A stretch of DNA of 64,000 nt from Onthophagus taurus. Taxonomy: Eukaryota; Arthropoda; Insecta; Coleoptera; Scarabaeidae. Below the pieces are notes generated by a model. That model had not been told where the DNA came from, made no database searches, and worked only from the letters and a program-made list of their open reading frames with translations. Shown here one piece after another: positions 1 to 64,000 of this stretch (the stretch's first letter is position 1; each line of letters begins with the position of its first letter). The DNA is taken from assembly GCF_036711975.1 (NCBI RefSeq), contig NC_091972.1, forward strand, positions 34,539,001 to 34,603,000, in the 5' to 3' direction. Position numbers and translations under genes: made by a program.

Positions 1-3000
1 AATTAAAACATAGTTTTAAAACTTCTTTACCTGGTTTATCAAAAATTTACGATAAAATACAAGATGTAACCGAAAAAAATTACATTTCCGCCGATGTTTT
101 ATATTCTTCTTATAATACTTATGATATTCGCAAATATTTTAACACATTAAAACAATACGGAAAACTAGAAAAAGTTTATAACGAATTTAAAGAGCTATAC
201 GATACAGATAAAGATGGCGCTTTAAATTTAGATCACATCCTAAACGAAAAATTGTTAGAAATTCAAGATATTTGTATATCATTTAAAGTTGATGAAAGAA
301 AAGATTACACACTTTACATGCAAAAATTATTAAAATATCTTCGAGAATTCGCCAAAATCCTTTTTTCCGAAAAAAATAACGAAGATTTAATATCGAAAGG
401 AAAAGAAGTTTCCGTTTTTGAAATTCTTAATCATAAGAAACCTGATATTACTTGCAACTTACTGTATAGAAGAAACCTAGATGGTGCTGAATTCGACGAA
501 TTATTTTGCAAATTAAAATTAGATCTTCCTTACCACATAACGTATATTTCATTTCCTCAAATAACCTTTGATATTCGAGGTAATATTGAATCAACCGTAA
601 ACTCAACTTTACAGAAACCCCGACAAGATGTAATTAATTACGTACAACGTAGAAGCTGGTTCTTAGCTTTTTTAATCAACAATATTCACGGTCTAAATGA
701 CACAAAAATTGAACGTAACGAAGTTCGAGTTAAAGTTTTTATGAATTTGATGAATTTACCTGATATACAAAGATTAAAAAAATTATTTAATAATAATGAA
801 ACTCTTACGATTCTTCATCAAGATTATAGTTTCTTTTTAAAAAATTATTTCGACGAATTATTATTAACGAGTGAATCTTCGGCTCTTTGCGATGAAGGAT
901 ACATTAAATTAAAATTACCAAAAGATACAACTTGGAAGTGTTTGTACGAACTTGTACTTACAATACCAGAAAAAGATAAACACGAAGATATCGATAATTT
1001 AAGAGACATACTTTTATGTAATTTAATTAAAGAAAAAAATGAGGAAAATTATTGGAGTTTTGTTAGGTACATTACCAACGACGATTTGAGAATGCGAATT
1101 ATTATGGAAGAAATGCAACATTGGCCAGGGGAATTCTGTGTTGACGTTTTGAAATCGCAAATTTCTAAATATCAACATCCAAGTGAAATTGAAAGATTAA
1201 TGTTGAGATTTAAACAACTTGAAATTTATATTAAGGTAAGTTAATATTTTTTATATTAAAATTTTATTTGATTTGATGTAACATTTATAGATAAAAGATC
1301 GCTGTAATTATTTATCATGGTTTGAAGTGGATGAACTTTGTGTTAATGATCCTGAAAAGGTTATGATATCCATTTTACAGACAACTGATGTAAGTTTCTT
1401 TTTCAATTTTTATGTTTAATTTTTAAAATAGTTATTTAATGGTTGATTTTAAAATTACTACCTATTAATAACAATTAATATTGCTTAAAAATTATTGTAA
1501 AGTCAACCTTAAGAAGAATAAATTAAATGTGGACCTCCTTATTTATTTCAACTAATTCTCAATTATTTAGAGTGTGCGAATTAATTAAAAAATATAAACG
1601 GGAGTTTTTTTTCTGTTTGGATTGCTGCTAACTGCTTTAACAAAACCTCAATCTAAGGACGAAGTACATCTTCCACAATCACTAATAATTTCCAAGGGAT
1701 GTCTATTTCTTATTTAATAAATGATGATTTCCAAAGTAGTCGCTGAGTAATAATAAATTCACATAGTCGTTTTTCCGATTACAGACACATACAGGTGTCA
1801 CAGAATAGCTATTCCTAATTTTGGGAAATGATAGAGGACACTGAAATACACATTTTTTATTAATAAACTAGTATCTGAAAATTCCTCAGTGTCAAGATAA
1901 ACTAGAAATCTTTAATAACCCTCTCAATTACAACAGAAAAGAGATAAGTCTATTAGAAAGAATGCTGCATTAAAATTTATAAAAATTGTTTGAAGTCGTA
2001 ACTATTTTTGATACTCAAGTTGTAACGATTTGCAATCAAATGCCGATTTCTTCAAAACAGCCACTAACTCTTCTTCTGTATTAACAGATGTCTCATAAAC
2101 CAGTGATTTAATATAATAATAATAATAAATGCTTTTATTGATAAGTCGCAAAAACGAAAAAAAATGATAATACATTCTTAGACAATAGACTTATTTTCTG
2201 GACGAAGTTCAGTTTGGTTATTAATCAACTGCTCTTCCACTTAATCCAGAATATATAGAAAATATATGTATACATATTTTATGATGGTTTTTATGAAACA
2301 AAATAAATGATTGATTGATGAACGTGCTTGGTCCGCACGAAATAATCAATCGCCCTCTTCCGATCCATCTGTTTGGAAATTTTGCATTTAGATAGTTTCG
2401 GTTATTTATTTCAAAGTGTGCTGGTGCACCATCGTACTAAAAACAATATTTCTTCGAATATTAAGTGGGAAGTAATTCTGGCAGAGTATGTTTCAGAAAA
2501 ACGCAAGACACATAACCATTTAACCATGCAGTCAATAAATATGGACCCACTATATAACGATCAACAATCCCAGCACAAATATTAACCAAAACCTTCTATT
2601 GATGTTACGTGTGAAAAGCACAAGGATTTTCTTCGCTTCAAATGCGACTACAGTGAGCGCTCACTTAACGTACACAATGCGTTCCTGAGTTACCGTACGT
2701 ATAACGAATGTACGTTAAACGAACACGAAATATCCATAAGAATATGTATATTTATGTTTAATTGGTTCCAAGATGATCTTTGTTCGCACGAACGTACAAC
2801 TTGTTCGTACGAACGTACACTTACGGCCGACGGTGAAAAACTAGTGGAAATAGGAAGACGTTTAGGATACAGTAGATCAACCGTTAACAAAATAGTAAAA
2901 TCAAAAGAATGTTTGAAGTGTTATGTTAAAGATGGGGTAAATCTTCAACAAACTTCAGGTACTCGTATACGTTCTAATGTGATGGAAGAAATGGAGGGGA

Positions 3001-6000
3001 TTTTGAAAGTTTGGTTAGACTCTCAATTACACAGAAATATTCCTTTAAGTCTTTCTGCTATCCAACAAAAAGCTAAGGAAATTTATTCAGAATTAAGATA
3101 AAAATGCATGAGAACGCAACTGATACGTTTAATGCAAGTTGGGGATGGTTTAGAAGATTTAAAATCAGGGCCAACTTAATTAAAGCGAAATTGACAGGAG
3201 AAGCAGCGAGTGCAGACTCTAACGCTGCTAGTGAATTTATAGCAACACTTTAATGTTAACGAAACGGGATTGGGACAATGAAAAGAGCGTGGAAAAAGTT
3301 GTGCCCGCAATTTGTTTATGACGAAGAAACAAATGTTCAAAATCTTCAAAACGAAGTTGTAGAAGGCGTGATAGAAATTGGAACGCGCTTAGGCTTGGAA
3401 ATAAACGAAGAAGATATCGAAGAGTTAATAGAATCACATGACGAAGAGTTGTCTATCGAAGATCTCATGGAATTACAAAAGACAGATAATGTCGAAACGA
3501 ATGACGATGACGCCGTTGAAGACCTGCCCAAAGAAAATGTATTAAACTTAGAAACTTTAAGTGAAATTTTAAATAAAATGGAAAATCTCGCCGATGTCAT
3601 AGAGAATGTAGACCCAAATATGGAACGAAGTTCTAATGTTGTAGGTATACTCCGTGATGCGTTTACTTGTTACAAAACCATGTACATAGAGAAAAAGAAG
3701 ACTGGCCTTAGGCAATTAACCTTAAAACAATTTTTAACTAAAAAAACTTAAGAATCGATAAGTTAATAATCGTTTATTTATTAAGTTATTTATGCTATCT
3801 TTACTTGTACTGACTTTTTTAAATTAGAATAAAATGTAAAAATAAGGCTCTTATTTTTCTAGTTTAATAATGAAATTGGATCGTCGATGTACGTTAATGC
3901 GGATGACAAATGTACGTTGTACGAACACGAGGTCATAAAACGTCTTGTACGTATCTGCGAACGTACGTAAAGCGGGCGTTGACTGTATTGTGTGTATTAA
4001 AATCGCCTTAACTTGTAAAATATTCATCATCTGTCCATAATACACTCCTAGGAAATCTTGGTTCATCATTCATTTTTTTTTCAAGTACCATTTGGAAAAT
4101 TGAGCTCTGTTGGGATAATCAGCTGGATTTATCGTTTGCGCTTTTTGTATGTGAAACTGATTCTTCTGGTATTTCTTTAATGCCCTCCATACAAATGTGT
4201 GGCTTATACGCATCGCATGGGCAATGGCACGAGTACTTGTTTTCTGGTTATTTTCTAATAGTTGCAAAACTTGGTCATCAAAGTCAACATTTCAGTCTAT
4301 GATGATACAATTTTGAATCTTGCACATAAATAATAAATAACACAAACACGCTCACATCAAAATGAAAGACATCGAAGCCCTGCATATCGTCAATAGCTTC
4401 TCTTAACATTATATACTTTTAAGTAACACACACTTAAATTTTGCAAGAACAAAAAACTCGTCGCGATGTCATATACATATAGAAGAAGAATGTAAGGCCA
4501 GTCAGTAAGAACCTTGAAATCAATGTTAACGTTGATCTCGAATATCCTTAGGCTTAGGGTAACGTCATAGTCACGAACGTTGGATTAAAAGTTGACGTGA
4601 CTTCACCTCTTTGTTTTGGAATCTCAAAATTAACTACTAACATAGACTGTGTGACCTTGACATTGTTTTAATAGCAAGGTCGTAGATGCTCCATCCACAG
4701 AGAGATCTCAAGGTGAAGGTCTTGTCAGGATTAGAGTCTATCGATACCATGTAGATTGACAGCTTACAAGGTGAAATATAGAAGTTGATCTTCACTTCCA
4801 TTTGCCGATTCACGCACCTCCTCTTGGAATCTTAAAGTCAGGATTAAGAAATCTAGCTGCTATGAAGGATTAGTAAACCCAGCGCTTGAGTTAGAGTCTT
4901 GCACTGAACCAAGTGTTAGAACGAGTGTGGTACATTTTATAAAATCTTATTATCCCATATTATCTTTAATATGGGAAGGATTATGGAATAAGGATATCCA
5001 AATATTTGTCTTTGTAATACTATAGCAGTGTACCATAGCTTTCACGTAATGATGTGTTACCACGTACCTTTAAATTGCAACAAGAAATTTTTATTTTCCT
5101 TCAGGAAGAAGGATACAAAGACGCAGAGTATTTTGCTGGTACCGTTTCTTTTAATAAAATGAGTAGTTGAATTCCCGCAATCTACCTCTACAGGGAAAAA
5201 ACATGCTTTTATGAAAAACTCAAGCTATGGAGAAGAAAAGTGAGGATGTGGGCAATGATTATTTTTTGATAATACAGCAATTTTTGCCGTCAAATGAACT
5301 TGCTCTTTTGAGACTTGTCTCATTGTAGGCTTGTGCTAAAGTTCATCTCCCTAAAGCACTCTTCTAAACGTTATAAAAGAATGATGTTGAATCCAACTTC
5401 TTCATCAACTATAGTTCAAAGTCTCTCCGAGGTTTTCTTTTTATCGCTAGTTAAATGAAGAAAGTATCCGATTTTTGAGGATGCCGGCAACTTTATCCAC
5501 TTTGTGATTTTTTTCTCAAAAACTATCTGACGAAAATATTTCAATTTTGAGCAAGTGATAGTCTGATGTGATTGTCATGAGGGGCATATTTTATTTTATC
5601 GCAGTTTAGCAGAAGCGGTTATGTCGAAAACAGCTGGATGGATTTAATACCAAAATATAATTACGTTTGTCGGACCCCGTTATCAGTATTTCAAAATTAT
5701 GCCTCTAATTTTTTTAAAGCGATTTAATTAATAATTAAAAAGAAATAGAAATAAGCCATGCGGGAATACGGGGGTTCCGTCCAATCCAGCTGGTGTGTGT
5801 TTCATATTGGACGCCGCGCCTTTATTTTGCTTACATAAAGAAATAAAGACGCGACGTCTAGTCTAGAACACACATCAGGACTCAGATTAGGCAACAATTT
5901 CCAGCACATGTTTCCATTCCGTCCTTACATGTCAATCTTTCTATAATCCCTTGCTCCATTTTGACTAAATACTTGTTACTCAAATGACTTAATATATACA

Positions 6001-9000
6001 TCGTCTACCTGATCTACCTTTACAATTAACTCTGCATTATTGTTGCAACTGTAATAATTATTATGAGTAAAGTAAATTTGTTGTCTAAACCACACTAAAT
6101 GCTTTAATTTTTAATGTAATGTCATTTTTATTTGGGTACTTATTTTTTTAATGTCAGAATTGTTTACCCCAAAAACATGTATTGAAATCAGTATCAAGAT
6201 AATAAAATATATAGATTTGAGGTCCACATTTTCTTTATTTTTCTTTACCATCTCCAATAATTACATTATTTTTTCACTAATATTTCTTATAGTTGGACAT
6301 TTTAATGAATTATTTCTATTTACATCCACCACACGAAGATTTATTATTAAATATAACAGAACAGCATTTATTAAATTATTTCAACAAATACTCATTTTAT
6401 AATATCCGCCAACTCTTAGATATTTTACCTAAAAGGCACTGCATAAATATCTCAATAAAATTATTTTCTCTTCTTAAAAACTTAATAAACCTTAATTTCA
6501 TCGTAAATTATCTTCTGGGAATAAACGAATTTGATGTTTCCTTAAAAAACATTCAAATATCATCCAGAATTCTCCAAAAGTTTACTCCAGAAGAAGTCGA
6601 ACAATCCTGGAGTTTAATCGACCAACCTTTAAGCATTTTAGAAATGCTCCTTATGAACACTCGTTTAGAAAAATTTGGTGAAGTCTACATCAATATTCAA
6701 CACGATATTGAAAATACCGAATTCGATGAAAGTGTGATGTCAGTTGAAAAAATTGATGAACTATTACGGGAATACGCCGAAAAAAGTTTAGATTTTAAAG
6801 TCGTCGGAAGGACCCCACCTAGTGGAAGTACGGAAAGTAAATTAATGCTTTCAATTGATTCGAATTGTTTGGAACCGAAAAAATTTCTCGTTCCCGATAA
6901 AGTTCCGGAAAAATCTAATTGGATTCCCGATAATGAAATTGACGAATGCATGTGTTGTCGTCACACCAGATTCTCCATGTTCAATCGACGACACCATTGT
7001 AGGAGATGTGGAAGAGTGATTTGTTGGAGTTGTTCGTCGAAAAGGATGACTGTTGATACTTATGGGGATGTTTTAGTACGAGTTTGCAACGATTGTTTTG
7101 AACAAACCCAAAAAACTGAAGGAACTAGAATTATTACGGAAGAATATTGGATATTAAATGGAAATTTAGAACATGATTCTTTAGTTCGACAAGAATTTTC
7201 TTTCGAAAATGCGCCAAGCGTTATGTTGTGCTTATCGATTTTAAAACATCATTCGAAATCCGAAGAATATCCGAAATTTTTACTTCAACAATGTGAAAAT
7301 ATACTCACTATATTAAGACCTCACAAATATAAAAGATCAGAAGAAATTGACTATAATTTAATAATTAAAATGCTTAAGTATGGTTTCTTTTTAATTTTAT
7401 ATGTTTTTTTAATGGTTTATTTTTTAGAGCTTTGGCGATTGCTGCAAAAGTGATGTCAAATCAATGTATGTTTCAATGGGGAGCATCTTTAGCGGATAAA
7501 ATCATGTCGCAAGCGGAAATGTTGGGACTATTAGCGGAGAATAGATATTTAGATTTATTACCACCTCCTTCTCAAACACAATCGTCTCATTTAAATACTT
7601 CTGTTTTGCGGAGTGTTAGAGATAAGTTATTAGAATTGGAACAATGGAGTTTAGGGTTGGAAGTTTCTACAAAGGCTGGATTAGATACAACTGGTAAGAA
7701 TTTTCTGGTATATTATAATTATGTTTATGCAAAAGTTAATTTATTTGAAGTTACACTCGGAAGTCTATGCAAAACTGTGATGTGTTATGTTAATAAACAT
7801 TACGTAAATAAATTCTTAACGCATTATGAGGATGATATGATATTATCCACTCACATTCATTGCAAGCATCTCAGGCTCCTGGTGAACAATTGCGGGTTCA
7901 TTCTCTTGAAAATAGACTTATGACTGACATATGTTGGATATTCGCCTTATAAAATATTTCAACTGAGATTGTCGTGTTCCTTTTTGCCAAAGAGAAAAGT
8001 CCTACATACTTAGGTGTTTTCAGTTTTATTGATAATTCTAGGTACCTTTTTAATAAGTCAAAAATAAAAACGAAAAGCAAATTGTAACAATATCACTAAT
8101 TTATAAACTATTACTTTCAAAATAAATATTGAATACTAATACTTAAATAAAATAAGCCTTTCTATTTTCTTTAAGGAATATTTGCCATGTGGGGTAAAAG
8201 TTTTCTTCAAGCAGGAAACCTTCAATTAGCTCGCCAAAAATTTAAAATGTGCTTCGAAAAGACCACCCATTTCGATTTGGATCGATTGAGTCTTTCAGAA
8301 AATCAGTCTCTTCGTTCAAACCGTTCTTATTACCGAACTTTAACGGATAATAAAAAAATTCTAAAAGACCCGCTTCTTTTAACCGAAATAGTACAAATTC
8401 TTGAATCGAAAATAGACAGGATTAATCCGAAATTATACAAACAATTCCCTTCAACTAGATCAATGTACGAATCGACCTCAAGTCTTGCTAGTGTTTCGAC
8501 AATAGTAAACGATCAAAAGTATCAAAATGAAGATGCTGTATGTATTATGAACGATCTATTAAGTTTAGAAGCGATCGAGCAAGGAAATTACGCCCCAAGT
8601 AATTTTACGATTGATGAAAATTGCGAATTTTATAAACCGCATATTGAAAATATTTTCTATGAAGAATGTGTGTATTATTTGAATAAATACGGAAGCGCAA
8701 TAAGTTTATGCCAATTTTATGTTCGTCATAAGGATTTTTCCGAAGCACTTCTTTTTATACACAAAAATAAATTAAGTAAAGATATTTTTATAGAAATTTA
8801 TATCGATTGTTTAAAAGAAGGTGTAATCGAATTACTTCATAACGCAATCGTTAAAATCGATCCTTCCTTCGACATTTGGAAAGAATATATCAAAAGTCTT
8901 TGCATTTACATGGAAAAACAGGCCATGTTTAATAGTTTGTATCAGCTTCAGCAATTTATTGGTGATTTCGTTCGCGCCGCTTTAACATGTATTAAATTTT

Positions 9001-9955
9001 ATTCATCTGACGTGACCAGTTTTTCTGAATTAAATACGAGAAACGAATTTCTTTATAAAGCGCAAGAACATCTGAAGCAAGTTTTAGAACAAGAACAATG
9101 GGTTGATGTTACTACAGTTAAAACTAGTTTTTATGGTTCGTTTTTAGAAGAAAAACCTATTACAAATGCAGCTCTTGTTATGAAGTTGGACCATAAATCT
9201 GTAAATTTACATATTAATACGATTGATAAGCAAGTTGAGGTTGTTAAATATTTGAGTAAATTTGAAAATTCAGAAAAAACTGTGTTTGATGTTATGAATG
9301 ATATTTTAATGGAAGAAAATAAATCAATAACGATTCCTACATTATTTGGAAATGGATATGAAAAAATATTAATTGCGGTTTTATGTATAGTTATAAGTGA
9401 TAATATTTCTGAGGGTTTTAATATTACACAAAGGTATAAAAATAATTTAAAAAAATCATTAAGTTGACTTATTTATTTTTTTAAATAGCATAATTAAAGA
9501 TTATAAAATTAAAGCGACAAAAGTATACCCTGAAGTAGGAAAATTACTGGCTAAAAGACGAAAACTTGACGCTATTCGTGACTTAGTAAACTGTATGTAC
9601 ACTGAAAATCATATGGTTAACGTCTGTGATGAAATGTTAGTGTTAACTGCCAAGGCCTTGGCACAATACGAAGGCAGCGATGCTGAAATTGAAACAACTA
9701 TTAAACTTATTTCGAATCATAATATCAAGGTAAAAATAATTCCCTTTGTTTACATTGTTATTATTTTTATATTTTTAGATAAACACGTATATAGAAACAA
9801 GACAGCTTCGAAGTGGATTTCTTTTAGCAGCTAAACACAATAAAACCTGTGATGTGATGAGAATTTGTAGGGAGGCAGAAATTTTAAATCGACAAGATGT
9901 GATAAAGTTGTGTGAAAAATATTTGGAATCACATCCACAACCAAGTTTGAAATAA
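1..9955 (+). CDS. ZFYVE26: ZFYVE26 (spastizin), 3' two thirds, 7 exons, 5' truncated by window
   Basis: Large PI3P-binding protein of endosomes/lysosomes. In vertebrates it works with spatacsin and AP-5 in autophagic lysosome reformation and in abscission (family knowledge). Exons read from the sequence: 1-1235, 1291-1389, 6293-7377, 7428-7693, 8176-9433, 9489-9729, 9779-9955. All introns have GT/AG ends and the reading frame joins across every junction, giving about 1,450 residues. The reading frame is open at base 3, so the N-terminal third lies upstream. The FYVE finger (about 6919-7095) has a WxxD-like start, a CxxC pair, the RRHHCRRCG core that binds PI3P, and an RVC motif. Helical-repeat-like sequence follows to the stop at 9953-9955, as in spastizin. 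Intron 2 (1390-6292) is unusually long and carries transposons; the other introns are 50-480 bp. Identity is firm. The exact use of the 7694-8175 intron is inferred from splice signals. Confidence 0.9.
1390..2329. other. Intron 2 of ZFYVE26, proximal part
   Basis: AT-rich intronic sequence with no open frame that I recognise. A short AAT microsatellite lies near 2114-2130. Confidence 0.5.
2330..2648 (-). pseudogene. mariner-like transposase remnant, C-terminal part
   Basis: Read on the minus strand, this gives the second half of a mariner/IS630-type DDE transposase: NIWAGI-like, GPYLL-like, LPELLPT-like and YDGAPAHFEINNRNYLNAKF blocks, then PNRWIGRG. It has in-frame stops and frameshifts. 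It continues the fragment at 3988-4300. A pogo-type element (2651-3985) was inserted at a TA between them. It is dead as a gene. Confidence 0.8.
2754..3101 (+). pseudogene. Tigger-like N-terminal DNA-binding segment
   Basis: Open frame whose middle (EIGRRLGYSRSTVNKIVKSK) matches the helix-turn-helix of the CENP-B/psq DNA-binding domain found at the N-terminus of pogo/Tigger transposases. It is followed by sequence resembling the start of the second, HTH_CENPB-type domain (LKVWLDSQ, then IQQKAKEIY). It stops at 3101 well before any catalytic residue. The upstream part is read through the terminal repeat and may not be coding. Confidence 0.65.
3278..3751 (+). pseudogene. Tigger-like transposase C-terminal segment
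   Basis: 157-residue open frame. It starts with the WKKLCPQFV block that follows the DDE core in TIGD1-like transposases, continues with an acidic EDIEELIESHDEELSIEDLMEL region, and ends with the YIEKKKTGLRQLTLKQFL tail typical of this family. No DDE residues precede it in this copy, so it is the remnant of a longer gene. The frame is open, which suggests relatively recent loss. Confidence 0.75.
3988..4300 (-). pseudogene. mariner-like transposase remnant, N-terminal part
   Basis: The minus-strand reading gives a transposase HTH segment (RAIAHAMRISHTFVWRALKK), then an FHIQKAQ..NPADYPNRAQF block, and after a frameshift a VLWTDDEYFTS block holding the first catalytic Asp. The reading is cut at 3987 by the pogo element and resumes at 2648. 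Frameshifts and an in-frame stop make it nonfunctional. Confidence 0.8.
4301..6292. other. Intron 2 of ZFYVE26, distal part
   Basis: AT-rich intronic DNA. The only structure I can support is the imperfect hairpin at 5790-5878. It ends at a pyrimidine-rich AG acceptor at 6291-6292. Confidence 0.5.
5790..5878 (+). repeat. Intronic imperfect hairpin, about 38-bp arms, 12-nt loop
   Basis: Bases 5790-5828 pair with 5841-5878 around a loop near 5829-5840. Several of the non-Watson-Crick positions are G.U wobbles if the plus strand is transcribed, the same strand as the host gene. It could be a tiny MITE or a pre-miRNA-like fold. I recognise no known miRNA seed. Confidence 0.5.
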
Positions 9956-10255
9956 CATTTAAAGATTGTATTATAAAGAAGAATTATAATGTGTACCAAA
10001 ACAATATCTTAACAAAGGAAATAATTTTTTTTGAACAGAAATATTTTTGAAAAGCTCCCACATTTTAACTTACATATAAAATTAATGAATTATTTTAAAT
10101 ATTAAAATGATTTGTTTAAGTTCAATTTAAATCTCCCAGAGTGTAGTTCACACTCAAATGAGTGGATGATCATGGTCAGTAATTTTTGGGGTATGTAATT
10201 GAAAGGTTTTTACAAAGTGGTATGTTTTAAATTGAGACCTATTATATACAGTGTG
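9956..10255. other. ZFYVE26 3' UTR and downstream spacer
   Basis: AT-rich sequence after the stop codon, with no gene. A short hairpin (GAGTGT...ACACTC) lies near 10139-10155. Confidence 0.4.
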
Positions 10256-11460
10256 TTAATTAATTATCATAGCCGACGTCATCATTGCAAGTATGCAACC
10301 AATATCGCGTATTGCAATACCAATACTGTAATATCTAATGGGTAATTTTGCGATAACCATGCTTTTCGTTTTATTGATCGCGATCTTCATGTTTACTTCA
10401 TCCTCCGATTCTGCGATGATAAAGGCGTCGTCTACATCACACAATCTTTATTGTTCTTCTTCCCAGTGTATATGCTATATTGTCATGTTACATATAACAT
10501 GTTAAACATTTGTGGACTGAGGCTGTCACCCTGTACATATACCGGCTATGATGTTGATTTCTAATCCTTCCTCGTTCGAGATTCTTAGTTTTGTCTTATT
10601 ATCTGTGTTTACTTATTTGATCTTTTCTATGATGTTTGGGTGTATGTTATTTGCAAGGAATAGTTTGAGCATGTTGGAGAGCCTCGCTCTGTCGAATGTA
10701 TTTTCGGGATCCACGAAACAAAGATATGCTGGTTTATTGAATTCCAATGCTTTTTCGGCAATTTGATGGACTATGAAAATGGCGTCGCGTCGGTTGTAGA
10801 CCGATTCTTCTAGAACCCTTGTTGTTCCTTTCTTGCGTGTTAAAATCTTCATGGTGGTATTCAATAGCGATATACATCAGTAGTTTTTAGGGTCATCTAG
10901 TTTTCCCTTCTTGTGCAGGACAATACTTGTACTGTGCTTCCAATCCTTTGGCACTTACCCGGCGGTGAGGATATTATTAAATAGTTTTCCTAGTTGATCA
11001 GCTAGCAGTCTCCCTCAATATTTTAATAGTTAATTGCTGATGTTGTTTGGAACCGGTGCTTATCCGATTTTGATTTTACTCATTGTTTCTTCCACATCCT
11101 CTATCGTTATAAGGTGTAATGTTTGCTTGTCCTGGTTACTTTGAGAGTAAAGTTGTGTGAGAAATTCAACTCTTTTCTGAGACTCCTTAATAGCTTCCAC
11201 ATCTTTTTTTGGGTTCCATATAAGTTAGTCTCCATCTCTGTGCTGAACTCTTCCCAGTGTCTTTTTTTTATATCGCGGATGTGGTAGGTGACTCTATGCC
11301 TTATTGCGATGTATTCTTCACGGTCGTATGTAGTTTATAAGGTTTTAAGTTTTTCTTGCAGTTAGGTGCCCTGCTACCACTCTTGTTTTCAAAGCTTCCC
11401 TCGCTGCATTATCTGTGTTGTTTTATGATTTCTCATGTGATATTGGTGTTATGGTTCTTT
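10256..11460 (-). mobile_element. Degraded RTE-like non-LTR retrotransposon (RT remnant)
   Basis: Minus-strand fragments follow the order of an RTE/BovB-type reverse transcriptase. An IEDVEETMSKIKIG-like block (about 11095) is followed by PKDWKHSTSIV and DPKNY.CISLLNTTMKILTR. Next come RRDAIFIVHQIAEKALEFNK and CFVDPENTFDRARL (10613-10864), then QGDSLSPQMFN (near 10520), then a VDDAFIIAESEDEVNMKI block (10390-10440) where the catalytic YADD has become VDD. Many stops and frameshifts. No poly-A end or target duplication identified. Confidence 0.75.
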
Positions 11461-11599
11461 TTGATTGGAAGTATCATATACTCCAAAAGGTTAACAAAAG
11501 ATACGGATAGATAAAGCAACTTGATGCCTTAATAAACAGAAAGTTAAGGCTTAAATGTGAAACTACCTATACCTGCGCTGTCTGAGGAAATTCGGCTAA

Positions 11600-11735
11600 G
11601 GCTCACTTTTACCACCCTTGATAAATTTAACCGATAGATAATTACCATGGTTATAGCGGTTTTAAGCGCTCTCATTGGTTAAGAGCACCAATTTATCTAT
11701 CGGATAAATTTATCAAGAGGTGGTAAAAGTGGGCC
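11600..11735. mobile_element. 136-bp MITE, Tourist/Harbinger-like, with TAA target duplication
   Basis: Terminal inverted repeats of about 42 bp (starting GGCTCACTTTTACCACC on the left and GGCCCACTTTTACCACC on the right arm read in reverse) enclose a 50-bp centre. The trinucleotide TAA flanks both ends (11597-11599 and 11736-11738), as expected for PIF/Harbinger-type insertion. No coding capacity. Confidence 0.75.
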
Positions 11736-11739
11736 TAAA

Positions 11740-12517
11740 TCGAATGTAACAAAAATTCAAGTTTTATAAAACGAGATGGCAGTAATCTCCGAGTGGTACA
11801 TTTCTAATGATCAACTAGACAATGAATTAAAAATAGACAGTATTATAGCCTTTATAACCTCAACACATACAATATAAAGAAACACTACACCGCATGAACT
11901 TATCAGAAAGAACATCCATACGCGATTTAAAACGAAGCTGCAGCAAAATAGTCTACTGGAATAAAAAATGCGTGAAATATAAATAAGAAATTGAATTAAT
12001 AGAAGTAAGAAATCATTATTTTGTAAGTGACGAATTTAAAATAAATTTATGTTTTAACAAAAAAATCATTTGTAATCTTTTTACTAATTTCTAAGGATTT
12101 TCAAAGGTATGTAGGAAATTTTAAGAATTTCAAGAGTACATTCAAAGCTTTCAAAAAGAATGCAAGAACTTCTAGGACGTTCTACGTATTTTCAGGTATA
12201 CAAAATGAAAAATGCACGGTTTTCCAACGATTTTCAGAAAATATCTAATGATGGATCACATCTACAATGATCTTCAAAGACGTTCAGGGATTTCTAACGT
12301 TTTTCAAAATACCATTTTAGTAGAGAAACATTTTTTCCAAGGTTATTCCAGAAGCTCTAGAAGAAAATATTAACTAACTATGTCTTAAAAGCTAGATTAT
12401 CACAGAAAGCCCAGCTCAGGTTAAAGACTACCCGTACAAACAATGGGCTTTTGATAGTCGATTATTCGTCGTCACCTCGTTCAGGAGCTAACCTAAGCAA
12501 GCCCGTGGGTATGAATT
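11740..12517. other. Noncoding spacer with degenerate short repeats
   Basis: No gene. About 12050-12330 has loosely repeated TTCTAAGGATTTTCAAAG-like words, too diverged to define a unit. Confidence 0.35.
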
Positions 12518-12703
12518 GTGAATGATGAGATGTCCATCCAAATAAAGGAATTACTTGAGAAACTGAGAAGCTTTCACAGAAATCTGTCCAAGGACAATGC
12601 CAATACAAGGCAAAATAATAATAAAACGCAACGTACGACACGGAAGAAGTTACAAGTTATAATCGAACTATACGATTCCTTATTGGACGGAGATGCGAAT
12701 TGA
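12518..12703 (+). CDS. Small ORF, 61 aa, function unknown, doubtful
   Basis: Hydrophilic, Lys/Asn-rich frame with a coiled-coil-like start and no domain I recognise. It lies between a MITE and LINE-derived repeats and is probably part of an unidentified element rather than a host gene. Confidence 0.2.
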   Translation: MNDEMSIQIKELLEKLRSFHRNLSKDNANTRQNNNKTQRTTRKKLQVIIELYDSLLDGDAN

Positions 12704-12934
12704 CATATCGGGTAGGCGGACCAACCAACCTTGCACCGCGACCCTAAGGATCTATTGTACCCTGATAGATATCGTTATACTTGGAATACAGTACAGTACG
12801 TACCCAGGCTATGTACAGGATGTTCAAATTTCGATGGGTTTGCAGGGTATCTCAGTTATTATGAAAGATAGAAAGTTGCGGTTTGCGCGAACCTGAGCTA
12901 CTTTTTTGTGAAACTTACAATGCCGCAAACCAAA

Positions 12935-13142
12935 TTTTCATAGACCTCTTCGTTTTTGATATACAGGGAGTATTTCAAAATTTACGATTTTCAGACACCC
13001 CCGTATCTCGGCTATCCGGAAACTTAGTAAAAAAGTAAAAACGGGTTCTAATAGATTTTTTCACGTAGAATCCAATGATGCACGTAGAATTTTTCTAGAC
13101 ATCACGGTTTTTGAGTTATAAACACAACTTAGGTTTTTTTAA
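12935..13142 (+). repeat. Partial copy of the LINE 3' tail repeat
   Basis: Nearly the same sequence as 13675-13900, in the same orientation, truncated on both sides. With the two inverted arms (13150-14036 and 15678-16564) it makes three copies of this tail within 4 kb. Confidence 0.75.
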
Positions 13143-13149
13143 ATTGTTG

Positions 13150-14036
13150 GTGAAGAAATTCCTTTCTCAAAAGAAGTCAAACATCTAGGAGTAATCCTAG
13201 ACAAAACCTTGTCATGGAATTTATATTTGCAGGGAGTTTTGCACAAAGCTAGACTATCATTGTGGACTTGTCGCAGTCTTTGTGTAAAAAATTGGGATCT
13301 TACCTGAAAGACTGTACTGGCTCTATGTGACTGTGGTTAGACCTATAATCACATATGGAGCAGCAGCCTGGTATAGGAAAGTCCGATAGACCTCAGTTAT
13401 CAGTAAACTTTCACGAATTCAACGAGTAGCTGGATTGGCAATCTCTGGTGCGATAAACACAACGCCAACTCTAGCAATGTAGGTTCTGTTTGGCCTATCT
13501 TTTCTGCATTTGTATATAGAGAAAGTAACTAGAACAACCATTTACAGATTTAAGCAATATGCTCGAAACTATTCCGACGTGTCCTACCAATGGGCTGCGG
13601 AAGACATTATAAGCACTGATACTGTGCTATCAATGCAGTCACATTTGGCGGCATCACTATCAGTGATTAATGCTCGGTACCAAATTTTCATAGACCTCTT
13701 CGTTTTTGATATACAGGGAGAGTATTTCAAAATTTTCGATTTTCAGACACCCCCAGTATCTCGGCTATCCGGAAACTTAGTAAAAAAGTAAAAACGGGTT
13801 CTAATAGATTTTTTCACGGAGAATCCAATGGTGTACGTAGAATTTTTCTAGTCATCACGGTTTTTGAGTTATAAACACAACTTAGGTTTATTTAAATGGA
13901 ACCACCTATATTTTATTTTTTTATTGAACTAGAATTTTTTCAAGCTTTTCAATGATATATAATACTATATACTTACCTTTATAATTAACCTCGAAATTAA
14001 AAAAACCACATTTTTTTATAAGTAGGCTATGATAAA
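13150..14036 (+). repeat. Left arm of an approx. 0.89-kb inverted duplication (LINE 3' end)
   Basis: Carries the C-terminal end of a non-LTR reverse transcriptase (HLGVILDKTLSWN block, then LARLSLWTC-like and VVRPII-like stretches, broken by indels) plus 3' noncoding sequence. It is a close reverse complement of 15678-16564. The 13510-13791 open frame lies within this tail and I do not regard it as a gene. Confidence 0.8.
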
Positions 14037-14039
14037 TTA

Positions 14040-15409
14040 AGTGATCGCGTTGCTAGGATACCAGAATAAACAAAGAATTTTGAAAATACTATAATATTGA
14101 TTATTGACTTATTAAAAAAATGTATCTATTAAATTTTGTTTGCTAAAAACGAAAAATTATTAAAAACTAAACATTATGCAAATATGGCTTCAAGTTACAA
14201 GAATTGTCAAAGTTGTTACCATTTTGATGCACACATTGTTCACAAAGTTTAGTAATGCGTTTAATTGCATTTAGAATAGTTATGGGATGTTGCTGTAAAT
14301 GTGAAAAAGCATCAGTTACAGCAATTTTCAATTCCAATTTTGTTCGATTCTGGGTACTATATATCCGATTCTTGATATATCCCCATAAAAAGAAGTCCAA
14401 AATAGATAAATCAGGTGATCTTGCTGGCCATCGCGTTGGACCATGTGTGCCTATCCACCTACCAGGAAATTCTGCAGTTAGGTAGCGACTCACTAACTGC
14501 GCATTATGAGCGGGAGCTCCGTCCTGCTGAAAATAAATATTATTTAGCCGAATGATCATCCAAAATCTCTGGCAAAGCCTCTTGCAAGATGGCCAAATAG
14601 CGATTAGCGCAAAGGTTTCCTTCAAATATTTTGTAAACAATTCGTGGCCCAATAATAAAACATGCCACGCTAAAACCAAATTTTCCTTGACGCTCCCGCT
14701 CAATTACAATATGTTGGTTTTCTTGATGCCAATGCCTGTTATTATGACGATTATATACGATATATTTAGATTCCTGTGCTGGTAAAATATGCCTCATCAG
14801 ACCATATAATAGAGGAACTAAATTCAATATTATTTTGTGCATGGTTCAAATACCAGTTACAGAATTCCAAACGTCGTTCGGCATCTCCCTGGTGTAAGTG
14901 GTGAACTATTTGTTCTTTGTAGGGTTTATATTTATACTTTTTTAGAATCGCACATACTGTCGATTTTTTAATTCCAACTTGACATTCAATTTCCCTACAT
15001 GATGTTTTAGGCGCGGCTTCCACACATCCTAACACGGTAATTTCATTGTTATTCCGATTTTCTTTATTATATTTTTTTGGCTTGGGCATCAAAAAACTTC
15101 CACTTTTCTGGATATCTGAAGTGAAACAATCTGCTAATAAAATGTTATTGCTGATAAATGTTGCATTCTACCTATTTATGTATAATTTAGCAGCTTGATT
15201 AACATTTTAATTTGCATGAATGTAACATGCTAGCATGTCATATTTTTCATAATTTTCATAGCGCTCCATTTCAAGAAAAAGATATTATAATTAAGTTAAG
15301 TTAATTAAGTAACACACGACTTATTGTTAGCACAAAATTCAAAATTAAGTTTGACAGTAATTAACTATGTTTACTTTGTTTATTCCGGTATCCTAGCAAC
15401 GCGATCACT
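14040..15409 (-). mobile_element. Full-length mariner-type transposon with decayed transposase
   Basis: Terminal inverted repeats of about 36 bp (starting AGTGATCGCGTTGCTAGG) lie at 14040-14075 and 15374-15409 with a single visible mismatch. TA is on both sides (14038-14039 and 15410-15411). The interior encodes a DDE transposase on the minus strand. Both ends are present, so this is a complete but inactivated copy. It sits at the centre of a large inverted duplication. Confidence 0.9.
14167..15092 (-). pseudogene. mariner-type transposase, frameshifted
   Basis: The N-terminus at 15092 has an HTH region (TSCREIECQVGIKKSTVCAI). The first catalytic Asp is in the IIWSDEAYFTS block, near 14790. 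After frame changes there follow GAPAHNAQL with the second Asp in FQQDGAP, and the WPARSPDLSILDFFLWGYIK motif that carries the last catalytic Asp region. At least two frame changes separate the three open segments, so the gene is dead, but nearly all of the protein is recognisable. Confidence 0.85.
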
Positions 15410-15414
15410 TAATA

Positions 15415-15675
15415 GACAACCTAAGCCTTGACGTAACAGAGATGGGCGGAGCTTATATCGACTCCAAACATTTTCATAGCTAAGTGTGTTGCTAACGGCA
15501 AATCACCATATGCAATTTTTCAATTAGTGTTAAAATAAAATAAACTAAGTGACTTTTTATGACATTTCAAATGACATTTTTATTACGGTTTATCATTAGC
15601 AACTGTGGTTAGCAACGAAATTGTTTGGAGTCGATATAAGCTCCGCCCATCTCTGTGACGTCAGGCTAGGCAGTC
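15415..15675. mobile_element. 261-bp MITE with approx. 55-bp terminal inverted repeats
   Basis: The two ends read GAC..CCTA..., then share a long inverted block containing AGAGATGGGCGGAGCTTATA and TCGACTCCAAACA. TA flanks both ends (15413-15414 and 15676-15677). No coding capacity. It lies directly beside the mariner right end, both within the dyad of the inverted duplication. Confidence 0.8.
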
Positions 15676-15677
15676 TA

Positions 15678-16564
15678 TTTATCATTGCCTACTTATAAAA
15701 TAATGTATTTTATTCAATTTCGAGGTTAATTATAAAGGTAAGTATAGAGTATTATATATCATTGAAAAGCTTGAAAAAAATCCAGTTCAATAAAAAAATA
15801 AAATATAAGTGGTTCCATTTAAATAAACTTAAGTTGTGTTTATAACCCAAAAACCGTGATGACTAGAAAAATTCTACGTGCACCATTGGATTCTCCGTGA
15901 AAAAATCTATTAGAACCCGTTTTTACTTTTTTACTTAGTTTCCGGATAGCCGAGATACGGGGGTGTCTGAAAATCGTAAATTTTGAAATACTCCCTGTAT
16001 ATCAAAAACGAAGAGGTCTATGAAAATTTGGTATCGAGCATTAATCACTGATAGTGATGCCGCCAAATCTGACTGCATTAATAGCACGGTATCAGTGCTT
16101 ATAATGTCTTCCGCAGCCCATTGGTAGGACACGTCGGAACAGTTTCGAGCATATTGCTTAAATCTATAAATGGTTGTTCTAATTACTTTCTCTATATACA
16201 AATGCAGAGGAGATAGGCCAAACAGAACCTACATTGCTAGAGTTGGCGTTGTGTTTATTGCACCAGAGATTGCCAATCCAGCTACTCGTTGAATTCGTGA
16301 AAGTTTACTGATAACTGAGGTCTATCGGACATTCCTATACCAAGCTGCTGCTCCAAATGTGATTATAGGTCTAACCACAGTCACATAGAGCCAGTACAGT
16401 CTTTCAGGGGTAAGACCCCAATTTTTTACACAAAGACTGCGACAAGTCCACAATGATAGTCTAGCTTTGTGCAAAACTCCCTGCAAATATAAATTCCATG
16501 ACAAGGTTTTGTCTAGGATTACTCCTAGATGTTTGACTTCTTTTGAGAAAGGAATTTCTTCACC
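15678..16564 (-). repeat. Right arm of the approx. 0.89-kb inverted duplication
   Basis: Reverse complement of 13150-14036 with scattered substitutions and small indels. Unlike the left arm, this copy continues outward into more of the LINE reverse transcriptase (to about 17056), so it is probably the original and the left arm the derived copy. Confidence 0.8.
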
Positions 16565-17056
16565 TTGGATAGTTGAGCGGATTAGTTCATCCAACTTTCG
16601 TTTCCTGGTGAAGGGCACAACAATTGTCTTTTGCGGGTTTATCGAAAGATTTTCTCCCTTACACCAAGCGCAAATGGTATCTAGGGTCCTTGACCTGGAG
16701 GACTTTAAATATCCTCGACAAACAGGTTGCGTTGACCATAACGACAATGTCATCAGCGTAAGCTTGTATTTCTACGTAGATACCCTTACCTTGGTCGATT
16801 CTACCGGTACATATTTCCAGGCGACACTCGCTCTGAAAATGTTTACCAAAATTGGCAACAACAGTGACCTTCCCTGCTGTAACAAAGCAGGAAAGATGTC
16901 TTCTCCAGTCGATTTGAACTGCTTAAACGTTTGAATCGTCTGGTCCATGGATGTGCAAGTGACGACTTTTCTAGCCACACTACAATCCCTATTTGAGAGG
17001 CGCTTTGCCTTGCAGGAATAGCCCGCTGTGCAGCCGCGATCAGCCCTCATCATCAA
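16322..17056 (-). pseudogene. Non-LTR retrotransposon RT fragment (R1/Jockey-like)
   Basis: Minus-strand pieces of a reverse transcriptase. A TFKQFKSTGEDIFPALLQQG block (16772-17056) is followed, after a deletion and frameshift, by QAYADDIVVMVNAT with an intact catalytic YADD (near 16735-16775). Then come GENLSINPQKTIVVPFTRKR, HLGVILDKTLSWN and WLYVTVVRPIITFGAAAWY (16322-16753). The fingers-to-palm region between the first two blocks is missing. Best described as an R1/Jockey-like LINE; the clade is uncertain. Confidence 0.75.
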
Positions 17057-17773
17057 GCTAAAAAATTGTTAAGCTTTTTCTCAAATTGGAGTTCCTGAAA
17101 GACCAACATTTTTATAATATGTATGTGTTACACAATTATCTCTTTAAGCATTGCTTCATCAAGATCATTATTAACACAGGTTTTAAGCATTTTTCATTCA
17201 CTACCAAACATGTGATCACTTTTTTCTAAAAGTTTGTCCTTTTTTTTTTAAATCAATCTACAATGTGTTATTCCAAACTGTTGCAATATTTGTTTCTTTT
17301 CTACCTCAGCAATTAATTTTAGTTTCTCATTTATTGTTAAATACTTTAAATGTTAACTAATGTTTTTTATTAACTGTTTTCACAGAAACAACTTCTACCT
17401 TAAAAATAATTATTTAATTATCACTGGAATATTTATTTTTGCCAATAATATAATAATGAAAAGATTTAAATATAGATATTTTATAACGTTTTTGATAAAA
17501 TTTAAATACATTTTTATATTTGGATAGATATATTTAACCATTATCACAAATAATTTCATACATACCAAGAAATAGTAAAAATAAAAAGTTACACTTAAAT
17601 ATGTTAGGTACTTCTTAACAAAATACTTAAAAATAAAAAAAAGGAATAAAAAATAAAAATCTCTAGATACAAAAATAAATATCAGGTAAGATGAAATTAA
17701 TCATCATATAAACTTAAATTTATATGTATAAGAGAGCTTAACAAACAAAAATAACCTCCACCTATCAAATAAA
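17057..17773. other. AT-rich spacer downstream of C14orf119
   Basis: No open frame of note. Probably the 3' UTR of the minus-strand gene plus spacer. Confidence 0.4.
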
Positions 17774-18240
17774 TCAGTCTTCGAGTATTTCCTCCTCATT
17801 CCCGTCATGATCAATTCCATTTTGCATTTCCCCCTTTAGTTTTTCAGCAAAACTAGCGTCCGATTCCAATATTTTTTTCAAAAACGATTCACGTTGTTCC
17901 GGATTCCATTGAGAAAACCATTCTTTAAACAATTTTACCTTCAAACAAAAAAGTTAATTAACCAATTAAGTAAATTAAAGTGACTCAAAGTGTTAAATGA
18001 CTCAGCAATAAGAATGAACCATATTTGAATGAGTTAATAACTTACCCTGCATTGGAATAATGACATTGGTTTTTCTTGGCAGTTAATGTTAGCAATATCG
18101 TTAGTAATTCCATTAACGTATGGTTTGTTTGTATATTTTTCCGTCATAATAGGTAAAAAATCAGACTTTTGCAGTTCACTCCACTCGTTAAACCATTGCA
18201 CCAAGTACCTTATCTGGGCATCAACACTGAGCATGGTCAT
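17774..18240 (-). CDS. C14orf119: C14orf119-like small protein, 2 exons
   Basis: Coding exons 18046-18240 and 17774-17938, joined by a GT/AG intron of 107 bp, give about 119 residues. The ATG is at 18238-18240 and the stop at 17774-17776. Two related helical blocks can be seen: SVDAQIRYLVQWFNEWSELQ with a following FL, and KLFKEWFSQWNPEQRESFLK, linked by a PMSLFQCR segment. This is the layout of the conserved eukaryotic protein C14orf119, whose molecular role is not established. The C-terminus is acidic. It is divergent with NDUFS5; their starts are 843 bp apart and may share a promoter region. A diverged copy of exon 2 lies at 24004-24165. Confidence 0.8.
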
Positions 18241-19083
18241 GTTGTCTCTACTGTTGTTAAAATGATTCTAAAGCACTGAAAAATAAATCGCGTATAGCTG
18301 AAAACGTACCTCTTTGTTCTGGAGCGTTAAAAATACCATAAGAGAAAGGTTTTAACGCGACAACATGACTTGCAAAGGATCTCCACATTGCAAACGTGAA
18401 CGCAAAAGAAAATTACCTACTTACGATTTTTCTTTTTTTCGATTCAGATCAATTTTTAGAGTGGAGGTGAATTCTTCGAGACGAAATGGCACTAACGGTA
18501 GATACTTTACAGTTACTCCGAGTTCATTATAATATTAGCGAATTTCGATAAAAACTTGTTCGATTCCATGAACCTAAATGACCCCGCTCTACTGTGTTTG
18601 CCCTCACTTTTCAAATTAGAGTCCTTGACCTAAGTTGTTTAGATAGGTGTCGGTAATGTAGGTGTTTTAGACAGGTGACAGATAACATAACCAAAAAATT
18701 TTATTTTTGACATTTAATATCAAAATAATTTGGATAATATATTTCAAATTAAAGTTTTTCTTTATTAAAGCTCAAAATAAAGTAAGTAAAATTTAATTTG
18801 ATAATTTTTTTTTGTTTAGGAACGTCACCATAATAAATACAACCTAGATAGCATAACCTTAAAATTCGCATTTTGACATTATCTGTCAGTTGCTCTAACC
18901 AAAAAATTTAACGAATTCGAATCTATTTTACATTTTTATTCGGTTTTTAATCAAAATTATTAGTTTCTCAATCAAAGTAAGTAAATTTTATATGCAAACC
19001 TTTTTATAATGGGGAAAAAAGTGTTATGTAAGAGGACATAACCTATAATTTTTATTACTAACTTTATTTCTATTTGTTTTAGA
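18241..19083. promoter_or_regulatory. Divergent promoter region of C14orf119 and NDUFS5
   Basis: Contains the 5' UTRs of both genes. Two similar segments (about 18660-18800 and 18880-18990) each have an AACCAAAAAATTT word and end in AAAGTAAGTAAA, a good splice donor. They look like duplicated, alternative noncoding first exons of NDUFS5, whose acceptor AG is at 19081-19082. Confidence 0.5.
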
Positions 19084-19392
19084 ATGTCTTTATCCCCGTA
19101 TTTTAAAACACCCTTCACCGATATCACCGGGGCTATGATCAGTCACCAATGGTATGGGAAATGTGCTAAACGTGAAATGGATATGATTGATTGTTTCGAA
19201 GCTTATGGATTGGATAACGCATTGAATAAGTGCCACACTTTAATTGAAGATTTTAAAGCATGCTCTAATAATCAAGCTCAAGTTAAACGTACGTTTGAAA
19301 TGAGATGGGAGCGTGATCGACAATATTACTCTGGGGAAAGAACTAAAGAAAATCGTTATGCTCCCTCACCCAGACCTGATTCTACAATTTAA
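19084..19392 (+). CDS. NDUFS5: NDUFS5, complex I 15-kDa subunit
   Basis: 102 residues. A twin CX9C motif is intact: C-AKREMDMID-C and C-HTLIEDFKA-C. This forms the CHCH helix hairpin that is imported and oxidised by the Mia40 pathway in the mitochondrial intermembrane space. The length is close to the human protein (106 aa), and the N-terminal PFTDITG and C-terminal acidic/basic tail fit the family. The coding region is a single exon; an acceptor AG directly precedes the ATG, so at least one 5' noncoding exon lies upstream. Polyadenylation signals (AATAAA) follow at about 19451-19466. The last eight codons and the 3' UTR are duplicated at 21885-22004. Confidence 0.92.
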   Translation: MSLSPYFKTPFTDITGAMISHQWYGKCAKREMDMIDCFEAYGLDNALNKCHTLIEDFKACSNNQAQVKRTFEMRWERDRQYYSGERTKENRYAPSPRPDSTI

Positions 19393-19484
19393 AATTCCAG
19401 TGGAATTAGTAACTTTATTTTTATTTTGTTTTCTTTGTATAGTTATTGTAATAAAAATAAATAAAGGGTAGTATTAAAAAAACA

Positions 19485-19811
19485 TTTTGTCTGTAAAAAG
19501 AAATAATATCAATACATTAATAAACATTCAAAATAATTCTAAAGACATCATCCAATTAACAATTGTGAAAGTAAATTATCCCTCAAGACATGATATATAA
19601 ACGATTTTGATCCATCATTGGTATTTACCTATAAGCTGATGATCTCTAAATATGAAAATGTTTAAGTTCAATCATGTTCCTACCTAAATAGATTATAACT
19701 TAAAAACTAAAGATGATAGAAAAAAATGTTTCAAATGAAAAACATTCTAAATTAATCCAAAAATAATAATCCATAAACGGTTTTACTTCATCCCTGATGA
19801 TTATTTCTATA
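19485..19811. repeat. Satellite, isolated left monomer
   Basis: One diverged copy of the approx. 345-bp unit (markers: TTTTGATCCATCATTGGTAT, AATCCATAAACGGTTTTACT). It starts just after the NDUFS5 poly-A signals with the word TTTTGTCTGTAAAAAGAAAT, which also marks the start of the main array at 24160. It is interrupted at a TA by the fold-back MITE and continues briefly at 20379-20420. Confidence 0.8.
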
Positions 19812-20378
19812 CAGGTGCTTCAAAAAACCGCAGACAGACTTCTAGAGTAGATAATACATGAAAAATTAAGATGAATAGTCTTAATATACATGGAGTCGCA
19901 AACGCCTCGTTGGCGAGATATAGTGGATCAAAGTTTCTTTAAAATTAAACATTATCTGCAATAAAAAGTACTTTTTTAAAAATATTGCTCTCACGCCTGT
20001 AAAGTGATCAATTATCTATCAATTGGTCTCTTACAAAACTTTGATCAAAGCAATAGTTTTTACGAAACATACGTTTGCAGAAAATTTGTTAATTCAATCA
20101 AAAACTGTTCCTTTAATAAAAGTTTTGTAAGAGACCAATTGATAGATAATTGATCACTTTACACGAAAATACTGTACGTTTGACAAAATTAGCAGTGGAG
20201 TTGAAAATATTTTTAAAAAAGGGCTTTTTATTGATAATGTTTAATTTTCAAGAAACTTTGAACCGCTATATTTCGTTAAGGAGGCATTTGCGACCCCATG
20301 TATATTAAGACTTTTCATCTTAATTTTTGATGTATTATCTGCCCTAGAAGTCTGTCGGCGGTTTTTTGAATCATCCTG
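19812..20378. mobile_element. 567-bp fold-back MITE with arms of about 240 bp
   Basis: The left end CAGGTGCTTCAAAAAACCGC and the right end, reversed, CAGGATGATTCAAAAAACCG begin long inverted arms that stay similar to about 20050 and 20110. TA (possibly TATA) flanks both ends. It has no coding capacity and sits inside a satellite monomer whose sequence resumes on the other side. Confidence 0.8.
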
Positions 20379-20420
20379 TATAACAGACATATCTCGAAGA
20401 TTTCCATCATGATAACGGCA

Positions 20421-21065
20421 ATTTAATTAATTATTATTTAAATAACCCTAAGGCAACCACAAACAAGTTAGTTTTTCATCAAGTTACTGAGTATGAGATC
20501 TTCACGATTTTTGAATCAATCAAGAGCAACTCTGCTGGTAAATGCTGTAAATATATAACTCTGCTGTAAATAAGCACATGATTTCATTATGACCTGAATA
20601 TAATTATGAACCTGATGATAGTTTTACGAAAACCAAACGTGGGAGAAAATTTCTAGTTGTGTCATGACATTTTTCATAAAAAGTTGCCTTAAGATTGTTT
20701 TTTCAGATTCATGAAAAAACGAAAAATAAAGGAGTTAAAGGCAAAAAACGAAAAAGTCATGTTTTTGTTTTTCGGCCATATTTTAAAAACTAAAACGGCT
20801 AGATCCAAAAACTTTGTTGAAAAACGATGAGCTCTAAGATACGCAACTTTGCCCCCATTTAACCATTTCTGTATCTCTTATAGTTTCTGAGATCCCCATG
20901 GTGGGGGTCGAATTTGAATTACCCTGTATATTTTTTTATATGTTTTTTTTTACGTTTGAAGGATTAGGTGGAAGATCAGTCTTCTGGCTGAATCTCGCCC
21001 TTCGTCGATTATGTAACTCTAATTGTGTTTGGTTTAGAAATAAAGACCTTTATTATTATTATTAT
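20421..21065. repeat. Unclassified repeat fragments ending in an ATT-repeat tail
   Basis: No gene. The segment up to about 20935 ends in TTACCCTGTATA, a common ending of insect interspersed repeats. It is followed by a short retroposon-like piece with an (ATT)n tail at about 21045-21065 that abuts satellite sequence. Confidence 0.4.
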
Positions 21066-21884
21066 TTATAAGAGACAAATCACCAAGATTTCCAAATTTA
21101 ACGATTTTGAAACCACAATAAGACATAAATCTAAAACTGAAACTGCTGGAACGTATTGTTAGAGCTAATAAGCCTTTAAATTAACCTTAAAGATGATGCA
21201 TATAAGATTTTGATCCATCATTGGTATCCATCAGCTTATAAGTCTCTAAATATGAATATGTTTAAGTTCAATCATTCAATCATGTTCCTACCTAAATAGG
21301 TTATAACTTAAAAACCAAAGATGATAAAAAAAAATTTCAAATGAAAAGCATTCTAAGTTAATCCAAAAATAATAATCCATAAACGGTTTTACTTCATCCT
21401 TGATGATTATTCCTTTATAAGAGACAAAATACAAAAGCTTCCAAATTTAACGATTTTAAAATCAGAATAAGATATAATTCTTAAACTGAAACTGCTAGAA
21501 CGTATTGTTACAGTTAATAAGCATTGAAATTAACCTTAAAGGCATGAAGCATAAACGATTTTGATCCATCATTGGTATTCATCAGCTTATAGATCTCAAA
21601 ATATGAAAATGCTTAAGTTCAATCATGTTCCTGCCTAAATAGGTTATAACTTAAAAACTAAAGATGATTGAAAAAAGTGTTTCAGATGAAAAACATTCTA
21701 AATTAAACCAAAAATAATAATCCATAAACGGTTTTACTTCATCCTTGATGATTATTCATTTATAAGAGACAAATCACCAAGATTTCCAAATTTAACGATT
21801 TTGAAATGAAAATAAGATATAAATCCAAAACTGAAATTACTGGAATGTATTTTTTCAGCTAATAAGAATTGAAATTAACCTTAA
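21066..21884. repeat. Satellite, about 2.4 monomers
   Basis: Direct repeats of the approx. 345-bp unit; AATCCATAAACGGTTTTACT recurs near 21377 and 21721. The block ends abruptly at a duplicated NDUFS5 3' end. Confidence 0.85.
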
Positions 21885-22004
21885 AACCCCACACCCAGAC
21901 TTGATTCTACGATTTAAAATTCCAGTAGAATTAGTAACTTTATTTTTATTTTGTTTTCTTTGTGTTGTTATTGTAATAAAAATAAATAAAGGGTAGTATT
22001 AAAA
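21885..22004 (+). pseudogene. Duplicated 3' end of NDUFS5
   Basis: Near-copy of 19367-19483: the last codons with stop, the following UTR and the AATAAAAATAAATAAAGGGTA polyadenylation region, with a handful of substitutions. No upstream NDUFS5 coding sequence is present; satellite abuts directly. It marks a segmental duplication. Confidence 0.9.
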
Positions 22005-22159
22005 TTAAATGGGTTTAAATTAAATTCCCATTAAGATTCTTGTTTTATTTGTTTATTATTTGCGAATTATCTTAATTTGGTTTTAATCTTATTTAAAAGT
22101 GAATATATTATTCGTATATTACAAATTTGTTTTTGCAATTTCGTTCAGTTTCAATTAAG

Positions 22160-23791
22160 ATGTCCGAGAAACAAGAAAAATTTAAAGGTGATTGTTGCGG
22201 TGATCCATGGCCTCAGCTAATGATGGCTTGTGCAAGAGTCGTTGAAATATACTCAAGACTTTTCGATAAACCTGATTTATTGAAGATATCAAAGTGTTTA
22301 AAAAGCGTTTGTAAAACTTGTATGTGCAAAAATAAGCATAAAGAATTAAATTTATTGAAACGAAGAGATTCGGAAGAGATTGAAGGAAAAGATGCTCAAA
22401 AATTATTGGGATATGGTTTTATTCCGGATGGTTTAACAACTTTATTAGAAGCAGAAAGTTTTTATTCGCAATTCGAAGAAGATATAATCCCAAAAATAGG
22501 TACAAAAGGTGAAAAAGTAAGAAAAGAGAAATTGTTAAAACAAAATCCATTACAAGACGACAGTTTGGATAATTGCAAATTTCTCGATTCTTCTGGAAAA
22601 GAATCCTTCGAAGAATTTATAAAAACCCGCAACGATTTTATCTCCGAAAAAGGTCTCGTTAAATACGCCCATAATAGCACAAAGAATTGCGTTGAATGCA
22701 AAAAAGTTATTCAAGCCAAAACTTTTTTTATAATCTCACCACACTTAAAAAATTCTTTTTGGCACCCAAACTGTTTTAAATGTACCGAATGTAAGGAGTT
22801 TCTACAAGATTTAAAACATTGCGTCCACGAAGATTCTTTATTTTGTAATCGACATTACGGCGAAAAATTACGACCAAGATGCTCCACTTGTGATGAATTA
22901 ATTTTTAATCAAACTTGTACGCGAGCTTTGGGAAGAAAATGGCATACAGATCATTTTTGGTGTAACGAATGCCATTGTATATTAACTGGAAAACAATACA
23001 CCCGACACGAAGATAAACCTTATTGTTTAAAATGTTACGAATCGACATTCGCCCAATCATGCAAAAAATGTGAGAAATCTATTGGGACAAACGCGAAATA
23101 TTTAATTTATAAAAAAAATCATTGGCACGAAACTTGCTTTACTTGCAAATTTTGCCAAAAATCTTTGGTTAATCAAAAATTTATTACAAAAGAGGATGAT
23201 ATTTATTGCGAAAGATGTCACGAAGAAAAATTAGCTCCTCGTTGTAATTCTTGTTATAAAACGTTCAAATTTGGCACGAACACCGTCGAATACAAGAACA
23301 AACAATTTCATGAGCAGTGTTTTATTTGTAATGAATGTCAAGCGCCTATCGGAGGAAAAAAATTTGCCAATAAACTCGATAAAATATTTTGTGATGATTG
23401 TTACCAAGAAAAATTTGGAACTAAATGTACTAAATGTAATAAAGTTATTATCAAGGGAGGAGTTACTTATAAAAATCAACCCTGGCATACTGAATGTTTT
23501 AACTGTACAAATTGTCCTACTTTACTCTCCGGAGTCACGTTTACAAGTCGCGATGAGAAACCTTATTGCGCGAAATGTTTTGGAAAATTGTTTGCGAAAA
23601 AGTGTTTTGGATGTAGAGAGCCAATTAATGGCGATGGGATTAAATATATTAATTATGATAACCATCATTGGCATGATAACTGTTTCTTTTGTGCTATTTG
23701 CCGATGTGGACTTGGAGGAAAAGGATTTATTATGGAGAAAGACGAAATTTTATGTCCTAATTGTGCTAAAGGAAAATTCAAATCCTGTTAA
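22160..23791 (+). CDS. Lmpt: PET and six-LIM-domain protein, Limpet type, intronless
   Basis: 543 residues from the ATG at 22160; an earlier in-frame TTG at 22127 is not needed. Order: N-terminal Cys-rich segment (CCGDPW near residue 13, then CLKSVCKTCMC..H), PET domain about 82-134 (GFIPDGL.., EKVRKEKLLKQNPLQD), then six LIM double zinc fingers starting near residues 177, 241, 301, 362, 423 and 482, each with the C-x2-C...H-x2-C-x2-C-x2-C...C-x2-C/H pattern. Testin and Prickle have PET plus three LIMs; six LIMs point to Limpet, a muscle/cytoskeleton adaptor in insects (family knowledge). The ORF is uninterrupted, unusual for this normally multi-exon family, so it may be a retrocopy. It lies between a duplicated NDUFS5 end and a duplicated C14orf119 exon. 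An AATAAA signal follows near 23864. Confidence 0.85.
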   Translation: MSEKQEKFKGDCCGDPWPQLMMACARVVEIYSRLFDKPDLLKISKCLKSVCKTCMCKNKHKELNLLKRRDSEEIEGKDAQKLLGYGFIPDGLTTLLEAESFYSQFEEDIIPKIGTKGEKVRKEKLLKQNPLQDDSLDNCKFLDSSGKESFEEFIKTRNDFISEKGLVKYAHNSTKNCVECKKVIQAKTFFIISPHLKNSFWHPNCFKCTECKEFLQDLKHCVHEDSLFCNRHYGEKLRPRCSTCDELIFNQTCTRALGRKWHTDHFWCNECHCILTGKQYTRHEDKPYCLKCYESTFAQSCKKCEKSIGTNAKYLIYKKNHWHETCFTCKFCQKSLVNQKFITKEDDIYCERCHEEKLAPRCNSCYKTFKFGTNTVEYKNKQFHEQCFICNECQAPIGGKKFANKLDKIFCDDCYQEKFGTKCTKCNKVIIKGGVTYKNQPWHTECFNCTNCPTLLSGVTFTSRDEKPYCAKCFGKLFAKKCFGCREPINGDGIKYINYDNHHWHDNCFFCAICRCGLGGKGFIMEKDEILCPNCAKGKFKSC

Positions 23792-24003
23792 ATCTTAATA
23801 TGTTTTTGTAGTTTTAGATAGTATTTTAAGATATATTTTATTATTTATATTTTAAGAAATACAAAAATAAATTCATCAATTTGTTATCAAGACGATTTTA
23901 ATGAAGCATAAAAAAATTTTGAGCAAATAAATTATTTAATAAATAAACATAATAAATAATAATCTACATATCTTGTTGGTTTGATTACCGATCACCTAAC
24001 ACA

Positions 24004-24165
24004 TTAGGCTTCGAATATTTGGTCCCCATTTCCAGCTTGATCATTCCGAATTAACACCCCAGCCTTGAATTTGTCAGTCGATTTAACATCCGATCCCAAC
24101 GAAGTTTTCTCAATAAATTCGAGTTCTGAATTCCATTCAAAACCCTGTACTTTAAACCATTTTGT
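24004..24165 (-). pseudogene. Diverged copy of C14orf119 exon 2
   Basis: The minus-strand frame starts after a good acceptor (TTTTTGCAG) and encodes KWFKVQGFEWNSELEFIEK, then an acidic tail to a stop at 24004-24006: 162 bp against 165 bp in the exon at 17774-17938. About half the residues differ, but the W-F..W-N-E...F frame and length are kept. No exon 1 is visible next to it; satellite begins where its intron would be. Confidence 0.75.
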
Positions 24166-27100
24166 CTGCAAAAAGAAATATCAATTCATTAATAACCATT
24201 TAAACTAATCCTAAAGACATGATCGAATTAACGATTGTGAAAGTATTTGTTCAGCTAATAAGCATTTAAATTAACCCTAAAGGCATGATGCATAAAAGAT
24301 ATTGATCGATCGTTGGTATTCATCAGCTTATAGGTCTCTAAATATGAAAATGTTGAAGTGTAATCATTTTCCTACCTAAATAGGTTATAACTAAAAAACC
24401 AAACATGATGGAAAGAAATACTTCAGATTAAAAACATTCTCAATTAATCCAAAAATAATAATCCATAAACGGTTTTACCTCATCCTTGATGATTATTCAC
24501 TTATAAGACATACAACACAAAGGTTTCCAAATTAAACGATTTTGAAATCAAAATAAGATATAAATCCAATGCTGAAATTGCTGAAATGTATTGTTTCAGC
24601 TAATAAGCACTAAAATTAACCTTAAAGGCATGATGCATAAAAGATTTTGATCCATCATTGGTATTCATCAGCTTATAGGTCTCTAAATACGCAAATGTTT
24701 AAATTCAGTCATGTATCTACCTAAATAGGTTATAACTTCAAAACTAAAGATTATAGAAAGAAATGTTTCAGATGAAAAACATTCTAAATTAATCCAGAAA
24801 TAATAATTCATAAACGGTTTTACATCATCCTTGATGATTATTCATTTATAAGAAACAAATCACCACGATTTCCAAATTTAACGATTTTGAAATCAAAATA
24901 CGACATAAACCTAAAATTGAAATTGCTGGAATGTATTGTTTCAGTCAATAAGCATTTAAATTAACCTTAAAGGCATGATGCATAAAAGATTTTGATCCAT
25001 CATTGGTATTCATCAGCTTATAGGTCTCTAAATATGAAAATGTTTAAGTTCAATCATTTTCCTACCTAAATTGGTTATAACTTAAAAACTAAAGATGATA
25101 GAAAAAAATGTTTCAGATGAAAAACATTCTAAATTAATCCAGAAATAATAATTCATAAACAGTTTTACTTCATCCTTGATGATTATTCATTTATAAGAGA
25201 CACATCATGAAGATTTCGAAAATTAACGATTTTGAAATCAAAATAAGATATAAATCTAAAACTGAAACTGCTGGAACGTTTTGCTTCAGCTAGTAAGCAT
25301 TTAAATTAACTTTAAAGGTATGATGTATAAAAGATTTTGATCCATCAGCTTACAGGTCTCTAAATATGAAAATGTTTAAGTTCAATCAAGTTCCTACCTA
25401 AATAGGTTATAACTTAAAAACTAAAGATGATAGAAGAAAATGTTTCAGATGAAAAACATTCTATATTAATCCAAAAATAATAATCCATAAACGGTTTTAC
25501 TTCATCCTTGATGATTATTCATTTATAAGAGACAAATCACCACGATTTCCAAATTTAACGATTTTGAAATCAAAATAAGACATAAACCTAAAATTGAAAT
25601 TGCTAGAATGTATTGTTTCAGTTAATAAGCATTTAAATTAACCCTAAAGGCATGATGCATAAAAGATATTGATCCATCATTGGTATTCATCAGCTTATAG
25701 GTCTCTAAATATGAAAATGTTTAAGTTCAATCATTTTCACTAACTAAATTGGTTATAACTTAAAAACTAAAAATGATAGAAGAAAATGTTTCAGATGAAA
25801 AACATTCTAAATTAATCCAGAAATAATAATTCATAAACGGTTTTACTTCATCCTTGATGATTATTCATTTATAAGAGACACATCATGAAGATTTCCAAAA
25901 TTAACGATTTTGAAATCAAAATAAGATATAAATCTAAAACTGAAACTGCTGGAACGTTTTGCTTCAGCTTAGCATTTTTTGCTTAAGCATTTAAATTAAC
26001 TTTAAAGGTATGATGTATAAAAGATTTTGATCCATCAGCTTATAGGTCTCTAAATATGAAAATGTTTAAGTTCAATCAATTTCCTACCTAAATAGGTTAT
26101 AACTTAAAAACTAAAGATGATAGAAGAAAATGTTTCAGATGAAAAACATTCTATATTAATCCAAAAATAATAATCCATAAACGGTTTTACTTCATCCTTG
26201 ATGATTATTCATTTATAAGAGACACATCACGAAGATTTTCAAAATTAATGATTTTGAAATCAAAATAAAATATAAATCTAAAATTGAAAATGGTGGAATG
26301 TATTGTTTCAGCTAATAAGCATTGAAATTAACTTTAAAGGCATAATGCATAAAAGATATTGATCGACCATTGGTATTCATCAGCTTATAGGTCTCTAAAT
26401 ATGAAAATGTTGAAGTATAATCATTTTCCTACCTAAATAGGTTATAACTAAAAAACCAAAGATGATGGAAAGAAATACTTCAGATTAAAAACATTCTCAA
26501 TTAATCCAAAAATAATAATCCATAAACGGTTTTACCTCATCCTTGATGATTATTCATTTATAAGACATACAACACGAAGGTTTCCAAATTAAACGATTTT
26601 GAAATCAAAATAAGATATAAATCCAAAACTGAAATTGCTGGAATGTATTGTTTCAGCTAATAAGCACTAAAATTAACCTTAAAGGAATGATGCATAAAAG
26701 ATTTTGATCTATCATTGGTATTCATCAGCTTATAGGTCTCTAAATACGCAAATGTTTAAATTCAGTCATGTATCTACCTAAATAGGTTATAACTTAAAAA
26801 CTAAAGATGATAGAAAAAAATGTTTCAGATGAAAAACATTCTAAATTAATCCAGAAATAATAATTCATAAACGGTTTTACTTCATCCTTGATGATTATTA
26901 ATTTATAAGAGACAAATCACCACGATTTCCAAATTTAACGATTTTGAAATCAAAATACGACATAAACCTAAAATTGAAATTGCTGGAATGTATTGTTTCA
27001 GTCAATAAGCATTTAAATTAACCGTAAAGGCATGATGCATAAAAGATATTGATCCATCATTGGTATTCATCAGCTTATAGGTCTCTAAATATGAAAATGT

Positions 27101-28406
27101 TTAAGTTCAATCATTTTCCTACCTAAATAGGTTATAACTTAAAAACTAAAGATGATAGAAGAAAATGTTTCAGATGAAAAACATTCTCAATTAATCCAAA
27201 AATAATAATCCATAAACGGTTTTACTTCATCCTTGATGATTATTCATTTATAAGACATACAACACAAAGGTTTCCAAATTAAACGATTTTGAAACCAAAA
27301 TAAGATATAAATCCAAAACTGAAATTGCTGGAATGTATTGTTTCAGCTAATAAGCACTAAAATTAACCTTAAAGATATGATGCATAAAAGATTTTGATCC
27401 ATCATTGGTATTCATCAGCTTATAGGTCTCTAAATACGCAAATGTTTAAATTCAGTCATGTATCTACCTAAATAGGTTTTAACTTCAAAACTAAAGATTA
27501 TAGAAAGAAATGTTTCAGATGAAAAACATTCTTAATTAATCCAGAAATAATAATTCATAAACGGTTTTACTTCATCCTTGATGATTATTCATTTATAAGA
27601 GACAAATCACCACGATTTCCAAATTTAACGATTTTGAAATCAAAATAAGATATAAATCTAAATCTGAAACTGCTGGAACGTTTTGCTTCAGCTAGTAAGC
27701 ATTTAAATTAACTTTAAAGGTATGATGTATAAAAGATTTTGATCCATCAGCTTATAGGTCTCTAAATATGAAAAGGTTTAAGTTCAATCAAGTTCCTACC
27801 TAAATAGGTTATAACTTAAAAATTAAAGATGATAAAAAAAAATGTTTCAGATGAAAAACTTTCTAAATTAATCCAGAAATAATAATTCATAAACGGTTTT
27901 ACTTCATTCTTGATGATTATTCATTTATAAGAGACAAATCACCACGATTGCCAAATTTAACGATTTTGAAATCAAAATACGACATAAACCTAAAATTGAA
28001 ATTGCTGGAATGTATTGTTTCAGTCAATAAGCATTTAAATTAACCTTAAAGGCATGATGCATAAATGATTTTGATCCATCATTGGTATTCATCAGCTTAT
28101 AGGTCTCTAAATATGAAAATGTTTAAGTTCAATCATTTTCCTACCTAAATTGGTTATAAGTTATAACTAAAAAACTAAAGATGATAGAAAAAAATGTTTC
28201 AGATGAAAAACATTCTAAATGAATCCAGAAATAATAATTCATAAACGGTTTTACTTCATCCTTGATGATTATTCATTTATAAGAGACAAATCACCACGAT
28301 TGCCAAATTTAACGATTTTGAAATCAAAATACGACATAAAACTAAAATTGAAATTGCTGGAATGTATTGTTTCAGTCAATAAGCATTTAAATTAACCATA
28401 AAGGCA
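24166..28406. repeat. Satellite array, about 12 monomers of approx. 345 bp
   Basis: Head-to-tail monomers spaced about 332-351 bp. The block TAAACGGTTTTACTTCATCC recurs, with minor variants, near 24467, 24811, 25157, 25488, 25833, 26178, 26522, 26868, 27211, 27559, 27891 and 28241. Several variant types occur. One lacks 13 bp between CCATC and AGCTTATAGG, and one has the AAATACGCAAATG/CAGTCATGTATC variant. The array is cut at 28406 by the LTR element and continues at 38366. Confidence 0.93.
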
Positions 28407-29194
28407 TGTAACAAACCGCATTTTGGGATTCGAAAGCGATTAAAAAAAAATAATAAAACGCAATACAGGCAGAACTTTGTAATTTAATTACGAAGTTGCG
28501 TCTTGAGAACCGAGGGTCCAGACTAAATACTACGTAGGCGGTTCTGGCAGGAATGTGCCGAGGTGGCAGTTAGAGTAGATGGAGCAGGGAAGAAATGAAG
28601 AAAAAATCGGGGAGTCGGTTACGGGATTGGAACAGAAAAGCATCGGGCGAAACCGGGAAATTAAAGTTTTTGTTGTGTTTTTAAATTCGAGTCGTGCGAT
28701 TTGAACTTATAGCAATTTAGTTATAAAATTCGTTGAATTGGATTCTCTTTCTTCGATGAATATTTTACTTTAACAAACGGGTAAGCGTTATTAAAATCTT
28801 AAACTTCCGATTTCTCATTGAACCTGCTAACCACCTCGGCAAATTTCGTAATGATGTTGTTGAATAGCTTATGTCATGTAATTTTTACTTTTTAAAACCT
28901 TTGTCAGTTGTTTTTTTTTATATATAATATAATACGTTCTTGTTCAAAAATAAAGCAAACTTATTCTTTAGCAGTGAAATTTCGTTTTCTTTCAATCTAT
29001 TTTTATTCTTAATTTCAAATTACTGCCGTTTGCTTTCAAGTGAACGAATGCAGTGTGCCAAACCCTAACTCAGTCATTGCTAGCTATCAAGAAAACGGTA
29101 GTGCGTGGACAGTTGGGTACGCGAGCCGCTCCGTGGACCTAGCTAGGAAACCCACTACGGGAAACGAGAAGTTCTCGAGAGCTAGTTTGTGACA
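28407..29194 (+). repeat. 5' LTR, 788 bp
   Basis: Begins TGTAACAAAC and ends GTTTGTGACA, a 10-bp inverted terminal repeat with one mismatch and the TG...CA boundary. A TATA-like run (TATATATAATATAATACG) lies near 28919-28937. An AATAAA signal follows at about 28950, so U3/R/U5 order is plausible, with transcription starting near 28950. Identical by eye to the 3' LTR. Confidence 0.95.
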
Positions 29195-29197
29195 AAC

Positions 29198-29215
29198 TGG
29201 TGTCAGGTGTGGGGT
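29198..29215 (+). promoter_or_regulatory. Candidate primer-binding site
   Basis: TGGTGTCAGGTGTGGGG starts three bases after the LTR, the usual place for a tRNA primer. The first nine bases suit a tRNA-Leu-like 3' end (CTGACACCA). The tRNA cannot be fixed without the host tRNA set. Confidence 0.6.
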
Positions 29216-29442
29216 TGGCACAATTTGATGTAAAAGTAGAAATAAAATCTAATTGTTATTTTTTTATTTTGTTTTTGTTACTATTTCGTGTTTCAAAATT
29301 TAAAGATTTCGAGTTAATTTTCTTTAATGTTTTGTCAATCATTCTTTTGTTTGTACGTATAAAGTAATAAATTTTGTCGTGCAGGGGTTAGTAGGTGAAT
29401 ATTTTGTGACTATCATTAAAAATAATAAAAATCTTAATCACT

Positions 29443-30558
29443 ATGAACGCCGATGATAACGTAGCAGAAATTCCGGGCGAAGCTGAAGGTTCTATTCTAA
29501 CAACACCAATGATGGTTACACCGATTTCTTTAGGAATGTTAGCAGGAACGGTAGAATCTTTTTCAGGTCGAGAAAATGTTAAACTGTATTTTGAAAGGTT
29601 AGAGCAACGTGCGATCTTAGATAATTGGAATGAAACACAAATGCTTCATATTGTTAGGTATCGATTGAGTGGAGAGGCTTATAAATTTTATAAGGCGGAA
29701 ACAAACTTACAGAGTAATCAGGTCACATATGTAGAATTACGGGAAAAATTAATTAAAAAGTTTACCCCGCGAAAATTACCGGGAGAAGCACTAGGGAAAT
29801 TAATGCGCGCGTTCCAAAAACACGATGAATCCGTGTCGTCTTACGTAACCAGTATAAAGTCTATCGCGAATGAGATTATCGAGGAGGACAAAGCGAAAGT
29901 AACAGCAGCAGAATTACCGGGAGTTATTATAAAAATTAATGAATTAGCACTAAGTCAATTTAAAGTGGGAATGAAACGTGAATTAAGCCAAATGGTAGGA
30001 ACGTTACTTATGCGTGAAACGGATTTAACTCTAGATAAAGCGGAAGAGATCGCATCATTTGAAGAATTAAATCAGGCTACAAACCGAAATCGTCCAAATC
30101 GAATTAATATAGGAGCGGTGGATACGACTACTAGATTATGTTACAGATGCGGAAAGTCAGGTCATTTTGCGAAATTTTGTAATGCACAGACAACCGTGTT
30201 TAATTGTTATAATTGCGGGAAACCCGGTCATATTAGTAAACAATGTAGGTTACCTTCAAATAAAATGCAACCGAACTACGACCAAAGGCGTGACCTCCCA
30301 CGCCGTGTTAGTTTTCAAGAGGGTCATTCATCCGATAAGGTAAACAACCGCGACCGAAGAAATTTTTATTACCAACAGCGAGATTATCAAAACGAACCGC
30401 GACGTAATGTAAACGATAACAATTATACGGGCCGACAATCGCCCCCGCAGGTTACTAGATCACCGCAAATTCCCGCAAATAACAGGTACAATGAGACGAA
30501 CTCTTTAAACGCATATCGTCCTGCGGTGAATACCCGAACCGCAGGAGACTCGAATTAA
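29443..30558 (+). CDS. Gag of the LTR retrotransposon
   Basis: 371 residues. Residues 30-210 resemble a Ty3/gypsy capsid region (WNETQMLHIVRYRLSGEAYKFY, EALGKLMRAFQKHDESVSSY). Two CCHC zinc knuckles follow (residues 233-246 and 255-268, both C-x2-C-x4-H-x4-C) that would bind the RNA genome, then a basic, Asn/Arg-rich tail. It packages the element's RNA into particles. The start is the ATG at 29443 after an A-rich leader. The stop lies within the overlap with pol, directly downstream of the slippery heptamer. Confidence 0.93.
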   Translation: MNADDNVAEIPGEAEGSILTTPMMVTPISLGMLAGTVESFSGRENVKLYFERLEQRAILDNWNETQMLHIVRYRLSGEAYKFYKAETNLQSNQVTYVELREKLIKKFTPRKLPGEALGKLMRAFQKHDESVSSYVTSIKSIANEIIEEDKAKVTAAELPGVIIKINELALSQFKVGMKRELSQMVGTLLMRETDLTLDKAEEIASFEELNQATNRNRPNRINIGAVDTTTRLCYRCGKSGHFAKFCNAQTTVFNCYNCGKPGHISKQCRLPSNKMQPNYDQRRDLPRRVSFQEGHSSDKVNNRDRRNFYYQQRDYQNEPRRNVNDNNYTGRQSPPQVTRSPQIPANNRYNETNSLNAYRPAVNTRTAGDSN

Positions 30559-30563
30559 AGGGT
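30504..30563 (+). promoter_or_regulatory. Programmed -1 frameshift signal between gag and pol
   Basis: TTTAAAC at 30504-30510 is in the exact phase needed (T TTA AAC in the gag frame). Eight bases later a perfect 9-bp stem forms (30519-30527 with 30538-30546) around a 10-base loop. Loop bases ACCC (30532-30535) could pair with GGGT (30560-30563) to make a pseudoknot. The pol frame is open from 30495, in -1 relative to gag. A shift here would continue into pol. Confidence 0.85.
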
Positions 30564-33500
30564 TACGATAGGTCAATAAAGTCTGTCGAAAATTATGACC
30601 CAACTGTAAATAAGATTATACCGCATATGAGACTCATTTTTGAAACACCTTTTTCTATTAAATTGTTCAATAAAAACAAACCAATAACGATGTTAGTAGA
30701 CACCGGTTCTCCTGTTACGATAATTAAACATTCTTGTGTAATTTCGGAAGCAATTAAACCTATGTCGGGAGATTTTAGTATTTCGGGAATAACGGGACAC
30801 GGAATTGACATGCTAGGTACGACTGAGTTAAATTTTTCATTGGGGAATGAATCGAATTTAGGAGATTTCTCGTGCTATGTATGTTTGGACAATTTGCCTT
30901 TAACCACAGATGGAGTATTGGGACGCGATTTTATGGAATTTCACAATGTAATTATTGATTTTAGTAAAGGTAGCCTAAATGTAGGAGGTATCGATGTTAG
31001 ATTTTCAAGTATCATGAACGTCAATTTGGGGTCGCAGCGTATTGTGTCTACAGATTCCCTTGAATGTAGAGAATCCACCACATCAGGTTTAGGTGTAGGT
31101 CAGGTAGATAATTTGGAACTCGCGAATGATTATGTATCAGAATTATCAACGGAAATAAATTTAATCGAACCGCAAGTAACGAGGACGGAGTATCTAATAA
31201 AGAAACGTGAAGTCGAAGAAAAGTACGTAACCGAGGAGACGAATCAACGAACGAGGTTTATGCCACTCGAGGTAAATGTTTTGGTAGAAGAGTTTGGGGA
31301 GTTAAGTTCAGATAGCAACGATGACTATGAAACCGGGTATCGCCGAATGATCGATGTAAATGTGGACAGGGATTGTCACGATAGAAGAATAGAAGAAGAA
31401 GAAAAAAAAACAGAGAAATTAAAGACTAAAGAAAGTCAAAGGGAGAGCCGAGAAGGCGAAAGTCAAGAAGACCCCAGCGGAAGTAGTGGATTAGTGACGC
31501 AGAAGTCACGAATTGTTGCAGAAAATAATGAGTTAAGGGAATGCGAAAATGAAGAAGAAATTAAGGATGAAACTGATATGAAAGATACGGAAGAAAACGA
31601 AATAAACAATGATAAAAACTGTCAATGTAATCCTGTTATCACCGTTGAAGAAGATATCGTTGAACCGTTTACAGAGAAGGTGTTAGCGGTTGACGTGCGT
31701 AATAATAATAAAAAGAACGACATTGTAATTGAATCAAGTAAAACGCCCTTTCATCCAAATATATTAATAGGAAGATGTGCTGTTCCAAGAGGGGAAAAAC
31801 CACGAGTATTGGTTGCAAACATAGGAGAAGAATCAATAACGATTCCAAAGCATACAGAGATAGCTAGAGCGTATAGTTGTATAATACCGAATAAGAAGGT
31901 TAATCCAGAAGTAAAAAGCGAGATGGTTGCAATGATAAGAGAAAACGAAGAGACATCAACATTTTTGGAATCGATCTCATTGGTCCACCTATCAGAAACA
32001 GACAAAGAGAAAGTTGAAAAATTGTTACTAGATTATCGAGATATTTTCGACAATGGTGACGAAAGTTTTACGAAAACTCACAAGGTCAAACATCAAATTA
32101 TTACTGAGAATGTACCACCAATTAGTAAACGTCCATATAGAGTACCAGTTCATCAACGAGAGTTCTTGCAGGAAGAAATAGATAAGCTGTTAAAGAAAAA
32201 TATTATTAAACCATCTCATTCACCCTGGTCGGCGCCGGTTGTAATCGTTAACCGGCAGATGTCAGACGGATCGATAAAACCCCGAGTATGTATAGATTAC
32301 CGAGGACTCAACGCGGTAACTAAGAAAGATGTGTACCCGTTGCCGAATCTGCAAGAGACAGTAGATGTGTTAGGGAAGACTAATCTGTTTAGCGTGTTTG
32401 ATGTAGCGTCGGCGTACCATCAAATAGAAGTGGAGAAGAATGACCGAGAAAAAACAGCTTTCTCCACGCCGTTCGGGCACTATGAGAGCAACCGAATGAT
32501 GTTTGGGCTAGTAAATGCCCCCGCGACGTTTCAGCGCTTCATGAATTTTACATTTTCGGGATTATTAGGTACTCATTGCCTCGTCTATTTAGATGATATA
32601 ATAATTTTCAATGGAACGGGTGTCGACGATCATTTGAACAAACTACAAACTATTTTTGATAGAATCCGAGATGCAGGACTAAAACTTAAGATGGAGAAAA
32701 GCCAGATCGCGGTCCCAAAGGTGTCTTATCTTGGTCACATAATATCTGCCCAAGGCGTTCAACCGGATCCGGGAAAAATCAATTCGATACAGAATTTCCC
32801 CGTTCCAAAAAACGTTAGGAATTGTAGAGAATTTTTGGGGCTGGTGGGATGGTATAGGAAATTTATACCGGACTTTACCCGATTAGCGGCCCCAATTACG
32901 AAGTTAACGCGCAAAGATGTCGCGTTTAAATTCGAAAAAGAGCAATTGGAAGCGGTGGAAAGCTTAAAGGCCGCGATAACATCAGAATCGGTATTAATTT
33001 TCCCAGATTTCAATGAGCCTTTCATCTTGGCTACAGACGCGAGTAACACAGGATTAGGTGCTATACTTAGTCAGGTGAGAGAGGGAAATGAACGCCCTGT
33101 GGCTTTCGCTAGTAGAGGACTAAAGAAGGCTGAGCTAAACTATTCGACTACCGAAAAAGAGTGTCTTGCTGTCATATTTGGGATAAAGCAATTTCGGTGC
33201 TACTTATATGGACGCCGTTTCACTATCATAACAGACCACAGACCATTGAAATGGTTGATGAATATCAAAGACCCGAGCTCGAGACTAGCACGATGGGCTT
33301 TAATGCTAATGGAGTATGACTTCGAGATTATCCACAGACCGGGCCGAAAGCATGGAAACGTGGATGCTCTCAGCCGAAACAGTATAGTTTCCCTAATCCG
33401 AAAGGATGAGAAAGATAAGTTATGCATTAATGAAGTAGAGGGAAATTTGTTTGATGCTCCCCAAGGTTGGGTATTAGCTCATTGCGTTTCGGCTGATTTT

Positions 33501-35573
33501 GCGATGGGAGCTGGTATTGCAAAGGAATTTAAAAAGCGATTTGGCTCCGTTGAAAAATTAAGATCCGAGGAGAAAGGAGTTGGTGACATAGTACCGCAAA
33601 TAGCGGAGAAACGAAAAATATACCATTTAATTACAAAGGACGAATACTACCATAAACCAACGTACCACATGTTGAGACAGTGTCTAGAAACGTTACGGGA
33701 GGAAATGAATAAATCTGGGGAGAGATATTTGGCAATACCCAGAATAGGATGTGGTCTCGATAAACTAAAGTGGAGCCTAGTTAAAGAAGAATTAAGAGAA
33801 TGTTTTGAGGGAACGAATACCATGATAATGGTATATAAATTACCTTTTGTTAAAAACAAAACACTATGTAAAATACAGGAAAATATAGCAACGCCAGTTT
33901 GGGATAAAAATGTTATTTTGAAAGAACAAGATAAGGACGAGTTTTGCATTGAAATACGGGATTCTCTTTCATCAAACAAAGATCTTAGGGATAGTTATTT
34001 CATAGATAATGATAAGCTCTTATTTAAAACTGATGAGTTAGGAAAAGAAGTACTAGTGTTGCCGAAATCATTTGTGCAGAAGGCTTTGCATGATTACCAC
34101 GATTTACCATTTGCAGGTCATGGCGGTCAAGCGAAAACATTAGCTTTACTTAAGGATAGGGTATTTTGGCCGTCTATGACACGTGATGTTAAAAAGTATT
34201 GTTCGAATTGTGAGTCATGCAATAGACGTAAAACTTCCCCCCATATGTCTAGAGCACCCTTGCAAAAATTTACAACTGTTCGAAAGCCATTCGAAAGAAG
34301 TTCAATGGACATAGTGGGTCCGTTACCAACAACATACAAAGGAAACAAGTATATACTTACGTTCCAGGACTATTTCACCAAATATTTAGAGGCAGTAGCC
34401 TTACCTGATCAGAAGGCTGATACTGTGGCTCGAGCTTTTGTAACGCAAATAGTAAGTCGCCACGGTACTCCTCTGCAGTTGCTCACCGATCAGGGTACAA
34501 ATTTTGTGTCGTCACTCATGAAGGAAATTTGTAAGCTATTAAATATCGACAAAATACAAACCACACCGTATCATCCCGAGTGCAATGGTCTTATCGAGAG
34601 AAGTCATCGGGTGATCAAGGACGTACTATCTCACTATGTTAAAAAGGACCAAAGAACCTGGGATGAATGGCTACCCTATGTTCTTCTGGCGTACAGATCA
34701 ACGGTGCATAGTAGTACGGGCTATACCCCCCACTTTTTGTTATACGGCAGGGAAATGGAATTACCAGTGGATGTTTTTCTCCGACCCTCCAGGTGTAAGT
34801 ACGACTGTGATGAGAACTATGTGACGGAATTGGCAGCGCGAATGAACCACGTGTATGAGACGGTTTTTGAAAGTTTGCAGTTTGCCGCTCGAAGACAGGC
34901 TGAGTATTATAATAAAAGAAGTAAGCACAGAGATTTTTACGTAGGAGAGTTGGTACTCTTAAAAGACACATCTATAAAACCAGGTCTAAATAGAAAATTA
35001 GCCCAACCTTGGATAGGACCGTACATGATTACAAAAATTAAAGGACCAGAGAACTACGAAATTACATCAGTAAACGGAAAGCTAAAATCTATTGTACATA
35101 GTAATAGATTGAAATCATTTCGAACTAATAAAGACTCAACCCCGAAAGAGTGTAAAAGCCTAGATTCGAATGTACACCTCGAAGAAATAAACGAAGACCG
35201 GTATGTTGATCCACATATGCCGATAATCAGTTTACATACACCGGATCTGACTTTTCGAAAAAATACAGGAGTAACAGATTTACTAAATGAGACCCCCTGC
35301 CCAAAAATTAATATATGTCCGAGACGATTAATTCTAGAAGAGAGTGATGATACTAGTACAGCAGAAAATCTGGAAGGGAAAAATGAATGTATGAGTAAGG
35401 AGTTGTTGGAGTCAATAGCTGAACCTTCTGAAAACCCTTCAGAAATAGAAAGAGAACGTGAGGACGATAGCATTATTATTAAGGCACCAGAATTAATAGA
35501 TGAACCCCTTGAAGAACCGTTGGCAATACGACGGGAGAGGAGAGCCATAAAACTTCCAGCTAGGTATAGGTAA
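30510..35573 (+). CDS. Pol polyprotein: PR, RT, RNase H, macrodomain, integrase
   Basis: Entered by -1 frameshift near 30510; the first ATG in frame is at 30627, and residue numbers count from it (1,648 aa). Aspartic protease with DTGS at 25-28. Acidic, Glu/Lys-rich linker about 180-360. Reverse transcriptase with the catalytic YLDD at 654-657. RNase H from about 800 (first Asp 804 in ATDAS). A TARG1/OARD1-type macrodomain at about 937-1073. Integrase with an HHCC zinc finger from His1155 and a DDE core D1228, D1288, E1324 (D-35-E exact). A GPY/F-like segment near 1450-1480 and a charged tail. It processes particles, copies RNA to DNA and integrates it. No stop or frameshift seen, so it could be active. 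The macrodomain is not part of standard Ty3/gypsy Pol. Confidence 0.95.
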   Translation, partial: RISSCGEYPNRRRLELKGYDRSIKSVENYDPTVNKIIPHMRLIFETPFSIKLFNKNKPITMLVDTGSPVTIIKHSCVISEAIKPMSGDFSISGITGHGIDMLGTTELNFSLGNESNLGDFSCYVCLDNLPLTTDGVLGRDFMEFHNVIIDFSKGSLNVGGIDVRFSSIMNVNLGSQRIVSTDSLECRESTTSGLGVGQVDNLELANDYVSELSTEINLIEPQVTRTEYLIKKREVEEKYVTEETNQRTRFMPLEVNVLVEEFGELSSDSNDDYETGYRRMIDVNVDRDCHDRRIEEEEKKTEKLKTKESQRESREGESQEDPSGSSGLVTQKSRIVAENNELRECENEEEIKDETDMKDTEENEINNDKNCQCNPVITVEEDIVEPFTEKVLAVDVRNNNKKNDIVIESSKTPFHPNILIGRCAVPRGEKPRVLVANIGEESITIPKHTEIARAYSCIIPNKKVNPEVKSEMVAMIRENEETSTFLESISLVHLSETDKEKVEKLLLDYRDIFDNGDESFTKTHKVKHQIITENVPPISKRPYRVPVHQREFLQEEIDKLLKKNIIKPSHSPWSAPVVIVNRQMSDGSIKPRVCIDYRGLNAVTKKDVYPLPNLQETVDVLGKTNLFSVFDVASAYHQIEVEKNDREKTAFSTPFGHYESNRMMFGLVNAPATFQRFMNFTFSGLLGTHCLVYLDDIIIFNGTGVDDHLNKLQTIFDRIRDAGLKLKMEKSQIAVPKVSYLGHIISAQGVQPDPGKINSIQNFPVPKNVRNCREFLGLVGWYRKFIPDFTRLAAPITKLTRKDVAFKFEKEQLEAVESLKAAITSESVLIFPDFNEPFILATDASNTGLGAILSQVREGNERPVAFASRGLKKAELNYSTTEKECLAVIFGIKQFRCYLYGRRFTIITDHRPLKWLMNIKDPSSRLARWALMLMEYDFEIIHRPGRKHGNVDALSRNSIVSLIRKDEKDKLCINEVEGNLFDAPQGWVLAHCVSADFAMGAGIAKEFKKRFGSVEKLRSEEKGVGDIVPQIAEKRKIYHLITKDEYYHKPTYHMLRQCLETLREEMNKSGERYLAIPRIGCGLDKLKWSLVKEELRECFEGTNTMIMVYKLPFVKNKTLCKIQENIATPVWDKNVILKEQDKDEFCIEIRDSLSSNKDLRDSYFIDNDKLLFKTDELGKEVLVLPKSFVQKALHDYHDLPFAGHGGQAKTLALLKDRVFWPSMTRDVKKYCSNCESCNRRKTSPHMSRAPLQKFTTVRKPFERSSMDIVGPLPTTYKGNKYILTFQDYFTKYLEAVALPDQKADTVARAFVTQIVSRHGTPLQLLTDQGTNFVSSLMKEICKLLNIDKIQTTPYHPECNGLIERSHRVIKDVLSHYVKKDQRTWDEWLPYVLLAYRSTVHSSTGYTPHFLLYGREMELPVDVFLRPSRCKYDCDENYVTELAARMNHVYETVFESLQFAARRQAEYYNKRSKHRDFYVGELVLLKDTSIKPGLNRKLAQPWIGPYMITKIKGPENYEITSVNGKLKSIVHSNRLKSFRTNKDSTPKECKSLDSNVHLEEINEDRYVDPHMPIISLHTPDLTFRKNTGVTDLLNETPCPKINICPRRLILEESDDTSTAENLEGKNECMSKELLESIAEPSENPSEIEREREDDSIIIKAPELIDEPLEEPLAIRRERRAIKLPARYR
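33435..33845 (+). other. Macrodomain (TARG1/OARD1-like) embedded in Pol
   Basis: Pol residues 937-1073. It starts EGNLFDAP and LAHCVSADFAMGAGIAKEFK, the ADP-ribose-binding loop with MGAGIA, and ends with the IPRIGCGLDKLKW and MVYKLP strands of the fold. The residues equivalent to TARG1 Lys84 and Asp125 are Lys1004 (in LITKDEYYHKPTY) and Asp1045 (in GCGLD), 41 apart as in TARG1. TARG1 removes ADP-ribose from acidic residues and deacetylates O-acetyl-ADP-ribose (family knowledge); catalytic competence here is inference. It lies between RNase H and the integrase zinc finger, the slot where some lentiviruses carry a dUTPase. Confidence 0.93.
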
Positions 35574-35812
35574 AGTATAAGGTATACAGGTAAAAAAAAA
35601 AGAAAAAAAAAATAAATAACTAATAAATAAATAAAAATATTAATATTAAAATAAGTAAATTAATAAGTTAAATACTAAAATTAAAAAGAAAATAAATTTA
35701 TTTATTTTTTTTTTAAATAATAAAAAAAAAATATATAATTAATAGCTTTTATTGTCTATTCTGTTGTTGATTACTAAACACCGGAAAATCGGATTTTTGT
35801 TTTTGTTTGTTT
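35574..35812. other. AT-rich low-complexity spacer after pol
   Basis: Runs of A and TAAATAAATAAA with no open frame. It ends in a pyrimidine tract and CAG (35813-35815) that would serve as a splice acceptor for a subgenomic env RNA. Confidence 0.5.
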
Positions 35813-35815
35813 CAG

Positions 35816-36905
35816 CGCTCTTAACTACTTTATTGGCGATTGGAGCCTACATAAATATAGGATTAACAATTTATTATCACATACGATTGTAGCACCCGTA
35901 GTGTTAATATTAGTCTCATATCGCTAAAAAAAAAAAAACGTTGGAAATTGTTCACAAATAAGGTCCAATTATGTAGAAAACATGTTACAAGTGCAAATAG
36001 TCCAAAGAGCCCGGATTCACCGACAAATCGTATATAGAAACACATAAAAATCGCTTATTGTTGGCCCCGTTATCACCAACCACCGTTAGTTTGCTCGCTA
36101 AGAATGAAACGAGTTATGTCGGCCGTGCAATCGGAGAAGTCCTGTACATATTGAAATGTGTACCAAAGAGAGTGCAAGTAAGAAAAACGTATACTTGCTA
36201 CCATGAACTTCCTGTCTCTGATACGGATAACCGGTCCTATTTTGAGTCGCCAATGACACATGTACTCCTGGACTATGCAGACCAGGTTGACCGCAACCTC
36301 ATTAATTCACCAATGTATCAGATTGAAAAGCCCTGGGTAGCCTTAACTCCACTGCAGGTATCCCAGACACCTCCTGATGGACTTCTACCTTATGAAGATT
36401 CAGAAATCAAAATTTAGTACCATTATGAATTTGGGAGTGGCCGAAATTTATAACAACGAAGACGTCAGACAAGCACAAGAAATAGTACAAGTCGGCTTGG
36501 AACGATCAGCTATAAACAATGTCATTATTAGAAAAATCCAGGGAAAGAAGACAGAAAAATAAGAACTGGATTCAACTATTTCATGCGGAAGAGTTGCGTA
36601 AATTTGCTAAGAGCACGTTATCGCACGAGTGATTGTTTTATTGTGTTTCGTAAAGGGACTCGCTAGCGTGATATTGAATGGCTACGCAATATATAAAACC
36701 TTGGGATGCGGTATCGTCATCTTGGCCAGTTGCGGAAAAATTTTACGATGTGGCTTCTTAATCAGAGAAGGGGTGAGGATCTTGCTTCGCCAGAAACTCC
36801 GACTAACATAGTTCCTGAGGCAACCAATTCCACAAGCCCTGAAGTGATGGTTTCAAATATATATTCTGAGGTACCGACCTCTCCAAGTTGGATGCGGAAA
36901 TAAAT
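35816..36905 (+). pseudogene. Broken env-like gene remnant
   Basis: A segment at 36001-36417, open without a usual ATG, has a CYHELPV motif and a downstream Pro-rich stretch like the middle of the envelope-like protein of insect errantiviruses. Further pieces in other frames follow (36377-36562, 36629-36811 with hydrophobic stretches, 36706-36903). At least three stops or frame changes separate them, and there is no signal peptide in frame. It cannot make a full envelope protein. Because the LTRs are identical, the env was probably already broken in the source copy. Confidence 0.6.
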
Positions 36906-37561
36906 GGTAACCAAGATTCAGACAACTTCGTCTGTTACAGATCCTATTAAACCAAGAATACTTACTCCGAAATTGTCCTTCATTCAAAAAAAATCCTGAA
37001 ATATACGATTCCTATCATTTGTAAATAATCATTAAATAAAAAAAAAACATTCTAAATAAATCAACAATGTCTTATCGTCGACACATAAATGGAGCCAGCT
37101 GAGAACATGTTTATTTTCCACCGAAGAAATGTAGTAGCACACGTCAGGTCGCCCCGAGATGTGATGACAGCTTCTCTACTTCGACTACTTGACTGTGCGT
37201 GCGTGGTAGTTCTTAAACGTTTTGGTGTGAAGGACTATGTTACAACTTTTAAAATAATTTTTAATAAATTAAGTGTTAAAATCGGTGAAAGACTCTTAAG
37301 AAAGTGACTAAAATGCATATGTAAAAAAAAAAAAAAAATTGACTTTTTGTTTCAAAAGAATATCAATAAAAATGTGTTTTCGTAATTAAAATTATGTGAA
37401 AATTGGACTCTATGTTACTGAGAAGTGTTTAGATGTAGACTTTTTGTAACGATTGAGATTGTTGATTCTTAAGATTTCAAGTAGATATCGGAAATACTAG
37501 AATGCGGTTTGTATTGTTCATTTTGGTATCATAAATAAGGCTCTTAAGGGAGCCTTCTTTT
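36906..37561. other. 3' noncoding region of the retrotransposon
   Basis: No convincing gene. The 72-residue frame at 37089-37307 shows no domain. Confidence 0.4.
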
Positions 37562-37577
37562 AAAAAGGTGGGAGGGA
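37562..37577 (+). promoter_or_regulatory. Polypurine tract
   Basis: AAAAAGGTGGGAGGGA, almost all purines, directly abuts the 3' LTR and would prime plus-strand DNA synthesis. Confidence 0.85.
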
Positions 37578-38365
37578 TGTAACAAACCGCATTTTGGGAT
37601 TCGAAAGCGATTAAAAAAAAATAATAAAACGCAATACAGGCAGAACTTTGTAATTTAATTACGAAGTTGCGTCTTGAGAACCGAGGGTCCAGACTAAATA
37701 CTACGTAGGCGGTTCTGGCAGGAATGTGCCGAGGTGGCAGTTAGAGTAGATGGAGCAGGGAAGAAATGAAGAAAAAATCGGGGAGTCGGTTACGGGATTG
37801 GAACAGAAAAGCATCGGGCGAAACCGGGAAATTAAAGTTTTTGTTGTGTTTTTAAATTCGAGTCGTGCGATTTGAACTTATAGCAATTTAGTTATAAAAT
37901 TCGTTGAATTGGATTCTCTTTCTTCGATGAATATTTTACTTTAACAAACGGGTAAGCGTTATTAAAATCTTAAACTTCCGATTTCTCATTGAACCTGCTA
38001 ACCACCTCGGCAAATTTCGTAATGATGTTGTTGAATAGCTTATGTCATGTAATTTTTACTTTTTAAAACCTTTGTCAGTTGTTTTTTTTTATATATAATA
38101 TAATACGTTCTTGTTCAAAAATAAAGCAAACTTATTCTTTAGCAGTGAAATTTCGTTTTCTTTCAATCTATTTTTATTCTTAATTTCAAATTACTGCCGT
38201 TTGCTTTCAAGTGAACGAATGCAGTGTGCCAAACCCTAACTCAGTCATTGCTAGCTATCAAGAAAACGGTAGTGCGTGGACAGTTGGGTACGCGAGCCGC
38301 TCCGTGGACCTAGCTAGGAAACCCACTACGGGAAACGAGAAGTTCTCGAGAGCTAGTTTGTGACA
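37578..38365 (+). repeat. 3' LTR, 788 bp
   Basis: Same length and, line by line, the same sequence as the 5' LTR, including the homopolymer runs. It is followed by the GGCA target duplication. Confidence 0.95.
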
Positions 38366-41300
38366 GGCATGATGCATAAAAGATATTGATCGATCATTGG
38401 TATTCATCAGCTTATAGGTCTCTAAATATGAAAATGTTTAAGTTCAATCATTTTCCTACCTAAATTGGTTATAACTTAAAAACTAAAGATGATAGAAAAA
38501 AATGTTTCAGATGAAAAACATTCTAAATTAATCCAGAAATAATAATTCATAAACGGTTTTACTTCATCCTTGATGATTATTCATTTATAAGAGACACATC
38601 ACGAAGATTTTCAAAATTAATGATTTTGAAATCAAAATAAAACATAAATCTAAAACTGAAAATGGTGGAATGTATTGTTTCAGCTAGTAAGCATTTAAAT
38701 TAACTTTAAAGGTATGATGTATAAAAGATTTTGATCCATCAGCTTATAGGTCTCTAAATATGAAAATGTTTAAGTTCAATCATGTTCCTGCCTAAATAGG
38801 TTATAAGTTGTAACTTAAAAACTAAAGATGATTGAAAAAAATGTTTCAGATGAAAAACATTCTAAATTAATCCAGAAATAATAATTCATAAACGGTTTTA
38901 CTTCATCCTTGATGATTATTCATTTATAAGAGACAAATCATCAAGATTTCCAAATTTAACGATTTTGAAATCAAAATAAGATATAAATCTAAATCTGAAA
39001 CTGCTGGAACGTTTTGCTTCAGCTAGTAAGCATTTAAATTAACTTTAAAGGTATGATGTATAAAAGATTTTGATCCATCAGCTTATAGGTCTCTAAATAT
39101 GAAAATGTTTAAGTTCAATCAAGTTCCTACCTAAATAGGTTATAACTTAAAAACTAAAGATGATAGAAGAAAATGTTTCAGATGAAAAACGTTCTATATT
39201 AATCCAAGAATAATAATCCATAAACGGTTTTACTTCATCCTTGATGATTATTCATTTATAAGAGACACATCATGAAGATTTCTAAAATTAACGATTTTGA
39301 AATCAAAATAAGATATAAATCTAAAACTGAAAATGGTGGAATGTATTGTTTCAGCTAATAAGCATTGAAATTAACCTTAAAGGCACGATGCATAAAAGAT
39401 TTTGATCCATCATTGGTATTCATCAGCTTATAGGTCTCTAAATATGAAAATGTTTAAGTTTAATCATTTTCCTACCTAAATAGGTTATAACTAAAAAACC
39501 AAAAATAATAGAAAGAAATACTTCAGATTAAAAACATTCTCAATTAATCCAAAAATAATAATCCATAAACGGTTTTACCTCATCCTTGATGATTATTCAT
39601 TTATAAGACATACAACACAAAGGTTTCCAAATTAAACGATTTTGAAATCAAAATAAGATATAAATCCAAAACTGAAATTGCTGGAATGTATTGTTTCAGC
39701 TAATAAGCACTAACATTAACCTTAAAGGAATGATGCATAAAAGATTTTGATCCATCATTGGTATTCATCAGCTTATAGGTCTCTAAATACGCAAATGTTT
39801 AAATTCAGTCATGTATCTACCTAAATAGGTTATAACTTCAAAACTAAAGATTATAGAAAGAAATGTTTCAGATGAAAAACATTCTAAATCAATCCAGAAA
39901 TAATAATTCATAAACGGTTTTACTTCATCCTTGATGATTATTCATCTATAAGAGACAAATCACCACGATTTCCAAATTTAACGATTTTGAAATCAAAATA
40001 CGACATAAGCCTAAAATTGAAATTGCTGGAATGTATTGTTTCAGTCAACAAGCATTTAAATTAACCCTAAAGGCATGATGCATAAAAGATATTGATCCAT
40101 CATTGGTATTCATCAGCTTATAGGTCTCTAAATATGAAAATGTTTAAGTTCAATCATTTTCCTACCTAAATTGGTTATAACTTAAAAACTAAAGATGATA
40201 GAAAAAAATGTTTCAGATGAAAAACATTCTAAATTAATCCAGAAATAATATTTCATAAACGGTTTTACTTCATCCTTGATGATTATTCATTTATAAGAGA
40301 CACATCATGAAGATTTCCAAAATTAATGATTTTGAAATCAAAATAAGATATAAATCTAAAACTGAAACTGATGGAACGTTTTGCTTCAGCTAGTAAGCAT
40401 TTAAATTAACTTTAAAGGTATGATGTATAAAAGATTTTGATCCATCAGCTTATAGGTCTCTAAATATGAAAATGTTTAAGTTCAATCAAGTTCCTACCTA
40501 AATAGGTTATAACTTAAAAACTAAAGATGATAGAAGAAAATGTTTCAGATGAAAAACGTTCTATATTAATCCAAAAATAATAATCCATAAACGGTTTTAC
40601 TTCATCCTTGATGATTATTCATTTATAAGAGACAAATCACCACGATTTCCAAATTTAACGATTTTGAAATCAAAATACGACATAAACCTAAAATTGAAAT
40701 TGCTGGAATGTATTGTTTCAGTTAATAAGCATTGAAATTAACCTTAAAGGTATGATGCATAAAAGATTTTGATCCATCATTGGTATTCATCAGCTTATAG
40801 ATCTCTAAATATAAAAATGTTTTAAGTTCAATTATTTTCCTACCTAAATATGTATAACTCAAAAACCAAAAATGATGGAAAGAAATGTTTCGGATTAAAA
40901 ACATTCTAAATTAATTCAAAAATAATAATCCATAAACGGTTTTATTTCATCCTTGATGATTATACATTTATAAAAGACAAATCACGAAGATTTCCAAAAT
41001 TAATGATTTTGATATCAAAATGTGATGTTAATTTAAATGTGAAACTTCTGGAATGTATTGTTTCAGCTGATAAGCATTCAAATTAACCTTAAAGGCATGG
41101 TCCATAAACGATATTCGTCCATCATTAGTATTTATTAGCTTATAAATTTCCTAATGCAAATTTAGTTAATTTCGTTACTAAATAGGTTGTAACCCAAAAA
41201 CTAAAAATGATGGAAAGAAATGTTTTAGATGAAAAATATTTTAAATTAATTCAAAAATAATAATCCATAAACGATGTTGCTTCATTTTGTTTATTATTAA

Positions 41301-41410
41301 TTGATAAGAGACAAGACACGATGATATCCAAATTTAACGAATTATAACTCAAAAACTGAAAATGATAGAATGAAATGTTTCAGATAAAAAACTTTCTACT
41401 TAAGCCCATA
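38366..41410. repeat. Satellite array, right part, about 9 monomers
   Basis: Continuation of the 24166-28406 array; the AAACGGTTTTACTTCATCC block recurs near 38551, 38891, 39224, 39569, 39913, 40259 and 40583. The last copies, near 40932 and 41268, are increasingly diverged and the array fades out around 41400, as expected at an array edge. Confidence 0.9.
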
Positions 41411-42223
41411 AGGGAGTAAATAATATCAATTAATAATCTTAGATTAATCCAACTTTGAAGTAATAAACATTAATGAAAATAATTAATAAAAATTATTAAG
41501 GATTTGATAGGGAAAACAAGTTTATTAAAAATAAAACGATATAAATAATGCTGATCATAAATATATTTATAATATTTATTAGTTTCTACAAAACAAGCAA
41601 ATCATCAGTCAAGAACATAGTTTCAATTTCCTTAAGTTACATTATTGCAAGAAAAAAGCTTATAATATATTAAGTTGCTCTGACAATGTATCTAATATGA
41701 CTACTCTAATACTTTGATTGGTGATCAAAGTCATAAATAGCTACCAAAGTGTCTTAGAAAGGTTGTAAAATTGGTTTTCATTATAATGTTTTCAAAGGTT
41801 TTCGATTCACAAAGATAGTTATCACCCTGTATTTGCTATAAATATTTTTATCTTTTTCTAGTTACCGTATATTGACTTTTAATCAATAAATTGCGAAACA
41901 AAATATAATAGAAACAATAATAAACTAAATTAAATGTATTCCAAATACTATTATATTCCTTAATATATTAGGGATTTAAGAAAATTAAACAAAATTTAGA
42001 TATCACAGAAACAGAATTTTAACGAATAGTTATTTAAGGTACAACTTATTGCTTGCAAGTTACACACTACTTATCAACTAATAAAATAATACTTGGAAAT
42101 TTTCTTACATTTCATTTTTTTTGTTAATAAATATAAAAACTCAATATTTACATAATTTTTTAAAAAAAGAATTGGAAATTAGAATGGAGCTTGAGAAAAT
42201 GATTTTGGCAGTATCAGTAATTA
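41411..42223. other. 3' UTR/downstream region of the phospholipid phosphatase gene
   Basis: AT-rich, with no open frame of note. It presumably includes the 3' UTR of the distal alternative last exon. Confidence 0.4.
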
Positions 42224-42334
42224 CTATACGTGCGACTGTGCGTGTCCGTTACGGCCGTTTAAATGATTCATTTCCGTAGGATGATGATCATCCTCGGGTT
42301 GTATAGCCGGGAAAAGATCCGAGACGTATTTAGC
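42224..42334 (-). CDS. PLPP: Distal alternative last exon of PLPP
   Basis: After a TTTCAG acceptor it encodes AKYVSDLFPAIQPEDDHHPT and a further 16 residues, His/Asn-rich, to a stop. Phase 0, matching the 43141-43317 exon end. Confidence 0.8.
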   Translation of the reverse strand, partial: AKYVSDLFPAIQPEDDHHPTEMNHLNGRNGHAQSHV

Positions 42335-45300
42335 CTGAAATTAAAACAAGAAATCTTATGAAACGTGACTAATAAGTATTTTTTGAAAAATATATAAGCT
42401 TGTTAAGTTTGTTAATGTAGTGAAGATGTAATAGGAAGTAATAGTGAAAGCAAATAAAATTAATGAAGACAATAATTAATACATAATCATTTATAAATAA
42501 GCAAAGAAGTGTCTCGAGTAAGTGTTTAAATCACCAAACAGTATTTTTGATGTAAGATACTAACTGTAAATTATATTAATAAGGAGTAAATAAATTAATA
42601 AAGTGGAATTAATTATACAAGATGATTCCGTTAAATGATTTAAATCCAATTTTGGGAATAAATTGATTACTTAACTGAATCACCATGCATAAAAAAACAG
42701 TGTGAGTAAAGAATTTTAAGCACAACAAAAAAAATCGAATTAATCAAATAACTATTTACACTATTACTTGTATTACAAAGTAACTTTTTTAAGAATTAAA
42801 ATAAATTATAATTGTACCTTATTTTTAAAGTACAAATCGTTTATTGTACAATTAAGGCGGAATTGGTTCGTATTCTTCACGCGGGTTAGATTTCTTGAAA
42901 AACCCACCGACAAAGTTAGCCTAAAAAGTGTGCAGAAAAAAAATAACGTATTGTGTTAGTTTCACCCATCAAAAACACTGTATTGTACACAGGAATATTA
43001 TATTTTGCACAAAACTAATTTAAACAAAGAAAACTTTTATTTCTTTAAGTTTTAGTTCAACACATTGTTACATTTTAGACACTTTACACAACACAGAAAA
43101 ATAGCAACCAGATAAAGAATTTATTTTTGATGTTACTTACCACAACAATCGCAACGACAGCCCCGATTGAAAACCCGGCCAAAACGTCGCTCCAGTGATG
43201 TTTATAGTCCGATATTCTAGTCATACCAGTAAAAATAGCTGCCAGAACGGCGATAAATTGCAGGGCGTGTCTTAACAATTTTGAACCGTTCCACGTCATA
43301 CGTGATTGAAGGTAAATCTATTAAGAACATAAATCGAAGGATTATAACTGGAATTAGAGTATATGATGGAGTTTCTTTTTTTTTGATACTTACTGCGAAA
43401 TAAACCATCGTGTACATTGAAAATGATGAATGTCCCGATGGAAAAGACAATCTGAAAAAAATTATTTATTAAATCAAAACTATATAAAGTTTATATTCTA
43501 TGTTCTAAGTTTATTCTTCTATAAAGAGTTTTATATTCTTATAAAATCTAAGATGGTCAAAAATAACTGATTTATAAACATTACGACAGGACATTAAAAA
43601 ACTTGTAAAATGAGTCCAAACTTGACATATCTATAACATATGTATAATAATAATTCATTTCCAAAAATCTCAAAAGTTACAGGTCGTCAGATACAGTCTT
43701 TGTATTTCATTATGTATTTCACAACATTATAGAATAAATAATATAAAATATAATAATATAGAATATATGACGATTTATACAGCTTCAGATTGCCCGCCGA
43801 ATCCATGAACTCGCTGATACCGTAGTATGCGTTTTCACCAAAGGGTTCTCTTAATCTCTTTTTGTAAGGAAGCATTGCGGTAGTTGTATCTATAAGTTTG
43901 TTATAAAATTTTACGCTCTGGTATTAATGTTTTGTTTTATGAAAATAAGACATCTATAGATATACAGCGAATAGACACTCATTACTTTTAATTTCTTAAA
44001 TAATGGTTTACAGCTCTTCATTTGATTTGGATTCATCAACGCTCTGCCTGCTCTTTTTGTATAATAAATATTCGTTCAGCTCCTGGGGAACTATAAGACT
44101 ATGTCGATCTATCAATCTCAACATTGTTCTTAGCTAGAAAACTACTGAACTGAGTTTCTTTCCAACTTCATGTATCTGTGCGTTCCATTTCAGAGAACTC
44201 TCTAGGATTACTCCCAGTAGTTTAGCAGCTGTTGCATCAGTGGATTTAGTGTGAACCTCAATTCTTTGTGTTTTTTTTTCATTCAGTTGTTAAACCAGTC
44301 AGAAGCGACCGTCCGACTAAAAACTTCATCTTCTTTTAGATTATCATATTTTTAAGGATTCAGCGAGATCATTAACATACAGCAAGAAAAGAATTGACCC
44401 CAAGATGGATCCCTGCGGCACATCAATCCCAACCTTTTTAATAGTCGACTTGCAATTACAGTTTTGTACTAGTTCTCCTCGCTTATCAAGTAACTATTAT
44501 TTAAGTACTATTATTTAGTTGCATTATAGTGTTGCATATCTCTGTCTCATTTGTAAGAAACAGTACAAAGGAACATTACATTTAACACAATCCATGTAAT
44601 CACTCGGGCTGCAAAGGCTATTTCCTTATCCTTGAAGCAATTTCTGTTAGTTTATTCGTAAAGAAGTTGTTGAGGTCTTCAGGGTCTATATTAGTTTTGA
44701 TGCTGTGTTTGGAATTTATAGCTTTTGACCTATTCCTCGCTCTCAGAATGTAGTTTCAGAATGTATAATTCTGTAGTTTTAGAAATTCTGTCTAGTACAT
44801 CTACTTATATATAACATTTTATAACATGTGTTCCTAGATTTTTATCGGGTACTCTTTGTCCCGTTCATCTTTGATTTTTGTTGTTCATTTTGGTTTGAAC
44901 TTGCTTAGCTCATCTTAGTTTTTCAGTTTGTTTGTTGTGATGTTTTCTTATTCATTTATTGTTTTTTTTAAGTTCTACGATTTCCTTTGTGTTTTTTATT
45001 AGTTTGCTCATTACTTTTGGCGTGATGTTCGCGTTTACTAAAATGGTGGTCGAGAAACCACCGTTTTGCCAATGATTTTTGCGAGTTTGGTTGAACCGTT
45101 GCAGTATTTTTCTTTTTTTCTTCTTGTTTGTTTTCTTGTTGTTCCTTCCTTTTGTTTTCTTCTTTTCTTTTTTCTTCTCTGGTTGTCCATACGTTTTGTG
45201 GCACTGTCGATGTTACAGTCTTCTTGTTTTCGCCGTTTGGACATTAGCAATTCCCCTTGGCAGTTGGCGCATTTGGGAGCTAGGGTTAATGTTATTGTGC

Positions 45301-48300
45301 AGGTGTTGGTCATGTGGCTGCCGCCGCATTTCATGCACTTGAAGTTATCGTTGCAATTTTTCTGGACGTGCCCATAGAGCTAGCAGCGATGGCATTGGAT
45401 TATTTCCGGTTTTGTTACCGATTTTATTCGACCTTGGTTACGTTGAGAATCGATTTGTATGCTTTTTCGATTTCTACCAGCACAAGTGGTGCGGGTAGAC
45501 CTTTCTTTCCTTTTATTAGAGTGACTTTGAAATTGGGTATCTCTGTTTTTCTAGATTTCCTTTCACTTCTTCCAGGGTGATTCTATCATCACTCTCCTTA
45601 TCACAACTTTTAGTTTTGTTTCTGACATCAGATCGTAGGGATTAAGTTGATACACCTATAAATGCGACATTTGCGAAATTATTATACTTTCTGCATAGCT
45701 TTATTGATTTATTGCAGCCTTAATTGATACTATAAATGGGCGTTTGTAATTTGAGCTCTTAAACTAGTTCTAATTTTAATCATGAAGGCAAATGTTGACT
45801 TTTCGTAGGCATGTGTATTCAACAGCATTATTCTAGATTTTTGTGGGATCCTTTTTAGTGTCAGAAAGGGATTTGAGGCTTGGATATATCCACTAAATGT
45901 GGAGAGTGTTCATCAAAATCTGAAAATCTTTAAGTATATTTTTCTATTAACAAATATAAAACAGCTACATATTCTTGAAATATTTTATTTTCACATGACT
46001 ACCCGTTCAATATTTTTGCTAGTTCTGGAAAATGTCCTGCAGATATATCTGAGCGAAAAAGCAATGAGTAAGATTTATATGCTTCGTTTTACCTTGCAGG
46101 TAAATATTTAAATTGTTTTGCTTTGTCATGATATAAGTCAAAAATGCAATGTTTCTGCAAAATGCTTCCTCTGATAGATCACATAGCTTGGAAGGTGTGC
46201 CTCTCATATTATCGTGGCATGTCGGGTAATGTAGAGTACGATAAATTAAATTACGAATTTCGCTTCACATTTATGACTGATTTGTTCAAAATTGTATTAT
46301 CGAGGATCAGTTTATATTAGAAAATGAATACTATCCTATTTTTTGTGTCCCCGACAATATTTAGACTTTAGATTGTGCTTATATTGTAAAATTGAGCAAG
46401 CCTGCAAGCATGTTACAGAAAATAGTGGTGTTATTGTTTTACATCAGGTGGCGTTTTAACATTTGAAATTAATATAATCAGTATTCATTGAAACTTACAA
46501 TCGTCGTTCTTTATTAATTTTCAAATTTACAAGAGTTAATTTTTTATGAAGGCCGGACAAGAGTTAAACCTTTGGCATAGGGTGTGATACATTAAATAAG
46601 ATTAAAATTTTCTGATTATTACAAAAATCTTAGTGTCGTTATTATATGTTGGCTCGCTTCTGATTGCGAATCAACATACAACTCTAAGACTTTTGTAAAA
46701 ACTATAAAAAACTTTTTTTTGTAAAACTATATTTGTTGGGTTTAGAACGCCTATTCATGAACGCAGTAAAATGAATTGCAATTTCTGTTAATAATATCAA
46801 AACTTTTCGTAATCGCCGCTAGTCTATCGATTGCAACTCATTTTCACATTTAAAATTTTATCAGAGTTCAGAGAAACGAAAAACTAAGTAATGATGAAGC
46901 AAGACAAATTTTTTCTACAAAACAAAGTTTTAGACATTCTTCAATACTAATCAAACGCCGCACGAGAACACAATTGCATTAGATTTGATAAAAGTAGACT
47001 GAATTGGACCAATTCATGAATAAACGTGCAAACACAAGTTTTGAGTAGAGCCTTCGAGAATTGAATATGGAAAAAGTTTCGCTTTATTTAATGAAATTAT
47101 TTGAAAATATGTTATACCAAATAAATTTGAAGTAGTATTTATTATCTCTGCTTTGAGCTTTTTGACTTGAAATAAGTAAGAAATTTTTTTTTACAATCCT
47201 AAAAAAATCGGAACTAGAGACGTTGTGTTAAGATGCGTTTTAATTTTTTAGATCTCAAGAACTCTTTGAGTCCTTCAAAAGACGTATATTTTACGATGCT
47301 AAAGTTAAGGGTTAACTTAACGCTTTAGGGCAGTTTCAGAAACCACTACTAATACCGGTAGTTAAGGGTTAAATTGTTTACAACATTTTCAGAGGTCCAT
47401 TAAAGCTCTCCCCACCACCATATAATTTTGACAATGTACTTCGATAATAATCTGTTGAACCCAAAAAACTTTGATTGAGTTCAAGATATTTCATTCAAAT
47501 TTGGATTTTGGGTTTTGTCGTCCTCTTAAAGATGCCTAAAATGTCTATTAAACTGTCATTTATTCCTTGATCAGATAATCGCAGATAATTCATGTGGTAT
47601 AATCGATTTAATTCTAAAAAATAACCAACTAAAAATGTTAAGAATAAGTATTGTTGTACTCTCAACAATTCGGAGTCTAGAATGTTATTCATGAAGGCTT
47701 GTCGTGACTTTAGATGCTTAAATTACAATAAATTCGAAAGCGCCATAAAAAGTATCTCGTGGCGCAACATATACCATTGCTTAGATTCCGATGATAAGGT
47801 GTTATTTTATTGCTAAAAGATCGTATTTGATAAACATATACCTTTTGTATGAAGAAATTTTAAAACTCTTAACGCAAAAGGGAAACCAACACCAATTGGA
47901 TATTCGTTTAATTTAGCTTAATCTCAAACCAAACTTTATCCACGGAGACTTTATTCAGGTCTTTGTCGATTTTTTTTTAAATCGATTGCAACTGCAGATA
48001 CATGTACATAGTTTATTTTTTTTATAAAATTTTAATAAGTTGTAACTTTAATACTTTAAACCATACGTTCATATAATATTATCGAATTCACATTATTTTT
48101 TTAGTTGCAATTTTAGTAAAGTGCACTTGCTTTATTTTTTATATAGTTATTATTAGCACTGAAAACAATTCCCATTATTTATGATACATGTTTGCAAAAA
48201 TAGTATTAGAATGAAATGTGTCATTAGAAAACATTAAGTGTACAATAAGAATGGGTAAATTTATTATTGCTTTTCAGTTTGAAGCAGTGTTCATTTCGTT

Positions 48301-51300
48301 TGATAATAATAAACATTATATTGATAAAACGTTACATTTTTTTAATAAAAATACTAAAGTCAATTAAAAGCATTTATTATCTGCTAATGATGCTTGTGAT
48401 GTTTATAAGTTCAAACAATACGAATCGATACGATGCCATTTTGACAATAGATATAATTTTTAATTAATAAAGTGTATCGTACTATAATCTTAATCTTAAA
48501 AATCAACACGAACTCCAATATTTGGCTAAAATCTTAATTAATTTAGGATCCTAAGTTTATGATTGGATCATTTCAATATCAAAGTAACATTTGTTGACAA
48601 ATCAGACAAAACAGAATAAATAAAAATATAATACGAATTATGTAACCTTAAATTTGATAGTTTAAGAGAACTGAATATCGTGTTATGGAACATAACACAA
48701 TAGTAGAAAAGTTATTTGAAGCAAACAATAAGGATAAAAAAAAGAGGGGGAAGAAGAAGAACTGGGAGGAAAGGATAGCAGAAGTTGGGAAGAACAAATG
48801 GAAGACTCCCTAGCAGATATAAAGGAATTAGCCGGAAGGAACCGGAGGTAGTCGAAGAAGTGGATGGAGGAATAGAAAAAAGATTTATCCGACGCCATCA
48901 AGCATAAGGATCAGGAGAAGAAGAAGATGCTGGGATAAATGCCGCTTGAAGTTGTCTATCGCATATCAGGGGATGACATCCCAAGGATGAAAAAATATTG
49001 GAATACATGATCGAATATTATATTACCGTTTACATCACTGTACATTTGAGTACAGTACATTTTAATTGAGCTGTCTTGTCTAGTACGTTGTTGAAACATG
49101 AATGTTGTTAAGCAAGCGAATATTACTTCTACTGATTTTGAGAAGGTTTTTAAACAAATTGATTAATACTCGTTGCTGAAGAAACTAAAATGTTTTAACA
49201 AGTCTTCTGCTGCCATAACTTTTATAAAATTGTTCCTTACTGATAGAGTTTGACCTGTTTATATAATGGATTATTGTTTTGTATAATAGTGGTTTATTGA
49301 ATTTTTACCTGTTGAGTTCTTGCATAGGCAGAATATTTAAAGATTTTTAGAAATTAATACTCTTTTATGTCATAAAGAAAATAAGAACTCAAAAACGATA
49401 AGAACTACAACTATTACCGATTCTTTGTCCTAAATTAACTTCAAATTTAAGACACACATAAGAATCACATCAATACCATTATTGTACGTACCATTAATTT
49501 TTCAATAAATCGCAAATAAACAAGATTAATGGTCATAGCCTACATTTGAAACGCTTCTCAAACTCTTACAAAGGAAAAACTCGAAAGCCATATCATTCAA
49601 TAACTATGATATTTAAAGCAGTGCTTTGTAAAATATTATGCTTTGCCGATTTTCTTTATGTCCTAGCTCTAATATCTGATAATATAATATTTATCTAAAC
49701 AGTATAATAAAGCTGGTGAAGTATAGCGTTCCCGACTAATTGCACATTTATTAACTATAATTTCATAATAAAGTACACACTTTCTCAATTCGAGAGCTTT
49801 TAATAAGCTTTAAGTCTTTCATAAGATTTGTGCTAGTTGAAATTTTATAACTACGCGTAGGCGTCGTGCATTCAAGCAACTAAGTTTGTTACTTCTTCTA
49901 CTGCTATTTAATTCTACGATTCCACTAACGCAGATTTTAATATTTTGTCATTTGTTATTTTACACTGCCGAATCCTATGTTGATTTCAATCCAGGCTCTG
50001 AAGAGGTATATTGAACTATCTGGGTATATTATACAGCAATTAGTGTTTGACAAATTTTGTTGTATGCTTGGGCTCGTTGTTTTGCTGGAAAATCTAGCGA
50101 TCTTCAAGGCTCAAGTGTTCCACTGATGGCATCAAATTTTCATTTAAAATACTTTTGACTTGATACTCAATCCATAATGCCATCAATGAACACCATTTCT
50201 CCCACGCCCATTGCCGTGCTTTACGGTTGATAACAAATTTTTCAGCTCCATCATCGTGTTCCTACAAACTTTTGGCCAATCATCACATTCAAAAATGTTG
50301 CACTTCGATTTGCCAGGTAAACAACTGTAGACCAAAAATCTATTCCCTTGTCAACACTGTTAGAAGGAATCCAAAAACGACTGATTAAATATTTGTGTTA
50401 TAAAACCCAACAAGTGTACAGTAACTATGCGTCTGGTTGTGAAATGTTCGGATTGTTAACGCTTTCCCAGCGACGAGTATATAATGACGTTTTATTTTTG
50501 TACAAGCTTGTCAATGGTCATACTGATTCCCCATCGCTGATGGCGAGAATTGATTTTCATGTTCCTCCTCGTCAGTTACGGTACGACTTCCTTTTTTATA
50601 TGCCCACTCCACGAACAAACGCATATCGTATCTCACCTATTCTGAGGATGGAAAGAACCGCGAATCGGGCGAGTTGCGATCTTTTTTAGAGTAACCCACG
50701 AAATATTAAGTTTGCGGTCCGCGAGGATGTGAAGACTGCGCACATCATGTGTAATTTTAATATTTAATAATATTAATTTAAGATAACAACATATTTGTAA
50801 TCACATTAATATTACTTTAAGGTTTTCGTATATAATAATTATGTGGAGCAACTTTATTAGGTTTATCCTGTTGTTGCTCCCCGATATCAATAAATAAAAT
50901 AAAAACATGAGATTGAGATTGACTATAGTCAAAGACAGCGATTTATTGAATGTTCTTGCATGTCCAGACGTTTTAGATACAATCGCGATGTTCAGCTAAT
51001 TCTACTTGTTTGGGTTTGGTTCACTTTTTTTTAATAAGAACCTGATATTTCTTCTACATAATTTCTTTAGCTGCTCTCTCTTCGTACTTTGCTATCGAAC
51101 GAGTCAGTCTCATTGTAATTTATGTTAATGGTCTGGACTGTTGAACGATTTATTGTTAGATTCATAATTTTTTTACTACCAGTTTTATAATCTCAACTGA
51201 AATTTCCGTTCTTGATGCCACTTTTCAACCAATCTATATTATTGTAAGCAACTTCAACTTGAATTCATAAATTCAAATGCATTTGAAAGAAAAAACGTTT

Positions 51301-52905
51301 TCTCGAATGAAATTAAGAAATGTTTAAGGTAATGTTATACCAAATTATAAGCTTCTAGCTAGGGTGATCACTTTATATAAAATGTTAAAATTCCCCGAAT
51401 TAACTTGAACTTTGTTCATAATGGGATAAAAGATAAAAAATGTTGTCCCCAAAACAGCTTAAAATGAATGAATGAAACTTTTTTCGCTTATAAAGAAACG
51501 TTTGAAGTTATGTTGTACAAAATTATAAGTTTCCAGAGTGATTATTTTATTTTATCTACGACTGCTTGGATAAGTCATCATTACCGCACTCATTTGAGGT
51601 GATTTGAGTTACGTAATGAAGTTCATTACCGCACTGGTTTCATTACGTAACGCATTTTTAGCCTAATCAGAGCAGACTTAATTTATTGAAACGAGCAACA
51701 ATACAAAAGAAAATGTGCGAGAAACAATACTATTTATTATAAACATTAATTGTTATGTTTTTACATTTCAAAACACTTATTCCAGATGACTAAACATGTT
51801 GTTGAAACGGACAATTCAAAATTGTCAATAATCATTTCAAAATATTTTTATAAATGTCAAATAGACTTTTCTAAAGAAATTGATTTTTTAGTAATTTTTA
51901 GCAGTCGTAGATAAAATGCTGTATATCACACGTGGGCTAGAGCATAATTACAGTACTCGGTCTTCGACCTCGTCGTGCACTTCTCCACACTCGTACTGTA
52001 ATTATGTTTCTAGCCCACTTGTAATATAAATAACTATTATAGTAGTATAACATTTTAAAAATCACAGATTTAATTTGACATTTGTTGAAAATGGGATAAA
52101 AGATAAAAATAGTTTGGTCCTTAAGAGCTTCAAATTAAGAAATGGAACTTATGCGCTTATAAAAGAATGTTGTATTATTATATTGCAAATTATAAGCTGC
52201 TATGGCCGACTTTAATAATTACCGTTTGTTGAAAGTTACAGAGTTTTCGACTAAGAGCATTTTTATTAGCTGTGCTTAATAATACCTAAAGTGAGCACTT
52301 TCAGAGTGCATTTCTATACCTTTCCAGAGATTTTATATTAGAAGAAGTTATGGAAAAATAATTAAGTTTTACGGAATGTTAAAATTCTGTTATCATCATT
52401 GTTTAGTATTGATTATGTAGAAAGTAATAACTTTATTATGTACGCTCCAAGTTATTGTCACTCGATAACGCAATTAGTGTAATCTGTACACTAATATATT
52501 TACGAGACGATCGATATGGAAATTTGTAAACCTTAATTAACATAACAACACTAAGTATAAACGCCAACAATTATCTCATTTTCAGTTTTTATTGACTTAC
52601 CTCATTTCTTTCATAATTCTCCTATTATTCATAAAATCGCTGTTGCTGCACTTAAAGTACTCATGAAATTTATGTTGGTTAGCGGCGAGGGTACAATCAA
52701 TATCCGGCCGACAAACCGTAAGAAAGTGGGGCCTCAGTCTTCCAACCGTATATTTCATAACATCAGTAGTTAATTGAGAACAAGCCGCACCAAAACCAAA
52801 CACTCCGATCACGCAATAAGATTTCCAAGCCCACGACGGTATCGTTCTTCCAAAACACTTCACTTGCGTATCTCTTGGATGCGTTAAAAATTCCGTCAGG
52901 ATCAT
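42224..52905 (-). CDS. PLPP: Phospholipid phosphatase (PAP2/LPP, wunen-like), 3' exons
   Basis: Multi-pass membrane phosphatase that removes phosphate from phosphatidate, lysophosphatidate and related lipids (family knowledge). Exons: 52601-52905, 43394-43451, 43141-43317, then one of two last exons (42852-42920 or 42224-42334). Frames and GT/AG ends fit at every junction. All three catalytic motifs are present: C1 KYTVGRLRP, C2 SFPSGH, and C3 TRISDYKHHWSD, with Thr for the usual Ser before the Arg. The conserved RMTW.GSKLLRH segment links C2 and C3. Hydrophobic segments flank the motifs. The N-terminal exon or exons (first membrane helix) were not found and probably lie beyond the window. 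The 52601/43451 intron is 9.1 kb and holds several degraded elements. Confidence 0.88.
42852..42920 (-). CDS. PLPP: Proximal alternative last exon of PLPP
   Basis: After a TTTTTAG acceptor it encodes ANFVGGFFKKSNPREEYEPI and two prolines before a TAA stop. Same phase and the same first codon as the distal exon, so the two are mutually exclusive C-termini. Confidence 0.75.
   Translation of the reverse strand, partial: ANFVGGFFKKSNPREEYEPIPP
43452..43990. other. Intron of PLPP, AT-rich
   Basis: A 62-residue minus-strand frame at 43687-43875 has a non-random start (LPYKKRLREPFGENAYYGIS) but no domain I recognise; it may be a transposon scrap. Confidence 0.3.
43991..45640 (-). mobile_element. 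Degraded Jockey-like LINE in the PLPP intron
   Basis: Minus-strand order is ORF1 then RT. ORF1 shows zinc-knuckle text (MKCGGSHMTNTC, PKCANCQG; 45038-45334) and a Lys-rich stretch. Downstream are NIDPEDLNNFFTNKLTEIA (near 44690) and the RT block VPQGSILGSILFLLYVNDLA (near 44370-44440). Frameshifts and stops throughout; no ends defined. Confidence 0.65.
45641..49089. other. PLPP intron, no gene recognised
   Basis: AT-rich intronic sequence. A purine-rich stretch at 48700-48930 reads like the decayed end of a retroelement but cannot be assigned. Confidence 0.4.
49090..49265 (+). pseudogene. Short non-LTR RT fragment
   Basis: The plus-strand frame STDFEKVFKQID, stop, YSLLKKLKCF, then FIKLFLTDRV corresponds to the DF.KAFD region of a LINE reverse transcriptase. 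One stop and no flanking domains; a scrap. Confidence 0.55.
49960..51160 (-). pseudogene. Tc1-like transposase remnant split by a LINE fragment
   Basis: The minus-strand N-terminal piece (about 51140-50926) has RSTVQTI-like and ELAEHRD-like HTH text. The C-terminal piece (50340-49960) has an ESKF.IFG block, TVKHGNG, IFQQNNEPKHTTKFV and SSEPGLKST-like text, in Tc1 order. A LINE 3' fragment occupies about 50345-50925 in between. Highly decayed. Confidence 0.6.
50345..50925 (+). mobile_element. 5'-truncated LINE 3' end inserted in a Tc1 remnant
   Basis: The 113-residue frame at 50348-50689 matches the last part of a CR1/Jockey-type RT protein (LLEGIQKRLIKYLCYK, TLSQRRVYNDVLFLYKLVNG, RTNAYRISPILRM, CDLF). 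It is followed by a 3' UTR and an AATAAATAAAATAAAA tail, consistent with target-primed insertion. Confidence 0.7.
51280..52210. repeat. Approx. 190-bp tandem repeat interrupted by a palindromic insert
   Basis: Three related units share AATGGGATAAAAGATAAAAA, CAAATTATAAGCT and CGCTTATAAA blocks. Between the second and third lies about 470 bp (51549-52018) with inverted repeats: an 18-bp pair ATTTTATCTACGACTGCT (51549-51566, 51900-51917), and a second pair around TGGGCTAGA..CATAATTACAGTAC (51932-51960, 51992-52018). The insert looks like one or two MITE-like elements. Confidence 0.6.
52211..52600. other. PLPP intron, 5' part
   Basis: AT-rich, no gene. It includes the splice donor GTAAGT read on the minus strand at 52595-52600. 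Confidence 0.5.
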
Positions 52906-55900
52906 CTGAAAAAACAAAAAAAAATTTTGATAAAATTTAAATAAATTTGAAATGTTATCTTTCGATTCGTGTTGTTTAAATTATAATCGTAATATTGTTT
53001 AAGCAGAAGTGTGTTATGTGGTAATAAACAGTCGGCAATTAGCAACGGCTTGATTTTATTGCCTCGAATCGGGCTTCAAGTTATAGCGCGGCCGTTATCG
53101 GACCACTCTTCTCATTAGAGACGGCATAAACAACGTTTGAACCGTAATTCCGCAATTCGATTTGAAGAAGGAAGATAGAAGAGAACTATCTAAAAATAAA
53201 ATCGAATAAATCACCATGTCAAAATAAGCAAAGTGTAAACAATTCTGGATTGATAAATCTCCTTTTGTCTATTATTACGAAGAACTCAAATAAGTGTCAT
53301 CATCTATTCAATTAGTTTTCAACACCATTAGATTTTTTTGAATAAGATAACACAAAAATTTTGATTGGAATTAGAAACAAACACAACTCTTTTCGAGTTT
53401 GAATCATCATTTATACGCCGTTTGAAATGCGCATACCCCGTTCATCAATTCGCGCTATTTAACAGTAACATTTATTCCGTCCGCCTCGGTCCATTGAATA
53501 TTTATGGCACCAGGATCAATAAATAGTTGGGCGTATCTTCCGATTCGACACACTACACGCGAAGAAGACACAAAACAAAAGTCCTCTTATTGTTAGATCG
53601 TTTCGTTCTCTTTGCGATCCGGAGGAAGAACAGAATACGCCCAACCAAGTCCACCTCTACATCGAAAAGCGTAGAAAATTGTTTAGGACTTAATGACCGT
53701 CATCTATCTGGAAGAATATGACGGGACAAAATGTGCGGGTAGATTGAGCCATGATTACAGGGGGAAGCAAGCGTAAAATCTAAAAGGCGGGATACACGAA
53801 AAAATCATCGGTGAATTTAATTAAAACGTTGCGCCGAGTTTTATTTTATGATTATGAAATTTTAAATTATACGCGCCGCCGCTGTAATGCATGTTAATAA
53901 GGCGGAGACTTTTATTCCAAGACTTTTTTTATTCGTTCGAAAAGGGGAATTTTAACATAATTATAGGGGTTGGGTATCTTGTAACTATATTGATGCAAAT
54001 ACGGAGGTTTTTAAGGAAGATGTTGTCCAGTTTTGGATTACTCCTCATAAATTTTCTTGGTACTCCCCATTTCTTTCCTTTTCCATTAAGTTAAATTGAT
54101 TGGAGTGAATTGAACGACTTTTTATATGGAAAAGATCAAATGCAATGTTAAATACTTAAAAAAAATAATTATATTAGGGGGCCAATTTTCTTAATAATGA
54201 ACTGGATGTTGAATTAATTTGTATCAATTTATTGCAAATTTATTATAAATTTAGTTAACTTCACTTGAATATTAAATTTCAGTATAATTTTATGTGTTTA
54301 AAATGTAAACTAAGCAATATCATAACTAAGTCAACCGAGCCAAAATTAAACTAAATTTTCTTTTAGAATCACATAAATCCATGTAACTACCACCCATTAA
54401 TCGATATTATTACCTTGACACCCCGTTATGGTAGTTAATCTGCGTTATGATGGGCCCATTACTCTAAGTAATTAATAATTTCTAGCTGTTAGCGTAATGA
54501 GAATTTATGCCAGGTGATTTTCCCGAATCCCATTACATGGTTGGTAAAGAAACGCGAGAGGATTCAAGCCAAAGGCATGAAAGCGGTGGTTTGTATAATT
54601 AAATTTTATTAGGAAATATAACCAAAGTTTCCTTTTCACCTCCAAGTTATTTATGAGTCAACTACGTTGAAATTGTAGATAGAAAGAGGAAGTGTAAGTA
54701 AAGAGCATAGAGTTAACGAATAAATTTATTGGGAGGTATGCAAAACCGTAACAAAGTATGTAATTTAGTGTGGCTTTCGTACACCATGTGGAGGAAATGT
54801 ATCCATTAGGAGAAAGATTTTCTACCCACCGGGAATATTAAGAGTTAGGTCGTAGAGACATGACTTTGCAATTTAAGTCGAGATCTATTTAACATGATTG
54901 CGTTGTATGTAAAAGGAGGATAGTCACGGAAATAGAAGAGCTACAAATCTTGTCCGCGTGCGCATATGCAATATTCGTAACCCGTCGTGGCTACGAAAGT
55001 AATAATTTTACAAATGCAATAATGAAAGTTGATTTGCATGAGACATTTAATGCTTTGGTAAGCATAGAGGATTGTTTCGACACTTTACATTTCATTTCTT
55101 CCGCATAACTTTACATAATAAATTTTATCTTAATAGGTTTCTAATGATGATCTTCATTTTGTAATGACTTGAATAAATACATCGTCACTGCTTAATTATA
55201 AACAATACTTATGGTTATTTTTGTATTTTAATTTGATTATTTTTTTAATTCGTTACTGGAAATTCATCAAGATAAAATTTTGTAAATTGGTATGTGAAAT
55301 AACTCATTGTAGGTGAAATTTAAATTTTATCACAGGTTCAATTAATTAACATCCCTTTGAAGTATGACGACGGAAGAGGACCAAAGTGCCACTCGATGCT
55401 CAATTAAACTTCCAGGTCTTGTGTAATTTAATTGATGTGATTATAAACATGCACGAAATTACCCAGATTGCTTCCTCGGTTGCTAGTAAATTTTGCCAGT
55501 GGAGCTTCAATCCAAAATTGATAATCAAATTATGAAGTATAGCTTAAATATCAGGATGCAAGTGCTCATAATTACATACGAAATGATGTCAATATTTATT
55601 GTTATGTGAGTGTTGGTCAAACCAATAAAAGACAGTTTTCTTATTAATTAGTTATTAATAATTTCACCGCGGTCCACTTTTCTCAGCAACTCCTCGTAGC
55701 GCGTAACACATGTAAGATATGTAAAATAAAGAGTTCAACACAACAATATCAGAATTAGCAATTTAGGAATAAAAACAGTTGTATCTAATTCTGATATCGT
55801 TGCAATTTACAAAAAGTTTAATAAATTTCTTTGAATTAGAAAGTACTATAAAAAATTATCTTAAATAAAAAGGTGTAAAGGGTGCTTTACAACATAATTG

Positions 55901-58239
55901 AGGTTTGGTCTTTTTGGGATAACCGCATTCATCATCTATCTATTTTCCAAAACAAGTGAAGATAACCTACCACTGTCGGTTAGAGTAAAAGTGAAATATT
56001 GAAAATACTGAAATATTACCCATCAAAAGCCATACAACTACGGATTTTAAAGCCAGTTCATTTCACAAAAGGAAATTGATAGATTGGGGAAAAAATTGCA
56101 TTTGCGCCTAGAAAACCTATCATCATAGTTGTCGACTTAAAAAATAACTGATGTCAACGAACCTAAGTGAAGCTGATGTTTCTTATGTTGAAAACCAGGA
56201 TAGCTTAAGAAGTTTCTTTGATTGACTGAGAGAAGAAAACGAAATTGAAAATGACGAGAAAAGACAGGTAAGTGAAGAAGTGATTTTACAAAATAAGCCA
56301 GTTGCAAATCAAAGATATAAGCAAGCGACAACTTTACAATGTGAGCCAGGCGCATAGTGAATATAGTTCGTCCAACTTTTACGAAAAGTAACGTGTCCTA
56401 TACCTCTAAATTTTTGACTTGTTTTCTAAAGATAGCAATTTCATCATGGTCTCTCTTGAATTTTCAATTTTGGCAATCTACATGATAATGATATGACCAT
56501 GTTTTCAACTGTAATAGAAAAATATCAATCGAATTTTCATTTTGCCTTAACGCAATAAGTTTCGTAGATTTGTTATGAGCTAAATCGTGTGCCCGCGCTA
56601 CAATGTCATCAATTATGCTATATACGCAACTTATAAAACATATAATTTACAAGTAACTTTTCCTAGAAGACATATGCTTTCTTTTTCACTAGTTTTTCTA
56701 CCTGACATTTCAATATAAAAATCGTTTGATTGCGTTTTTCCGATTTCGACCTTGAAATTAAAATTTGAATTCAATTATCAACAATTTGATAATTTTTAAG
56801 ATTTTGGAAATTTCAAGTTGGTCTTCATTTATTCTTGGACGACTAACCCCTAATGAATCACGCATATGTTCATTATCTCTGTATTTGGCAATAATTTTAC
56901 TAACCATAGGGTGATGAAATTGGTGGACGAATGTGTACCTACTACATCATTAAAAACAGCGCAAGCTTTCACAACTGTCCTTTTTATATTTCAGTACCAC
57001 ACATCATAAGGATTTTTATCTTATTTTCAGCAAGAGACATTTGTGAAGAGATTTTTTAGAAAAGAAGCTTATGAAAAGATTAGAAAGCAATTAGAACGTA
57101 AATTAGATTTTACTGATTTATGTTTGATTAAAAATTTATCAAACATAATACAAAGTTTGTTGTAAACCAGCATTAATCAGGAATTTTTCTGAATTCCAGC
57201 AAAACTTATTTCTAGAATAATAGAAAAACACAAAAATAATTTTCTTTCCATATTGCTATCGATAACACAGCTCTACAACAAAAAAATTTTTTTTTGTTGC
57301 CCTGGATATTTTGCAAATTTTTATGTTTTCAAGTGTCCAGATTACGACATGATTACTCTTGTTTTTTTATGATTTTTACATATCTTATATTTTGAACAAT
57401 TATGGGTTTGTTAGTAATAAAATTTATTTTTCCCCACTCTCAGACCCCTTGCTCCGCAGAACAGCTGAGATCTCAGTTATTTGACAATATTCAAGTATTT
57501 ACACGTGAATCTGGATAAGTTTTCATGTGTTAATATTTTGTTTCAATTACTGAATGCCCATTCTAATATATTTGTCTTGTCTTTTAAAACATGTATATAT
57601 TATTTATCAAAGAAAGACTTTATACTAAGTGATATTTTTATATTCATGTCCTTAATCGATTTCGATTATACAATCATCATCAGAAGGATGCAACTATAAA
57701 ACTTACAATGCAAAATCATGGAAATACATTTCAAACAAATTACTTACGTCAGTGAACCAAAATGAAACATTAATAAACAAATTGTAAGCACTATTAAACA
57801 AAATTAAACGTTACCCACGCTACAACACATAACGTAATACAAAAATTTTCGTGTCGGTATGAAATCAACGACTTAACAATTTTTATATAAATCCACTTAT
57901 GAAACAGACAAGGATGTAGATATCACCAAAACAGCATGAAGTTTTGTTTGGGATGAATAAAAAAGGAAGCAAAAGAAAAGGAAAAAGAAAAAGAAAGGTT
58001 CCATTGGCAACTATAGAGACCCATAAGTTGCGGGTGCTAATTGTTACCTTAATTAACACCCCTCGTTCATATGGGTCTAACATGGTTATTTTTTGAATGG
58101 TTTTTTTAGAATGGAATACATTCGTATATTTATGGGGGTCATCTGTTCGTTAATTAGTTGTACATTCGGGTTTAGATGTTTAGATGCTAAAGGTTTTAAT
58201 CGAAATCAAACGTGAAGATATCCAGACTTACAGTCTACA
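52906..58239. other. Noncoding region, intron or upstream of PLPP
   Basis: No host exon that I can support. The small open frames here show no domain. It is probably an intron before the missing N-terminal PLPP exon, or intergenic. Confidence 0.4.
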
Positions 58240-59570
58240 AAATGTCCTGTTCTGCAAAGTGAAAATCTCCCTCATCCTATTTACGTTCCAAAAGTAATTC
58301 GCATGCCCTCAGAAACAATGATGTTGCCAAATTCACAGAAATCGGGACAGTCTACCAGTGGAACTGAATGGGAAGGTGAAACATCTACGAAAAGGTTATT
58401 TTCTCAGAATCAGCTCAGTGATTTAATATGTGATCTCAATTTATCAAAATAAGGATCAGAACTGTTAGCCTCAAGATTGAATGAAAAAAATGTATTGGCT
58501 CCAACAGTAACAATTACAACATACAGAACGCGAGAAAGTGTATTATTACAATCTTTTAGTGAAAATGAAGAACTGGTGTACTGTAATGATATCGCGAACC
58601 TGCTTCTAGACATGGGTTTAAAAGAATATAAACCTACTGAGTGGCGCCTTTTTATTGACAGTTGTAAAAGAAGTTTAAAATGCGTCTTACTGCACAATGG
58701 AAACAAATTTGCATCAATTCCAATTGCCCATTCAACAAAACTCAAAGAAGAATATGAAAATGTAAAATTAGTTTTAGAAAAAATTAATTACTCGGAGCAT
58801 CAATTGCCAATCTGTGTGGATATGAAAATGGTTAATTTCTTACTTGGTCAACAAAGTGGATACACGAAATACCCTTGCTTCATTTGTATCGGGGACAGTA
58901 GAGCAAAGCAATTTCATTGGGAACAAGATGTTTGGCCTGTAAGAATTCTATAACTGTCGGTAAAGCCAATGTAATAAGGGAGCCGTTAGTGAGCACAGAC
59001 AAAATCATACTTCCACCATTATATATTAAGTTAGGAATGATAAATCAATTTGTAAAAGCGCTGGACATGGAAGGAAATTGTTTTAACTACATTTGTAGAA
59101 CATTTCCGAAGCTTAGTATGGAAAAGTTGAAAGGTGGAATATTTGATGGTCCTCAAATACGGCAATTGATGAAAGACACAGATTTTATTAAAGTTATGAC
59201 TGTTCCGGAAAGTAAAGCTTGGAAAAGTTTTATGTTGGTAGTCGAAAATTTCCTAGGTAACCATAAAGCACCAAATTGTGAAATTGTACAAAATATGCTG
59301 CCAAACTTTCAGACTCTAGGAGCAAATATGAGTATCAAGTTATACTATCTCCGCAATCATATGGATACATTTCCGGATAATTTAGGAAATTATAATGAGG
59401 AACAGGGAGAGCGGTTCCACCAGGATCTAAAAGTAATGGAGGAGAGGTATCATTGTCGATAGGATTGTCACATGATGGCAGATTACCGCTGGTCTTTAAA
59501 AAGAGATTGTCCCCTGAAAAATTATAAAAGAAAAGCCCATAAAAGGTATTTTATGGAAATATAACATATG
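58240..59570 (+). pseudogene. Transposon-derived protein of a recurrent insect family, broken
   Basis: Two long open segments (58477-58953 and 58917-59462) in different frames join the same protein, with more recognisable text upstream (LSDLICDLNLSK near 58420, then a stop) and downstream (MMADYRWSLKRDCP near 59475, after a stop). Recurring blocks are KPTEWRLFIDSCKRSLKCVL, LHNGNKFASIPIAHSTKLKE, FICIGDSRAK, SVGKANVIREPLV, PPLYIKLGMINQFVKALD and NEEQGERFHQDLKVMEERY. I know this protein type as a multi-copy, transposon-like family in arthropods but cannot name the superfamily. Asp in FIDS, Asp in VDMKM and Glu in EEQGE could be a DDE triad (inference). A frameshift and stops make the copy inactive. 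Confidence 0.6.
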
Positions 59571-59829
59571 TTTGCGACATTTTCCTCTCTATTTACTTCG
59601 ATGTATCCTAATTTTTCAAAACAAAACTGACATTATAAATATATCTGTTATTTTGTTTCTTGTTTTCCGATTTTTGTAATGTAAAATGAAAATAGAGGTT
59701 TAAAAAAAACGAGAGCAAATCTTACAAAATCATTGATAGTTTCATGAATTGTGAGCATAAATATATCTAAAATCAATCTTATATCTAGGACAACAAAACC
59801 ACTGTAGACCAGTGTAATAAGAAATACGA

Positions 59830-60700
59830 AGCGGCAAATTCTGCTCAACCCGAAATTTGGAATAATTTAAAAAAAATTGTTTTCTAAAAAACATAAAATT
59901 ACAGAAATAATCTTCTTTCGGAACTTGTTTCTATAAATGATTAGAGATGCCATCCACAATAAAATAAATCAATCAGACATTCTACTCAATATGGAAAAAT
60001 CTAGGAAAACGGATTTTGTAAGGAAAGGGATAATGACAAAAGTATTTAATTCAGTATTTGCTGTTTTATAGATGATGAAAAAAATGATGAAGTTCAAACT
60101 AAATTGATCAAAAATTCTTCTCATTTAGTAACTTCCAAAGATTTTAGAAAAACTTGCATTCCGGAAAAAAAGAAATTAATTTTCTTTCGGTACGTGCTGC
60201 TATAGATGTTTAGGAATATGATGCACTTTAAAATAAATTAATAGGAAATTCTATTCAATTTCAGAAAAAGAAGAATTTCAGAAAAACATGCTCTCCGGAA
60301 AAATAAAAAATTATAAAAGTATTTTCTTTATATTTGCTGTTTTAGAGATGATGGGAAAAACGATGGAGTTTAAACTTAAGTGATAAAAAATTCTGCTTAA
60401 TTGGAAATTTGCAAGAATTCAAGAAAAACTTGCTTTCCAGAAAAAGCTTATAGATAATATCATGCAGTTTAAACTAAATTTTAATAAGAAATTCTGCTCA
60501 ATTCGAAACTTGGAAGAATTCTAAGAAAACGGATTTTCTAACCAAAGGGTATTTGATTCTGCTCAACCCGAAATTTATAACAAAACCAGAAAAACTTGTT
60601 TTTCAGAGAAGTAGAAAATGACAGAAATCATTTTTCCGTGTTTGATGTTATAGATAAGAAAGAATATGATCCGAAATTCTTCTCAACCCGAGCAAAAGAT
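59830..60700. repeat. Diverged tandem repeat, period about 100-145 bp
   Basis: About eight degenerate units marked by TTCTGCTCAACCCGAAATTT-like starts near 59840, 59980, 60115, 60250, 60390, 60495, 60555 and 60677. Shared AGAAAAACTTG, TTTGCTGTTTTAGAGATGATG and GTTTAAACTAAATT words follow. Different in sequence from the 345-bp satellite. No coding frame. Confidence 0.65.
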
Positions 60701-63700
60701 ATTACATAAACCTTGTAATGCTTTCTTTACAAGAGAGTAGAATCTCTTATTTGCCTTTTCAATTATGGTTAAACAAATACTGTTATATATTGCATTATTT
60801 TCAATACTTCTTCACTTAAAAATATAAATGTGCAATTTTATGTCGTTGCTTACAGCCTCGATTAATTCCGTCTGGATGCAGAGTATCTTTTTAATCTGGT
60901 CTTAGAACATCAAAACAATGGTTTATGTAAATTTTCAACTTTCTATTCAGCTTTCATTCTGAAGTTGAATCCATCTCGGTAAGTAATTATTTTAAATTGT
61001 TGTACTAACTACTCATGAAATAACAAATTTAACGAGCAGTAATTTAAGTATTATTATAATTATTGTATAATGATACTTGAAACGAGGCTAATGAATATAA
61101 AAACCTTGTTACCAAAAACATTTTTATACCATTTAAAAAAAAGCTTAAGATAAATTGAAAGCTTGATAACAGTTAATAATGATGAAAGTTTAAAAATCCG
61201 CTTTAAACGACCGACTTTCTTTTTGCAATTTCAATTAAAATTCTTGACTTTGAAATGAGTTCCAACAAAAATTTTAAGGAGATATAATTAACGCAACTTT
61301 TATGATTTCTTAGAAATTGTCATCTCGTACATTTTGTTTGTCTAGATAATATGTGAGAATGAATCATAATTTTATTGACCAGATTAAATTCTGCAAAACA
61401 AAATTTATTTAGACGGGTTTCAAAGAATACGAACGAACAATAGTGTACAATTGCATTATTCGAATTCAGAATTAATTTTAATAAATTTGAGAGAAAAGTT
61501 GCCTACATACAACGAGTAATGTCAAATAACAACATTAACACAATCTCATAGTAATTAGTAATTACACAAATCTTGTATAAACAATATTTAGGTTAAATCG
61601 TAATGAAATGACTCATTTGTTACACAGTGTATATCTAATAGATATTAGCAATGCTTAATAACAATTACTTCATGTTCAAATAAACAAACTCTATCATTCT
61701 TGTATTTATTTAACAAGTAAATGTTTATAATAAAATAGAACTTACTTAAAGCCCACGCGTTAATTGTACGTGACTCACAAACGATATTACAAACGACAAA
61801 TCTCCATAACTCTAAATACACATTTAAACTTGACCTTAGAATTGCGTCATAAAATTATAAGACGGTGTTGCATTCAGTAACTATGTTGTGTTAAGAGTCT
61901 AATTAATTTATTCTATTAATATATTCATTAATATGATTGATAAATATATATAACTATTTGTGGTGTGCAAGGACAAAGCAAAGAAAATTTCATTGTTGAT
62001 TATTCTTGAATAAACAACAATTAACAGTGAAAAGCCATTTCACGGTATTGTTCGCCCTCGCCGTAACTCATGGAACTTTTATGGCGTGAACTCATAAAAG
62101 CGCATTTTACGCTGTGTATACAAGAGGCAGCGGTAATAAAAAGTTTCAAAGCGTGAAACTAGTAAAGCTAACGAAATAATTAATTTTTTGTATGGTTTTT
62201 CAATCAAGATTTTATTTCAACTTGAACCATCATATACATTTTTTTTTTTAATTATCTTTTTTTAATTATTTTTTTTTTAATTGTTTTTAATAAACATTTT
62301 TCCATTTAATCTTTAATCTCTCCTCTAAGAAACCATTAAGTTAACACTTAACAACCAAAGCGAGAAAACGACTACTTCAAGAATCCTCCAAACTGATTTA
62401 TTACTATGTAATGGATGATACGAAGCAATTACGTTTATTAATAGCCATACCGAGAGAGCAAGGAGAGAGTTGTATTATTTTTCTTCATTTTTATGTGTAT
62501 ATTCTGGATTGTTTAAATTATCGTGTACTTTAGAAATCTTCAATGAGTCATACGTTGCGACGATTTACCGTCGTGAGTTGAATCGTAAAATTTTATTTGG
62601 AACCATATTTTGACGAAGAGATTGGCGACGACGTGTTGTTGAGTCATCGGGGAATCCAAACTTGTAATAAATCGAAACTGGTAAACGTAAAGTCGTTAGA
62701 ACGGAAGGAATAATAAACGTTAAATGCTCCTGAGGAAGTTGTAAAGTTAGGAATGTTAGAAATTTATGGGGGTGTAAATTTTATTGTTAGCAACGATTAA
62801 TTTTAAACATAAAGATACCTACATATAATAATCATATAAAGTATATATAAAAATCTTCATGTTTATAATTAAAAGTATAATGACACTTTTCCCTTGAACG
62901 AAGAAAGAATCTTCTCCGAAAACCGAAAATCAATCCTATTTTTATTCATTCCCATCGTATTTATTTATTCAAGTCAAATACTTTACCCACAACGTTCAGA
63001 TTTCTCTCCAAACGGATTCTGTCCAACTTTAATTTCCATTTGAATGAGGATGTTTATATCGGAATACTCTTCGTAAACTGCATCCAATCATAATCGTCAT
63101 TAATTATAAGTGAACGTCAGCGTCAGTCCAAAATTAACCGTAAATGTAACAAGGAAATTTCATCGCCACGTCCATTCGATATGATTGCTTATTTACACGA
63201 ATATCTAAAATACAGGTCATGAATGGACTACGTTCTAAAGTTGTTTTGACGTAGAACACCGAAAACGTTTTAATAAGGAATGGAGTTCGGTAAAGCGTAT
63301 ACTCATGCCAATAATAATAAATAATAAAACCAGGAAGCATTTGTGTGGAGCATTCCTAACAGTCGAGTTGATGAAGTTCAAAATACTGTTGTTGTGATAA
63401 TTATAATGACTATTAGAAACTTATTATATTATTATGTGAAGTAGTGTTGTACTCAATATCTTTTCATGTTTGGTATATGATAAACTTGACAACTTAACTA
63501 AGTTGTTTAACTATAAATTTTCTGTTTTATAGGTGGAGATATTACAAGAAATAATGTGTTTGGATAACGATCAAATAAAATTCTTTTAAAGTCATAAAAG
63601 ATAATCTTTAACTTAGTGATAACGAGAAATTTATGTAAAATTGATATGACATTTTCTAATAATACATTTATATTATATATTTTATAATATCCTTTTTGGT

Positions 63701-64000
63701 TTTTTTACGAAATTTGATCATAATTTTCCATGATATCGATTTTTCTCGAAAATACTCAAAAATTATTGTTAACTTCAAACATTTATATCTGCAAACCTAA
63801 GAGTTATTTTTGAAAATGCATATCTTTATTGAAAAGTAAATACATTTTTTAATAATTTATCAAAATTTCATAACAATTTTCCAAGAAATCATTAACTTAG
63901 AATTTTTTTTAAGATTAATCTAAAATTCTCAAAATCTTAAAATTTGTCAAAAATCTATATTTATCTGCAGACTTTAGCGATAGATAAACAATAGTGAGAT
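60701..64000. other. AT-rich noncoding DNA, nothing recognised
   Basis: Only short chance frames. Homopolymer-rich stretch at 62238-62290. Confidence 0.4.

What the first reader, a model, noticed from the sequence alone, without database searches (positions are those of the whole stretch)
33435..33845. A TARG1/OARD1-type macrodomain captured inside the Pol polyprotein of a Ty3/gypsy retrotransposon
Between RNase H and the integrase zinc finger, Pol has about 137 residues that read as a full macrodomain with MGAGIA and GCGLD motifs. Both catalytic positions of TARG1 (Lys84, Asp125) have counterparts, Lys1004 and Asp1045, at identical 41-residue spacing. The domain is in frame and uninterrupted in an apparently young, intact element, so it is probably under selection. 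Standard Ty3/gypsy Pol has no such domain. Removing ADP-ribose could counter host PARP responses to cDNA or integration intermediates, or act on the element's own proteins; this is a hypothesis. Its position mirrors the dUTPase of some lentiviruses.
Basis: partly seen in the sequence, partly recalled or inferred. Interest (0 to 1): 0.92.

Follow-up and report, generated by a model that had tools for sequence, protein, structure and literature searches.

The report
ADP-ribose-removing domain inside retrotransposon polyprotein
A jumping gene in an insect genome carries, between its DNA-copying and DNA-inserting enzymes, what looks like an intact cellular enzyme that strips ADP-ribose tags, and worn-down versions of the same domain appear to be a hidden part of many related jumping genes.

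The parts
28403..28406 (.). left target-site duplication GGCA
   Evidence: flank ...AAAGGCA before TGTAAC; GGCA follows the 3' LTR
28407..29194 (+). 5' LTR, 788 bp, TG...CA
   Evidence: identical run with 37578-38365
29443..30558 (+). Gag ORF, 371 aa, with CCHC zinc knuckle (about 30202-30249)
   Evidence: PF00098 E 2.3e-10
30627..35573 (+). Pol ORF, 1648 aa from ATG
   Evidence: open frame 1692 aa
30672..30938 (+). aspartyl protease
   Evidence: PF00077 E 3e-5
32277..32744 (+). reverse transcriptase core
   Evidence: PF00078 E 1.1e-33
33006..33317 (+). RNase H
   Evidence: PF17917 E 4.3e-42
33435..33845 (+). TARG1/OARD1-type macrodomain, full active-site signature (MGAGIA loop, Lys68, Asp109 of the domain)
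34062..34238 (+). integrase zinc finger (H2C2)
   Evidence: PF17921 E 7.8e-22
34284..34577 (+). integrase core
   Evidence: PF00665 E 7.5e-14
36058..36417 (+). env remnant, Monjiviricetes-type fusion glycoprotein, profile positions 350-463 of 653
   Evidence: PF24664 E 1e-25; 19 loci listed with the same fragment (profile 346-465 or 346-466)
37578..38365 (+). 3' LTR, identical to the 5' LTR
38366..38369 (.). right target-site duplication GGCA

Best explanation
The domain is a working TARG1-type ADP-ribosyl hydrolase built into Pol and kept by selection in a clade of gypsy-type elements with env or env remnants. SHOWN by computation: fold, active-site residues, in-frame conservation in the copies, purifying pattern, presence in sister families, three insertion sites, tandem copies, and decayed versions, one of them with the same predicted fold, across a large related lineage. 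INFERRED: the domain travels with RT/integrase into the pre-integration complex (as part of the polyprotein or as a cleaved product) and there removes ADP-ribose, from Glu/Asp of integrase or other element proteins or from nucleic-acid ends, that host PARP adds when it meets cDNA ends and integration nicks. Lineages that escape this pressure let the active site decay and keep the fold as a structural part next to integrase; others gain a second or relocated copy.
Against: No activity, expression or processing data. Many relatives lost the loop and Asp, so the enzyme is dispensable there and a structural role could be the general one. 11 of 22 copies carry T67S, next to the Lys, where Thr is invariant in the 64-sequence set. 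The macro tree does not by itself prove independent captures: holding window-clade and big-clade domains together is not rejected (p-AU 0.267). In the upstream-of-RT family the Pfam Macro match is below the curated cut-off (20.6 of 22 bits), though the macro profile built here gives 4.3e-46.
Confidence: 0.57

Rival explanations
1. Structural or reader role: the macrodomain is a binding or scaffold module beside integrase (tether to ADP-ribosylated chromatin at breaks, or an N-terminal extension of integrase). Catalysis is incidental and often lost.
For: The large clade keeps the domain flush on the integrase zinc finger in 113 of 113 although loop and Asp are often gone; P0182 is still predicted to fold like TARG1.
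Against: The window family, L030, L038/L047, L048 and L050 keep the complete signature, and the window family and L030 keep it over saturated synonymous divergence; a mere spacer would not need Lys and Asp.
Confidence: 0.28
2. It acts on metabolites (O-acetyl-ADP-ribose or free ADP-ribose derivatives) or on the element's own ADP-ribosylated Gag/Pol rather than opposing a host defence.
For: TARG1 is named O-acetyl-ADP-ribose deacetylase 1 in PDB; no target is known.
Against: Placement inside Pol, beside RT or integrase and not in Gag, in the three arrangements seen. This is weak evidence.
Confidence: 0.1
3. Neutral passenger or assembly artefact: a host OARD1 exon recently picked up by one copy.
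For: The host has an OARD1-like locus without RT or integrase, read as two exons 44 bp apart (L054), so a source exists.
Against: 22 copies on seven contigs, sister families at 68, 50-52 and 45% identity, the same domain in other Pols.
Confidence: 0.02

Closest known systems
TARG1/OARD1/C6orf130 (terminal ADP-ribose glycohydrolase 1)
   Same: Fold, 43-46% identity over 134-136 residues, Lys84/Asp125 counterparts, MGAGIA loop
   Different: Here an internal domain of retrotransposon Pol; activity untested
[quoted passage not shown]
   Same: An ADP-ribose-processing domain taken into Gypsy Pol
   Different: Named as a different domain family (YbiA/NADAR), other host kingdom, other position, bacterial-like source
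Macro-domain ORFs in epsilon-like fish endogenous retroviruses (PMC4977317, one passage citing Basta et al. 2009; the original was not held)
   Same: Macro domain carried by a reverse-transcribing element
   Different: Described there as an additional open reading frame in retroviruses, not an internal Pol domain in Ty3/gypsy
dUTPase between RNase H and integrase of non-primate lentiviruses (recalled, no call)
   Same: Extra enzyme domain at the same Pol junction
   Different: Different enzyme; no ancestry link tested
TARG1-like folds in viral proteins in BFVD (Kadipiro virus VP8; flavi-like, virga-like and negev-like viruses)
   Same: Same fold type inside viral proteins, several named after insects
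   Different: Unrelated viruses; no Pol/integrase context

Membership tests
TARG1/OARD1-type macrodomain | macrodomain fold closest to TARG1 | tested here: met
   TARG1 ranks first by Foldseek and by Z (23.9, rmsd 1.1, 134 aligned)
TARG1/OARD1-type macrodomain | catalytic Lys84 and Asp125 (their role is recalled; spacing and chain numbering checked) | tested here: met
   domain residues 68 and 109; 22 of 22 copies
TARG1/OARD1-type macrodomain | hydrolysis of Glu/Asp- or nucleic-acid-linked ADP-ribose | not testable with these tools
   needs an enzyme assay
Ty3/gypsy (Metaviridae) LTR retrotransposon | domain order PR-RT-RNase H-integrase | tested here: met
Ty3/gypsy (Metaviridae) LTR retrotransposon | LTR pair TG...CA with short target-site duplication | tested here: met
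   788-bp identical LTRs, GGCA on both sides
Ty3/gypsy (Metaviridae) LTR retrotransposon | tRNA primer-binding site | not tested
   sequence after the 5' LTR was printed but not matched to a tRNA
env-bearing gypsy element (errantivirus-like) | intact env gene | tested here: not met
   window copy has only a 119-aa ORF matching part of PF24664 (open frame 138 aa); the sister family with the domain upstream of RT has open frames of 659 aa at 7 loci
macrodomain-derived RNase H-IN linker (proposed here) | profile match to cellular macrodomains in the linker | tested here: met
   116 of 124 at E<1e-3; best of 300 shuffles 0.079; 0 of 13 contaminant loci (12 with a readable linker). Not met in 6 of 8 own-genome families chosen by RT (L078-L083)
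macrodomain-derived RNase H-IN linker (proposed here) | macrodomain fold in a decayed member | tested here: met

The most novel reading that the evidence does not exclude
The RNase H-integrase linker of a large lineage of insect gypsy-type (in part env-bearing) retroelements is a fossil TARG1 ADP-ribosyl hydrolase. Active, decayed, duplicated and relocated forms record a long conflict between these elements and host ADP-ribosylation, with the window family holding a form still armed.
Probability: 0.55. Interest if true: 0.88.

Novelty: new variant of a known kind. Interest (0 to 1): 0.81.

Why it matters
It gives a function-bearing identity to a stretch of Pol treated as linker, shows that an enzyme type known from cellular de-ADP-ribosylation and found in viral proteins is also a recurrent part of gypsy-type Pol, and suggests that ADP-ribosylation restrains retrotransposition in insects, which can be tested starting from a small single domain.

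Tried and rejected
Passenger/artefact: rejected by copies and relatives. Single unique capture: rejected. Proof of several independent captures from the macro tree alone: not reached. The tree groups retro-macrodomains in several places (two changes forced by starred branches) but one-clade tests give p-AU 0.267 (window clade + big clade), 0.523 (window clade + L052), 0.356 (big clade + L052), 0.0502 (window clade + upstream-of-RT group) and 0.124 (the same + L052). Insertion site is the better argument. Linkers of L078-L083 gave no significant macro match in hmmsearch or hhalign, so not every family shows it. Profile from decayed linkers: it matched 12 of 13 contaminant loci weakly, 11 of them best over at most the first 55 of 191 positions (RNase H tail) and L096 over positions 1-97 at 2.4e-7, so that profile is not specific there; the macro profile matched none. 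Protease of the upstream-of-RT family: Pfam found no family in the 449 residues before the domain; the protease motif there was read by eye. Searches for relatives in viral contigs found none. Host species not identified; 134 odorant-receptor matches say insect. In the VIA list for the P0182 model integrase fills most rows, and Foldseek's top 50 showed no macrodomain. Literature: 10 searches found no description of a macrodomain in Ty3/gypsy Pol; only open-licence PMC papers are covered, and preprints and most subscription papers are not. Passages were also looked up in PMC12859917, PMC8003356, PMC7139919, PMC8195603 and PMC5982333 without relevant content; the DOI turned out to be another paper than I meant.

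Full report
What is there. The window lies at G000:C7:34539001-34603000 of a 290.8-Mb genome, an insect by its 134 odorant-receptor matches. A satellite array of about 345-bp units is interrupted by an LTR element: identical 788-bp LTRs at 28407-29194 and 37578-38365, TG...CA ends, GGCA target-site duplication, Gag 29443-30558 and Pol 30627-35573. Pfam, run on pieces, finds protease, RT, RNase H, Macro, integrase zinc finger, integrase core and a C-terminal integrase domain in that order.

Copies in the same genome. A protein search gave 77 matches (counts of repeats there are lower bounds). 22 copies at 99-100% identity form the window family; all 22 keep Lys and Asp, 1 of 22 has a stop in the domain, and 11 of 22 carry T67S. 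Counted, 16 of 22 sit in a 1692-residue open frame with no stop in the match. Sister families carry the domain at 68, 50-52, 47, 45, 44 and 39% identity, with RT and/or integrase pieces beside it. Between the window family and the 68% sister, synonymous sites are saturated (pS 0.78) while pN is 0.181 in the domain and 0.105 in integrase: clear constraint, about 1.7-fold looser than integrase. dS itself cannot be estimated at this divergence.

A second arrangement. In L038-L047 (10 loci; also the damaged L048, L066 and L067) the domain lies upstream of RT, and in the copy read across (L039 and L075, overlapping stretches) the RNase H-integrase linker is only about 80 residues. A protease motif precedes it by eye; Pfam found no family there, and the Pfam Macro match is just below cut-off, although the profile built here gives 4.3e-46. 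Seven loci of this family are followed by open env frames of 659 aa that match a Monjiviricetes-type fusion glycoprotein, of which the window family keeps only a fragment (19 loci listed).

Decayed macrodomains. Linkers of other gypsy families in this genome match a profile made from 120 database hits of the domain (P0011-P0130, lengths 136-233): L058 1.4e-17, L063 1.3e-16, L056 7.3e-14, L061 9.5e-14, L077 2.7e-7, L076 8.3e-6; best of 300 shuffles 0.079. L056, L058, L061 and L063 had been fetched through weak similarity to the window domain; L076 and L077 through RT alone. Of the 8 RT-chosen families (L076-L083), 2 match and 6 do not.

Outside this genome. A search with RNase H + linker + integrase start of L058 scored 7969 candidates and found 3323 proteins; the best 120 plus 4 from an earlier search were examined. 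In 124 of 124 the best macro match lies in the RNase H-integrase linker: 81 at E<1e-10, 24 more <1e-5, 11 more <1e-3, 6 more <0.1, 2 above. The list was picked with a query that itself holds a decayed domain, so it is not an unbiased sample. Only 11 of the 120 carry an organism name, all insects: Photinus pyralis 1, Melanaphis sacchari 1, Parnassius mnemosyne 1, Uroleucon formosanum 8; that the whole clade is of insects is inferred. Aligned Lys is present in 113, Asp in 65, Lys+Asp+Gly-Ile-type loop in 45 of 124; the strict signature (both loop glycines, Lys, Asp) in 1 of 124, P0003. Controls: 13 gypsy-bearing loci from contaminating contigs, 12 with readable linkers, gave 0 matches to the macro profile; a profile of decayed linkers did match 12 of these 13 weakly, mostly over the RNase H tail.

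Sites and tandem copies. By profile ends, the gap between domain and integrase is -6 to 0 residues in 113 of 113 Pols of the large clade (7 tandem Pols and the 4 of the P0003 group left out), 67-72 in 5 window-clade loci and 82-84 in P0003/7/9/10, close to the 75 and 85 residues of two macro-less linkers, L080 and L082. Seven of 124 Pols (P0161, P0162, P0163, P0170, P0171, P0191, P0202) carry two domain matches in a row at E<0.05; in P0162 and P0163 the first matches far more strongly than the second.

Trees. The Pol tree without the linker puts window families, L052 and the upstream-of-RT family together (local support 100), apart from the P0003 group and the large clade (FastTree; long branches meet near the root, so the root is unsure). 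The macro tree splits retro-domains into a 35-row clade that includes the upstream-of-RT family and L050, the window clade, the P0003 group and L052, but one-clade tests do not reject merging (the closest is p 0.0502). Number of captures: two or more is likely from the sites; one origin with movement is not excluded.

Mechanism. TARG1 hydrolyses ADP-ribose on Glu/Asp; of TARG1 and MacroD, flies have only TARG1 while honey bee lost it; TARG1-like domains occur in viruses but few keep all essential residues (PMC4245714, passages). The host has PARP domains (5 matches) and an OARD1-like locus (L054). The most likely reading is an enzyme kept near RT/integrase that strips ADP-ribose added by host PARP to element proteins, cDNA ends or integration sites. 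The main rival is a structural or reader role, which fits the decayed forms.

Novelty. Ectocarpus Gypsy Pol with a NADAR domain (PMC12477816, passages) and macro-domain ORFs in fish retroviruses (PMC4977317, one passage) show that retroelements can take up ADP-ribose-processing domains. Ten library searches (listed under Tried and rejected) found no report of macrodomains in Ty3/gypsy Pol, nor of the fossil linker; closed papers and preprints were not covered. Databases already label some of these Pols with PF01661 or, automatically, as O-acetyl-ADP-ribose deacetylase (P0196). On rechecking, the confidence was lowered slightly (0.58 to 0.57; interest 0.82 to 0.81) because the protease in the sister family and the insect origin of most Pols rest on inference.

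Noticed in passing
window 36058-36417: Env remnant of a Monjiviricetes-type fusion glycoprotein; 19 loci are listed with the same 138-residue open fragment, while the upstream-of-RT family keeps open 659-aa frames at 7 loci.
   Followed up: partly
window 30495-30627: The Pol frame is open about 44 codons upstream of its ATG and overlaps the end of Gag in another frame, which suggests a frameshift (inference).
   Followed up: no
window domain residue 67 (33633-33635): T67S next to the catalytic Lys is in 11 of 22 copies, at a position invariant in the 64-sequence alignment.
   Followed up: no
window 26030-28393 and 38402-39717: Satellite array with about 345-bp units on both sides of the element; the element inserted into it.
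   Followed up: no
P0002, P0004: Non-retroelement proteins that join a TARG1-type macrodomain to XPG-type nuclease domains (P0002) or to PARP zinc-finger and DNA ligase domains (P0004) by precomputed Pfam, pointing to DNA repair.
   Followed up: no
P0005, P0008: Proteins of 1678 and 1666 residues that look by eye like RNA-virus polymerase polyproteins, with a TARG1-type macrodomain in the C-terminal part.
   Followed up: no
L050: Family placed inside the large clade that still has a near-complete signature (MGRGIA, Lys, Asp) although its frames are broken.
   Followed up: partly
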